NCBI GenBank assembly: GCA_037043015.1 | Contig: CM073322.1 | Location: 23,340,364-23,404,363, forward strand | Origin: Bryum argenteum | Taxonomy: Eukaryota; Streptophyta; Bryopsida; Bryales; Bryaceae | Direction: 5' to 3' | DNA length: 64,000 bases | Part shown: positions 1-64,000 of the stretch, in pieces | Position numbering within the stretch: position 1 is the first letter of the stretch | Layout: every line of letters starts with the position of its first letter | Translations under genes and position numbers: made by a program | Notes under the pieces: model-generated | Seen by the model: only the letters and a program-made list of their open reading frames with translations | Told to the model about the DNA's origin: nothing | Database searches by the model: none

Positions 1-1967
1 CAAGATTGTAACACCTAAAGTTTGTGTGAAAGTTTTTTTGGGCATTGTTCAAGAGACATTGTCTCCACGGTGCAAAGGAAAATTTGAAGATTGTGAACCT
101 AAATTTTTGGTCATATTCTTTTCATTGAGGTAATCAAGTTGACTAAGTTCATGCAAAATTTTGGAGACTCATTATGCTTTTTCGATCTTCATGCAAATTG
201 TTCACCACGAAGCGTGTTTGTAGAGGTGCAGACAATGATCAAATTGCAAATCTGATTGACGGAGCCCGTGTTATTTAATTTCCAAGTAATTATGAACCTC
301 AAAATCACCCGAAATTATAAAATTCCTCTATTATGAGATTCGACAAAAAAAACAAGAGGCGCATGGTCAAAGTATTTAAGTCGGCGTGACAGTACCGCAA
401 GACATACTAGTAGCTTTGGTATGTGTTTGGCACTGATGTTTTTATAATTGAAAAATTGAACAAACACATGGTTTTCAACCCCTACACTGAGGCCATATAG
501 TGGTCGTCTGGGCTTTGGTCTCCTTATGACTTACTACTTTTAGCTCACATGAAGTTGAATTTTTTAATTTCTTTCCGAAAAGTCATCTCACTTCAAAACT
601 CTTCATATTTACGTGATGATCACAATAAAAATTTGAAAATACTATTTGAAATCTGCCTAGAACTGCCCAAACTGGGGTATATGCTCATTTGTTTTCAGGA
701 TTTGCCCAAAATCAATTGAATTTTAGAAACTTCAATTGATTTGAATTCCAAAAGTTGAGATTTTACTTTTTTCAAGATTTGTAATTGGTTAATGTAACTA
801 AGGTTTTAACCCTAAAGGTCCAAGAAAGCGGAAATCGCTTTTTGGAATTTCCGTAGGGAGAAAATTCAGCCAACTTTGACCATTATAATCTCATAATTGG
901 AGAAAAATTAACGGTTCAAATTTGACATTTGAGAGAAGGGTCAAGTTAACTTCAAGATCCTACGGTTGGATCTTCTAATCAATGCTTAGATTGAGTTTCT
1001 TTGCAACTGAAGTAGAAGAAGGTTCTTTTTGATAATTTAAGCAATTTTGTATCAAGGACCTTTAGGGGTTAAGGCATGATCCCACAATTGAGATTTTTAA
1101 TCCAATTATTTTTTAAATACCTTTTTATTGTCAAAGATCAGCCTTTGTAGTTATAAACATACCTCCATGTGAATAATCAAGCATTCCTTTAGGTTTTATA
1201 GGTCGTACGAGGGTAAAAATTCCATAGGCATCATCTAGTAGGAAGAAGAATGTGGATAGCATGATGTCAACTGCTTTTACCCAAAATGGTATTTTTGGCC
1301 CTCAAAAAATTAGTTACCCTTTTTACAACAAGGGAAAAAATCTTTTCCCCAACTTTGAACATTACTATCTCACGATTGGTAAGGAAATTGAATATGAGAT
1401 TTGCTATACATATACAAATACAAGTTAAGTACTAGATCCTACCGTTACATACCTAAAAAGACGTGAAAACTCTAACCTTGCATTAAAAAAGGGTAGTATT
1501 TGTCAGTTTTAAGACATTCTAACACTTTTGGGGCTAGTCCACTTTAGGGGTTAAGAGGTTTCATCTCTTTTGTTACAATTGGCTTCCAACATGATTGATT
1601 CCAATATATATCTATATATTGTAACAAAAATCTTAGCTCAACCGACAATGTGCCATACATTTTAATGAAGATATGCCATACATTTTAATGAAGATATGCC
1701 ATACATTTCAATAAAAGGATTATTTGTATTTTGTATTATTTATTTATTATTATTTTCATAATATTTGAGGCATTTTTCACCATGCAAGGCTATCATCTAA
1801 GCCAAGATTCTTATTTGATAATTATTTTCAATATGAGGATGTTTAGACATGAAGGTGGATAATTTGCAGATTGCATGATTTTTTTATTGCAATTGTAGTA
1901 AACCTTGTATGCATAATTGGTGAGTCTAAGACTATGAACGGACACTTCATTCACCCCGGCCCCTTAG
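1..1967. other. Gene-free A+T-rich DNA with short repeats
   Basis: No open frame looks like a gene. The stretch holds one TTAACCC-type inverted-repeat element (806-1072), a relic terminus of the same type near 1540-1556, and, at about 1930-1967, the start of a retroelement tail that continues after the CACTA insertion at 6303. Confidence 0.7.
806..1072. mobile_element. MITE of the TTAACCCCTAAAGG family, copy 1
   Basis: The left end reads TTAACCCTAAAGGTCC and the right end GGACCTTTAGGGGTTAA, an inverted repeat of about 17 bp around 230 bp of non-coding sequence. The interior matches the copy at 54248-54509 in order and orientation, for instance CAACTTTGACC, ATAAT, GTCAAGTTAACTT and AATGCTTAGATTGAG. 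The TTAA at each end could be target duplication or part of the terminal repeat; the palindrome makes these indistinguishable. The transposon superfamily is not resolved. Confidence 0.7.
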
Positions 1968-1970
1968 AAA
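1930..1970 (+). repeat. Retroelement 3' tail, 5' part, interrupted by a CACTA element
   Basis: The sequence GAACGGACACTTCATTCACC followed by CCGGCCCCTTAGAAA continues at 6303 as GGACCGGAGTTTCTATCTAT. The uninterrupted version lies in reverse orientation at about 42158-42232, where AGATAGATAGATAAATAGAAA is followed by the same unit reversed. The family ends in a short GATA or TA microsatellite, as RTE-type LINEs and their dependents often do; that class assignment is an inference. Confidence 0.7.
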
Positions 1971-3696
1971 CACTATAAGAAAACCCTGTTTTTTGTGATG
2001 TCTTGTGTAATGTCTAATGTATTTTGTGATGTCTTACTGTCTTAAAAGATGTCTTCGAAGACGGGAGGATGTCTGTACGTCTAACGGGCACATTTTGGAT
2101 TGGAGGGGCATGAAGACATCACCAAACAAAAAGATGTTGGTGAAGACATGGATGTCTTTGAAGACATCCCGATAGACATCAAACTGCCAGGTTGGCAAGG
2201 GATTTTGGACCAGCAAGGTAAAAACAACCAAAATTTACCGTTGGACAGGGTAAAAAGCATTTCTAATGTTAAAAGAGTAGCTGAATGGGCAACGGTTTTC
2301 AAAAGTAGAAAAAAAAACATCACACTTTTGTAATTTTTTTTTTTTTTTTTTTTTTTAATGTTAAATCATTATGCGACATGGCAATATTAAAAATACTAAT
2401 TTCAGGCTATTCTCACTATTTTTTCATTGGTCTATTTTTTAATAATATTAAAATAAAAAATCATATTCCAATAAAAAATATATTTTGTAAATTTTTATTA
2501 TATTCAAATAAACTGAAATATTATAATTCTGTAATTTTTTATGATTTAAAAATATTTAAATATTTAAAAAATATTATATAAAAATATTATATCTGTAAAA
2601 TAACAATGGTGCCGAAAAATATAATTTTGAAGTAAAAGTAATTTCGTGAATATTTAATCCTCAAAAAAAGTGTGGACATAGATTAAAAAAGTTATTTACA
2701 ATGCTTTATCTACATGGCAACAAAATCTCCACGTCGGACCAGTTGACAAGTCATGCAACATTTAGTCGGATGTCTAACACGATGTCCAACTTACCATAAC
2801 TACGGTCAGGCATGAATGTCCGCGTAGACATTTATTGGGATGTCTATGAAGATGTTTTGCACGACATCCTCCTAAACGTCATTTACCAAAAAGCGGCAGT
2901 ACTTAAGGGTCTCTTAAGAATAATGTTAACTTCTTCTCTTACTGCTTGTCCTCCATTGGCGGGGGTCTCTGATTAGGCTCTGTCTTTGATAACCCTTAAT
3001 CCTCGAATACTTAAAAAATATATAAAAAGAAAATAAAAACAATAAACAGTATTTTTTGGCTTACTTCAAGAAGGAACTAAATATTATTGATTACTTATAG
3101 ATTAGATTATTATAGTCCAATGGCAAGTTTATACATTACTCTATCATCAACTACCAATATTTTACAAATTGAAGCAAATTTACAAGAGATATGAATTTAT
3201 GAAAGTAGCTATTTAATATAGTTTGGGAGTCAATTTTAGAATAGAATTGGTATTAGGAAAGTTAGTTGTAAAGTTAGTTAGGGCAGAAATAAAAGGTAGT
3301 TAAGAGTTGGAAGGAGAGCCTATCACCATAGGAGACTATAAATAGTCTCATAATTGTGATTTTACACTTTTCTATCAATAAAGATTATCTGATTTGTTTT
3401 GGAAGAAACTATATGTCTTACAATACGTGCTTTGTTGTGGAAAGAACTTTAAAGCATCTGGTATTTGATTTGTTGTGGAAGAAAACAAAAAACCTTTTAT
3501 GATTAACGTGTTGTAATTGAAACTCTGAAGATGTCATCAGATGTCTTTGATAATATTTGCAGGGATGTCTAAGATGACGTTCATGAAAATGTTTAACATG
3601 ATGTCTATGAAGTTGTCGAAGATGACATCTACGACATCATTCATAATCATCTACAGGGATGATTTTCATCGACTTCAGTGGATGAACAAAGGCGGC

Positions 3697-4485
3697 TAGG
3701 GTTTGCTGCCGCCGCCATAGTTAGGTCATGAGACCTTTAACCCCTAAATGGTTTGACTCATTTGTAGTAAAATGAACACATCCTCAAAAGCATTGTCATA
3801 GGTGGAGGTAAAAGTGTGTTATCCAAATCTCAACCGTACAATCTTGTCGTAGACATATTGAACATCATGTGGGTCAAATTTTGAGTCATGAGGCTTCATA
3901 GATTGCGAGATCATAATGTATTAATACTCAAAAATGATCACATAATTTCATCATTTTCACTTTAAAGTGAAAATGCTACCATTAGACTTATTGCAATGAA
4001 AAAGTCACCAATTAGAATGTTGTTCACCTTCATCTCAGTAGCATCCTTGAACAAAAAAAAACCATGAGAAAAATTTCTTTGTGCAAATTATGGCCCTGCA
4101 ATGGTGAAAACTGCCCTAAATTTTACAAAGGAAAAAATGTCTAAAACTAGGCTGCTGTCACTGAAATGCATGCCATTAATTCATACTTCACTGTATGGGT
4201 CTGAGATTTTAATGACATGAACTAGACTTGATTTGGGACCCAACCCAAGTGATTTCGTCCAAAACGGAGTCCGGATGAAGAAGTTATGGCTCTCCAAAGT
4301 TTCTGTCATCCAGAATGTCGATTTTCGACATTCGGCCCGCTTAAGGGTTAAGTAGAATTAGAGGCCGCATAAAGCTCATTTGTGCCTTCATTTTTTCAAG
4401 GAGTTAGTGTTTAGAGTGTAGAGGCTAAGGTTTGCTTCTTCATGTGGTTAGGGTTTGCTGCCGCCGCCATAGTTAGGTCATGAGA
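3697..4485. repeat. Direct duplication inside the CACTA element
   Basis: A 37-bp block beginning TAGGGTTTGCTGCCGCCGCC occurs at 3697-3733 and again at 4449-4485. A second local duplication lies between AGCTCATTTGTGCC (about 4374) and AGCTCATTTTTGCC (about 4503), each followed by similar GTGTTTA-GTATAGAGG sequence. Between the copies of the first block lies a 615-bp element with TTAACCCCTAAA and TTTAAGGGTTAA-like ends (3737-4351). Confidence 0.6.
3737..4351. mobile_element. Possible MITE of the TTAACCCCTAAAGG family, nested in the CACTA element
   Basis: The left end TTAACCCCTAAATGG and right end CTTAAGGGTTAA resemble the ends of copies at 806, 16519, 26628 and 54248, but the interior shares little with copy 1 and the length (615 bp) is larger. 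It may be a different subfamily or a chance pairing of two relic ends. Confidence 0.35.
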
Positions 4486-5807
4486 TCTTCAAATGGAATT
4501 ACAAAGCTCATTTTTGCCTTAGTTTTTCCAAAGAGTTTGTGTTTAAAGTATAGAGGATTTTGAAATTGTTTCCATTCAGTTTCAGAATGATTGTTAACTG
4601 CAATAAGAGAATAGTAGTTGTAGAAATCTAGTAGCTCCCAAGAGTAGTGGTTTCCTTCTTCATGTGGCTAAGATTTGCTACTTAAGAGGAACTGGATTTC
4701 AAAAGCATCATGTACAAGAAACCCTTATTACTTGTAGTATTTGATTTGCTGTGGAAGAAACCCTAGTACTTGTAGTATTTGATTTGTTGTAGAAGATGTC
4801 TATGATGATGTCTACAAGATGTCTTACAACATGTCTATGAAGATGTCTAATTGTGTTGATGGAATTTCTGTTTTGGAGGGTGTGACATGAGGGTGGGGCA
4901 GCGAAATACGATGTGAGGCCGCGAAGAAAAAATGAAGCGACATACGTGCTTGTAGGTGAGTGAAACAGATGTATGCATAGATGTCTATAACGTTGTTTTT
5001 AATGATGTCTAGAAGGATGTCTGAAGAAATGTCTAAGCAGATGTTTGCAAGAATGTCTAACTGTGTCGATATCTTGAGGTTAGGAAGTAAACCATCTCAA
5101 CCTAGGTAGTGCAATTAAATGGAATTAAATCAAAATTTTTTTACCTTTACAAACCCTTCTTTAAATGCAGCTGATATTGGCTTATTGAACATGTGTAGCG
5201 GCGGGACATGCACATGACCATACAAGTATCGACAACAAGCGATGGTAGTGGAGGGGCTTCTCGAGTTCAAATTGTGGGTGCGTAGTATATCGTAGTTGTT
5301 GACAGACGTATTAGTTAATAGTCTAGTTTTGTGTTATCTGAGGTTTTAATGACCTAAGCAATATATGTTTGGCTCAAACTTTTTGACGTGAGAGTATTTA
5401 CAGTTTATGTTATGTGAGACGTTTGTGGATTACGAATCTGATTACAATATAAATATCTAAAAATGTCATCATAGATGTCCTTTAATATGCCCAGAAAACA
5501 TCAATAGTAACATTGTTGCAAACATTATGTTTAACACAAAACGTTTACATTGATGTCCTACGGGATGTCGCTACAAACATCCAAGTAAACATCACAAATT
5601 TAAGAAGGACATCAACCTAAACATCATTCTACGCACTGGAGACATCTTATAAGACATACAAAATGTTTTTTAAGATATCTTGTAAGACATTGCATATGTC
5701 TTGCAAGACATCTTGTACGATATTTAAAATGTTTTGCAAGACATTTAAGTCGTCTTAACTCATGTCTAAAACTATCATGATAGAAGCATAAAACCTCCAA
5801 AATATGC

Positions 5808-5940
5808 TGACGTGGCATGCCACGTCATTTTCCCGCGTCCACGTCAACTTTTCCCGCGTCCACGTCAACTTTTCCTGCGTCCCACGTCGGATTTTCCCGT
5901 GTGCCACGTCGGATTTTCCCGGGTCCACGTAGGATTCTGG
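5808..5940. repeat. CACGTC-rich palindrome and tandem 21-23-bp repeats in the CACTA element
   Basis: TGACGTGGCATGCCACGTCA (5808-5827) is a perfect 20-bp palindrome. It is followed by about five degenerate tandem units of the form TCCACGTCAACTTTTCCCGCG, later TGCCACGTCGGATTTTCCCG. Every unit carries an ACGT core of the kind bound by plant bZIP proteins; binding here is an inference. Confidence 0.7.
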
Positions 5941-6088
5941 CGCCGCCATGTCATCTTTCGTGGGACCATGTAAAATTCCACATCATGATGAATTTCATCC
6001 CCATGTGGCACTGCCCGTTGAATTCAAGCTGATGTGTCATCTACGTGGCACCTACGTGGCACACTTTTTACCCTTCCAAAATTACCTT

Positions 6089-6170
6089 AAGACATCTTCG
6101 ATCTTTAAGACATCTTCGATCTTTAAGACATCTTCGATCTTTAAGACATCTTCGATCTTTAAGACATCTT
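6089..6170. repeat. Perfect 18-bp tandem repeat, four and a half copies
   Basis: The unit AAGACATCTTCGATCTTT repeats without change at 6089-6106, 6107-6124, 6125-6142 and 6143-6160, followed by a partial fifth copy. Each unit contains the AGACATC motif typical of this element, so the array is part of its right subterminal region. Confidence 0.9.
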
Positions 6171-6302
6171 CCTGTCTATTTAAATGTCTGCATAGCTGTC
6201 TAGGATGTCTTATCGTCTATAAGACATCCGAATTAATGTCTACGTTGTCTTTATAGACATCATTTACAACATCACTAAAAACGCATGTTTCTTATAGTGA
6301 AA

Positions 6303-8176
6303 GGACCGGAGTTTCTATCTATCTATCTAAGTCTAAGACCATTATAGATGATGAAGAACTCAAGATAACCAAGCTCAAGCAGAAAGGCCAGTTTGTACTT
6401 GGTATTTGGAAAGACCCAACACTAAAATTTAATACCTCCATAATTTTGGGAGAAATCCCTCTTTGTTTTAGTAAAAGTGTCATCACTCAAATTTGGAAAT
6501 TGTTGTAAATAGTAGCTTCTATTGCATACTGGACTCCCAAGAGCCACATCAACCAAGATTATTCTTAACTCTTAAACCTCCAAGATGTCAAAAATGACAT
6601 TTTGGATGAAGGGTAGAAACCTAGAAGAGCCATAACTTCTTCATCTCGACTTTGTTTGGACGAAATCACTTGGGTTGAGTCCCAAATCAACTCTAATTTG
6701 TGTTAGAAAATTTGCAGAATTTGTACATTAAAGAATGAATAAATGGCATGCATTTTAGTGAAGGCAACTCTCGTTATTGAGTTTTCAAACATGGAGCATG
6801 TTTTACCATTGTGAGGCAATTATAAGATTCAAAACTTGGGAACTTTTCTAATTGTTGTGCTTCCTTACCAATTGCCTACCATTGCTCAAATATTTTTTCT
6901 CCTCCCAAATGTTAGCTAATACTCATTCTCTAAAGTTTGCCATGTAGACATCCATGCAGGATTGGTAAGTACAAAAAACTAGAATTGGAAGTCTATACAC
7001 CATGACCACATGTCATAAGCAAGCATATAGGGGTTACTTTACCACTATCAGGAAGTATGCTCTTATCTATTTACTAGTTGGAAGGAAGAGAGAATGAGGA
7101 GGTAGGGAAGAAGAAGATTGAAAGAAAAAGAAAAATAACCGAAACCAAAAAAGAAGAAAAGAGACACCATGATGAGAGAGGTATATAAACAAGATAGAAG
7201 ACCACCTTCTAAGGCAACCTCCTCGAAACCCACTCATCATCAAAGTCAACCTCTACAATTACCAATAGAGTGGTCAAAAACTTACCCCGTGAAATTACTA
7301 AATGGATGAGTTTCATATACTTGTCAGAATCAATGCTAGTGTTAGGTTTAGCATGCACTCTATGTGGGGGAAGGGGCTCATCTAGGAGCTTTTATTCTTA
7401 TAGTTTTATAAATTTTATTACATGTTCAAAAATTGATTGCTCTTCTTTATACTTTGCTAATCCAGACTAATTTCATCAATGGTTATTTTTGGCAGAGATT
7501 CTCCGATCTGAAATTTGTGTGGATATTGAGCATGTTACCTTGATACCACCTCTAAGGCCAAGTGCGAACATACCCTAAGCTTATCTTTATCACACAGGGT
7601 GAAACAGTTTAACGAAGAACCCCCGACGAGGGTCAAAGTTCGTCCGTCCCTACTAACGACTGCAACAGATTCCAGCATCCATCGTCCCTTGCCGACGAAG
7701 TTGACGAACGATATATTCTCCGTCGTCTCTCAGCTGACCGTTTCCGCTTCTCTCAAGCTAAGCACCAGTCGTTAAGAGCGGCATCTTCTTCAATTAGGCT
7801 GCTGATTCCTGCGCCTCCTCGCCGTTTCTAGGTGCATTCAGCCTATCGTATTAGCACCTATCCATCACAGTGGGGCCCTGCCTCTCTCTGCTGCGTAGAT
7901 ACAGCCAGAGATGTGGATCTTTTCATGATTAGGTCGAATTTTTGGTCGGAACTCTGGAGCGTGGCTGTGAGGTCGAGCTCAAGCTCTTCAACAGTCGGAG
8001 GTTGTATAACAATAAATAACCGAACAACCAAAATGTCAACTCTGTCTGTGCCTTAACCTCTCACAATTTCACCATCCTAGGGTTTAGGGTTTATCCAGGG
8101 TTTTTCAAATTGCAGGAGCATTCCCCATACTAGTGCTTGTCAATTGCTGCCTTAGGAAAGACAGAAATTTTGCGTC
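6303..8176. other. Intergenic DNA and probable promoter/5' leader of the downstream gene
   Basis: The first 30 bases complete the interrupted retroelement tail. Nothing gene-like follows until about 7560; the last 600 bases become richer in G+C and pyrimidine tracts, as expected for a 5' untranslated leader of the gene starting at 8177. No convincing TATA box could be fixed. Confidence 0.5.
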
Positions 8177-11100
8177 ATGGATGCGACCCGAATTACCGCG
8201 CTGAGTTCGTCCGCCGTGTTCAACCCCTGCAAACAATTGAGTTTAATTTCTTCTCGAGCAAAGGTGTCTTGTACTAAGCTCGAGGAGGTTAGCCTGCTGA
8301 AAGCGGGTTGCAGGTAATGCTCTCTTTTTTCCTAATAAGAGTGTTATTGGTTCAGAGGGTTAACAATTTGGAGTTGACGGCCCTTTGTGCTGGATTCAGA
8401 GGAAGGAGGTTGTCGAGGAGTAGAAAAGGTCGATCCTGGTCCTTGGATCGAAATGATTCCCTTACCATTACGAGAGCAGCTATAAAACAGGATGGACCTT
8501 CAGGAGAAGGAGCTTCTGCGAAGTCTACCCCTGAGAAAAACGGAAGCTCTCTTCATTCCGACGTAAGTACATCATGCTTTTGCCTATCGAGCTGTTCTTG
8601 CTATTTTATCTTGTATGGAGGCACGTTGTCAGGCTTTCTGCGAACCGTTCGTGTTTATTGTTTATTCCACTTATCCTTTGTGTAATGGCGTTTCTAAGGG
8701 AGAACATAAAGAATCGGCTTGTTATGTGTTAAGGGACCTTCTGGAACGCAAGGGGTGATTGGAGCCAAATTGCTCTTTGTTCTTGTCGAATGCATTCCAA
8801 TATTCGAGAATAAAATGGAGAGTTGAGAAATATACTACGAAATCCTGGAGCTGGATTTTACATTTTTGCATTAGGAACACTTTTATATCAGCCTGTTAGA
8901 TCAGGGGAATGTCAAATCAGATTACGCCTAAATTTCTGACCTGTACTAGCAACGTGATGATTGTTTTTTGTGTTTTTCTAACCTTACGAAGCTTTTTGTC
9001 TTAACAGCAGCCCAAGAGCGTAAGCCCTTCTGAAACTTCCGGAAGCACAAAGGGGGCGGTGAATACACCGGTGACTACAGCTGGGTCGCATAATAATTCA
9101 AATGGCAGCCGAGCAGGTCTGTTTCGAACGCCTATTTCTGGTGGTGTTCAGAGTGCCACATCTTCTCATGGCTTGCCTCACCCTGCCGTTGCTGTACGCA
9201 ACCTCATCGAACAGGTTTGTACCCGGGGCTTCTGTTCTTCCAATCTCGATGAGCCGTAATCGACTATTTGGAATCACAAATTTTTGTTCTTTTTCCGATG
9301 TTCTGTTTCTTATCAGCAGGGTTTAGCAAGTTCTAACTGATACCGAGAATTGACGCAGGCCCGTTTTGCACATTTGTGCACAATCATGTCACGCATGCAT
9401 CATCGCCGGCGGGGTTACCCTTTCGGATCATTAGTGGACTTTGCAACTGATAATCGTGGACGTAAGACTCAAATCTTTCAATTCTCTGCGGAAGGGTTGG
9501 CCTGATGCAATTCTTCTTCAGTTCTCTTGATTGATGAACTTTCTAGACGGAAAGTGAATGCACTTGTTTGTTGGTTGCTTCGATTGTTGAGGTACAGTAC
9601 TCAATTGTTTGCTGGTTTGATTATCTCGTGTCCGTTCAAGCACGATCTATGGTGGCATCATTTCCATCCCTTCTGTTGTCCAATTAGTCTAGAGTAATTT
9701 TCGTCTATATTTACAATCCTTTGTGACCTTTCCTGTACAGATCCAATTTTTTCGTTATCCCCATTAGCTATCCATACAAGGAATCTTCTAGCAGATCCAC
9801 GGTGCACTCTAGTGGTTCAGGTACTCACTCAAGCACACTCTACGTTTGTATCTGAGCCCCATTCCTCTTTTCCTACCGTAACTCGTCAGTACTTATCGTA
9901 CAACGATAAGTGGCAGTCGACCTCTCTTTATATATTAGTTGTTGGGAGTATCATACAAACATCATAAGTCAATACTAAATCAGAAGCTACAAAGGAATGT
10001 GCTTCGAATGAATTAAAACAAAATCATCAGCTTCTTCATGCTCATCTTTTCATTGTGAATATATGATTGTTAATTTCTGACACGTATGTTGGCAGATTCC
10101 AGGATGGAGTGGACTCGCCAATGCAAGGGTTACTTTGTTCGGAGACGTGTATCCTCTTCCTCCGGAACAGCAGGTAACAACCTTGAGCTATTTGCCCTTG
10201 CTCTTTCTTTCAAATCCCCCAATGATTCTTATAAAGTCAAACCATGTGATTATGATAGGTTCATCTGACCAGAATAATGTCCTATTTGTTTTTCACAGGA
10301 GCTTGCACATCAATATTATCGTGCAAAGCACCAGCAGGGGGCATCACAGCAGTGGAGTAACTTCACTTTCTATCGTATGGAAAACATAAGGTAATTTCTT
10401 TTAGTTGTCTTATTCAGAACAGCATAATGTAGTATTGACATGGAACAGGCGCTTGAAAAACGAAACGGCGAACTACAGAGCACAATATTGTTAAACAAAA
10501 GATGTGGAAGGAATTTGACTGATGTCAGTGGGAATGCAGTGATATCTACTTCGTGGGAGGATTTGGCACCGTGCAATGGGTAGATGTGAAAGAGTACGAC
10601 CTGGCTCGACCTGATATCATTGCAGCTAGCGGGGCTGAGAAGACACTGAGGGTATGTCGTTTGTTGCTCTCGCATCATTGGCATCAACAAAATTCATGAC
10701 ATGACCAATGCTTGTGATGTCATCCATTTTCTTTAATATAAGTGTGGATTCTGCAGGAGCTTAATCTCAGCTTCTCAAAGAAGCTGAGGGAGCTTTTAGC
10801 TGCAGAACCAGAGTCAGAGGTGGACGATGCAGCGCTGATTTCAATTGACAGCAAAGGTGTTGATATTCGTGTTCGGCAGGGGGCACAGGTATTAATAATT
10901 CCATCTTAAAGATTTCTCTATTTCAAGATCTTACCCTCAGCATTTTATCGCAATTATGTTGACTACTCCCTATTTGTCAAAGTTTAGCCTCAGAATTCAG
11001 CATCACACTCTGAATTGGAGAGTAAGTATGTGCTCTTGAGTACTCTTGCAAATTCTCAAAGAAACTGCAGACATTAGGATTCTAATCCTCTCTACTACCA

Positions 11101-11289
11101 TTTCAATTTCCTGCATCGGCGTTTTTAATCACTACCTTGTTAGTTTCTTGATACTTATTTTTTTGGTGTGATATGCAGTTCAATGTGCGTCGTCTCTCAT
11201 TTGATGAAACGAGTGGCGTCGAGACTCTTGATCAAGCAGCCATGGCACTCCAGAAGGTTCTGGATAGGGGAGTTTGGCACTTACATTGA
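8177..11289 (+). CDS. Glutamyl-tRNA reductase-binding protein, chloroplast (GluTRBP/PGR7-like)
   Basis: Ten exons: 8177-8313, 8400-8562, 9008-9214, 9359-9461, 9741-9820, 10096-10173, 10299-10390, 10540-10651, 10757-10888, 11179-11289. All splice phases agree and encode 404 residues. The first 45 residues are Ser/Thr/Lys-rich with few acidic residues, like a chloroplast transit peptide, followed by a low-complexity linker. From residue 170 an FMN-binding split-barrel (pyridoxamine-oxidase-like) fold begins with ARFAHLCTIM, then RRGYPFGSLVDFA, PIFSLSPLAIHTRNLL, CTLVVQIPGWSGLANARVT and YFVGGFGTVQWVD; a DUF2470-like C-terminal domain follows. In Arabidopsis the homologue binds glutamyl-tRNA reductase on thylakoids and stabilises the first committed step of heme and chlorophyll synthesis; the split barrel is not thought to act as an oxidase there. 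The second exon start is the least certain junction. Confidence 0.93.
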
Positions 11290-12798
11290 CAACATCTGAA
11301 GTCATCAACTTTCTTCACATGGATCTCTTTAGCAAGTGGAAGGCGTTCATGCTTTGACTTCGTAGAAATCGCGACATCGTCAAAGTTTTGACATATGTCC
11401 ACCTCTGGATTTGGCATATTGGAGGAAACCTCCTTGTGTTTTTTTGGTTCATTATCCTCTTTCAAGAATCGCAGTTAGTGTACTTGGGTGCTCATGTTAT
11501 AGCTAGAGGTCCATTTCTGTACTGGACTCGAGTTTACTGTACAAATTCACTTTCCGGTTCTTAGGTATGTGTGCCACTGTTAGGGTCCATGCCCAACTTG
11601 CCGAGCAAGAGAAAGTTTCTAACCCTTTTTCTCAAGTGGTACAGTAATTTCAGTATCGTACTTGAGCTGTGCTTTTCTTGGCAGGCTTTATCTGAAAGGC
11701 TGGATGTGTACGGCTGTTTGCATCCTGATCTGTATGTGATAAGTATTTATGAAAGCATATTTTTTACTCAATTCCAAGTTTTATTTATTTATGGATCGTT
11801 CTTTGAAGTTGGGTATGGCAGGAGACCGCATCCGATCCAACGGATGATATAGAAATCAGTAGATGTCGATTTATCAGAACTGCACCTGAAGTTGAGCAAG
11901 TTGAGCATGGTATATGAGGTCAGCCGGCTTATTCCCGCACAATTGATATGACTATGGTACACGGATGGTCTGAAGGAATAGCTAAAAACGGTCATCAATC
12001 CAGAGTTTTTTCATGTGTAGAAGTGTATTTGCACACATTGTGACTTTCAAGTCCACAAGTAATCATCTAATGTGTGCAAAGTGTGCTATGGATGATTCCT
12101 TTTTCTTCTTTTAATTTTTTTGGGACTTAAAAGGATTTTTGTATTATATACCTTGATGTTGGCTGCAGATACTTTACCTTGTATGATATGTTGAGAAAAA
12201 TGCCATTCCCTTATAACATGTAGGGTAATTAATACCTCATACACGCAATTGAAACTGTTAAATACCATCAGAATTTACATCAATTTCGTAAGGTCCACTC
12301 ATAGCCCTACCAGGATATCAACTACTTCCAAGGAAAATCAGAAGATGTAAATCACTTTTGAAAAGATACATCAACAGTTGTTATAAAGATGTAGGAAACT
12401 CCACATCTCTTTTCGAAAGTGACCGATATGACCGTTTCTTTCGCACAAGAGGATTGCATACAGAGTCATTCACAGACAACTGTGACATGTCAATTTCATA
12501 CAGTGTGATGCAAGCTAGCATGATAGTTTTCTTCATTATACGAGTACAACAGATGTCATCATGCAAAACCAAACTTCTTCAAGGGTTTTGCGATACAATG
12601 CATGTACAAGGCAACGAGGACTGAAAGACTAGGAAATCTCCTCACTAAAATAATGAGTTTGGAAATATCACACCCTAGTAGTCGTGCTGGTCATGGAAAG
12701 GACAAGGCGAGTGCCCTTCAAACTGCCAGGAAAGAATCAGATGAGAGCGCCTGATTGACTTGTCTCAGCTCCGGATGCGAGCAAGCAAGCAATTATGC
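11290..12798. other. Space between two convergent genes
   Basis: This region between convergent stop codons should hold both 3' untranslated regions. Short open frames occur on both strands but none continues across plausible splice sites or resembles a known protein. Confidence 0.6.
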
Positions 12799-14741
12799 TT
12801 AACCCAGGCTTTCCCTTACCAACTCGTAGGCCAAGAAACAAGCTGCATTAGCTGGCACACTTCGTGCCATGGCAGGACCGAATCCTCGGTACAGTCCCTT
12901 CACTCCCTCGGCAGCGAACACCTTCCTGAATGCATCCATGGTGCCATTGTACTTGGGATTCCGATGGTCATCCACCTGCACAATCAATCGTCCATACACT
13001 TCTATCACATACTCTCTCTTTCCGAAGCTCTTTCCGAAGAATGTCACCAATTGGTCGCATGTAGCCCTCTTTGCAGAAGACTATGTACACATGAAATATT
13101 GGATAATTCAAATCTATGTATTGAAACGATATAGATTGAATCTGTAATAAACTGTAGATTGTAAACCGTAAATAGAAGAAGCACAGAAGATAGCACAGAA
13201 GATTAAAACCAGTGATCAAGCTGGATCTTGAGCAAATCACTGCACCTGAATCACACTCTTGATCACGTCTGTTGGGTAGACGGACACCCAGAACATCGCC
13301 CCGGCAACACCTCCGGCAAAGAGCTGTGATCCTCGCCCCAGTTTCGATGTATCCTGACCTGCAAATTGAAACATACACGTCCCTTTATAAGGCAGCAGTG
13401 AAAAAAACATCAATCATGTCAAAATGCGGCACTGAAGGATGTCAATTTGTGGAGAGACATGCTGTGAAAAGAGAAGGATGGGACTCCATGTGGGAGAAAT
13501 GAGCTACCTCCGGCGAGGTACTGTTTGGTGGCTTCGTAAGCACCGAACATGGCGGCGTTTCCAGGAACTTCCCGCATGAGAGTGGGAGTGAGACCCTTGT
13601 ACAATCCCAACATACCACCTTCGGAGCGCAGGACATGGCGGGCCACGTCGAAGGGGCCGTTGTAATGCACAGCTCCCTTCACTGCTGCTCCTGTTGCTGC
13701 TGCGGTTCCAGTGGCAGCTCCTACTCCGGCCAGGACTGGCGCTTCCACGGCCGTGGTGGCAAGTGCACTTTGTGCTTGCAGCCGACACTTGACTAGCTCC
13801 GTTGGACACGCCACCATTGAGCATGCCACTCCCGCTCCAGCTCCTGTTCCCAAAATCCACTGTCAATCTCCACTGATGGCATTGACATATACAACTCATG
13901 GTCTTCCCCTCATTTCAAACTTTTCAATTGAATTCCGACGTCGGACAAGAGACGCGACTCTGATGGTTACTACAATTCCCGGTAGACTGCTGTATTCCTG
14001 TCCTTCATGTGCAATTTTTGACCATGTTTGCAGAATTCAGTTTATGTGATACTTCATCTACGGAGTGACAAATATATACTACAGGAAGCTTCATTCCATG
14101 ATCAACTTTTACTCTTCAAGCATGCAGCTTAACCAAGCGCAACAACGACTAAGAAGAACTTGTTTGATTGAGAAATTTATTTTTTCAACGCTAAGTGCTT
14201 GGTGAATCAACTCATTTCTCGGACACATTTAGACAATGCATCGTGATTCTTGAAACACATCTCTTATGGGAGCTCCGTGACTCCATGACAAAAAACGCAG
14301 TTCGAATTGGAAAGCGAAAGAGCGCAGGGTTGCTACAGAGAGGCAAAAGAACGGGTGAGTCTTTCTAATTCGGACGAGTGCGAAGGCAAGAAGAGTAATG
14401 TACGTACCAGCGATCATTTGCTGCGAGACAGAGAGGTGGGCGCCAGGGGAATCTCGGAGAAGTGCTTCCATCTGGCCACGGGCAGTGAACAAGACGGCGT
14501 TAAAGACGGCGACAGTGGCGAGCGGAGCGCCCATGCCTTTGTACAAGCCCTTGGGACCCTCGGCGGCGAGCGTCTGCTTGACGGCGTCGATGGCGCCATT
14601 GAACTTGGGCGGTTGGCCAGGCAACGGCGCGGGCTGCGATTGCAGCTTCACTTTGATGGTGTCGAACGGGTGCCCCACCAGCAGTTGCGCCACCCCCGCA
14701 AACGTGCCCGCCGTCAAATCCTTGGCCACGGCGTCCGACAT
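12799..14741 (-). CDS. BOU: Mitochondrial carrier BOU (A BOUT DE SOUFFLE, carnitine/acylcarnitine-carrier-like)
   Basis: Four exons on the minus strand: 14741-14408, 13843-13508, 13358-13246, 12975-12799, giving 319 residues in a continuous frame. The three repeats of the SLC25 family are visible through their signature starts PFDTIKVK, PTELVKCR and PTDVIKSV, each followed by the matching G-hydrophobic-Y/K-G motif (EGPKGLYKGMG, EGGMLGLYKGL, EGVKGLYRGFG). The C-terminus SVPANAACFLAYE is characteristic of plant BOU. In Arabidopsis this inner-membrane carrier is needed for photorespiratory glycine decarboxylase function in young leaves and has been shown to carry glutamate. The matrix loop after the second signature carries an unusual Ala/Gly/Thr-rich stretch of about 40 residues before HYNGPFDVARHVL. 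I chose the start MSDAVAKD; an in-frame Met nine codons upstream is possible. Confidence 0.95.
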
Positions 14742-15894
14742 GGTGCCCCTTGCGCCCCACTCACTCACTCACTCACTGCTCCCGCTCTTCTGTCTCGCAA
14801 GGTGTGTGGAGCGAGTGAGGGCAATGCGGGGGGGAGTGAATGCAAGGGGAGATTCAACACAATTCTGAATGTGGGGAAGAAATACCGACCAGGAGGAGTG
14901 GGTTGAGGCCCACCTGAGCCACAGGAATGAGACACTGAAATGGTGGCCGCAGGCGCGCGATCGACTTTCGGACGATGCAGAGCCAGAAACAGTCTGGGGC
15001 CACACGAAAAAGCCACTCCCCTGGATGCGCCACACCCGTCACCTCCCTCCCTGCCTACGGACCTCGTTTCCCTTGCTCTCTCTCATTCTCATTCCTTCCT
15101 CTTTTGTGACACCCTCCTCTTTATATTAAGTGCACTTCATTGCAAAGAATGGGTACAGATCCTCTTCTCCTTTTTTCCTCCAAGGTAACATGCTCAATTA
15201 CCACACTATATTCAATTTTAAAAATTACTTGTGGAGTGGTGAAAGGAAGTGTTATGGAGGAATGTGCAAAGTTTGGAGAATACCTGTGATGATGAAAACA
15301 TATACTGGTCATAGGTTTGTAATAATATCTCCAAAAGAAGTGTATAATGATCGTTATGCAATCTGCAATACGGCATGAGCTCCTCTACTCATATAGTGCA
15401 AAATACAGCAAAACACCATGGAGTCATCATCCTTATATCATCAGTTTTGGAGCAGAGTCCATCCAAGACTTCCTCCTCTTGAATCAAAGCCAACATATTT
15501 TCATCCAAAGCCAACGTATTTTCATCCATATACAACATATTTTCATCCAAAGTGACTACATTGCATGATTAATGGTTGTCACACGAAAGGAAAAATCTGC
15601 TTTTGGGGAGGCAGAACAAATGGCAACACTTGCTTTCCCCATTTTCAAGGAAAAGATATTTGTATATGGAAAATTCTGAGGGAATCTATATTATTGTAGA
15701 TACCGCCGGCGGTTGACTGAATCCGTCCGTCATCTGGCTTCTTCAGATCCTTTTTCAAGCAAGTTCTTTGCTCCCTTGTTGTCACATGATGAACAAGCAC
15801 CCTACGTTCCTCACTTCTCTTGCTGTGAATTTCTAAACCTCAGTAATGGAACCTGTTTGGCTAATGTAGTGTTATATAGAGTGCCAAAAATGTA

Positions 15895-15996
15895 CTTCCT
15901 CTCTCCCATTATTATTGTCCAATAGGTTTTCTCAAATCTACTTTCCGAGGTAGATTTGAGAAAACCTACTATACAATTATAATGGGACAAAGGGAG
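15895..15996. mobile_element. Stowaway-like MITE (Tc1/mariner type), copy A, 102 bp
   Basis: The ends CTTCCTCTCTCCCATTAT and ATAATGGGACAAAGGGAG pair as an inverted repeat that continues through AATAGGTTTTCTCAAATCTAC and its complement, so the whole element folds into one hairpin. A TA dinucleotide flanks each side (15893-15894, 15997-15998), the target duplication of Stowaway elements. Its partner at 17056-17157 has the same length. Confidence 0.9.
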
Positions 15997-16518
15997 TAGT
16001 GTTTAACCAAGGAGGTGGGGTTGTTAATGACTTAATGTAGCACCTTGGTTTTTAATTCGCACCCTTTTTTAACGGACTCGTTGAATGACTATGCTATATT
16101 ATTTCTTCTACTACACCATGATAAAATTTAAAAGCAAATGTAGTCTACAAATCCGAAAAATTTGAGGTTTTCAAATAAGAAGCATGGGCTAAAAGTCAAG
16201 TCAACTTGAATTGAAGGTGGGCTTAGGGCGGGCCGCCAAAGGTAGCAAGTCAAGTAGCTAGTGTGTAAGGAAAGGAAATTGACCTCCACCTAGCTAAATG
16301 TGGCCAGTCTTGCTCCTTTAGCCACTCCATAGGAAACGCCCTACCCCAGTTAGTCCAGGAGCACTACCAAATGCAGTTTTTGAGGCTGGAGGATTCGACG
16401 ATCATACCCCACGTTAATGCCATGTACTCATCAAGCACATCTTGCACAAAGGAAGGACGATACTTGGTAATGTGCTGGGATTGTTGTGCTAGTTTAACCC
16501 TGGGATTGTTGTGCTAGT

Positions 16519-16886
16519 TTAACCCTTAAAGGTGCCTGTCAGCCCCTTGGGCTGTTTTCCAGCATAATCTTGCATGCAGCTCTTTTGATTCTCAATTTTT
16601 CACTTATTTTTGTATATCATTCTGGTCACCTTTTCATGATGCATCTACAAAGTGAAATCCTACAATTCAAATTGCAATTATTATGAGTGATTTGTGCTTT
16701 GAAAGGATTGTGGTAGGTAGGTTGGGATTGCACAAAACCTTGTAGGAGGTTGCAAACTCATCATTGATTGGTTCATTCATGCTGCCCAAATTCAAAAAGT
16801 GCACTATTCATGTTGCCCAAGTCCAAAAGATGTTGAGATCCAATTTGGGGCTGCCCATTGAGGAGTGGAAGGACCTTTAAGGGTTA
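16519..16886. mobile_element. MITE of the TTAACCCCTAAAGG family, copy 2
   Basis: The left end TTAACCCTTAAAGGTGCC and right end GGACCTTTAAGGGTTAA form a near-perfect inverted repeat around 335 bp of non-coding DNA. The 25-bp unit just upstream is duplicated so that the left flank and first bases of the element occur twice. Confidence 0.65.
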
Positions 16887-17055
16887 ATTAACAAGTTGGT
16901 TTTTCAAGACAAATTGCAGAGACTTGAAGAGCATTTTACCTACTGAAGCCCCAATCAGTCCACACCAGTAAATAAACAAGCACCCAAATGTGGAATCACC
17001 TACAGCCCCTCCACTATCAACATCGATAGCGGCACCTTTTGCCAGAGGGTATGTA

Positions 17056-17157
17056 CTCCCTCTGTCCCATTATAATTGTCTAGTAGGTTCTCTCAGATCT
17101 ACCTTGAGAGGTAGATTTGAGAGAACCTACTATACAGTTATAATGGGACAGAGGGAG
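17056..17157. mobile_element. Stowaway-like MITE (Tc1/mariner type), copy B, 102 bp
   Basis: The ends CTCCCTCTGTCCCATTATAA and TTATAATGGGACAGAGGGAG are a perfect inverted repeat, flanked by TA at 17054-17055 and 17158-17159. Internal arms AGGTTCTCTCAGATCTACC and its complement make a full-length hairpin. The more perfect ends suggest a younger insertion than copy A. Confidence 0.93.
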
Positions 17158-18231
17158 TATATACAGATTGAGGCGGCTGTACACCCCAATGATTTGGAAT
17201 GAAACACAATAGAATTCACTCTTAGCTGAAATGTTCATACAAGAAGACTATGCGGTTGAATAGCATGAGAATGGTAAAATGACTCATGCTTAAAATGAAA
17301 GAAAAACTTTACAGTGGTTTTGACATCAACTTATACTAAATTGTGGTTCAAAAACATTATTGTTCTTGAACGGCCCTTGAGAAATATTTGCCTTTTGATG
17401 AATTCTTTTAGAACGGCCTTTGAAAAATAGAATTGTTCATGATTAGCCATTCAAAAATAGATATATTTATGAACAACATCTAAGACGGAAAGTAGTCATT
17501 AACACCCGTTTAAAAATTGAAATAGTTTTGAATAGCCGTTCAAGAGGAGAAATGATCGTGAATAGCCGTTGAGAGAGATTGCCCTTTGACTGCATTCAAA
17601 CTGTAAAAAAACAATAAAAATGTGATATTTCATAAATATGTTGATTTTAGGAAGGACGTGCGTGATATTATAAAACGTGCCATTTTACAAAAAGAAATGT
17701 TTCCTGTGTTTTGAGTTCAAAAATGTACATGTATATTGGCAGGTTTTAGAAAGGGGCCAATAAGGGCTTCGACAAAATGACACCAAGTTCATACAAGTTT
17801 ATTAGATTTCAGCAGGTATCGATGAGCTTCAAGGTCAAAAATCCTATGGTAGTGCGACGCGTGTGTAAGTCAAATTTAATGTTCGTACTTACACCTCAGA
17901 AAACCACACATACTTGAAACTGGGATCATTGTAGACAATTTATCTGATGAACAACCGATTTGTAAATATGTGTCATCCTCAAAATGGACACAAACAAATG
18001 GAACCGTCATGCTACCTGAGGATCCTGAAGAAAAGACGCAACCGAGCCAAATGCAAAGTTCCTCAATTCCAATTGCAGCCGATGGTGGTTAATTCAACGA
18101 ACCAACGCACAACTACTAACTCAAGTGTTCCAGTATTTCAATCTACAAACTGCATCCTCTACATAAACGTGAATCCGATTGAAGCTCTACGTATCATTTT
18201 TCCTATGATACTATGGTCTACACTATCACCT

Positions 18232-19009
18232 TCAGACTAATACAGGGAGGATCTTTGCAACATGTTCCAAGGGGATGCTATCAGCCATATTGCGTCTCAA
18301 TACTGGCTGATTGTCTTCATTCAACGACAAAACTACCAACTGCACGAACATGAAAGACACTTAGATAAGGCAACCGAAAAAGTACGAGAAGCAAGATAGA
18401 ATCAAATGGAAGAATCCATTGAAAAGCCAGGTTCTTATCTACTGAACGACATCAAATGCCTTCCTTGGTGGGGATTGCAAACCAGGGGATGTACGCCAGT
18501 CAATACATAAGTATGTACCTTGCCGCCTTGTTCGAGTGCCCAACCGTTGTTATTTACTTGGTGCTCCAAAAACTTGTCTAATGACAGTCCTTGCACATTA
18601 ATAGCCTGCGAAACAATCCATTTTCAAATGAGTAGCGGTCTAACGGAAAAAAAAACGAAGGACAGAATCCCTCCTATCGAACAAACTCTTCATCCAACGT
18701 GATTCGAAGCAAATTCTCAAAACACACCTCTGTCAAGATTGATCGTGGCAGGCGCTGATAAGTGATCGAAAGCACATGAATGGCGTAACCCTGGATAGCT
18801 TGCTCAAATCCTGTACCCAAGGGTGAAAATACATCAAAAGACAGAGTGTGGATAAAGGTCAATCCCAATTACAAACCACGTGACTTAAGTTAATCAACGT
18901 CGGGACAAGCATGAGCTGCTGCAGCATTGTATGTACTCTTACCAGGTACCACTTCAAGAATATTCCTATTTCTGTTGGACTCATCCCAGAACTCCCGGAA
19001 CCGAGAAGT
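18232..19009 (-). CDS. Eukaryotic translation initiation factor 3 subunit K, C-terminal half only
   Basis: Four consecutive exons are clear: 19009-18943, 18810-18728, 18605-18519, 18339-18232. They join in frame to 115 residues: TSRFREFWDES...ILEVVPG, then FEQAIQGYAIHVLSITYQRLPRSILTE, AINVQGLSLDKFLEHQV, and DSIPLEHVAKILPVLV before the stop. This matches the PCI/winged-helix half of plant eIF3k, a small subunit of the 43S pre-initiation complex factor. An intact protein is about 225 residues, so roughly the first 110 should lie at higher coordinates. I could not find them between 19010 and 20095 or just beyond the CACTA element. The remaining exons have no stops or frameshifts. Either upstream exons sit beyond what I recognise, or this is a 5'-truncated copy. 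Confidence 0.85.
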
Positions 19010-20095
19010 CTGCCAAAAGACATCACAAAAACCACCAATGCAGCTGTAAGATCACTAACACATGATACTCACACTAACTTGCCACTAGTCGTTAACTCCC
19101 AAGACCTTCCTCGTAATGATAACCCTTATCTTAAATAACTCACACTAACTTACTACCAGTCGGCAGTGGTTTAGTGTGAGTTTCCCGAGCTAAACTTACG
19201 CTTTCACCTTCATCGTTCGCCCCAGGGCTGCCCTGCCTGCTGCACCACCCCCCACCAGCATTCACAGCTGCATCACCGTTATTACGTGCCGGCTCTAGTC
19301 CACCGTCTCAAGCAGCAGCTGCTGGGGCGCGTGGCTGCAATTTACTTGACAAGCTGCAGCGGGATCCCTGGCTGCCCTGCCTGGATGGGAGTCGAGGAAC
19401 CTGGAGGCGCCGAAGATTTAGGTTCCACCCTGCTGCTGCTGCATGCGAGGTTTTGACATGAAGCACTGGCTATGGTCGTGCCGTTGTTAACTTTCAGAAC
19501 CTTCCTCGCAGGTGCATGGCGATTTTGAACATGCTGTTTCCGAACGATCGCCGTGTTGTGTTTTTGTGGTAGGACTCTAGCTTGATTCATCCGAGCCAGC
19601 TAGGCTCGTGTAAAGTTTGGAGCTTTCGTGCAATGGAGGCAAATGTGGGCTTGGTCGACGTATCTCATAAGCGAAATGAGCTCGTTGTCATATGTGCAGA
19701 TGGGGTAACGTCCTGGCTCAACTCTATGCATTTCTTGACGAGTCTGCGGTGTTCTCGAGGTGGTTTCCGCCATGGCCAGCGCGAGTAGATTTGTGGGTGC
19801 TTTCAAGCTTGAACGATCCCTATACTCGGTTTCTTACACCCGACCAGGTGTGATACCAAGACTGTATCAGTTTTATGTAGCTTCTCCCATCTATGTATGT
19901 GCTAGGACTCACGCTTTATCGTATGTGCTAAGGCGAACATTACGTGCCCTCATACTCACCCAAGAACGGGATAACTCTTTGGTTGTGTACTCTCAAAAGA
20001 ACAATGTGTAGTACTTAGTGTCCGTCCATTAAGCATGCCTATCAAGTAAGTAGATGCTTTCAAGTAATGTCAAGACTGAAGTTGTGCTGCTCACA
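19010..20095. other. Region upstream of the eIF3k exons, no gene recognised
   Basis: The stretch includes a small hairpin at about 19137-19183, with AACTCACACTAA pairing to TTAGTGTGAGTT, and a G+C-rich part (19200-19800) with several open frames that resemble nothing I know. It ends at the CTT target duplication of the CACTA element. Confidence 0.5.
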
Positions 20096-20829
20096 CTTCA
20101 CTAATAGAAAAGGGTGTCAATTCTGACTAGTCGCGAATGACTATGGTGTCAATTCTGACTCTGACTAGTCAAATGCGTATTCAGATCGGAAAAACTTAGT
20201 CAGCTAAAGGGGGAGTAAAACTTTAAGTCATATTTTAGTCATATTTTAGTCATATTTGTAGTCATACGACTATTTGGAGTCAAAATTTTTAGGCACCTCG
20301 ATGATTTTACGGTTGGGGAACGCCGAGAACGTGGTTATTTATGACCGGGTAGGCATATGACTAGAGTAGTCATCGTCTTGACTAAGGTTTCGGGCAACAA
20401 TATGACTACGCATGATTTTCTTGTAGTCATTTGACTACCACAATGGTTTTTTTATTTTGGTTCCGACCACTCATAAGACTAATTTCGTGATTACACTAAA
20501 TTCCTACTTGTCTTATGACTACTGTAGTCATCCCTTAGTCACCACATCCGTATGTTTTATTTCGTTTCCTACCATTGTATATACTAATTTACTATGTACA
20601 CTATATTCACACATCCCTTATGACTATCATAGTCATAACTTAGTCATCAGAGTAGTTTTATAATAAGTGGTTTCAACCACCCATAAGACTAATTTAGTGT
20701 CTACACTAAATTCCCACCTGCCTTATGACTGCTGTAGTCAGAATTTAGTCAAAGGCAAATTTTTTTAATTCTGTTTTCGACCACTCCTAAGACTAATTTC
20801 TTTCCTACACTAAATTCCTACCTGCCTTA

Positions 20830-21600
20830 TGACTGTCGTAGTCAGGACTTAGTCAAAAGGCAGTTAGTTTTTTTTATTTCAATTATTTTCATCTCCGCTA
20901 ATAAGACTAATTTCTTGTCTACACTAAATTCCTACCTGCCTTATGACTGTCGTAGTCAGAACTTAGTCAAAAGGCAGTTAGTTTTTTTTATTTCAATTAT
21001 TTTCATCTCCGCTAATAAGACTAATTTCTTGTCTACACTAAATTCCTACCTGCCTTATGACTGTCGTAGTCAGAACTTAGTCAAAAGGTAGTTAGTTTTT
21101 TTTTTTTTTTTTTTTTTTTAATTTTTTCATCTCCGCTAATAAGACTAATTTCTTGTCTACACTAAATTCCTACCTGCCTTATGACTGTCGTAGTCAGAAC
21201 TTAGTCAAAAGGTAGTTAGTTTTTTTTTTTTTTTTTTTTTTTTTTTTCATCTCCGCTAATAAGACTAATTTCTTGTCTACACTAAATTCCTACCTGCCTT
21301 ATGACTGTCGTAGTCAGAACTTAGTCAAAAGGTAGTTAGTTTTTTTTTTTTTTTTTTTTAATTTTTTCATCCCCGCTAATAAGACTAATTTCTTGTCTAC
21401 ACTAAATTCCTACCTGCCTTTCGACTGTTGTAGTCAGAACTTAGTCAAAAGGCAATTAGTTTTTTTTTTGTTTTTAAATTTTTTTTCATCTCCGCTAAGA
21501 AAAACTAATTTATTGTCTACACTAAATTCCTACCTGTCTTATGACTACGGTACTCATAATTTAGTCAACCCAAGGGTTTTTTTATGCAGTCACTGGTTCA
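20830..21600. repeat. About 120-bp tandem repeat with internal T tracts in the CACTA left end
   Basis: Six units begin near 20890, 21004, 21128, 21248, 21368 and 21487, each reading CATCTCCGCTAATAAGAC, then CTACACTAAATTCCTACCTG, then a TATGACTG-CGTAGTCAGAAC motif pair, then a T tract. The spacing varies (114-124 bp) largely through T-tract length (about 8 to 27). Divergent earlier units start around 20470, 20690 and 20770. Each unit holds an inverted pair of the TAGTCA motif. Confidence 0.9.
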
Positions 21601-21737
21601 ACAAATATGACTATAATTAGGAGTAAGTCGTTCATACGACAAAAATCAACATGTAGCTGATTCTCATCAGGTACTCGTCCACACTATCTCTCACACTACG
21701 CGTACTACACGACCGTATATATCAACAACGCTTCCTA

Positions 21738-22592
21738 TCACTCATCTGCATCCTCCTCGGAATCCAACAAGTTCTGTTGGGCTTCCTCTGTGGTCAATCT
21801 TCTAGCAGTGCCGTGATCATGAGTTTGTACTTCTGCTTCCACAAGTATGTAGTGAGGTCTCAGGCCCTCATACTCTTTGTCTCTACCTAACCGTAGACTC
21901 TGCAATTCCGGTCTTCCCGCAGCTCTTGACTCCACTCTTGCACCACGTGGCTGTCGGCGTAAAACGACCTTCCATCCACTGTTTTCTTTCTCATCGCAGA
22001 AAAATACTTGTTGTACGTGAAGGGGAAATGCGAAGGAGTCCGCTGAGTATGGAACCAACCGATCAAATCTGAACAATGTGAATCCATATTCGTCGGTTTT
22101 CATTGTAGCACGAGCTCCCCTTCTATTTGCTTGTGCCCACGTACAGTACAACACCACAACTTCAAATTTCCCGTAGTCCACGCTAAGAATTTCGTCCACC
22201 CACCCCACGTACTCCAGATTTGTTGTCCTCAGATTGCGGTCATGCGAACTAGCGCGACAAGATTGGAGGAACGTAGCTGCTACTGCGCTGTCACATGTAG
22301 CCATATCAGCTTCTATTCCACGTACACGTATATGATTTCCATATGCGTACATCGACTTGTATCCCTTTGTCTGGACTGAAGGGGGGGTCAGCAACGCTTG
22401 GATGTCCGCGGAGACATCTGTCCCCGTCGCCATATCGTTGGATACAACATCGTGAAACCATTGATTCAATTGCTGGTGCTGTATGTCGGTGGGGTAATCT
22501 ACGCGTTTCTTCCTTTGATGTCGACGGAATATGTTGCGGGCGTCCTCTCGTCGCTTCATTTCACATGCGTAACGCCTGTAGCAAGCCAGCAC
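21738..22592 (-). CDS. CACTA transposon protein, DUF4216 region
   Basis: This 284-residue frame carries a DUF4216-like domain, found at the C-terminus of plant CACTA transposases: YVGWVDEILSVDYGKFEVVVLYCTW, then DEYGFTLFRFDRLV and LHVQQVFFCDEKENSGWKVVLR (given here in parts). It lies just downstream of the TNP2 exons on the same strand, so it may be the last exon of one long transposase or a second protein. The C-terminus is acidic (LLDSEEDADE). No break is visible in the frame. Confidence 0.8.
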   Translation of the reverse strand: MLACYRRYACEMKRREDARNIFRRHQRKKRVDYPTDIQHQQLNQWFHDVVSNDMATGTDVSADIQALLTPPSVQTKGYKSMYAYGNHIRVRGIEADMATCDSAVAATFLQSCRASSHDRNLRTTNLEYVGWVDEILSVDYGKFEVVVLYCTWAQANRRGARATMKTDEYGFTLFRFDRLVPYSADSFAFPLHVQQVFFCDEKENSGWKVVLRRQPRGARVESRAAGRPELQSLRLGRDKEYEGLRPHYILVEAEVQTHDHGTARRLTTEEAQQNLLDSEEDADE

Positions 22593-22838
22593 TTCGACTG
22601 CGTTATTTCACATTAGCGTGTTTTTACAATGACCACTATTTGTAGGCCCTTTCATATGGCCTATGACTATTTGTAAGCCCTTACAGATGGCCTATGACTA
22701 TGCGTAGTCATTCCGCAGCGGAAGAATGACTATGTGCAGACATACTCCTTAGCCGACGCATGACCACATTCCAAAATAAAACTAGGGGCTAATACGACTA
22801 CGCATGGATGTTCCCCTTCAAGTAATGACTACGCGTAG

Positions 22839-25545
22839 TCATCTTTTGCACGATAACCTGTACAGAATTGTTTCCGTACTGTGAGCGCAAGTTCCATGCA
22901 GTTCCAAGAGAGGATTTGGTGCATACTCTCTGTAGTCTACGATGATTTCAGCGTTGTTCATCACAAAATCATGGATCCATTGCTGCAGTTCTGAAGAGAG
23001 TAAGCGCCGTCTCCCGTTCCCCTCTAGAACTTCATCATTCATAGTAGGCTCCTCTTTGTCGTCCCACACACGCCGTGTCGTCATGCTCCAATTCTTCATG
23101 TACTCCGTACAGAATCCGAGCGTCTCTTCCATGATATACCCTCGTGCCATCGAGCCCTCCGGTTTCGCTCGTTGCCGTACATATCCCTTTAAGGTTTTGA
23201 GATATCGTTCCACGGGGTACATCCAACGTGTATGCATCGGGCCACAAATGGCTAATTGTTGCACTAGGTGGATTGGAAGATGTGACATGACATCGAAAAA
23301 TGACGGTGGAAATACTTTTTCCATCATGCACATGGTCACAGCTGTTTCCTCCACCAAATCGGACATTGTTGACGGATCTACAGACTTCTCGCATAGTCGC
23401 ACAAACACCCTGCATATCCGAATGATGGCTGCCCGAACGTCTTTTGTTAGTAATGTCCGGAGATACAAAGGGAGGACCTGTTGCATCATGATGTGGTAGT
23501 CATGTGACTTAAGCCCACGAAGGTCTCCATCAGGGGTGATCCTCTTCGATAACTGTCCTACGTAATGGCTGGGAGTCTTTAAGTTCCGGATAGTGTTGAT
23601 GAATGTCGCCTTTTCCACCTTCGTAAGAACGTAAGGAGCAGCCGGTAGTACAATGGTATCACTCCCGACGTGTTGAGGGTGCAGTTCGGGGCGTATATTG
23701 GCCTCCTTCATGTCTAGACGGACTTTGAGTGTGTCTTTCAATCCCCATATTGTCCTCATGATGTTTTCGCAGAGATTCTTTTCGCAGTGCATGGGATCCA
23801 GCACATGCCTGATTATGAGAGTCTGCGATGAAGAACACATCCTACGTCAGAACATAACTAATATTACTAACATGCGTTCTCCGCATATGACTGCTGTTAG
23901 TCGTATGGTCTCAATGTATGACTACTGTTAGTCACGATCTATCAGTACATGACAACAGGTAGTCGTTGTGTTCTCAAAATCTGACTACCCTACGAAAAAA
24001 CATTTTCATATCATGAGTAACAACAGAAACGTGGTTTACAGTATAAGCATGCTTACTTGCCAATATGGAAGATTGTAAAGAACTGATAGCCTCTTCACTC
24101 GGCTCTGGTGCACTGGATCACTCTCCCCTCCTTCTCTATTTTCATCACTGGCTGCTAGCCACCTCTGCCTAGCTTTAGCATGGCGCACAATATCTCGTCC
24201 ATTCAGAGACCTTGGGAGTGCTCTTATTTCCTCCGTGCCATCAAATGCTCTTCTCAGTCGCCGATACGGATGATTCCTCTGCAAGTACCTCCGATGTCCG
24301 AGGTAAACATTCTTTCCCAGTGAAGCTGATCGACGAGTACTAACGTTAGGGCCGCATTCAAGACAGCCTTTGTACCCCTTTGTCACTTGCCCGGAAACAA
24401 GACCGTATGCTGGGTAATCGTGGATGCACCACATCAACATTGCTCTGAGTGTGAAATTGGTGTTGTGACTGTCGGCGGAGACATCCATGGCATTTACACC
24501 CTCCCAAAGTTGTTGCAGCTCTTCGATAAGAGGGGCCAGATACACATCTATATTCGATGACGTCACACTCTCCTTCCCTGGAATGAGGAAAGCAAGCATC
24601 ATAAACTTTAGTGACAGAGAAAACCTCCGGCTTTAAGAAAATTGCTAATGTTTGTCCACTGCTTTAAGAACAAGTGTAACATTCGTCCTGCTGTGTTATA
24701 ATCCTACTGCGGCTGGTCTTGTTATTTCTAGATATAACTAATGTTGGGGAACTTAAATCACAGTATAACTACTTTCAGTCATGGTCTTTCAGGAAATGAC
24801 ATTTTGTCGTCACTCTAGTTTCAGGGTATGACCAACTATTAGTCACTGTCATTCTAGATATGACTAATTGTAGGCATATGTTTCAAGAGTACGACTAATG
24901 TAAATCAATTGACTTCACCATACGTCTAACTGCAGAAATGTGAATAACAGCGTGGTCGGAGTGACATGACAACTATTTACCTGGGATGAGGAGAGCTAGC
25001 ATTAGAAAGAACCGTTTCGTTACTAGCCAAGGAGGTAGGTTGTAATTTAATAGTATCACTGGCCACGTTGGGTGGCTGAGTGACTGGTTTGAAAAAGGAT
25101 TCACTCCATCTGTGGCCAGAGCTAATCGTACATTCCTCTCGTCAGCTGCGAATTCCGGATATAAAGCGTTGATGTGTTTCCAAGCTTTTGAGTCCGGTAC
25201 ACACTCCATATTGCCATGTATGTCTTTCCGTGTTGTGTGCCACTTGTTCAACTCTGCTATCTCCTTACATCGATACATTCGCAGTAGTCGGGCTATAAGT
25301 GGGAAGTGCCTCAAAATCTTCACCGGCCGCCCACTATTCTCTGATGCGTATCGCTGTTGTCTACATAGTGGGCACGTCAACGCCTCGGCCAAGTCCCCTC
25401 GGAACAAACAACAACCGTTTCGGCAAGCATGGATTAGCTTGTAATTCAACCCTAGTGTCCGTATGAGTTTATTCCCTTTCAAGTGCGATTTGGGAAGTCC
25501 TGCCCCATGACGAGAAGGGTACAGCAGTGGTAATGAGGTTTGCAT
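22839..25545 (-). CDS. TNP2-type CACTA transposase
   Basis: Three exons, 25545-24981, 24577-24057 and 23822-22839, join in frame to 689 residues. Family hallmarks in order: KLIHACRNGCCLF and a CxxC pair (TCPLCR), LRHFPLIARLLRMY, WKHINALYPEFAADERNVRL-type block, ALATDGVNPFSNQSLSHPTW, LLIPGKESVTSSNIDVYL, VTKGYKGCLECG, then IIRHVLDPMHCEKNLCENI and, in the DUF4218 part, PPSFFDVMSHLPIHLV, GPMHTRWMYPVERYLKTLK and TLGFCTEY. Related proteins have about 200 further N-terminal residues before LPKS; these are not visible upstream of 25545, so the 5' end may be truncated or in another exon. The first intron has matching exon-like sequence at both of its ends. It cuts and pastes the element by binding its subterminal motifs. 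Confidence 0.9.
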
Positions 25546-25812
25546 TTGTCAAACGTCATGTGCGACTCTGGAATGTGATGGTCTCTACTCTCTAGTCATG
25601 TTTTGAGATGGTATGACTATCTTTAGTCATCGTCCGTGCTTGTCTAATGATATGTAATCACGTTTGTATGGAATGCAGGCAGACGGGCAAAAAGAGGAAG
25701 CTCCATCACAGCCGTCAGGTGCAGTCAGACGTCGATTTTGAGTCAAAAAACCCGGTCAGAATTGACACCCTTTTCTAGTAGTGCTTGCAGGGGGATGTTT
25801 CCATGACAGTTT

Positions 25813-25948
25813 TCCCAGCTTTCGAAGTATGACGTGACTGGGATCGGTCTTAATATCGGAGAATCAACAACTGCGAGTGGCGATTCGTATTTGCGAGTTT
25901 TTGGTATCATTCTCGGAAGCCCCGCTCAACTTGCCGGAGTTAGACAGG
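25813..25948 (+). pseudogene. Exon of a CtpA-like C-terminal processing peptidase (PDZ part), isolated
   Basis: After an acceptor ending CATGACAG the frame reads FSQLSKYDVTGIGLNIGE...YLRVFGIILGSPAQLAGVRQ and stops at a donor GTATAACC. This is the PDZ-domain start of the plant S41 peptidase family related to thylakoid CtpA (pattern VTGIGLNI...PA..AGV.QGDE). A possible next exon piece, EDELLELRP after CCATCAG at 26115, recalls the expected GDELLAV. No other exons were found nearby, and the CACTA element lies 27 bp upstream, probably in the preceding intron. It could be a remnant or a broken gene; the assignment rests on a 45-residue stretch. Confidence 0.5.
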
Positions 25949-26627
25949 TATAACCTTCGCCTTTGAGTAGTGTTTCAAAAAAGGAGTGATGCATTTGTGG
26001 TCCTGTAGTTCTAGAATTTTAAGTTCTCTTCTGGCACTAGTTGGACATCGAGCTGCACTGGTTTGGGTGAGACTTGCTAATGTCCTCTTACACGCTGCCG
26101 CGGTCCATCAGGAGGATGAGTTGTTGGAACTTCGACCGACCGATCGACCGAGCGACTGGTCGGTGTCTTGCGCTCCTCTCTTCCTCTCTCACTCTCCAAC
26201 ACTCCCTCATCTCTCCACTTCTCCCTTCTTCCTCCTCCTCTTGCTTGCATTTAAGAATTGTTTATTTTTAGGTACCTGACATTGTACCTACAACCTAAAT
26301 CAGGGCATTAATCCACATGCCGATTTTGTCAGGGGAATGTCGAGAAGATCTTCTTTTCATAGAAGGAAATGTTTTACTCAAAAGATCTTATGGGCTTGGA
26401 CACACATGAAAAATAGAACTTATTATAAATAACCCCTTATTGTTCATATGAATCTTAACTATCCATGAATCACTTGGAATTCTTTAGGGGTACAATGTCG
26501 TGCTTTGATAGAATTTGCAATATATTCACATTGACTTATGATAATGAAAAATATTATAGTTACTAACCATTTACGGATCTAAGTATCTAAGCAAATTTTA
26601 TTTGAATCCAATTGGGTGGTTGTTTAA

Positions 26628-27164
26628 TTAACCCCTAAAGGCTGGGGGGGTTTGAAGGAAAAATAAATGTGTTAAGAAATGTGATTTTTCTAACTCTTGT
26701 AAACTTTCTTCCCAAAGACAATATAAAACCTTAATTCTAAGATTAAATTAATGTAGTTGAAATCCTCATAATAGTTAATAATTCTCTTGTAATAGATTAA
26801 AGACACCAAAACTTTCAATAGCAAAATAAAATTCTCATTTCTATTCTTAGTACTTATTTATTTGTATGGTTTCCTTAAGTTTTATCTTATATGATAAAGG
26901 CCAATACTTATCTATGAAGACTACTAGTTTTCTTTTATAATAAGTTATTCAATATTATGCAAACCTTGTCATCTTTGTGATTGAAGGGTTGGTGTGAACA
27001 ATACATGATTCCAAACTAGGTTTTGTAATGTAAATGAGGTTTTCAACCCATCTTACATCTCGAAGGTAAAAAATAAGTCCAACAAGAATCCTTTTTAAAT
27101 CAGATACATCTTGTCAAAATTCGGAATAGAGCACAAAATGGTTGATTGGGCCTTTAGTGGTTGA
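26628..27164. mobile_element. Possible MITE of the TTAACCCCTAAAGG family, copy 3
   Basis: The left end TTAACCCCTAAAGGCTGGG and the right end GGGCCTTTAGTGGTTGA form an inverted repeat with a few mismatches, enclosing about 500 bp of A+T-rich sequence. The worn right end suggests an older insertion. Confidence 0.5.
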
Positions 27165-28419
27165 GCGTTAGAGTGAATATCTAATCATGTACTATATTGA
27201 AAGGCTATTAGCATCATATAAATATATAAATATGTGAAGGAAAAAGACATATAACATAAAACTTACAATACAAATTCATGCAACCCAAATTTAGAAGAAC
27301 AATACTACAAAGTATTATGTGCTAATATTTGTCTTTGAAGTGTATGTACGAGTGTAAAAGATTATATTTCTGTAAGATGTTCCTAATCATTTAACAAGTT
27401 ACGTAGTGGCAATTTGTAGATATAGATTTTTCATTTATTTGTTCTTGGTAAATGTTCATAACTCCGAAATGAAGATGAGTCATTTCCACGTTTTTGGTGT
27501 ATATTATTTTTAGTTTCTGTAGAAAGTGATGTATCTTCAATATCTTATTTTAGCAATTCATAGTACTACATGATCAAATATACAATGATATATTATTTTA
27601 AGATGCGATTAGTTGATATTAACCCCATTTGATTTATATGGCAATAAAATTTGTATTGAGTAAAAGTAATCTTTGTGGAAGCGTCTTCTTATGCTCAAGT
27701 AAAGATTTTTTATTTAATCTTATTTGACCCTTATGATGCTATGTGTTTTTGGCAAATGACACTAAGAACTTACATCCCCAAAATACCAAGTGCCCTTCAC
27801 AGTGAATTAAGACATTAGGCTTGTTCCTAAAGTTTGCAATTTGGGCATTGAAGAAAAATACGTAATTTAAACTAGAAAACGCATGAACATCATCCTATTT
27901 TCTCTTTTTAGTTGTTAAACATCAACATGCCATAAGTAGTACGAAGTAAGTAACATCTTCGAGACCATGATAATAAGATTAAATGAATCATCAATCAATT
28001 CGCAAAAGTAACTTAAGTATGGTTATAATTTATAGATAAAATAAAGAGATCTTAATCCCTAGATATCCCTGATGCAAAATTGCCTAAATTCTCCATGCTT
28101 ATAAAGCCTCATTTAAAACAATGTTTAGAAGATTCAACCATAGGATCTCAAAGTTTACTTGAGTTTTTAGTCACTTGTAAAATTTAAACCGTTGATTCTT
28201 TTCCATTAGTGAGATCGTAATGCTCAAAGCAAGGAGAATCTTATTTGGGCGGGAACCCCAAATAGTGTAATCTAGATCTTGAAAAACTTTAGGGAGGGAG
28301 TTGTTAAGAAATTCAAAATGGTTGTTGGGATAAATTAGAATAGGGTTAGGGTTAAGAGGAGTGGCCGCCATCCTTAGCTCCCCACCAAGGCGGCTTCGGA
28401 CACCCACGCCATCCGGGGG

Positions 28420-28504
28420 AAGCAAAAAAAAAAAAAAAAAAAAATCCTTAATTTGGAATCCGGTCGCTCCGTCCGATCGGACGGAGCGACCGGATTCCAA
28501 ATTT

Positions 28505-28562
<58 letters not shown>

Positions 28563-28566
28563 TTTT
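28420..28566. repeat. 54-bp perfect palindrome bracketed by A and T tracts
   Basis: Positions 28450-28503 are a perfect inverted repeat without spacer, centred on CCGATCGG, with arms of 27 bp containing GGAATCCGGTCGCTCCGTCC and its complement. An A tract of about 20 lies on the left and a T tract of more than 50 on the right, so the hairpin could extend. A related CCGGTCGGGCCGTCCGATCGG segment follows at about 28590. It may be a small foldback transposon or a head-to-head insertion of one poly(A)-tailed unit. Confidence 0.9.
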
Positions 28567-28587
28567 TTTTTTAGTTTTTTTCCCTTA

Positions 28588-28880
28588 AATTCCGGTCGGG
28601 CCGTCCGATCGGTCGGCTGTGATAAATCCAACGGTAGGAGGCTGCGGCAATTCATCGGACGGCTATTGAGCTACCGCTCGGCATGCCGGTTGCCTTGGGT
28701 CGGGCCGGTCGGCAGGCCAGTCGCCCGAGCTGACGGGTATTCTGGGGGCCGGACGCTCGGGCCGACGGCCATCCTAGAGGCCGGTCGCCCCATTTACCTT
28801 AAGTAAAAAGTCCAAAATCTCTAAGTCACGGACGCTCCTTAACCTCCTGCGGACGTCCGGACGTCCGGACGCCGTGACAT
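28588..28880. repeat. G+C-rich block of CGGTCGG/GGACGTCC repeats
   Basis: In an A+T-rich setting this 300-bp stretch is very rich in G+C and repeats GGTCGGGCCGGTCGG-, GCCGGACGCTCGGGCCGACGGCC- and CGGACGTCCGGACGTCCGG-type sequence, much of it self-complementary. No open frame is convincing. It may be the body of the element that provided the palindrome upstream. Confidence 0.6.
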
Positions 28881-29559
28881 CCCTGACAAAAACCAACGTT
28901 ATTATTTTCATTTTAAGCACCCCAAAAAGGGCCGTTTTACCTGAATAACACCATTTGAAGAGAACAAGGATTTCTCCTATTGAATGATCAAGTTTAACAA
29001 GTTATCGATTATTTTACTAATTGGTAGTTATTCAACAAATTCTTAAATTCCCAAAGCTAAAACTAAACTTCACCCATTGAAAGGTTAACCAACCTAAGTG
29101 AACTGATCTCTTATCCCCCTTATACCCAAAATTACCATTTTGTGAGTGCTTAAAAATTTGAAACATTGCTACGCCTAATGTACAAAGACTTTTAAGAAAC
29201 TTAACACATAACAAAATTTTGATGAGTTAGCGACCAAATGTAATATACATATCTTCATTTTTGGGTGTAGCCTATCTTTTATAAGCCTCCAAACAAATAC
29301 AAGGGAAGATTTTTTTCTTATGCAATTTTGAAGCTATCATATGAACCAATCACCTTCAAGCACACATAACATAGTATTGAGGAAAACCGCTCATGGCCTT
29401 TGAAAACCGCATTTGCTCCCTCCTTCATGAGTTTAGGTGGTTCAGAGATTTCAATAAACAAATTAGCAAAAATATACATTATTTGCAATGAAATAATTTA
29501 CATCACTTGTGTAAGCTGAGATGATAAATTTATTCTAATTGCAAAAGCATAATTGGTTG

Positions 29560-30470
29560 TAAATAGGTCACTCAAAGTTGAATGTAAACCGAAAGTGCAT
29601 CAAAGTAAACATACTTTCTGAGTAAAGTAATGTGAACATGAATGGTTGGTCGATTTAACATACTATGTTATCATAAAGGGCATTGAAATGTGGATGGTTG
29701 GCAAATGGAAGTAATTATGCGCCATAAAAAAATCATGTCAACCATAATGGTTGGCCTACCAAGGTGAATGTAAATTAAGAGAAAATTGTTGCAAATGTAA
29801 ATGGTTTAAAGATCAAGATGAAAGTAGTTTGTAGATTGACGGGGTGTGGATAGTTAGGGCATTAAGGTAGATATGTATTCTTGATAAATTAAGATGAATA
29901 CAAAAAGTTGGTAGACTGGTAAATTTTTTTTGCAAATAAAGATAAATATCTAAATAAAGTCATGGTTTGCAGAGTAAATTGTACGCAAATTGTGGAAGAT
30001 TAAGACATACGTGGCTCGTTGATAGATTGCATTACAAAGAGGTATACGTTATTAATACATTAATGTAAATGGGAATAGGTGGCAGATTGTATAAGATTGA
30101 TGTGTACGTAACACACATAAATTAGAAGATTTTGGGAGATTACATTAAATTAAGGGGTACTTAATAAACATACATTAAAAGATTGTGGCAAATTGTATCA
30201 AATTGAAGCGTACATAATAGAAGTAAATTTTAATAACTTATTGTCGCAAGTTGAGGTAGTCAAGAATCACATTTTAGCAAATTAAGGTGGACCTAAGTCT
30301 TTGAAAGATCACTGTAAATTGAGGTAAATGTAATGGACGCAAATAGTTGGCAGACTCCATCAAATCAAGGTAAATGTATATATAAATCTTTCGCAATTGC
30401 CGCAAATTGAGATGGTTGTAAATTGTTGGAAGATTGTAGCATGTTACGTTTAACATAAATTGGAGTGATT
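29560..30470. repeat. Degenerate tandem repeat, roughly 60-70 bp units
   Basis: Phrases such as TTGGCAGATTG, GCAAATTGAGGT, AAATTAAGGTG and GTAAATG recur in the same order, for example near 29690, 29830, 30070, 30180, 30290, 30340 and 30410. The units are too diverged for clean borders by eye. No protein is encoded. Confidence 0.45.
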
Positions 30471-31820
30471 AAAAAACTTCAGCATATTAATGTGGGAAAA
30501 CATTTATCAGAATATGGTGTTCGTATCTAGTGGATAAATGTGAATCATCAATGGATCCAAATGAAGGCAAGTAAACCCAACTTAGCTGGAAGGTAAAGTT
30601 ACCTACAATGGCCACTTTTGATGACGCGACTTTATCCTAAAGCCAATAATTGAATACACTAACATTCCTTTCCATTCATAAAATCTTTTACATCATTGAA
30701 ATGAAATCTTAAATTCTATTCCAGTGTTACCATACATCACTTATATCAACCTCCATTTATTTTTTACTTGAAAATCTAATCTTTTTCAAATGTCAAAACT
30801 TACACCAAAATTATCTACATAATCATCTACAAAATCTCAAAATATTGGAAGTACTTATCAACTATTTTCCCACTAACTTACTACATCTAGTTAAACCTCT
30901 CTTCACAGTTATGTCGTTAATAATATCTTTGTCATAAAATAACCATAACTCTCCTTTTCAATTTCTAATTCAAGACTGTATATTATCTACTGTAACCATA
31001 AGAAAACAACTATTCAAACCATATTTTTAAATGAATAAGATTCTCTGTAAGAGTACCTTACGGTACTCGACAATATATCATTAGAGGCATTTAGACCGCG
31101 CCATCCCGCATTTGAGTAGGGATATTTTTATATTCACCATTAGTTTTTAATTGTATAGTTTATAAAAAAAGAATTCCAATTTGAATAAATTTAGGGATTC
31201 AGTTTGTGGATATGTAGATATACCAGTTCAAGGTGTAGACAACACTGCATGGATACTTGGAACTTTTGGCTTCAAAGTAATTAAACTTTGATGTTGAACT
31301 TGTTGGCAACTATCAATATCTTGGTGGGTTGAAGGTAATGAAAGAATCTCTACTGCTTTGGTTTATATAGCTCAACTCATTAAAAAAAAGAAGTTGAATA
31401 TGGAAATGTGTGGCGAAGATAGGGCTAACCTCTAATTGTCCATTTATTTCACAAGTAATATGAATTTGCCTTCCGAAGTAATATATAGGCAACTTAGGCA
31501 TTTTTGAGGTACCGTAATTATAGTCTTTCATTGCCTCTATTATAAAGGTCATCATTCGTTTGGCCTTTTGCAACATATTTTCAAATGTGGCAACCTATTC
31601 CACCTTAGCAACATACTCTCTATTTTAGAAAGGTTCAAAAGGATACAATTCATACTACAATCATGTTCTAATAACCAAGTATTGACAGGAATTGCCCCAA
31701 CCCAATAGTATTGTCTAAAGTACTAATGCTTAGTACCTTCCTCTAACCCAAAAGAGCTTAGACTTAGGGTAGTGAAAAGTTCAAATAATACCCAAATGGA
31801 TGGTGAATAAATTTTTGATT

Positions 31821-31857
<37 letters not shown>

Positions 31858-32006
31858 ACGTTTAGTAAGTTACATATCCCCATGAAACTTTTGATTTCTT
31901 TATTTTTTCAAAGTAGAAGAGAAATTTTCATGTGAACAAACTGAGAATTCATGTAAAGTAACATGTTACTTAACAAACTTATTATTCTCACATCACATGC
32001 AAAAAT

Positions 32007-32108
32007 CAAGGTTGTCATATCGGGCGTGTTGAAGTGATGGGGCGGGCAAACCGGGCGGACAAGTTGTCCTGGGCGGGCGACCTTCTTGCTCGGTTTGACA
32101 ACCTTGCA
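32007..32108. mobile_element. Small inverted-repeat element (CAAGGTTGTCA ends)
   Basis: The ends TCAAGGTTGTCATATCGGGC and CTCGGTTTGACAACCTTGCA share the 11-bp inverted repeat CAAGGTTGTCA around a G+C-rich core with GGGCGGGCA repeats. The target duplication is unclear, so the family is not assigned. Confidence 0.5.
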
Positions 32109-32374
32109 TGAAAAATGAAGACTTTCATGGTGCCCATCTCATAAAAATCCCCATTTTAGCCATTTGTGTGACAAGATTCCGAGACACGAAAGAGTGTGAA
32201 AACAACACAGTCAGTCAGGTTATCATGGTTCTCATACAAGTGCTCATTGTTACGGTACCCTAATTATCTGGTACGTAGTATCTGCATGGGCTGCATTGCA
32301 GCCGTAACCCATCGGTCTACGTCGAGCACTGCTGCAGGTTTCCGAGCTTCGATTGTCGATCGCAGCGATCGATC

Positions 32375-34048
32375 ATGGCAATGGCGATGGCGGCACGAGC
32401 TCGCGATCGAGTGGCGGGCTGCGTGCGGCGAGTGCTGGAGCAGCAGGCAGTGGCACCACTGCTACCATTCGGGGCGCGGGCGGCGTCGAACCAGATAGTG
32501 CGCGCGCGCATGCGCTCAGTGAACAACACCCGGAAGATCACCATGGCCATGCGCATGGTGGCGGCGTCCAAGCTGCGTCACATGCAGGTGAAGGCCGAGA
32601 ACTCGCGGGGGCTGTGGCAGCCGTTCACGGCCCTGCTGGGCGACGCGCCGGGGTTCGAGGCCAACAACGTGCTCATCCTGGTGCTCTCCTCCGACAAGGG
32701 CCTGTGCGGCGGCATCAACTCCACATCCGTCAAGTATGCGCGCTCTCTGTACAAACTGACCAAAGCGCAAGGCGAAGGGAAAGATGTCAAGTTTGTTCTC
32801 ATCGGCGACAAGGGCAGGGCGCAGCTGCAGCGAGAATTCGCCAAGTGGTTCTCGACTGTCATTACGGAGACTCAGAAGGATGGCATCTGCTTCACGCAGT
32901 GCGCCATGATTGCGGACGAGATTCTCCGCACTCATACTTTCGATGTTATGCGCATCGTGTTCAATAAGTTTGAGTCCGTTGTGGAGTTCTCGCCTACCGT
33001 CGCCACCATTTTGTCGCCCGCCATGTACGAGACCGAAGCGGGCGTGAAGGTCAGTGCATGCAAGCTCTATTGTCTTCATCTCTTAACTGTTTTCATAGCT
33101 TAGTCGACATTTGATGGCCACTCACAAGAGCTAAATACCTCACTTTCGTTTCGTAAAACTCGCGATGGTGCATGCTTGTGCCATTTGACATTTAGGGATG
33201 CTCAGTGAGACTGGTTGCACAACACAGTTCCTCACTCTTACCATAAGCTCTATCTACAGTAATTCCCTTCTCTCTTAATTTTCTCCTCGATCTTTCTTCT
33301 GCGCCGTCCTCCGGAAGTACCTTACTCCAATGCCGATGTAACGAGATTGAAGCTTCACCCTCATCTACTGTCCTCAACGAGTACATTCAGAGGGCTAACA
33401 TTATTCTGCTACAAAACTTTAAGGCACGTGATGATCAGTAAATGAAACAAGTTTGATCTACACCCCAGTGATTCGATAGAGGTAGATGAGGTTGGTGCCA
33501 AGACATTCTATTATAATACTTCCCCACCATTCCCAGATGCAGATGCCAAGAAAAGTGCATAGATGTAGCGAGAATAGAATTAAGAGAAGATCCACATGAC
33601 AGCTTAATTAATACCATTAGGAAGAGAACAGGCTGGTGTTAATGTCATGAACTGTCGACAGAAGGCTGTTACCGCTATCATGTCTGTTCTTGGGTTTCTC
33701 CATGGCTAATCCATGAAGGGCATGGGAATGATTAATTGATGAGTTTTTTGCGCACATATGTGTATCCAGGTGTGCAAGTTGGACGATTATGAGATCGAGG
33801 GGGATGACAGCCTGGCCGAAACGATGAGGAACTTGGCCGAGTTTCAGCTGGCGTGTACTCTGTACAACGGGATGCTGGAGAATGGCACCAGTGAGCTGGG
33901 AGCGCGTATGTCGGCCATGGACAACTCCACCCGCAATGCCGGCGATGTGCTCAACCGGCTGACTTTGAAATACAATCGCTCACGTCAGTCCGCCATTACC
34001 ACGGAGCTGATTGAGATTATCTCCGGTGCCGCTGCTCTCTCTGGCTAA
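32375..34048 (+). CDS. Mitochondrial ATP synthase F1 subunit gamma
   Basis: Two exons, 32375-33049 and 33770-34048, give 317 residues. An Arg/Ala-rich presequence of about 37 residues with no acidic residue in its first ten precedes NQIVRARMRSVNNTRKITMAMRMVAASKLR, the N-terminal helix that turns inside the catalytic hexamer (quoted here as two adjoining parts, RMRSV and ITMAM). SDKGLCGG is the conserved central motif, and the C-terminal helix ends with ARMSAMDNSTRNAGDVL and RSRQSAITTELIEIISGA. No extra regulatory Cys loop of the chloroplast type is present, which supports the mitochondrial form. It is the rotor shaft of ATP synthase. I used the first of three close Met codons; an intron of 720 bp separates the exons. 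Confidence 0.96.
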
Positions 34049-35303
34049 TCTAGCCATCGCTACTACTACTCCGGTCGTTTTAGTAGGGTCCTACAGGTTA
34101 GTTTTTGCCATGAGAGATCTATCGATGATGTATTTTGCTACCAGGTTACATTGTATCGGAGATTTCTGGAACATGTAAGCAGTGCGCCGTCATCAGGGAC
34201 GAAGCACTGAACAAACTGGAATCAATGACAATTATCATAAAGTGGGTACCGAAAACTTTGAGCTTGTTAACCAGAGCAACATCAACCACTTTGTGAAATT
34301 AGGTGAATTCTGTTTCAGAAATTCTTGAGCAGTGATAGACGAAAGGATCTCACTTCCATCTCAGATAGGATGAGTATGAAGGCTGTATTCTTTTTTCTCG
34401 TAACAATGGCCATATTTTGGTAGCAAGGATTAAGAGCACTTGCTTTCTTTCGATGCTGATCGTAAATGTGTTCGGTCCAGCTGCACGAAATTAAATTCTG
34501 TGTTCGGCTTATATTCTGTTCCCTGAATCTTACGCATGGATAATCTTAGTACTGGCTTAGTGGCTGCAGTAAGAATGTTAGTCACAGAAACTTGTGTTGG
34601 TCATCGTTAAGAGGATCGAATTTTTCGTACTTCGGTATGCTGAATATACCCCTTCAACTTCTAATACAATAAAATAGTGCCGGATTTAGTGTGAAAAGGG
34701 AGAAGAAGAAGAATCAGAAACAAAGCGGCGCACCTTCTCCGAGCTCACTGCCATCCATACCAGCAGCCAGACCAGGCGGCCTCTGACACACCCACCTCGA
34801 CTTCCCTTCGCCTCTCGATCACCACATTCAGCTTCTATCCGCCCTAATCTGCAGGAGCATCATTCCATCCATCTCAGCTGCTCGATTTCAATGGATCACG
34901 ATACGAAACGATTTCGGGATAGGGTCTACTTGCATTCAGGGTCACGGCAACTTCGGCCGGCAGTAGTGGCAATGTATCACTTGTCGGTGAGGATTATGCT
35001 TCTAATGTCAATCACGATCATTTTAATCTTCTGGACCTGTGTATATCTATGCCCTGTGGAAAATCAATTGCTTCGAGCTCTGTGTGTGAAAGAAAACTTT
35101 CCTGTCTGTCGTTAAATTTGTCATCGAAAATTAGGTCAAAGCCCACAACAGCCGCGAGAGCATTCCAGTCTTTGCCAGGTCTCAATTCATACTGTTGTGG
35201 CTTTGTTTGCGCAGGGCAGGGACTAAGAATACGGTAGTCTGCTATGGCTAGAACACAAGCAAGGACGGAAAGTGCATAAGAGAACGACGATTTTGCCAGG
35301 AGG
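34049..35303. other. Intergenic DNA and leader of the next gene
   Basis: Most of this should be the 3' region of the ATP synthase gene and the promoter of the gene starting at 35304. From about 34690 the sequence turns richer in GAAG and CT tracts, like a transcribed leader. A 74-codon open frame at 34891-35115 could be an upstream reading frame or chance. Confidence 0.5.
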
Positions 35304-37060
35304 ATGGGTCCGAAAAAGAAAGGCAAGGGGAAGAAGGGTAAAGGAAAGAAGAAGAAACCTGACCCCGGCTGGGCCAAGGTATGCTATTTCACATCACGAT
35401 TTCGATTAGTTTGTGATGAAGCATCTGTTTAGGTGATCTTTCTTTACTGATGTTTGATTTGAGATCACACAATGGCCATATTTTTTTTCAAGAGGTGAGG
35501 CACTACGAGCATCCTAATATTCTGGCTGCTGCTACAGACTATCCAGTGGGGAACATGGAGTAGGCCGTATGAGTCGATGCCGAGTGCCGCAGTGAGTCCA
35601 GCATTTGCCCCGATTCGAGTGGAGTTTCTTGCAGCTGTCAAAGAGGTTAGCTCGATCTTATTCAAATTCATGAGCACCACTTTGATTTGCACAAGTGTGT
35701 ACCTAAGTAAGTAAACGCTCAGTTGCCTGCAGTTAGACATGATATGGAGCCCGACTCTAGCAGAGGATTTCATAACAGAGCTCTTGAGTCTTCCGAGACC
35801 TAACCTGGTCAGTGCTCGTTATGGTACGCTCACTGCGTTCAGATTACATAAGATCAAACTTTTTGTAATCGTGGGTGTTAGAGATCCAATTGAGAACACG
35901 GCATTGGGTGTTGCAGGAGTTTCTTTGTATACGAGGAGCGTATATACTCAAGAGGTGTGTGCTATCGCCGCATGATACTTTTCCAGGATTGAAACGACTG
36001 GACATTGGGTGCATGGATGAATGCGAATTTATCCTCGTACAGGTATAATTCCTACTGTACTACTTCCATTTATACATCGATGTTGCCTGTTGTCAAAGTA
36101 TCAATCAAAGTTTTAACAAGATGGATGAGAGTATGCTACGATGCTCTGAGAGGGTTTTGATGATTTGTGTGTGGGGGGCGGGGGCAGTGCAATTCTCTGG
36201 AGTGGCTATCGCTGTCGCGGTCGAAGGCTCTGAAGAAGGCCATAATCGAAGCGAATAATCTTCAGACCCTGGTGGTCGACCATTGCCTGAAGCTGGAAAG
36301 CCTGATTGTGTGCAGCAACATGCTCACCGAAATCACGGGCCTGCACGACTCCATTCGCCTGCAAGTGCTCTTCCTCACTTGCCCCGCCCTCGTTAACTAC
36401 GAGCGCCCACCTCTTCATGTGAGCCTCTTTCCCTCCTCCTGCTTTGTATCAGCTCTTCTTCCCATTATGGTTATACTATACATGGGGACTTGGGAAGGTT
36501 ATCGTCGACCCGACGATAATTTAAAATTAGAAAGTCTGAAGAAAGTGCCGACTGTCTCAAAATGTTGGGGCAAAAGTCTCAAAAATGATCATTTTGTCTC
36601 AAACTGACGAATATTGCATGTTGTGCCCTGAAAACCTCTTTCCTTGTTGGCATTTGACTTGTTGGATGCTTTTGTCATATTGATTGTGATGGGTGAAAGT
36701 TTTCTCTTGCTCGATTGCAAGTATTAATGGCACTTAAACTTCTTGATTTCATGGAACATAGCATAGTGAAAATTTGGTTATCAAGGGACTTTTGATTATG
36801 CCCATGGGCACCCGTCACTACTATGATGTTCTAATACTCCAGGTTTTTGTTGCTTATGTGTGCAGGTGGTAGAGAAACCTAAAGTTGTCCATCCTACTTT
36901 GCTGCAACTACGCAAGTGGGAGGATAAACAAGTGGATAGACCTGAGCAAGAGTTTGGATTGTTGCCCAAGGACCTTGTAGTAGATGATGATAGCTTGAAA
37001 GATGATATTGTGTATCCTAATAAACCCCTTTTCCCTCGAACTCACCTTCAAGGCTTCTAG
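35304..37060 (+). CDS. Leucine-rich-repeat-like protein with a Lys-rich start, function unknown
   Basis: Six exons, 35304-35378, 35538-35645, 35733-35807, 35917-36042, 36188-36418 and 36866-37060, join in frame to 269 residues. Residues 1-25 are almost all Lys and Gly (GPKKKGKGKKGKGKKKK), typical of nuclear or nucleic-acid-binding tails. The middle shows irregular leucine-rich repeats of the ribonuclease-inhibitor kind, such as PGLKRLDIGCMDECEFILV, NSLEWLSLSRSKALKKAII, NNLQTLVVDHCLKLESLIV and LQVLFLTCPALVNY. The end (about 64 residues) is polar and acidic, with PNKPLFPRTHL at the tail. I do not recognise the family. F-box-less LRR proteins of plants are the nearest general class. Splice sites are standard; the frame supports a real gene. 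Confidence 0.85.
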
Positions 37061-39074
37061 ATTCATGATTGTGGTCTTGCCTTAACCAATTCCATTAAGG
37101 TTTCGTAAAGTTTGGTTTGCCACCAACAATTTCTGAATATGTTTCTTTGTCACACAGGTGTAAGTCCAAGTTAATGTAATTGAAAACCATTTTGTATCAA
37201 CTTTGTACCAAAATTGATAATGCAAAGTCTTTCTTATGGAACAAATTAGGGGTTACCATCTTAAACATCCTAATCAGTCCTTGCATAAAATCTCTTGATT
37301 GATTGCTAGTCTTATTTTTAGTTCCGTGTATTTGATTCAAGACTTTTATACTCAAATTTGAAGGTTTAGATTGTAAGTATATCAAAATTTTGATCCTTGT
37401 TTACGTAGCTTAATTTTTCTCTTCACTCAAAGCTTACTGCATGGTTCAAATCAAGACAAAGTGGATCAACATAAAAACTCATGAAAGTTTGTAGAATTGA
37501 CTTACAAAAAAATTTGAAAGTTGTTGAAAGAAAAGATGGAGAATTCTCTTTCATTTCCACATGCCCTATCAATTCTCTTACACTTCCACAATAAGTCTTT
37601 TACATGATTGTATGGTCAGAATCCAATTAGCTTGAATTCATTTTCATCTATGATCCTTTTAAGAAAATACATTTTTAGCTAAAAATAGTACGTTCACGAG
37701 TGTAAAATGATAATTCCGATAGGTCCAATTTTATCTAATTTCTTACCCATGCATACAAATTGCTTGTACACAGCTTACTTCACTACACATTTATCATGTT
37801 GGAATTTGGACCATAATTGATAGTCTATCTTACTTGAGCTAGTCTGCAAATTTTACCAGTTTACCGCATGTAGTGTTTTCAAAAAATTAAATTGGAATAT
37901 AGAGAAATCTTGAGGTTTCAAAATGTGTAATGTAGTGGGGGAACAAATGTTCTCTTGATACAACTCTTGTATAGGAATTCTTAATCGATTGTTAATTCTA
38001 AAATGTGTAATGTATTGGTGAACAAATATTCAAAATTCAAAAAGTTCCTATCGATTTTTAAAAAAACTGTCTATAGGGAATATCCTCTACATACTCTAAT
38101 AAAAGAAAGTTTTTAAAATATTGTAATATTTTAAAATAATGAGAATTCTATTAAAATAAAAAATATATTATGCAAATGTTGATCAAACATTGTTTGAACC
38201 TTGCTCTAAAGTTGGTTTAACGTTGGAACAAAGTTGTTCCAACGTTGATGTAAGGTTGCTTAAACAATATTCTAACCTTCTTCAAACATTGTTTTAACAT
38301 CGCTCTCATGTTGTTCTAATGTTACTCAAACATTGTCATAACGTTGCTCCAACCGTATGACCAACATTGCTCTAACCTTGTTCTATCATTGTTCTAATGT
38401 TGTTCTAACGATGTTGTAACAATGTTAAAAGGTTGTTTAATCAATATCTAACGATTGCTCAAACAATGTTGAGATGTTTTGCACATGTCGAAGAGAGTTA
38501 GCTAATTGGTTATTTACTTTTTAGATTTTGGGGGTAGTGCAGCCCTTTGACGACCATGAGTTTTTGTCCCACGAATAATCAAGGATTTGCTCATCTTTCA
38601 TCCACCTACAAATTAGGGTTAGTTACTCTCAAGGCTAGACATTCGTCCCACCCCATAGTATATAAGAAGGGTATAAGAAGGGTGAAGACGGTATCTCATT
38701 AAAGACAAACAAAGCAAAATTCAACCTGAGTGTTCACTAAATCATGGTTTTCACTACAATTGCAAAAACACTCTCCTCGAACAACGGAATCCACGTTTGA
38801 TTCAATGATGGATAACATGACCTCAAGCTCAAGCCATTATATCTCATGATGAAAACCATGATCCAACAATTATCAACAATATAATGACTTGAGGAACACT
38901 AGCAGCCATGGGTTCTTAGGAGGGAGTCTAAACCTCAAAACCAAGTCAAGATAAATAATCTTGGTTCATCTATCATTATTCAATGTGGCATTCTGTTTTG
39001 AACCAATCGAGAGCACCGTATGTACAAATGAAATCATCCCAGACTAGAATCACACAATGAAGAAAGTGAAAGTG
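37061..39074. other. Gene-free region with a minisatellite-like block
   Basis: No gene is supported. The main structure is the AACGTTG-type repeat block at 38180-38475. The rest is A+T-rich with short chance frames. Confidence 0.6.
38180..38475. repeat. Degenerate short repeat of (A)ACATTGTTCTAACGTTG type
   Basis: About twenty imperfect units of 14-17 bp such as AACATTGTTCTAACG, TTGCTCCAACG and GTTGTTCTAAC run across this block, in both polarities because AACGTT and CAAC/GTTG are partly self-complementary. It is non-coding. Confidence 0.75.
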
Positions 39075-40928
39075 CTACTTGTTGGCGAGAGGAAGATCCA
39101 CGCCTTCGTCAAATCCACGAGAGTCCAGGATTACATTGGCATCCAGCTGCTTGTCGTGCTTTCGTTTCCTCCGATTCTCATACCCTTCGTACCCTTCCAT
39201 CTTTGAAGCACAAAATACAGAACAGGGTCAGAAAAAACAAGGTTGACAGGACGAAGCTTGTTGTTGGACACAAGACAATTACTAACCTGATGCAACTGCT
39301 CAGCATTGATGAGAGTTCCATGCACGTCCAGAGTTTGTAATGCCGCACAATCCCGTAGTAACCGCGACGGAAGCTGACAATCAGAAGTACATTCTTGTTA
39401 GTTTATGATTGCTGCGAGCAGATCCACTAGATAAACAAGAACATTTAGATTTCTCGCGGACTTCAAGAGTCCAAGAGAAGATTCTGTAAGATGTGATGGT
39501 AGACATCCCTCAAGGTCAAAAATCATATGAAACCACTTAAGACACAGAACAAAGCTCGACAATTTCGATGTGACCAATAAGTTTGAAGATCACCTGCTTC
39601 AGTTTCTGATTTCTCAAGATGAGGGTTTTCAGGTGCGACAAGCTGGCGACAGACTCTGGAAGTTCCTGAAGCAGGTTGTCTAGTACAGAAGCAAACATAT
39701 TCGTTAGCTTCTCACACAATCATGTTTGATGTTAAGCAGTCCAGAAGTAACACATGGAGCTCCCCGGATGGTTTTGTGAACAAGATGAGAATTGAATAGC
39801 GAAAACCATTGTGGGATTTTTCAAGAATGTACAAATACTCTCCTGATGTTAGTGATCATCTCACAAAACTGAAAATCCAAAATCTGTAGTATTCGCGATT
39901 TTTTGAATGAGTGCAGATTTAGATGAACATGGCATAATTGCGGAAAATTGCAAGAGCTGTGTGATACAGAACGGTCTTTACCACTTGCGACAAGTTCTTC
40001 CAATGACTTGCAGTTTCCGATTGACTCAGGAAGTGTTTCCAAGCGATTTTCACTCACATCCAACTGTATCAGCTGCAATCACAAAACCCCAATTGTGAGT
40101 AGGCAAAAAATTACCACTACTAAACATATCAACAGAGAAGAAGCTGAGATTCTCACATTGATTAGGACTCCAAGAGTGGACGGCAATGACTTGAGACTGT
40201 TGCGAGATATTGATAAGCGCTCAAGCCGACGCAATAGTCCAACTGCAAAAAGCATGCAAAACTGTCACTCGCAAAACCAAAAATTGCGATAAAAACTAGT
40301 GTATGTTGCAATTTACAATGAACGGGAACTCGATAGGGTTTCGAGTGTGTGTCTAACCTTCCTCTGGCAGCCCACTGAGACGGTTTGAATCAAGAGTAAG
40401 AATCTTAAGCGATCGTAATTTGCCGATTGTCGATGGCAGCGTCTCTAACAAATTTCCCGCCAAGATCTAGAACCATCCAACACTCGCATTAGTCATATCT
40501 CGCATACAATCAAGCTCAAAGGGGGAGAATGCCAACAATTCTTACCAATCTCTGAAGGTTGACAAAATTTCCGATCTCCTCTGGAAGTACTCCTGCAATT
40601 TGCAAGACCAAGTTTGTTAAGATACATATCCGGCGATAATAAGAATCGATAAAATTTTGGATGGTTACTGACCCAATCTATTGTGAGTAGCATCCAAGGT
40701 TCGCACTGAAGCAGCAATGTTCACCACATCTTGAGGAAGCTCCTGCAATTGTCAAGTCAAGAGCAGATTTCGTAACCCTAGATGGGGCAATAGCATTTTT
40801 GGAAACGAAAAACCCTACAAACGGACCTTGAGATTAGAATCTCGAAGAGCAACAATGCCAGTACTGCTCCATCTAGTAGCTCGCTCTGCCTTGCTTGGTC
40901 CAGCTGGCTTCGCGTGGCAACAACCCAT
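39075..40928 (-). CDS. LRRC57-like leucine-rich repeat protein with a lipid-anchor start
   Basis: Nine exons on the minus strand: 40928-40827, 40742-40673, 40592-40546, 40466-40358, 40242-40157, 40072-39982, 39679-39594, 39373-39287, 39200-39075. They join in frame to 267 residues. The start MGCCHAKP is an N-myristoylation/palmitoylation signal, as human LRRC57 also starts with a myristoylated Gly. RWSSTGIVALRDSNLKELP leads into about eight regular LRRs of the form LxxLxLxxNxLxxLPxxIG (for example RSLKILTLDSNRLSGLPEE and LIQLDVSENRLETLPESIG). The C-terminus MEGYEGYENRRKRKHDKQ corresponds to the conserved LEGYDKYMERF of LRRC57. Its exact role is not established; membrane scaffolding is an inference. 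Confidence 0.93.
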
Positions 40929-42887
40929 CGATGCTCCGAAATTGGGTTGGACACATCCGCGATCGTCTCTTTCTCTTGATCAAGATCTATACAACCATAG
41001 CCATGACCGGATTGAAGCTTGTGATTCAGAGGATGATTGTGACTCGTTAGCGATCAGTAAAAGCGGAAATAAAGTGAGGTTGATGATCTTGTCTTGCAAT
41101 GAATCAGGCAGAAAAGGGGTTGGCCCTCCTTGTCGGTAATCTTTGCCGAATTGTGCATGAATATTCGATGGACTCGACATGCAGAAAGATGTTGAATGTT
41201 TGAGATTGCCTTTTGGGAATCTCACTTCATCAAGTCTTGCAGTTACAGTTCACTGATTCTTAGTCCTTAGTTGGGTACATAGAAAGACATAGTCGGAGGA
41301 GCACCTAATTTCGTGCATTTAAAGAGGTTTGCCTATTTCTAATGTGATTTTGATGCTAATTTTTTTACAACTTATTGGCAATCTAGGGAAAATATGAACC
41401 CAAGTGGAATTATAATTTTCTCATTTGATATGAATATGTTATGAATTTTCTAAGTTTTTTATAACTAGACTCATATTTGTGTGCATTGATTCCTCCTAAA
41501 AGTGTGCGATGAGGACAACTCACCTTTTGGTGGCTAGTGCCAATCAATGAGTGCCTCTTGAAAAATTTGTTTTTGAAGTAAATTCTTGGGTTTATAGGAA
41601 TGGGTGAGGGATTGCTTGTGAATGCATGCAATCATAGAGATTGTTTTTGGGAAGGCATAGTAGTATGGGTACTTTTATCATAGATGCCCTATTTTTATCA
41701 TTTTGATTAACTCTTTAAGTCACGAGGTCTCAAATCTGCCAGATTCCTTGGAAACCACCCTCTTTGAATGCAAGGTGAGTCCTTTCAATTGTTCACGAGT
41801 TTTGTAGTATATTAATGTAAGATCTAAGACTTAACATGTCAGATACGCTAGATCTTGGATTCAAATAAATCGCTAAATGTGAGATCACAATATTTGAAGT
41901 TGAAATATAAGTATTTTCATCTTATTGTAGAATGAGATAGTAGTGTTTCTAGGCTCCAAAAACCATTTTTGTAGGCTTGACGTTCGTCAAATTCTGATTC
42001 CTATGTAAGTTAAGGATATGTAAACACACTTTTTGGTGAAATGCAAGCTACATATCACCATTATAGAGTTCCCTTTACATGGTTAAATTCAAAGAAATGT
42101 GGAACCCCTTTTCCTATATTTTAGAGATAGGGAATGTTGGTAGGGGAAGGGAGATAGATAGATAAATAGAAACTCCGGTCCCTTTCTAAGGGGCCGGCGT
42201 GAATGAAGTGTCCGTTCGGAATGCTAATATCCCGATGGCCACCGGACAAGGGGAAATTAAAACAATACTACTTCCCCCTCTCGAGGGTGGACACTATAAC
42301 TACGCTAGTCTCTAGCCTAGTTACTAGTGCCTTGAAGATACTTGACATATACCCCCTTTACACATGGAGGTGTGAAGTTGGCACCGGCAGAGTTCCGGCA
42401 GTGGTATGAACTAGGCCCTTCACACTGCGAAGGGGTGGTAGTTCCCGAGCCTAGTCACCAGCACATGTGGCATGGCTTTAGCACCACTGTAGCACCACTC
42501 TAGCACCGGTGGTAGTGCGGTGGGAGCGATGTGGTTGAACCGTGGTTTGGAGAGTCAAGAAGTTCCATGAATAGTAAAGAAATCCAGTTGCGAGCGAAGG
42601 TTTGGAGTTGGAAATTTTTACAGCAGTTTGGGGTGAGGTACATGCCTACTGAACTCCGAGATAATTTCGGGATTTACAGCGATTTCCGGATTAAATCTAG
42701 CTGCCCAGAGCGCTGCCCACTAGAGCTGCCCCGGGTCCAAAAAAAAAAATCGACATAAAACCCGAGAATGACAGCGGTTAAACTCCCTTCTACTGCTACA
42801 CTACTGTTCACTGCATTGCAAGTCTGTGATCCTGCGCTCTGTGGACGGCCTGCTCCTTCAATCCCCAAGGTCGAGGTGCATTATCGT
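40929..42887. other. Intergenic DNA with retroelement tails
   Basis: After the LRR gene promoter the sequence is A+T-rich to about 42120. A retroelement 3' tail (42150-42290) and a segment resembling the body of the SINE-like element at 47.5 kb (42340-42420) follow. From 42430 to 42760 a G+C-richer block precedes the Harbinger element and may include its undetermined left end. Confidence 0.5.
42150..42290 (-). repeat. Retroelement 3' tail with (GATA)n end, uninterrupted copy
   Basis: Read on the minus strand, the unit runs TTAATTTCCCCTTGTCCGG, GGCCATCGGG, GAACGGACACTTCATTCACG, CCGGCCCCTTAGAAAGGGACCGGAG and then TTTCTATTTATCTATCTATC (quoted in parts). It is the same repeat that the CACTA element at 1971 interrupted. 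Diverged copies lie at 54131-54240 (TA tail) and 56513-56558. The changing microsatellite tail suggests a non-LTR retrotransposon or SINE. Confidence 0.7.
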
Positions 42888-42932
42888 CATGGCTGATCTA
42901 CCGGTCAACCTGTCACAGGAGCAGCACCTCAA
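42888..42932 (+). other. Possible short first exon of the Harbinger Myb-like gene
   Basis: ATG at 42888 opens MADLPVNLSQEQHLK and runs directly into a good donor, AAG|GTAAGT. The next obvious acceptor (TTTCTGCAG at 43270) would leave the frame out of phase by one base with the downstream Myb-like frame, so another small exon or a different acceptor would be needed. The link is unproven. Confidence 0.35.
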
Positions 42933-43220
42933 GGTAAGTAGTTGCTTCTTAATTCGATGGAATTGACAGTATCGTTATGATTGATGCACATTCTGAGAGA
43001 TACTCCATTTACTGTTTCCAAAGAGAATTTCTTGAAATGCTGTCAAATAGAGAGCATGCAAGGCATGCTAGAGTTTACCTCGCTCTGTTTCGAATGTGGA
43101 TATCCATGGTAGATACTGCATCTCCTTTGTAGCTCCAATTATCACCTTCGCAGCCAGAGTGTAGATGATCAAGGTACCTGCACACCCCCCCAAACCCCCT
43201 CCGATGCTGAAGTCAGAACC

Positions 43221-44699
43221 ATGGTCATATGTGAGAGAAAAAATCTTGACATGAACATGTATATTTCTGCAGATAGCACGAGTTCGCAGTCCTCTCAACA
43301 GAGAAGGGCTCCTGCTAGGGTGCCGAGGAGGGCTAGAGGAGCAGATGAAGAGGCCGGGACCTCAGGTAAGAAAGAAAGGGATCCCAACTGGACGAAAACA
43401 GAGATTTTAGCTCTTATAGAAGCAAAAAGAAAGGAATATATCGATGAGATGACTGTAGAGGACGTGAGAGACTTGATGTGCCCTGAAATTGGCAAGTGGG
43501 GTAAAATCGCTATGATTCTGAATGCCACGAAGGGAGAGGGTGATGTAGACAGAGATAGCATGGCTTGCAAATACAAATGGAACACTTTGCTATCTGATTT
43601 TAAGAAGATATGGGACTTTCATTGTAGAACAGGGAGGAACTCAGAGGATTATTTCAAAGAGACAACCCCGGAAGAGAAGAAAAATCATAAGCTCCCCAAG
43701 ACCTTCTACCTCTCGGCATATCGCAATATGGCTGAGTGGTTGCGTGACAAGGCCACCATGAATCCCCCGCACGCGAGGGATACAATGGATCCCCACGATG
43801 GAAACTATGCATCACAGATGTCACATGATAATCCCATCGGAAGTAGATTTTTAGATAGCATGCCAGAGCAAGGGTGGGCAGCAGGTGGGGGTAGGCCGGC
43901 CTCGCACATCGACTTAACAGCTGAGGACTCCTCAGCTGTGTCATCGGCACATACTGTGCACTCAATGACCGGCCATCAGGTGGGGGGACTTTTCCATGAC
44001 GCACCTCCCCACACTACATCTGCCGCAGGTGTGGGTAGAGACCCTCTGCAGCCCCGCAGCCCCCGTAGAATGGTCCAAGATATGGACCTGAATGGACCCC
44101 CTGCCCCCGGAGGAACCCCGCAACAACAATCCCCAACCCCGAATCCCCCCACGGCCCCCCCTCTAGCACGGGCTGGGATGGCGAGTTCCGGGCATGCTGC
44201 CTCCATCCCTGCCGTGTCTAGGCAGGGACGTGGGAGTGTGGAGATCCATCTCCTGTCGTCAACTGCCACCTCCGGAGCCGCGGACCTGAAGAGGGCAATG
44301 GGCAGTACTGGCCACAGGCGTAAGAGAGGAGCAGATACATCGGGCATTGCAGATGGTGTCACAAAGAGTGCGGAGAAGATGGTGAAGGTGCTTAGCGAGA
44401 TTAATGAAACTCAAAGGTCATCAGAGAAGGAGAAACTGGAGGTACATTCTAAGCATTTTCAGCAGAGCCTTGAATACAAAAAGGAGAGGGATAGGGTGAA
44501 TATGGAGAACGTCAGAATTTCACAAGAACATACACGGCTTGGGCTGATGAACCAGCAGATGGTTGTCACAGCCATCGTGAACCTGGCCTCCGCCATTTCA
44601 CGGACCGTGGCACCATCGAAGGCACCTACACCAGACCCGAATGCTACACCGACTGAACCCCAAGAACCCCCCCCCCCCCAACTAACAACGCCACCGTAA
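43221..44699 (+). CDS. PIF/Harbinger transposon Myb/SANT-like DNA-binding protein (ORF1)
   Basis: The frame encodes up to 492 residues. After an Arg-rich start, DPNWTKTEILALIEAKRKEY begins a trihelix/Myb-like domain with the spaced aromatic residues expected (WTKTE, KWGKIA, CKYKWNTLLSDFKKIWDF), continuing to YRNMAEWLRDKA. A long Pro/Gly/Thr-rich linker follows, then a charged helical segment (KEKLEVHSKHFQQSLEYKKERDRV) of coiled-coil character, quoted here without break at 20 residues or fewer as EKLEVHSKHFQQSLEYKK. In this superfamily the Myb-like protein binds the transposon ends and brings in the transposase. It faces the transposase gene at 45165-46499. The true coding start may be a spliced junction at 43271 rather than the ATG at 43221. 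Confidence 0.85.
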   Translation: MVICERKNLDMNMYISADSTSSQSSQQRRAPARVPRRARGADEEAGTSGKKERDPNWTKTEILALIEAKRKEYIDEMTVEDVRDLMCPEIGKWGKIAMILNATKGEGDVDRDSMACKYKWNTLLSDFKKIWDFHCRTGRNSEDYFKETTPEEKKNHKLPKTFYLSAYRNMAEWLRDKATMNPPHARDTMDPHDGNYASQMSHDNPIGSRFLDSMPEQGWAAGGGRPASHIDLTAEDSSAVSSAHTVHSMTGHQVGGLFHDAPPHTTSAAGVGRDPLQPRSPRRMVQDMDLNGPPAPGGTPQQQSPTPNPPTAPPLARAGMASSGHAASIPAVSRQGRGSVEIHLLSSTATSGAADLKRAMGSTGHRRKRGADTSGIADGVTKSAEKMVKVLSEINETQRSSEKEKLEVHSKHFQQSLEYKKERDRVNMENVRISQEHTRLGLMNQQMVVTAIVNLASAISRTVAPSKAPTPDPNATPTEPQEPPPPQLTTPP

Positions 44700-45164
44700 A
44701 CCTGCACATGAAAAGGAGTTGTTAGAAACCATGGCAAATGCAACTCCATATTGCATTCTAGTTCTAGTAGAAGTCACTGTAGTTTCAGTGTTTATTTTCC
44801 CACTCACCTCTCTTTGTTTTTCTGCCCCCGAGACCTTCTGCTCCGACTGGTACCTGTTTGTTGACACTCCAACACAGCAGTAGTATATCAGTTACAAATG
44901 ACTGTAGTACTTCGTTAGTACGAGCCGTGGTGGCTCAAAAAAAAAAAAAAACGCTATGTTCCTCATCTCTAACATTCTATGTTATCTCTCTTACATGTAA
45001 TAAAGCCATGGTGACAACCACATTAAGGTGCACATGTGCACCTAAACATGTGCACTAGCAACGTACCTTGCGGCCACTGTTTCCCTTGCATTGTATCCCG
45101 CCCTCCCACCTCTTCAGTGTCCAAGCAACGTCGCAGCCAGAAGCCCCGGTCTGGCCCTTTCAGA

Positions 45165-46499
45165 TTACGCCCTCACCTGGGCAAGGAAAGCGGCCAACTG
45201 CCCCCGTTTCCGATTGCCCCCGACCTCATCGTTAGGAGGACCGTCCTCACCAGGGAGCTCTTCCTCGGGGTCCTCGTCAACGACGGGTCTCATGCCCTCC
45301 CGCTGCAGGATTTCCAACAGCCGATCGACCTCCTCGGTGCTCTGGCCGAGCAAGAGGTTGTGTAGTATGCAGCAGCATACTACTACATCCGGAAGTAGAG
45401 TAACATGAAGGTCAGACGCCGAGTGGAGCTCCCGGAAGGACATTTTTAAAATTCCGAATGCATTCTCGACGACCGACCTCGCCCGTGACAGTTTCCTGTT
45501 AAACAAAGTCTCCTGAACCGAGCGTCTTCCCCCAGGCACTTCCCGGTAGGGGGTGATGAGCCATGGGAATATGGGGTAGCCCTTATCCCCTACCAGATAA
45601 GGGACAAAGCCATCTATAGCATCCGCAGTATTAAACAAATTTGTTGTAGTGGCACGTTGGTACAGCATGGAACGTCTGAGCTGCCTTGCGTCATTCATCG
45701 AACCGGGCATTCCGACAGAGATGTCTATGAATTTTCGATCCCGGTCGACTACTGCTTGACACTGCATTGTATAACCACCTGACTTGAAATAGAAGTAGTC
45801 CTCTGGACTATCATTTGGCTTGCGGATATGGAAGTGGGTGCCATCAATGGCCCCCACTATCCCTGGCAAACCTGAAAATTCTCGAAATTGAGCCATATTG
45901 AGGTGGAGCTTGTGACCCGTGGGCCACGAAATCTCCCCCTTGAGCTCATCGTTCACGGCCCGTACAACATCGCGAATAATCCCTGAAGCCGTGCTTGTGC
46001 CAATGGCAAAGAACTCTGAACAGAGAAGTAGACTCGCCCCCTGGCATAGTTTAAATAACGTGCAAGCAACTCTCACAATGGGGGGGATCGCCAATCTATA
46101 TCTCGTGTACTGCCGTTCAATGTGCGGCCTGAGGAGGTTGGTGAGACTAAAGACAGACGCCTTTGTCAAGCGAAAGTTTTCTATCCAGCGTAGGTCATCG
46201 TACTCTTGAAGTACAAATCTAGAAAACCACGATGTGGACCGGGGCAAAACCCACCAGCTAAGCTCCTGCTCTAGTAATGTCGTTGCATGTGCGATTCTGA
46301 AATCGTGCAAGACTGACCCGACTATGGAGTTCATGTTAACCAGGGTGGAATGAACCTCCCCGATTTGGACTGTATTGTCACCCTCATCCGGCGGGACATC
46401 CTCGGGGGGGCGGAACATATTATCAACTACATTTTGTAACAACAACACCAGCGAGGGGAGGAAAAAAGCAACATTCCCTGGGTCTAGCCGCTGGTCCAT
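45165..46499 (-). CDS. PIF/Harbinger transposase (DDE_Tnp_4 type)
   Basis: A single open frame of 444 residues carries the catalytic triad of the family. The first Asp is in IVGAIDGTHFHIRKP, the second in VGMPGSMNDARQLRRS, and the Glu in RARSVVENAFGILK; LVGDKGYPIFPWLITPYR and CCILHNLLLG are the other conserved blocks. A helix-turn-helix-like stretch (FRLTKASVFSLTNLLRPHI) precedes the catalytic core. There are no stops or frameshifts, so the enzyme could be active. It sits convergent with the Myb-like gene, a common Harbinger layout. I could not fix the terminal repeats or the TTA/TAA target duplication. Confidence 0.93.
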   Translation of the reverse strand: MDQRLDPGNVAFFLPSLVLLLQNVVDNMFRPPEDVPPDEGDNTVQIGEVHSTLVNMNSIVGSVLHDFRIAHATTLLEQELSWWVLPRSTSWFSRFVLQEYDDLRWIENFRLTKASVFSLTNLLRPHIERQYTRYRLAIPPIVRVACTLFKLCQGASLLLCSEFFAIGTSTASGIIRDVVRAVNDELKGEISWPTGHKLHLNMAQFREFSGLPGIVGAIDGTHFHIRKPNDSPEDYFYFKSGGYTMQCQAVVDRDRKFIDISVGMPGSMNDARQLRRSMLYQRATTTNLFNTADAIDGFVPYLVGDKGYPIFPWLITPYREVPGGRRSVQETLFNRKLSRARSVVENAFGILKMSFRELHSASDLHVTLLPDVVVCCCILHNLLLGQSTEEVDRLLEILQREGMRPVVDEDPEEELPGEDGPPNDEVGGNRKRGQLAAFLAQVRA

Positions 46500-48472
46500 T
46501 GATAAGCGATCACCGAAGACACTCTACTGAAAACGCTGAATTCTAATATTACGACTCAGCTGCAACACACAGTGAGGGCTCTAATCGGGAATTCACCGGT
46601 ACTAATTCACAAGGACCCGCCCTCTTGAAGACACCAAGACATAGAGAACTTACATGCTTCCCTCCGGAGAATGAGACGATATCGGAACCCTAATTTGAAA
46701 GGAAAGCGATCGCACAATGTCGCTCACCCAGGATTGACGCAGCATGAACCTGCGCAGTTGAAGAAACGCCCATTCAGGAGTTAGAAGAAAACAAAATTTA
46801 CATTCACGTATTCTTCAAAATGAACAAGAAGAGCGCAGAGATGGGAGTGTTACCTGAATGCGCAGTTCCGAATCCAATCGCACGAAACCTAGGAGGCGGA
46901 TAGCTGGGCAATACCGCAACACAAGCCGGAATCACACTGATAATAAACAACCGATCCCCTTGACACAGGCATGCAACGACTCCGGGTGAGCGAAACAGAA
47001 GTACAACGATGCGTGATAACAACCACGAAGCAGCCGGGAATGGGATTCCAATACAGCACCCAAATGGAGCTAGAGGAAAATGAAGAACTACAAAGCACAA
47101 GGACTGCGTGAATGGCAAAAGTGTTCGTTGCGAGAGAGAAGGGACGAAGTTCAGAGGAGACGCTGCCCGGGAGTTCGACTGTGCTGCCCCAGGCCCTCTC
47201 CAAGACTGCCCAAGTGCCCGCGTCAAAAGTTTCCACACTGTCACTTCAGTGCCACCCGGTAATTTCTATTCCGTCAAATCCGGTGTCCTCATGAGTGGTA
47301 GCGTCGTGGTACAGGCCCCCCATGATGTGAACACCATCCTCCATACCTCCGTCACCTCGGAGGTGGCCGATCCAAAAAAACATGAACCCCCTCAGCTCCG
47401 TGTGAACTCATTCGGGATATTACGAACCCTGTGCAGTTAGGACGTAGACAAGCAGAAATCCTTACCTCCATGTGTAAAGGGGGTAATAGTATCCCCCCAA
47501 AGGGCTTTGAGGTACCCATACAACAAGGTCCAAGGACTTTCCACAATAGTTGGGTGAACTACAGTGGTGAGCACCACGCCGGCATGGGGAATAGAACCCA
47601 CAACCTCCTCATTGGGGGCCTAAGCCCTAACCACCAAGCCAAGGCTTGTGGTGCCTAAGGGGAAGGGACTTCCATATCGGATGTTTATCATCAAAGATGG
47701 GGACTAGTGAGACTCGAGTTGCTATCGTAGAAAATTTACTCCATCCAACCCATATATACCCTTACATACAATTTGGAACTCTCTTCTTCAATTTTTTTAA
47801 AAAATTCAGACTTATCAGAAAATAACTCTACATTATCATTATTATTCTTTTATTTTTTATTATATTTTTTTCACAATCTTTTTTCGCAAGAAGATAAAAA
47901 GAGAAAACACCATTTGATGTAGGAACTGGTCAGCAATACGGAAACAAGGTGAACGAGCGCCGCATTCCCATGCGACGAAAACCATCCTCGAAGTACGAAA
48001 TCTGGGGGTTCGTAGATGATATTCATTCAAACCCTCCCGATAGTCCGATGGCGTCTCCTCCAAACCTTTCACTGCTTGCCGACCTCCATTTGTTTTTTTC
48101 TGTTGTCATGTCAAATTTCGATCGTGAGGCTCATTTTCCAGCAACGATCGGGTCCCTCACCACCAGAATCACAGAATCCGGATATTTCCCTTCCCTGATC
48201 AACTCTAACATCAGCCTGTTGGTGGATCAGTCGCAAAGTCGGCGGGTCATTTGACAGTCGGTGTTCCATTTCTCGATCCTTTGTGATAGGTTTCACTGAA
48301 TTGCTGGTTCCAATTTTTCTGGGGAGTTTCGTTTTTTCGTATTTTGTATCATTTGGCCGTTTTTAGGTCTGGTGAATGGGAGCTTTGGGTTGGAGAGATT
48401 AGGTCTGCCCATGTCATGAGAGGGCAACCGTGAAGTAGAGATTAAGAATTTGTTGAGCTGTCTGGAGCTGCA
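46500..48472. other. Harbinger right flank, SINE-like repeat and Mo25 leader
   Basis: The first 700 bases are probably the transposase promoter and right end of the Harbinger element. A SINE-like repeat covers 47440-47657. From about 47900 the DNA leads into the Mo25 gene, with a pyrimidine-rich leader; no TATA box stands out. Confidence 0.5.
47440..47657 (-). mobile_element. tRNA-derived SINE-like element
   Basis: Read on the minus strand, an A-box-like TGGCTTGGTGG and a B-box-like GGTTCTATTCC lie about 40 bp apart near the head, the internal RNA polymerase III promoter of tRNA-derived SINEs. The body includes CCCCCTTTACACATGGAGGT, which recurs on the plus strand at about 42350. The tail border is unclear. 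Confidence 0.6.
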
Positions 48473-49504
48473 ATGTCGTTCTCTTTCTTTAAGCAGTTGA
48501 AGCCGAAGACACCAGCGGAGCTGGTGCGGCAGGTGAAAGACTCGCTCTCGGCGCTGGACACGAAGACGATGGGCGACACTCGGCTTCTTGAGAAGTCTTT
48601 GGAGGAGGTCGACAAGAACATCAAAGCGATGAAGGATCTCCTTCTTGGAGACAGCGACACGGAGCCTAACACGGAAGTGGTGGTGGAAGTAGTGCAAGAA
48701 GCCTGCAAGATCGATGTCCTGGAGCTCATCGTGCAAAAGATACCGACTCTGGACTGGGAAGCGCGGAAGGACTGCGTGCACATTTGGAGCTCAGTGCTGC
48801 GTCAAAAAGTGAACAATATCCATTGCGGCCTCGAGTATCTCGAAAGCCACACGGAGCTTCTGGATTACCTCGTTCTCTGCTATGAGAATAAGGAAGTGGC
48901 GATGAATTGCGGTTGCATGCTCCGCGAGTGCGCTCGATATCCTTCATTAGCGAAGTACATGCTGGAGTCCGTGAGCTTCGAGATGTTCTTCAAGTTCGTG
49001 GAGACTCCAAACTTTGATGTTGCTTCCGATGCTTTTGCCACGTTCAAGGAGCTTCTCACCAGACACAACGCAGTGGTCGTGGCCTACTTGACATCTCGCT
49101 ACGCTTCTTTCTTCACGAATTTCGATAAACTGCTTCGATCGGCAAACTATGTAACCAGACGGCAATCTCTGAAGCTTCTTAGTGATATTTTGCTGAAGCG
49201 CTCAAACTCTGCTATCATGATGCTGTACATTTCTGATGTCCGGAACTTGCGAGTGATGATGACGTTGATTATTGATCCCAGTAAGAATATCCAGGCCTCG
49301 GCTTTTCATGTGTTCAAAGTGTTCGTTGCAAATCCACAAAAGCCACCGCAGATTGTTAACATACTGGCCAAGAACCGGGAGAAGCTGCTCAAGTTTCTTG
49401 ACAACTTTCACATTGACAAAGAAGACGAGCAGTTTGAAGAGGAGAAGGAGCTGTTGGTGAAGGAGATTGAGGGATTGACGTCCTCCACGCCTCGGATTCG
49501 TTGA
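48473..49504 (+). CDS. Mo25/CAB39-like scaffold protein, intronless
   Basis: One uninterrupted frame of 343 residues matches Mo25 along its whole length (human CAB39 has 341). It opens MSFSFFKQLKPKTPAELVRQ, with FFK..KTPxELV the family start, and contains YLESHTELLDYLVLCYENKEVAMNCG, ILRECARYPSLAKYM-type MLRECARYPSLAKYML, FKELLTRHNAVVVAYL, NYVTRRQSLKLLSDILL and NIQASAFHVFKVFVANP (quoted in parts). Mo25 is an ARM-like helical scaffold that activates Ste20-type kinases; in plants it belongs with the MOB1/SIK1 polarity and division module. Every other sizeable host gene in the window is split into several exons, so the lack of introns stands out. The codon use is regular and no poly(A) remnant is clear. 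Confidence 0.97.
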   Translation: MSFSFFKQLKPKTPAELVRQVKDSLSALDTKTMGDTRLLEKSLEEVDKNIKAMKDLLLGDSDTEPNTEVVVEVVQEACKIDVLELIVQKIPTLDWEARKDCVHIWSSVLRQKVNNIHCGLEYLESHTELLDYLVLCYENKEVAMNCGCMLRECARYPSLAKYMLESVSFEMFFKFVETPNFDVASDAFATFKELLTRHNAVVVAYLTSRYASFFTNFDKLLRSANYVTRRQSLKLLSDILLKRSNSAIMMLYISDVRNLRVMMTLIIDPSKNIQASAFHVFKVFVANPQKPPQIVNILAKNREKLLKFLDNFHIDKEDEQFEEEKELLVKEIEGLTSSTPRIR

Positions 49505-52445
49505 GGCTCAATCCTTGCTCGTGGAGGCCATCGTTTGTTTTCCCTGTTCCTTCTGTGCCTCCATGATGATCCTACCACCCTGGAGCTTATATGGGTATCT
49601 ACCATTGTACAAATTGACGTTGCCAAGTGGGATTTGAAGAGGTTCAAGCAGTTCCGGAGCAAAGCAATTAGGGTTACAATCACTCAGGTAGCTACATCAA
49701 CGACGATCATCTCTTTTTTCTCGGTAAGTGCCGTTCTTCCCACAATGATTCGGTTTGTGCCGAAGATATCATCAATTATAACTGCAGGATGCTCATCACT
49801 AGTAGGGATTTTGTTCAGGATTCAACAGAAAAAGCTAGGACATTATTTGCCTGGTGTTGATGGAGGTTATGTGCGTCTCTGTTCGCTCCTGAAGCCACCG
49901 GGGATTGTTGGAATCTGCAGATCATTCTGCTTCTGGAGCAACGAGGATGGATCTCCCTGCATATAGACTACTGAATTTTGTCAGATATTCAAGCAGCTAG
50001 TTTACTGTATCAATGTGTAACAGGATTTTGCACAAATTCTGGTTTGCAGGTTCCTATATGCCAGTGTTGCATGCACTCTGATTTAGGTTATGTTGATGAT
50101 CTTTGTGCTGAAAAGATGTTTTATAATGGCCAGTGGACTTTGAATTCTTTAATTGTTCTCAGATCCCAAGTTCTTTAGAACTTCACAGCCGGAGTAACAT
50201 AGAATCTCAAATGTAGCTTACCTTGCCGTTCGTTGGAAATCGATCGGCTTCTGCTAATTAGTTCAAATGTCTGTAGATATATAGCTACAGACGTATTTTA
50301 GAAGCAACATTCTCGTAGGATGGATATTGTTGAGTATTCACAATGTGGATTGTAAATCTCGTATATACAATAAGAGAAAAGATGATGAACTCCGGGTGAG
50401 AAATTAAAGCATTTACATGAAAAAGTCGAAGTTTGATATGAAAATATATTACCTAAATCACATCCGTCAGGCTTTGTAGAACTGGATAGAACATATTCAT
50501 CCAATTATTTCAAACCTCCACCCACCGAGTGTAAATGTAAATTTCATCGGCGGTTTTCTGAAATTTTTCAAATACTTGATTCAATAATAGATACTTCGTT
50601 AGAAGTTTGTGGTCAATCTTCATGGTTCATAGTGTAAAGCGACCCTTTCCTCCACTTTCAGATTTTCATCCGTAGTATAGCCTTCAAGATCGCAATTGTA
50701 CACTTGGTACATATCCCTCTCACAGAAACAAACAAAATGTTTAAATTAAAATATCGGGGTCTTATACTTTTTTACTATTACATTGTCATGTGATTTCTTT
50801 GGTGAAAAGAAATCTCGGTACATGGTGTTGTTCAATTAGCTCGTCACATTTGCTTTAGACTACCACTCGACATTCCCCGTCTTTAGCAATACCCTGTGCA
50901 CCAAAGAAAGCCGTAGAGGTGTCTTCTTGCTTATATAACATAATCATTGTTCACGGACAACAATAATTATTGTATTTGGAGCAACCCATGAATGGTCAAA
51001 AGACACGTCTATTTTGTGAGGACACCATGTACACTACAATTTTCCAAAAGCTACAAAGAGTTCTCATTTAGTCTTAGAATGCATGTCCGAAGAGGAAGGC
51101 AACTTCATCAATCATTCGAAGAATATTGGGTTTGTAATTTGATTTCTTGATATGAATCTCAAAAGCCACAATTATCATAAATTTTGGATACTAAATAAAA
51201 ATAATCGAAGAGTCCTAAACTTTGTAAATTTGTACAATTTTATGCTAAATCACTTCAATTAAAAAATTAATCTTCATTCTACAAACCCTAAACTTAAACC
51301 AATGCTAATTAGTCTTCTTTGAAGTCTTCATCAACTTACTAATGTGAGTTTTTTGTCACTACATATGATATTGCTTTGTAGTTCCACAAGTGACAATCCA
51401 TTAGTTTACAATCTTTTTGATCAAAGATCAATTTTTTAATTGTGAGCTAGCTCAACTATTTTGCATTACTCTTCTACTTCGATCACTAGCATTGCATGTG
51501 AATACTCCATGCTCATATTTTTAAGAAAAATAGACATGATGATTTTATTTCTATGAGTACTCAAATGAAACATGCCAAGAATTGTTGGTGCTCAACTATT
51601 TAGGGTTTGTTTACTTCCTTTTGTTATTATCACTTTACTCAATTTTATGTCGGAGGTACATTTGCTTTGGTTGTATTGGTGTGTGATAAAAGTCATGTTA
51701 GAATTTGTTGAGGACTTTTATTTTTGATTAATCATTTGAGGAAGAAATTCATAGTTAAAAGAGACAAACTTATCTTATTACCAAATTCTTCTCGGAGGTT
51801 TAAGTTGTTTAAGTTATTGGAAAAGTGGTCATTATATTGTACAGTAAACGAAGGTGATACATATGTAGTTTCAATTATAGAATTCTTATAAGAAATTTAC
51901 ACTCACAAAATGGATGTAGTTGATAAAGAGTCACTTTCTTTGCAATGTGGGAAATTTTCAATTGGAGATATATATTGAAGTGAGACAAAGTTGTAGTTTT
52001 ATGCGGGATCTAAAAGGAGCTAAGAATGATACTTTGATTTCATATATAAAATGATCAATATTAATAAGGTGAAGTATTCTTAGTAAATCTAATAGCTATT
52101 GTTTGGGGTTTTTCCTTGAATGCCAAGATTGAAATAGAAAAAGGTCCTTGTCACTTGTTGCTAATAGAGGATTAAGACATATCTAACTTGGAATTGTTTC
52201 AATAAATGCAGTTGTGAGTGAGAAAGTTCTTGCAACATGGAGCATTTTTTTTTAAGAGGTGATCTCTAATAAAATCAAGTAAGAAAATTTCCATATCGAG
52301 TGTTAGCATTAGATATCATCAAATTACCGTCTATAGAATGTAGTAGAGAATTTGAGCTTGACATAATAAGTGTTGTTCAAAATTGATTAATGTAGTGTTA
52401 TAGTCGCAAAAATTTGAAAGAGAAGCTACAAGGCAGCAAAGAGAG
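49505..52445. other. Intergenic DNA between Mo25 and the DZIP1-like gene
   Basis: The first 700 bases look like Mo25 3' untranslated sequence. From about 50200 to 52400 the DNA is strongly A+T-rich with no supported gene or clear repeat. Confidence 0.6.
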
Positions 52446-54039
52446 ATGGCAAAGGGAGGGTCTAGTGAAGATAATGTTCAACGTCAAGCCATATGGATTG
52501 AGCGCAAGTCAAAAATTCGAAAGGCACCAAGTATAGGACCAACTATGACTTGGAGGCGACGCACTCCACGCCATACACCACGCAAGAAGGACTTCAATAT
52601 GATGAACACTGACAATCTGGAGAAGACACCATATAAGATTGTGGAACCTAAAGTAGATGATCCATTTTGTATGGCGTCATCAACAGGCTACTCGTCCGAT
52701 TCCTTTGAGCGTGATGAGGAACAATTTATGAAAGATTTAGAACAACAAAGAACTCCACGGAAGATTTTGAACAATAAGTTGATGGCATTGGAAAACTCAT
52801 CACTTCCTAGTACGAAAACAAGCTCCTTCGTATTTCAGAAGCGCCTTGCAAGAATTGATTGGAGAGCTGTACATGCTATTGATGTTGATCGATTAGTTTG
52901 TGAAGTTGGTTTGGTTACACAACCTCTATATATAGAAAAATTCATTACTTCCATATTTTTGTCTATATTATCGCATAATTTCATTTCATAGCTTATCAAT
53001 GTAGGAAATGTTGTTAAAAATATTATATTTTATATTGAGCATTTTCTTTATGTGTTTGCCAGATATTGACACATTGGAAACCGTATTGGATACTATTACT
53101 TTTGGCGATGTACAAGGAGAGGATACACGTAACTTCACAGAAGCAAACTTTGTCAAACTTTTTCGCCTTGCACAATTAATGGTAATCTCTATGGATTACA
53201 TAGAGCAAAGTCCTTTTGTGTGTGAGTTATTAATTAACTTACAATTACGCACTAAATTTTTTCATCATCTCTATACTTATATTGTATAACAATCATCACT
53301 TAATATTGTCTTAAAATTGAGCTCAATCTTATGTGATAACCAACATTTCTTGCAATTTGAGATGTTTAACCAAACTTAGATGATATTCATATCATGGTTC
53401 TCAATAAAGTTGGATATGAACATCAACTTTAAGAAATGTGGGTGTGTAGGTGGAATATTTACTTCATGTACAAGACTTATTAGCCGGACATAAGCTTGAA
53501 CTACTTCATGCTACAACAACAGTGCAACAAAAGTGTGAAAAGATTCAAGCACGTTTCTTATGGCAGAAGAACATCTTAATGCAAACACGTCATGAATTGA
53601 AACAATTAAAGAAGGTTTAAGTACGCTCCTTATTGGTGTATTTCTCTATTACCGTACCTGCATGGCAATTTCGGCAGAAATTGAGTCCTATTTTTAGGTG
53701 CTAAAAATATGGGATTTTTTTAAAAAATAGAAAAAACATATTTGTACTCAATAAAACTAGAATCGTGAAGAAAATAGGTTTGCCAAACTCAGGAAGACAA
53801 AATTACTCAATTATTTAGCACTAGAGTGCCGAAATGGCCATGCGAGTATGGTACTTCAAACACTCCTCACCACATGAAATTCTTGTTGTATTCTTTTGCA
53901 TTGCAACATTGATGATTAACATGTATGGAGTTGCAGACTTCGAAAACATATGAATCTCTATTAAGAGCTCAAGGAGCGCAAGCCAAGACCCAAGTCGCTC
54001 AAATTGCACAACCACAAGTAAGCATGCACCTTATCGTTT

Positions 54040-54133
<94 letters not shown>

Positions 54134-57100
54134 AACTCCGATCTTCAAATAAAAGATTGGCGTGAATACAGCGTCTGTTCGTAATGTCTTTACCGCGATG
54201 GCCATAGGACAAAAAGGTAAAAGAATTATTGTTTTGAATACAATATGTAACCCCTAAAGATCCATAAAACCCAAAACGAGTTTTAAGGATTCCCGCACAA
54301 ACAAAATTCAACCAACTTTGACCGTTATAATTTCGCAAATTAAGAAGAGTCGACAGCAAGCGAGTAGTATGTCAAGTTAACTTTAAGATCCTATGGTTGA
54401 ATATTTTAAATAATGCTTAGATTGAGATGTTTCTGATTTTGAAGTAGAAGGAGGTCATTTTTTGTAATTCACGCAATTTTGCACAAACTAAAGGATCTTT
54501 TAGGGTTAATTTGATCACATCCATTTTCAATTATATGTACAATAAATTGATCAATAAATCTTTTGTTCTATTGAAGGTTCGACATTGCCCATTTTGCGAA
54601 AAGGTTTTTGAGTCCTCCTATTATCTTGTAAGTGTCTCACTTTGACATTATGGTTCCAAAAGGTTGGATATATGATCAAGTGGAAAACCTTCCTAATGCA
54701 AAAAATGAAATTGTGCAGGATTTGCACGTATCAAGAAGACATCCAAAAACAGGGGAAGTGATTGAAGATAAAATTGTGGCGGCAGTTTCCAAAGCTGAAG
54801 AAGTTAATGCAGCACGAGTAATATCACTATCATTACAACAAATTTAAGGTTTTATGATCATGGGCGTAATCATATTGTCCAGAGCGATTAAGAGTAAATG
54901 AATGAAATTGGTAGTCATTTTACAGCCATGTTATGATAGTTTCTAGTCACAACACATATTACGAGTATTTTTAATGACATCTATCTACGAATCGTCAAAA
55001 CATGGCTATCAATAGTCATATTTACTCTTAGTCGCTCCAGACAACATGACTACAACTAAAATCATAAAACCTTAAATCTCTTGTACTGTATTCTTGCTAA
55101 ATTTGATTTTTAATGACAATGTTCCCAATCAAGATGATAAAGAAAACTTGACTTTTATTGTTAATCTACACTAAAAAACAGGTGAAGGCTGAGACAAGCG
55201 TGACCGTTCAAACAGAGATTCAACAACTTCGTGAAACATACCAGGTTATTCATCTCCACAATTGGAGAAGTAACTTCCTCCCCACTCCCTAATATCCTCT
55301 AGTTCCCATGTCCAACTGGTTTTTCATGAAACTATTACAGCAACTGCCTCATTATGATCATATTATGCTCAGAATTGCACATTTCTCGTAATTGTCATCG
55401 GGTTTTCTTTTCCCAAAACTTTTCTACTTCATTCAGAAATTCTCAAAATCAACCAACCAACTTGTAACTAAATGCCAATACTCCCCGTTTGTTCATTCAT
55501 CATCTCTATGTGCAAAGTGTATAAATTTTGGACTATTAGTTCTTTATTGCTCATTCTATTAAAGTCATTGAATGGCAGGCAGATTTGCAAAGAGCAGAAC
55601 TTGCTTCCACTACACAGGTGCGCCAACATACTTGTAATAAAATGATTAATTTTGGTTTTAAGTTATTATTCTAGTTTCTTTATGATGATAACTTAATACA
55701 AAATCAGCTATTTTTTATTTCTCCTTTTCATGGTATTTTTTGATTAGTTGTAAAATTAGTGTACCCACATATTTATTTGATTTTGTAGGTTCATTCATTG
55801 CAAGCAGAATTGCAACGAAGCAATAATCAATTGCATGAAGTACAAACTCGACTTGAAATCCTGCAGGCCCAAATGTTCTCCGGTGCACCAAATGTATGCA
55901 TTTTCAGTATGTCTTGGTCTTGTATACTATAACAGATTCAAGGTTTTATGACTATGGGCGTAATCATATTGTTCGGAGTGACTAAGAGTAAATGATTGAA
56001 AATATGGCTATCTTACAGTCATGTTATGATAGTTTGTGGTCACATATTACTTGTTATGATTGTTTGTAATAACATGTGATTACCAAACAATCAAAGCATG
56101 GTTATAAACATGACTACCAATAGTAATCATTGTTTTAGTCATTTATCCTTGACTGCTTCGAGCAATATGACTACGCCCATAGTCATAAAACCTTGAATTT
56201 GTTGATTGAAAATATGGTTGTTTGTAATCATCTTACGATCATGACTGATATGATAGTTCCTGGTCACACATGACATGTTAGGATATGTTGGAAAGTTCAT
56301 TTCCTCTAAACATCTACTTTTCAATGAGTATTTGATAGAAGTATTCATTTTATTTTTTTTGTGGTGCTTGTGTTTTTGTGTTCATCATGTCAAGTAGTTT
56401 TCTTCAAATTCGGTTTTTGGAAGTATGTATGCTTTGGAGAAGTCTAAGGAAAAGACCAACAATCCTGATCAAGAGGTGTGGTGATCTATAAAAAATTGGA
56501 TTTCATGCATAGATAGAAACTCCAGTTCCTTTCTAAGGGACTGGATTGAATGGACACACATGCATAGTTAGTTGGTGAAAGTGTAGTAGTTAATTTTGGA
56601 ATGGGTTATGTTTTTTTTGTCAGAGATTATATGAGTTAGAAAGCAAGTTCAACAATTTGGAGCAACAAGTGAAAACATTGGGTCAAGTAATTTCACAAAA
56701 CCAATGCACTTAATTAATTCCCTTTATTTTGGTGTTATGCAAACCTATTCTACTACTTTAGCATATTAAAGGTTTATGGAAAGACTAATTATCATGATAT
56801 AGCTTGTAGTAATTTGTTTCATTTGTATTTTGATAGGAAAACTCTAGACTACTAAAGGAGCTAAATGTAGCACATGCTGAAGTGAGATTCATTGAATATA
56901 AGTCTTTTATTGATGACAATTGGTTAATAACAAAATGGTAATCTTAATTTGTGACTTTGTTTGGATAAATTTCTAAAATCTCTCATCGATCAAATATACA
57001 CATGGGCTCACATAATTGGTTTTTAGGTTTCAGATTTGCAATCCACAAAGCAACACAATATACTTACGTTGGAGAATGAGGTAGTCAAGCTTAAATTTCT

Positions 57101-60100
57101 TGAATTATGGTTGCACACGTAAAGGGAGAGTGCTCAATAATGGCTCAAATTTCAGCTTTCCTTGTTTGTAGTGAAGTAAACAGTAAGCAATTTCAGTGCA
57201 CAGGAAAGTGAATAGAAGTATAGTCAAAGTAAATTCATCATTTTTGAACTCTTCTGTAGTTTGCTATGAATTTTTAAAGACAGTCTCATAGGATGGTGCC
57301 CTAATTCTGCACCCTATAATGTTTGTCCTACTAATGAGTGAAGAAACTATTATGTACCTGTGGGTGAAGAAGCCTAGTGCTCCATTATTGATACCGCTCC
57401 AGTTTTGAGCACTCTCCCTTAGTTATCATTCTAAGCTTTGACATAGAGTATATATTTCTCTTCCTTTATCACACAACAATACAGATTAGAATGAACTCAT
57501 TTTATCACTATGTACCAGTCTCTGGAATGTCTTAACAAATTCAATGCAGGTAGAGGATTTGCGCAAACAAAATCAACATCTCAGTTGGTCAATTTCCAAG
57601 GTAAAAAAAAGAAGAAGTGCAGATTACATACATTGATCCTTCAAATGGTTACAAGTGGGCACAGTAACACTTAGCTTGCAATGCCCATTCAGGCTGAAGA
57701 AAAACCAGTGCAGAGGGGTCCATCTCCGAAAGAGCAGATGATGAGAAAACTGGAGAAAGATGAAACACTTATGGCACTTGCTTGCCCTACTACACCTGCA
57801 CCAGACAGACGAAGAGCAGAACCAATCTACAATGAGCCAAATGGTGAAGAATCATCATCATCGGCATCTCCTGAGGAAGATCACTACAACAACAACAACA
57901 AACAGTCCAGTTTTAGACAAACCTCTCATCTTGAGGAAGATCATTATAAGCAGTCTACTCTCAAACGAACACCATCATCTCTTGAACCGAAAGTTGAATC
58001 TTCTCCCGTGAGACCCAGAATCTCTTCGCTGAAGAAGCCCAAATCAGCAGCTGTCAAACAGGCAAACACACTCTACATTTGTGTTGTCAAGATTTTCAAT
58101 GAAAGCATCACTCTGATATTTTGGTATACTCGTGCAGCTGCAGAGCAAGTCGAGAGATGATTGTGAGAGCCCAACCTCAGCTGAGGAGATGCGAGCGAAG
58201 TTGGAGAGAGAAATGGCTGCTGCGCATGCTGAGCAGAAAAGGTGTGCGAGCTTCTGTATATCTCGACGAATTGCTTGTTGCTTCTGTTTATCCATTCTTG
58301 CTTTCTTTTAAATGTTCTCTCTTCAGAAGTCACAATGATCTTGAAACACAGGCGTCAAAAAGCTGTTCAAAGGCTTGTAGCGAAGGAGCTTGAGCGAGAG
58401 AAACTTGAAGAAAAGAAGAAGGAAATTCGAATCAAAAGCGAGGAGTTACGAAACCGCAAGCCTGCAACTCACTTTTCTCGTCACCCTCCTAAGTCAGAAA
58501 CAACATACGAAAGCGTAAGTATCTCGCTCCTCATAAGGAGGCATTCCTTTTTGAAAGCCTCCACATTCTGATGATTAAGAGTCTCAGAGACCCTCGTAAG
58601 AAAGCACCCATCAGTTTCCTGTATGTCTCCACATTCTGATGATTATAACAGACTCAGAGACCCGATGGCGACGGATCATGCATGGAGGTTTTGACATGGT
58701 TTGTGAGTGAGGGTTTAAGAAATGAGTCGTAACCCCAGATAGGGACTTAGCAGGCTTAAGGAATGAGTCGTACTCTGGTAGCTCACAGGTAGCTCCTCTG
58801 GCACAAGCAATGCGAACAAAGGAGGTTGTGCTTGTGGCCAAAGGAGGAGGAGAAACTGTTGACAACGATCGAACACGAGTTGTTGTTCATTCGAGGTCTG
58901 GCTCAGATCAGACCTTGCATTTCCAACCTGGCTCGGGATTCAAAGGAACCCGACCATACTTGCGAAATCCTCGGCCTCAAACTTCTCTACTCAATCGCCA
59001 ACTTCCCATTTCGAAATTGCTAAAACCGCTTCCTAAGGCTCAAGCACTTGCAAAGCTCGTAGTGAAAAAAGCTACCACGGTGCAATTTGCTGTGCCACCA
59101 GAACCCCCCAAGCCTGAAAGCGAACCCCAGGTTTTTCTTGGGCCTCAATCCTTTCATCGCGTGGAGCTTTAATTCTTCCTGCATTTGGTGTTCATTCAAA
59201 GAATGGGTTACCACATACATCCAGTTGGAGCTTCGATCTTTCTGCTTGTGCATGTTGGAAGGTTGTTCACTCCCTAATGATACTTCTATCTTATGCTTCA
59301 ACTTGTGTTGTGTGCAGGAGGAAGAAGTTGAGAAACGTACTACATCGCAAGAAGATGAGAAGGTGAGGTCCAGTTTCTCTAACCTAATGAGCATCAACGA
59401 CACGACGCTCTCATGCTAACAAGCATATTGTCATTAGGCTCAAAGGATCCAAGAAATTGCTGAGGTTGCGGCCATGGATGTTGGAGAAGAAGCGCCGACA
59501 ATCCCCATTCCCGAGAAGCAGAAATGGTTGACTGAGCACCCTTTTGTGCCCATTCCCGCCTTGTAAGCTCCCTGACCAACCATCCTGTCCGAGCATCGAC
59601 CATTGCAGAGTCTGATGAAAAAAATTCATCGCCATTGCAGGCCACATGTGGTGGCGAAATATCCACATCCCGAGACAGCGTTCGAAAAAGCGCACAAAAC
59701 GCTCGAAAATGTATGCATCTTCCCTACTCCAATACTTCTAATCAGACGATCATTCACTTCGATCTTATCATGCGACGGTTCATTCTACTACTGATCCACA
59801 TTCTCACTTGTTCCGTGAAGGAATTCAATGGTCAACTTCGTGAGGAGCTGAAGAAATTTGGAATTGCTTCAAGCACAAATGGCATTAGGTACCTCTGAAA
59901 CTGCCTGCCTGCTCTGAAACTTCTTTAGATTCATTGGGGCTTAGTTGGGTATGGCGTATATGTCTGCAGTGATACGACATACAACTCAATATCGACGGCA
60001 CTGGAAAAGCAGAGATCGCTGCGAATGTCGCAAATTCATGGTAATGAGCGGAAGCTCGTGGAATATGAGCGAGGAGCTATTGTCTGGCATACCCAAGTAA

Positions 60101-61705
60101 GCAATTCTTTTCTTGATTGTATACAAACATGCAACCCTAAATCTTGACTACGATGTTAAGCTCGATCGTGGGGTTGTTACAGAGGGCTGTTCACGATCGT
60201 GACATGGAAATCATTGAGTCGCAATTTGATGTTGACTCGGGATCCGATCCCTTGGGCGATGACACTATTCTAACAGACGACAGCGGGGACGAGGTATGTG
60301 CAACATGATCATGTGTATCTTGTTTTGAAATGTCAATTGGGTTCTGAGATTTTGCTGTTGGAAAATCGAGCAGTCTGGTCGGAGCAACTACAATTCAACT
60401 CGAAGTCATCAATCCCACAAAAGCGACTTCGATTCGGACGATGACTCTAAAGAAGACGAGGATGAAGTGGAAACTGCTGCGAACGCTCACATGAAAACGA
60501 GCGATCATAGTAGTCCCCGAAGCAGTGAGATGGGTGAGAGCAGCGACGATTTGCAAGAGCCCGAGGAGGTTGTTAGCGGGGCCAAGCAATCATCGAAAGC
60601 GGAAGACAGAGAGCCGAGCAATTCACCCAATGGACGTATGAAATATGCATCCAGGTGAGTTTCTGGAGTGATTCGAGAGCATTGATCCTCTTACTTGATG
60701 CTGAGTCATATTGGAAAACTATCGATATATGTGCTAATTCATGTTGGAAACTGGTTGTTAGAGCGTTGCCGTGGAAGCACAAGCAAGCGCCGATCTCTCA
60801 CTTTCCATCCCGCCCACCCGCAAAAGCGAATGTGCACATCGTTGAAAATTCTCGGCAATCCGAAGAAGTCGAGGAGGAACTTGGATTGGGCGATTGGGAC
60901 AGCGATGAGGACACCGCAGTTCCCGTAAGGGGAAAACAAAGGTACATGCGCATACTGGCCATTTCACCAGAGGCAAAATGCTACTCTCTTTTCTCTTCTG
61001 AAAAAGCCACAATGAATCCCTTGCAGCATCCACTTCTGTACTGTTCATCAACTTCCTTCGATTCCCCTCGATACCCTTGCGTCAACTAAAACTCCTGAAT
61101 ACTCTTCTCTTGTCAATTTTACATGAAGACAATGTATTCTGTCATGCTTTCATCAAACAGCTTCTTCCTGCTTTTGCCGATATTGATTATCATGTGCTTG
61201 CTGCAGGCGAGTCCAAATTGATGATCGCCAGCCTGTTTCTGCATCACAAGGTAAAGCTTCGTGCGCCATTGTTTTTGATGCTTGACTTTCGCAGTATTCA
61301 TGAGAGAGCTGGAGTTTGCAGATTCTCCGATTCGGGACTTGTCACCGCCCAAGGAGTTGTTGGATCTGCAGCAACTGAAGTCGAGCATGGCCTACAAACC
61401 AACCCCGCCACCGAGCAGTCCCAAGTCGTCCAGTGCGGAAACTACATTTCGTGTCCAGAAACCAATTCCGCCTCCTCTTGAGCCACTTGAGAGGGACGAT
61501 TCCATGTACGTGCTAAACTCTCGAAGTATTTTGCAGTGAGATCTTTGCTGCTATGTCCGATATCATTCTGATCAGAGTCATACGATGTGGGGGTGCCAGA
61601 GCAAATGATGGTGTGGAGAATGAGGAGTCTGACGGGAGCGATGTCGAGGAAAACAAAATCTTCAAGGAGTTGACATCTGAGATAGATGAGATTATCAGTT
61701 TGTAA
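52446..61705 (+). CDS. DZIP1/DZIP1L-like ciliary basal-body zinc-finger protein, 29 exons
   Basis: Exons: 52446-52908, 53063-53181, 53450-53614, 53937-54017, 54577-54627, 54719-54817, 55182-55244, 55579-55617, 55789-55893, 56398-56475, 56624-56686, 56837-56881, 57027-57080, 57550-57600, 57693-58061, 58138-58241, 58352-58514, 58789-59130, 59318-59362, 59438-59562, 59641-59710, 59821-59888, 59970-60096, 60183-60293, 60374-60654, 60762-60941, 61207-61250, 61295-61505, 61600-61705. All phases agree: 1,273 residues. The Dzip-like N-domain (about 130-249) reads [58 protein letters not shown]2H2 finger follows, split by an intron: C280, C283, H296, H301 (HCPFCEKVF...DLHVSRRHP). Then come Gln/Glu-rich coiled-coil segments (to about 500) and a long acidic, Ser/Pro-rich tail. 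Animal DZIP1 acts at the basal body and transition zone in cilium assembly. The intron after 58061 seems to use a GC donor. Confidence 0.92.
54042..54130. repeat. (TA)n microsatellite, about 89 bp, in DZIP1 intron 4
   Basis: An uninterrupted TA run directly abuts a retroelement tail (AGAACTCCGATCTTC onward). By analogy with the GATA run at 42.16 kb it is probably the variable tail of that element. Confidence 0.95.
54131..54240 (-). repeat. Retroelement 3' tail, diverged copy in DZIP1 intron 4
   Basis: The plus strand reads AAGAACTCCGATCTTC, GATTGGCGTGAATACAGCGT, CTGTTCGTAATG, CGATGGCCATAGGACAA, matching in order the reverse-oriented copy at 42.16-42.29 kb (GGCGTGAATGAAGTGTCCGT, CGATGGCCACCGGACAA) with about a quarter of bases changed. 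Confidence 0.65.
54248..54509. mobile_element. MITE of the TTAACCCCTAAAGG family, copy 4, in DZIP1 intron 4
   Basis: The ends TAACCCCTAAAGATCC and GGATCTTTTAGGGTTAA are inverted repeats, and the interior aligns with copy 1 at 806-1072 over nearly its full length (262 against 267 bp). It lies only 67 bp upstream of the zinc-finger exon. Confidence 0.7.
54846..55075. mobile_element. MITE with AAGGTTTTATGA ends, copy A, in DZIP1 intron 6
   Basis: The left end TAAGGTTTTATGATCATGGG and the right end ACTAAAATCATAAAACCTTA are inverted repeats that extend inward with mismatches through GGCGTAATCATATTGTC. About 230 bp, non-coding. A second copy lies in intron 9. Confidence 0.8.
55937..56197. mobile_element. 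MITE with AAGGTTTTATGA ends, copy B, in DZIP1 intron 9
   Basis: TTCAAGGTTTTATGACTATG pairs with CATAGTCATAAAACCTTGAA as a perfect 20-bp inverted repeat that continues through GGGCGTA. The interior shares GACTAAGAGTAAATGA and TTATGATAGTTT with copy A. Confidence 0.88.
56504..56567 (-). mobile_element. Severely 5'-truncated retroelement insertion with 9-bp target duplication, DZIP1 intron 10
   Basis: A 46-bp piece (56513-56558), ATAGAAACTCCAGTTCCTTT and onward, matches the last 46 bases of the retroelement tail family in reverse orientation. CATGCATAG flanks it on both sides (56504-56512, 56559-56567), a target duplication of the length made by target-primed reverse transcription. Only the 3' tip was copied. 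Confidence 0.75.
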
Positions 61706-62825
61706 TAGGAACTGGTGAGTTGAGATTAATCCTTTTGGGGAAACTGGCATGGCCAATTTTTTCCTATGGAGAGTGGTGAAAGTCCAAAATCTCAGTTTTA
61801 CTTGATGTATTTGACCAAATGTCGAGTCTTTCTCTGCTGATTAAGAGGCTTCTTACACTTGATATGATGACAAGATTTAACGAAGAATCATGGGTTCTTA
61901 AAGGAGTCCATAGCTCAAAAGATTGAAAGATTCTTTGCTTGAAAGTATTCAGAATGTGGATGGAAACCATTGTGTAGGTTGTGCATTCATGTCAAGAATT
62001 GGCAGTAAAATGTTTATGGGATTAAGTGTGTAATGTCTTTTATAAGTCACCGAAATATTTAGACATTCGTGGTAGATGTGTTTTACACATGAATATGCAA
62101 GATTTGCTTTTGGTGGTATAAGGTACTACATCTTAATGTGTTTGTACCATGCTCAAGAATTTTCTCCCTAGAGTGCCATGTGGAAAATCACACCGAGTCA
62201 TTTTACTTAGCATCAGTCTTCTAACTTTGGATCTTGTACACTCATGCTTTAGCACAACTGCAAACAAGATAACGAAGTATACAATAATAAAGGAATAGAT
62301 CGTGAATTATATGTACGCTCTTGGTATCTAAGATTCTACGTAATTGAGTTCAGTGGAGTTTTGCTGTGGAGCTTATGGCTCCCTTGCGTTGCCTACCTGC
62401 CTTGGCGTACATAGACTTTCTTGGGTAGGTTGAATCATTAGCTCAAACGGCGTGATATACTTTAAGCGTGACATTGAAATCGATATAGAGCATCATGCTC
62501 ATGGGTACATGAGCTTCAAGATCCACCTCGTACAGCTTCAAAGTTGATCACATTGATTAGCTGCTCTTTCATAGCACACTGCTTGATCCCATAACTTATT
62601 TCAGGTCTGTTCTCAGAATTTTGCCCTGGGTGGCTAAACCACATTGAATTCATAAAATTGACAGACGTGCCATATGCGGTCGAATCTGTGGCATGTACCA
62701 AAGTCCAACCCAGTGATGAGATTATTCACAACTTATTATTTACAGGTGCGAGAGGGAAGTGATGACTTGAAGGTCAAGAAGGAACGAGGCAAGCACCTCG
62801 CAAGCATTTGGGTTTAAGTCTGTTC
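61706..62825. other. Space between two convergent genes
   Basis: This 1.1 kb lies between the stop codons of the DZIP1-like gene and the PAR1-family gene and should hold both 3' untranslated regions. No further gene or repeat was recognised. Confidence 0.6.
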
Positions 62826-64000
62826 TCAGTGGAAGTAGGTCTCGTAGAGATACTCCTCGTCGTTAAGTTGCTGATGATCGGGCAAGAGATTCTCGGTCGA
62901 TTGCTGCTGCCAGAAATAATCATCAGAGCGTAGAGCGTACGATGGTTCAGAAGCCGGACCAGACCCCGAGCTCTCCGGTGGACTGACTGCTGGAACTGGA
63001 GTGATTGATGAGGAGGGGGAAGAAGATTGTTCAGCTGTGGAGGGAGGAGTGGCCGCAGGAGTGGGAGGGGGTGAGGCGACGAAGAAGGGGCGTTTGTTGG
63101 CAGGGATTGTGGGGATCTGGGTCACAGGGGCTGGAGGAGTAGTGCTGCTGCTGACAGGGAGAGCTGGAGGAGAAGTTGGCGTTAACGCTTCTCCACCCCC
63201 AACATAGCCACGATAATCAGGCCTTGTTGAGCTGCTATCGGTAGGAGGTGTGTCGGCCCCGCTTTGCGCTCCTACAGGAGCCATCGCCAGACTTGCAAGA
63301 AGCTGTTGGCTCCTCTCATACTCCGCGTCGCTGGCCTTCTTTACTGGATCCGCAATCACACGGCGGTAGCTCATCCTGTGAGTCTTGCATAGCTGTGGCA
63401 GGTATACTCCTGTACGCAAGCCCAGCCTCATTTAGTGTATTTGCATCCAAATTGAACGCCACTCTTGATAGGATTTTCCCCAATATCACAGAGAAGTGCT
63501 ACATATGAAGCAATACTCGAACTTAAAGCATCTGATTAAGCCTCAAAGATCCTGACGAATGCAACATCTGTAGGAAGTCACATTCGTGCCTTTTCCCGGG
63601 ACTGATATCCCTGAAGAGATTCCTGATATTGTCTTTTTTTACTCCATGTTGCTCTATAATGGAGATTGCTAGCTTGCATTGTGAAGTCATTCCGCCAGAG
63701 ACTTCACCCTGCTAGCTGAGGCAGGCACCCTCTTCTGCACACCCGGATGTTTGACTAAGATGAGCAGTGAAGAGGAAGAATTTGTACCTTCACCCGCAGC
63801 AAGACTGATGTAGAGATCGATCAAGTTGGGGCAGTTGTTGAGGCACTCCGAAGAGCAAAGCATCCCAGTGAAGCGGGAATCCATAAGGAGATCCGTGGAC
63901 AGACCAACGGACATGCGCTCCAGTCCACATGATTTTATGCACTCATCGGACTCAATCCACTCTTCTTGTTTCTCGGCCATTATGATTGATGACTGCATAA
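62826..64000 (-). CDS. PAR1-family protein with Pro/Ser/Thr-rich extension, 5' end outside the window
   Basis: Two exons are visible on the minus strand: one ending at 63788 that enters from the window edge, and 63409-62826. The join, g|GA, gives LAAGEGVYLPQLCK. EEWIESDECIKSCGLERMSV, STDLLMDSRFTGMLCSSEC and LNNCPNLIDLYISLAAGEG match the plant PAR1 (photoassimilate-responsive) family, including its Cys pattern. The signal peptide and first Cys residues expected in this secreted family are missing because the sequence ends at 64000; the Met codons at 63998 and 63977 are probably internal. After the PAR1 core about 150 residues rich in Pro, Ser and Thr follow, ending with an acidic, Tyr-rich tail (DEEYLYETYFH). 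Typical PAR1 proteins are near 180-200 residues, so this extension is unusual. The biochemical role of PAR1 is unknown. Confidence 0.85.

Follow-up and report, generated by a model that had tools for sequence, protein, structure and literature searches.

A gene of the DZIP1 type lies near the end of the stretch of DNA analysed here (64,000 nucleotides, hereafter the window), and we consider it quite likely that it represents the DZIP1/Iguana family in a land plant and is retained because the plant still builds sperm flagella. Membership in the family is supported by the predicted N-terminal domain and by the order of the domains that follow it, while the location, timing, partners and sperm-specific use of the plant protein, as well as the flagellated sperm of its host, are what we infer. 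The mere presence of such a gene is ordinary, the ciliary family being ancient and a further member of it expected; one worthwhile question is attached to it, namely whether DZIP1 may function without CEP290-type machinery in land plants. References given below as "in part" stand for the available portion of the source.

Gene model

The gene model, whose exon borders were set by eye from the sequence and then checked by script, is intact-looking (Table 1). Its 28 joined exons comprise 3,762 bases and encode 1,253 residues, with a lone stop codon at the very end, and the alternative frames of the same joined exons contain 45 and 96 stops. The gene that the initial annotation had placed at 52446-61705 is retained, on the plus strand, but its length of 1,273 residues is not, the new model being 20 residues shorter. 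Of its 27 introns, 26 are bounded by GT-AG and one (58062-58143) by GC-AG, and introns 2-14 are all in phase 0. When each splice site was scored in a leave-one-out manner against the unused GT/AG sites in the gene, 19 of the 27 donors and likewise 19 of the 27 acceptors scored above 90% of them (medians of 99% and 98%, respectively), a control that is partly circular because the sites had been hand-picked. Mid-range scores (50-54%) were obtained for the donors of introns 1, 16 and 21 and for the acceptors of introns 6 and 23. A single copy of AATAAA is present at 62286, approximately 580 bases 3' of the stop codon.

Table 1. Positions of the DZIP1-type gene, its exons and its predicted protein regions within the window
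Feature	Positions	Strand	Residues	Remarks
Whole DZIP1-type gene	52446..61705	+	1-1,253	start to stop codon, 28 exons, open joined frame
Dzip-like_N coding span	52827..53614	+	128-249	PF13815; end of exon 1 and exons 2, 3
Putative C2H2 finger coding span	54586..54742	+	280-301	split by intron 5; motif and sub-threshold zf-C2H2
Coiled-coil-like region coding span	55588..57764	+	351-490	heptad periodicity
Exon 1	52446..52908	+	1-154	first ATG past in-frame stop
Exon 2	53063..53181	+	155-194	
Exon 3	53450..53614	+	195-249	
Exon 4	53937..54017	+	250-276	
Exon 5	54577..54627	+	277-293	both finger cysteines
Exon 6	54719..54817	+	294-326	both finger histidines
Exon 7	55182..55244	+	327-347	
Exon 8	55579..55617	+	348-360	
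Exon 9	55789..55893	+	361-395	
Exon 10	56624..56686	+	396-416	
Exon 11	56837..56881	+	417-431	
Exon 12	57027..57080	+	432-449	
Exon 13	57550..57600	+	450-466	
Exon 14	57693..58061	+	467-589	Ser/Pro/Asp/Glu-rich linker
Intron 14	58062..58143	+		GC-AG; use of another in-frame acceptor (end at 58137) would give 2 extra residues
Exon 15	58144..58241	+		
Exon 16	58352..58514	+		
Exon 17	58789..59130	+		
Exon 18	59318..59362	+		
Exon 19	59438..59562	+		
Exon 20	59641..59710	+		
Exon 21	59821..59888	+		
Exon 22	59970..60096	+		
Exon 23	60183..60293	+	936-972	acidic stretch begins
Exon 24	60374..60654	+		acidic and serine-rich
Exon 25	60762..60941	+		
Exon 26	61207..61250	+		
Exon 27	61295..61505	+		
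Exon 28	61576..61705	+		includes stop codon

Several introns carry repetitive DNA. In intron 4, the dinucleotide AT is perfectly repeated for 44.5 copies (54042-54130), and introns 6 and 9 hold a related pair of MITE-like hairpins of approximately 260-280 bases (54831-55090 and 55923-56204), with terminal inverted repeats of about 70 bases that are approximately 80% complementary. The overall composition changes at about position 57600, from 33-35% GC with longer introns before it to approximately 46% GC with shorter introns after it.

Domain organization and family membership

The family assignment is supported by the N-terminal domain and by the domain order. A profile search of the joined exons aligned residues 128-249 with positions 1-115 of the 118 in Dzip-like_N (PF13815) at an E-value of 1.6e-28 and a score of 99.4 bits (cut-off 27.9), which bears out the Dzip-like N-domain of the initial annotation. 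Six other Pfam families appeared at E-values up to 1, all of them weak (0.14 to 0.56) and below their cut-offs. As a control, residues 128-248 were reversed; this sequence gave no Dzip-like_N match, its best hit being an unrelated model at an E-value of 0.013, below cut-off.

Thirty residues past this domain starts a putative C2H2 finger (residues 280-301) with C-x2-C-x12-H-x4-H spacing, the sole motif of this kind in the protein. Its zf-C2H2 score of 13.1 bits lies below the cut-off of 25.2, which may be compatible with a lone divergent finger. Further downstream, heptad-like hydrophobic periodicity (approximately 3.5 residues) was found within residues 351-490 in three of 34 windows (z of 3.6, 5.1 and 6.1), the remaining 31 giving z values of 2.5 or less; these values come from overlapping 70-residue windows with 300 shuffles each and not from a dedicated coiled-coil predictor. 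The periodic stretch thus fits a predicted coiled coil. Animal DZIP1 proteins are described in the initial annotation as having the order N-domain, one C2H2 finger and coiled coil. The same succession that had been proposed for this protein is seen in it, with a finger below the Pfam cut-off, and these three elements are what it has in common with animal DZIP1/DZIP1L (Iguana) and Drosophila Dzip1.

Searches outside Pfam were negative within their scope. Residues 128-471 matched no PDB sequence at E-values up to 0.01. When relatives of the N-domain plus finger (186 residues) were sought in viral and in bacterial/archaeal contigs, the 7 and 83 pattern-matching stretches, respectively, included none; this is as expected for a eukaryotic gene and is silent on plant orthologues.

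C-terminal part

The present protein, at 1,253 residues, is approximately 500 residues longer than fly DZIP1, constructs of which end at residue 737 (PMC7793253, in part), and it has a C-terminal part in which no Pfam family scores above cut-off. No Pfam match to this part was obtained at E-values up to 1 in the whole-protein scan, nor above cut-off when residues 467-676 and 791-972 were each scanned separately. The surplus had been ascribed to an acidic tail, and an acidic stretch does exist, mainly at residues 936-1060 (35 D+E and 12 K+R among 125 residues); however, the tail is not acidic throughout, and the additional length comes also from a Ser/Pro/Asp/Glu-rich linker at approximately 467-595 and from a mixed-charge middle region. 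Between these two lies a charged stretch (approximately 598-660); by eye it has a helical appearance, yet no heptad signal was obtained for it (z of 0.2 to 0.7).

Distribution of DZIP1

A 2025 survey, in which human centriolar-satellite proteins were used as BLASTP queries against 11 species, reports DZIP1 as one of six proteins that occur in nine of nine flagellated species, Chlamydomonas included, and in neither of the two non-flagellated ones, Arabidopsis and yeast (PMC12203921, in part). Since the gene is ancient and this survey extends to Chlamydomonas, most of the surprise is removed, and the initial description, in which the gene figures as one of animal type within a plant, overstates how unexpected it is. 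DZIP1 is an old eukaryotic ciliary gene and is therefore expected in a land plant with swimming sperm. As for the expectation that the gene accompanies flagella and is missing from seed plants with non-motile sperm, the absence from Arabidopsis agrees with it as one published data point (PMC12203921, in part). The Chlamydomonas homologue is a presumed green-lineage relative from a flagellated species (PMC12203921, in part). PF13815 also appears in an oomycete secretome table (PMC7217449), and DZIP1 is not named in PMC10425847. Among the papers listed by searches of the open-licence literature, none is a study of DZIP1 in a land plant, although subscription papers could include one, and its role in plants appears to be unstudied so far.

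Proposed role in sperm flagella

Animal DZIP1 is located at the basal body and transition zone, binds Rab8 and Chibby, starts cilia and is needed in sperm flagella. In the fly, it is recruited by CEP290 and acts upstream of CBY and Rab8, the latter being bound by its N-terminus (PMC7793253, in part); moreover, in male germ cells, Dzip1 together with Fam92 regulates how basal bodies grow and dock (PMC6904220, in part). Mammalian Dzip1, when phosphorylated by GSK3beta, promotes the release of Rab8 from GDI2 (PMC4393111, in part), and DZIP1L staining in a human atlas study was nuclear as well as ciliary (PMC3338421, in part).

By analogy with these systems, we propose that the plant DZIP1 would most likely occupy the distal end of basal bodies, which arise de novo in spermatids. 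Through its N-domain and coiled coil, it would there attach the basal body to the membrane and bring in Rab8-class (RabE) vesicles, so as to start the ciliary membrane and the transition zone in the manner of its animal counterpart. Basal bodies also form de novo in the fern Marsilea, and the sperm cilia that grow from them do so within extensions of the membrane (PMC4947347, in part); docking and membrane initiation are therefore plausible needs. The plant protein may require a recruiter other than CEP290, because non-seed land plants have been reported to be without MKS/NPHP proteins and CEP290 was not detected in them. Regulatory support for expression in sperm was not obtained, as the upstream region yielded no male-germline motif: neither a DUO1-like motif, the core of which is AACCG or its complement, nor a second set of male-germline patterns occurs within 1,500 bases 5' of the start codon.

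Alternative readings

A gene model of this length could fuse two genes, namely a DZIP1-like one formed by exons 1-13 and a separate one formed by exons 14-28, which we regard as quite unlikely. Such a fusion would account for the shift in GC content and intron length at approximately 57.6 kb, where exons of 40% GC with introns of 91-730 bases and 24-38% GC (exons 1-13) give way to exons of 49% GC with introns of 44-274 bases and 38-49% GC (exons 14-28), and for the finding that the Pfam scans provide no homology tying the latter half to DZIP1. Nevertheless, the frame remains open across the junction of exons 13 and 14, intron 13 has a donor in the 98th and an acceptor in the 97th percentile, introns 2-14 are uniformly in phase 0, and the heptad-periodic window at residues 421-490 crosses the junction, which falls at residue 467. 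Even two genes would be compatible with a retained flagellar DZIP1, as far as the part encoded by exons 1-13 is concerned.

The family assignment may also be right while the plant protein has been repurposed, with the help of its long acidic tail, for work on RNA or chromatin or for non-ciliary vesicle traffic. We consider this unlikely: the roughly 500 residues by which the protein exceeds fly DZIP1, its C-terminal part with no Pfam family above cut-off and the nuclear staining of human DZIP1L besides the ciliary one (PMC3338421, in part) would suit such a change, but the co-distribution of DZIP1 with flagella, including its absence from Arabidopsis, argues against a general role (PMC12203921, in part). 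Very improbable, in our view, is that the gene is a relic undergoing decay in a plant which has given up flagella. Nothing speaks for this directly; the introns carry the AT run of 44.5 copies and the pair of related hairpins, and against it stand 27 introns and 1,253 codons that the model accommodates with neither a frame break nor an early stop. We continue to favor a DZIP1 kept for the building of sperm flagella.

Possible action of DZIP1 without known transition-zone complexes

If the host of this DZIP1-type gene is a non-seed plant, it differs from animals in belonging to a lineage reported to be without MKS/NPHP proteins and in which CEP290 was not detected (PMC4092220, in part). Barker and colleagues state that, of the known proteins of transition-zone complexes for which they searched, including CEP290, Physcomitrella and Selaginella apparently have none, that the known MKS/NPHP proteins are missing from both, and that the non-seed land plants examined have no Y-links; they also caution that CEP290 is difficult to find by homology and that further homologues probably exist (PMC4092220, in part). 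DZIP1 does not occur in the main text of that paper. Such non-seed plants make working sperm flagella despite the missing gate proteins. Given this, the intact DZIP1 gene found here suggests that the docking and membrane role could run without MKS/NPHP/CEP290 machinery. If DZIP1 is indeed kept in land plants without its known recruiter, then its basic work is independent of that recruiter.

We put forward, tentatively and as something possible rather than probable, that DZIP1 in land-plant sperm works without CEP290, MKS/NPHP proteins and Y-links. On this proposal, basal-body docking and membrane initiation would be its oldest job, the link to CEP290 would be dispensable or lost, and a plant factor, perhaps bound by the acidic tail, would recruit it. 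Should non-seed plants keep DZIP1, its own action could be studied in them in isolation from the gate machinery, which makes such work in animals more complicated.

Genomic setting

That the window comes from a plant genome, as was claimed at the outset, is backed by two neighbors, a PAR1 gene reaching to the window edge (63690-63998, minus strand, E-value 9.9e-32) and a transposase (45168-46523, minus strand) with DDE_Tnp_4 and Plant_tran matches, the latter at an E-value of 4.9e-15; both point to a land-plant setting. PAR1 is not known from outside plants. The short introns speak against lineages with giant genomes, among them Ginkgo and most ferns, as far as a general expectation of this kind goes. 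The PAR1 region (62829-63998) includes a downstream piece with a long Ser/Pro-rich extension, and the piece at 62829-63431 is below cut-off (E-value 0.0097). The window further contains genes for mitochondrial ATP synthase gamma and for a mitochondrial carrier. Neither Rfam models, at their gathering thresholds, nor a tRNA search gave a hit anywhere in the window, and exact two-copy telomere-like repeats were absent from it.

Approximately 470 bases from the transposase lies a Myb/SANT-like frame on the plus strand whose Pfam match is below cut-off, the two together spanning 43113-46523 in what we take to be the arrangement of Harbinger-type elements. Further transposon remains, with Transposase_21 and DUF4218, occupy 22842-25548 on the minus strand and are presumably CACTA/En-Spm-like. 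The Mo25 coding sequence is complete in a single exon (48473-49504, Pfam Mo25 E-value 5.9e-129) and is perhaps a retrocopy. A tandem array with units of 114-120 bases extends from 20583 to 21568.
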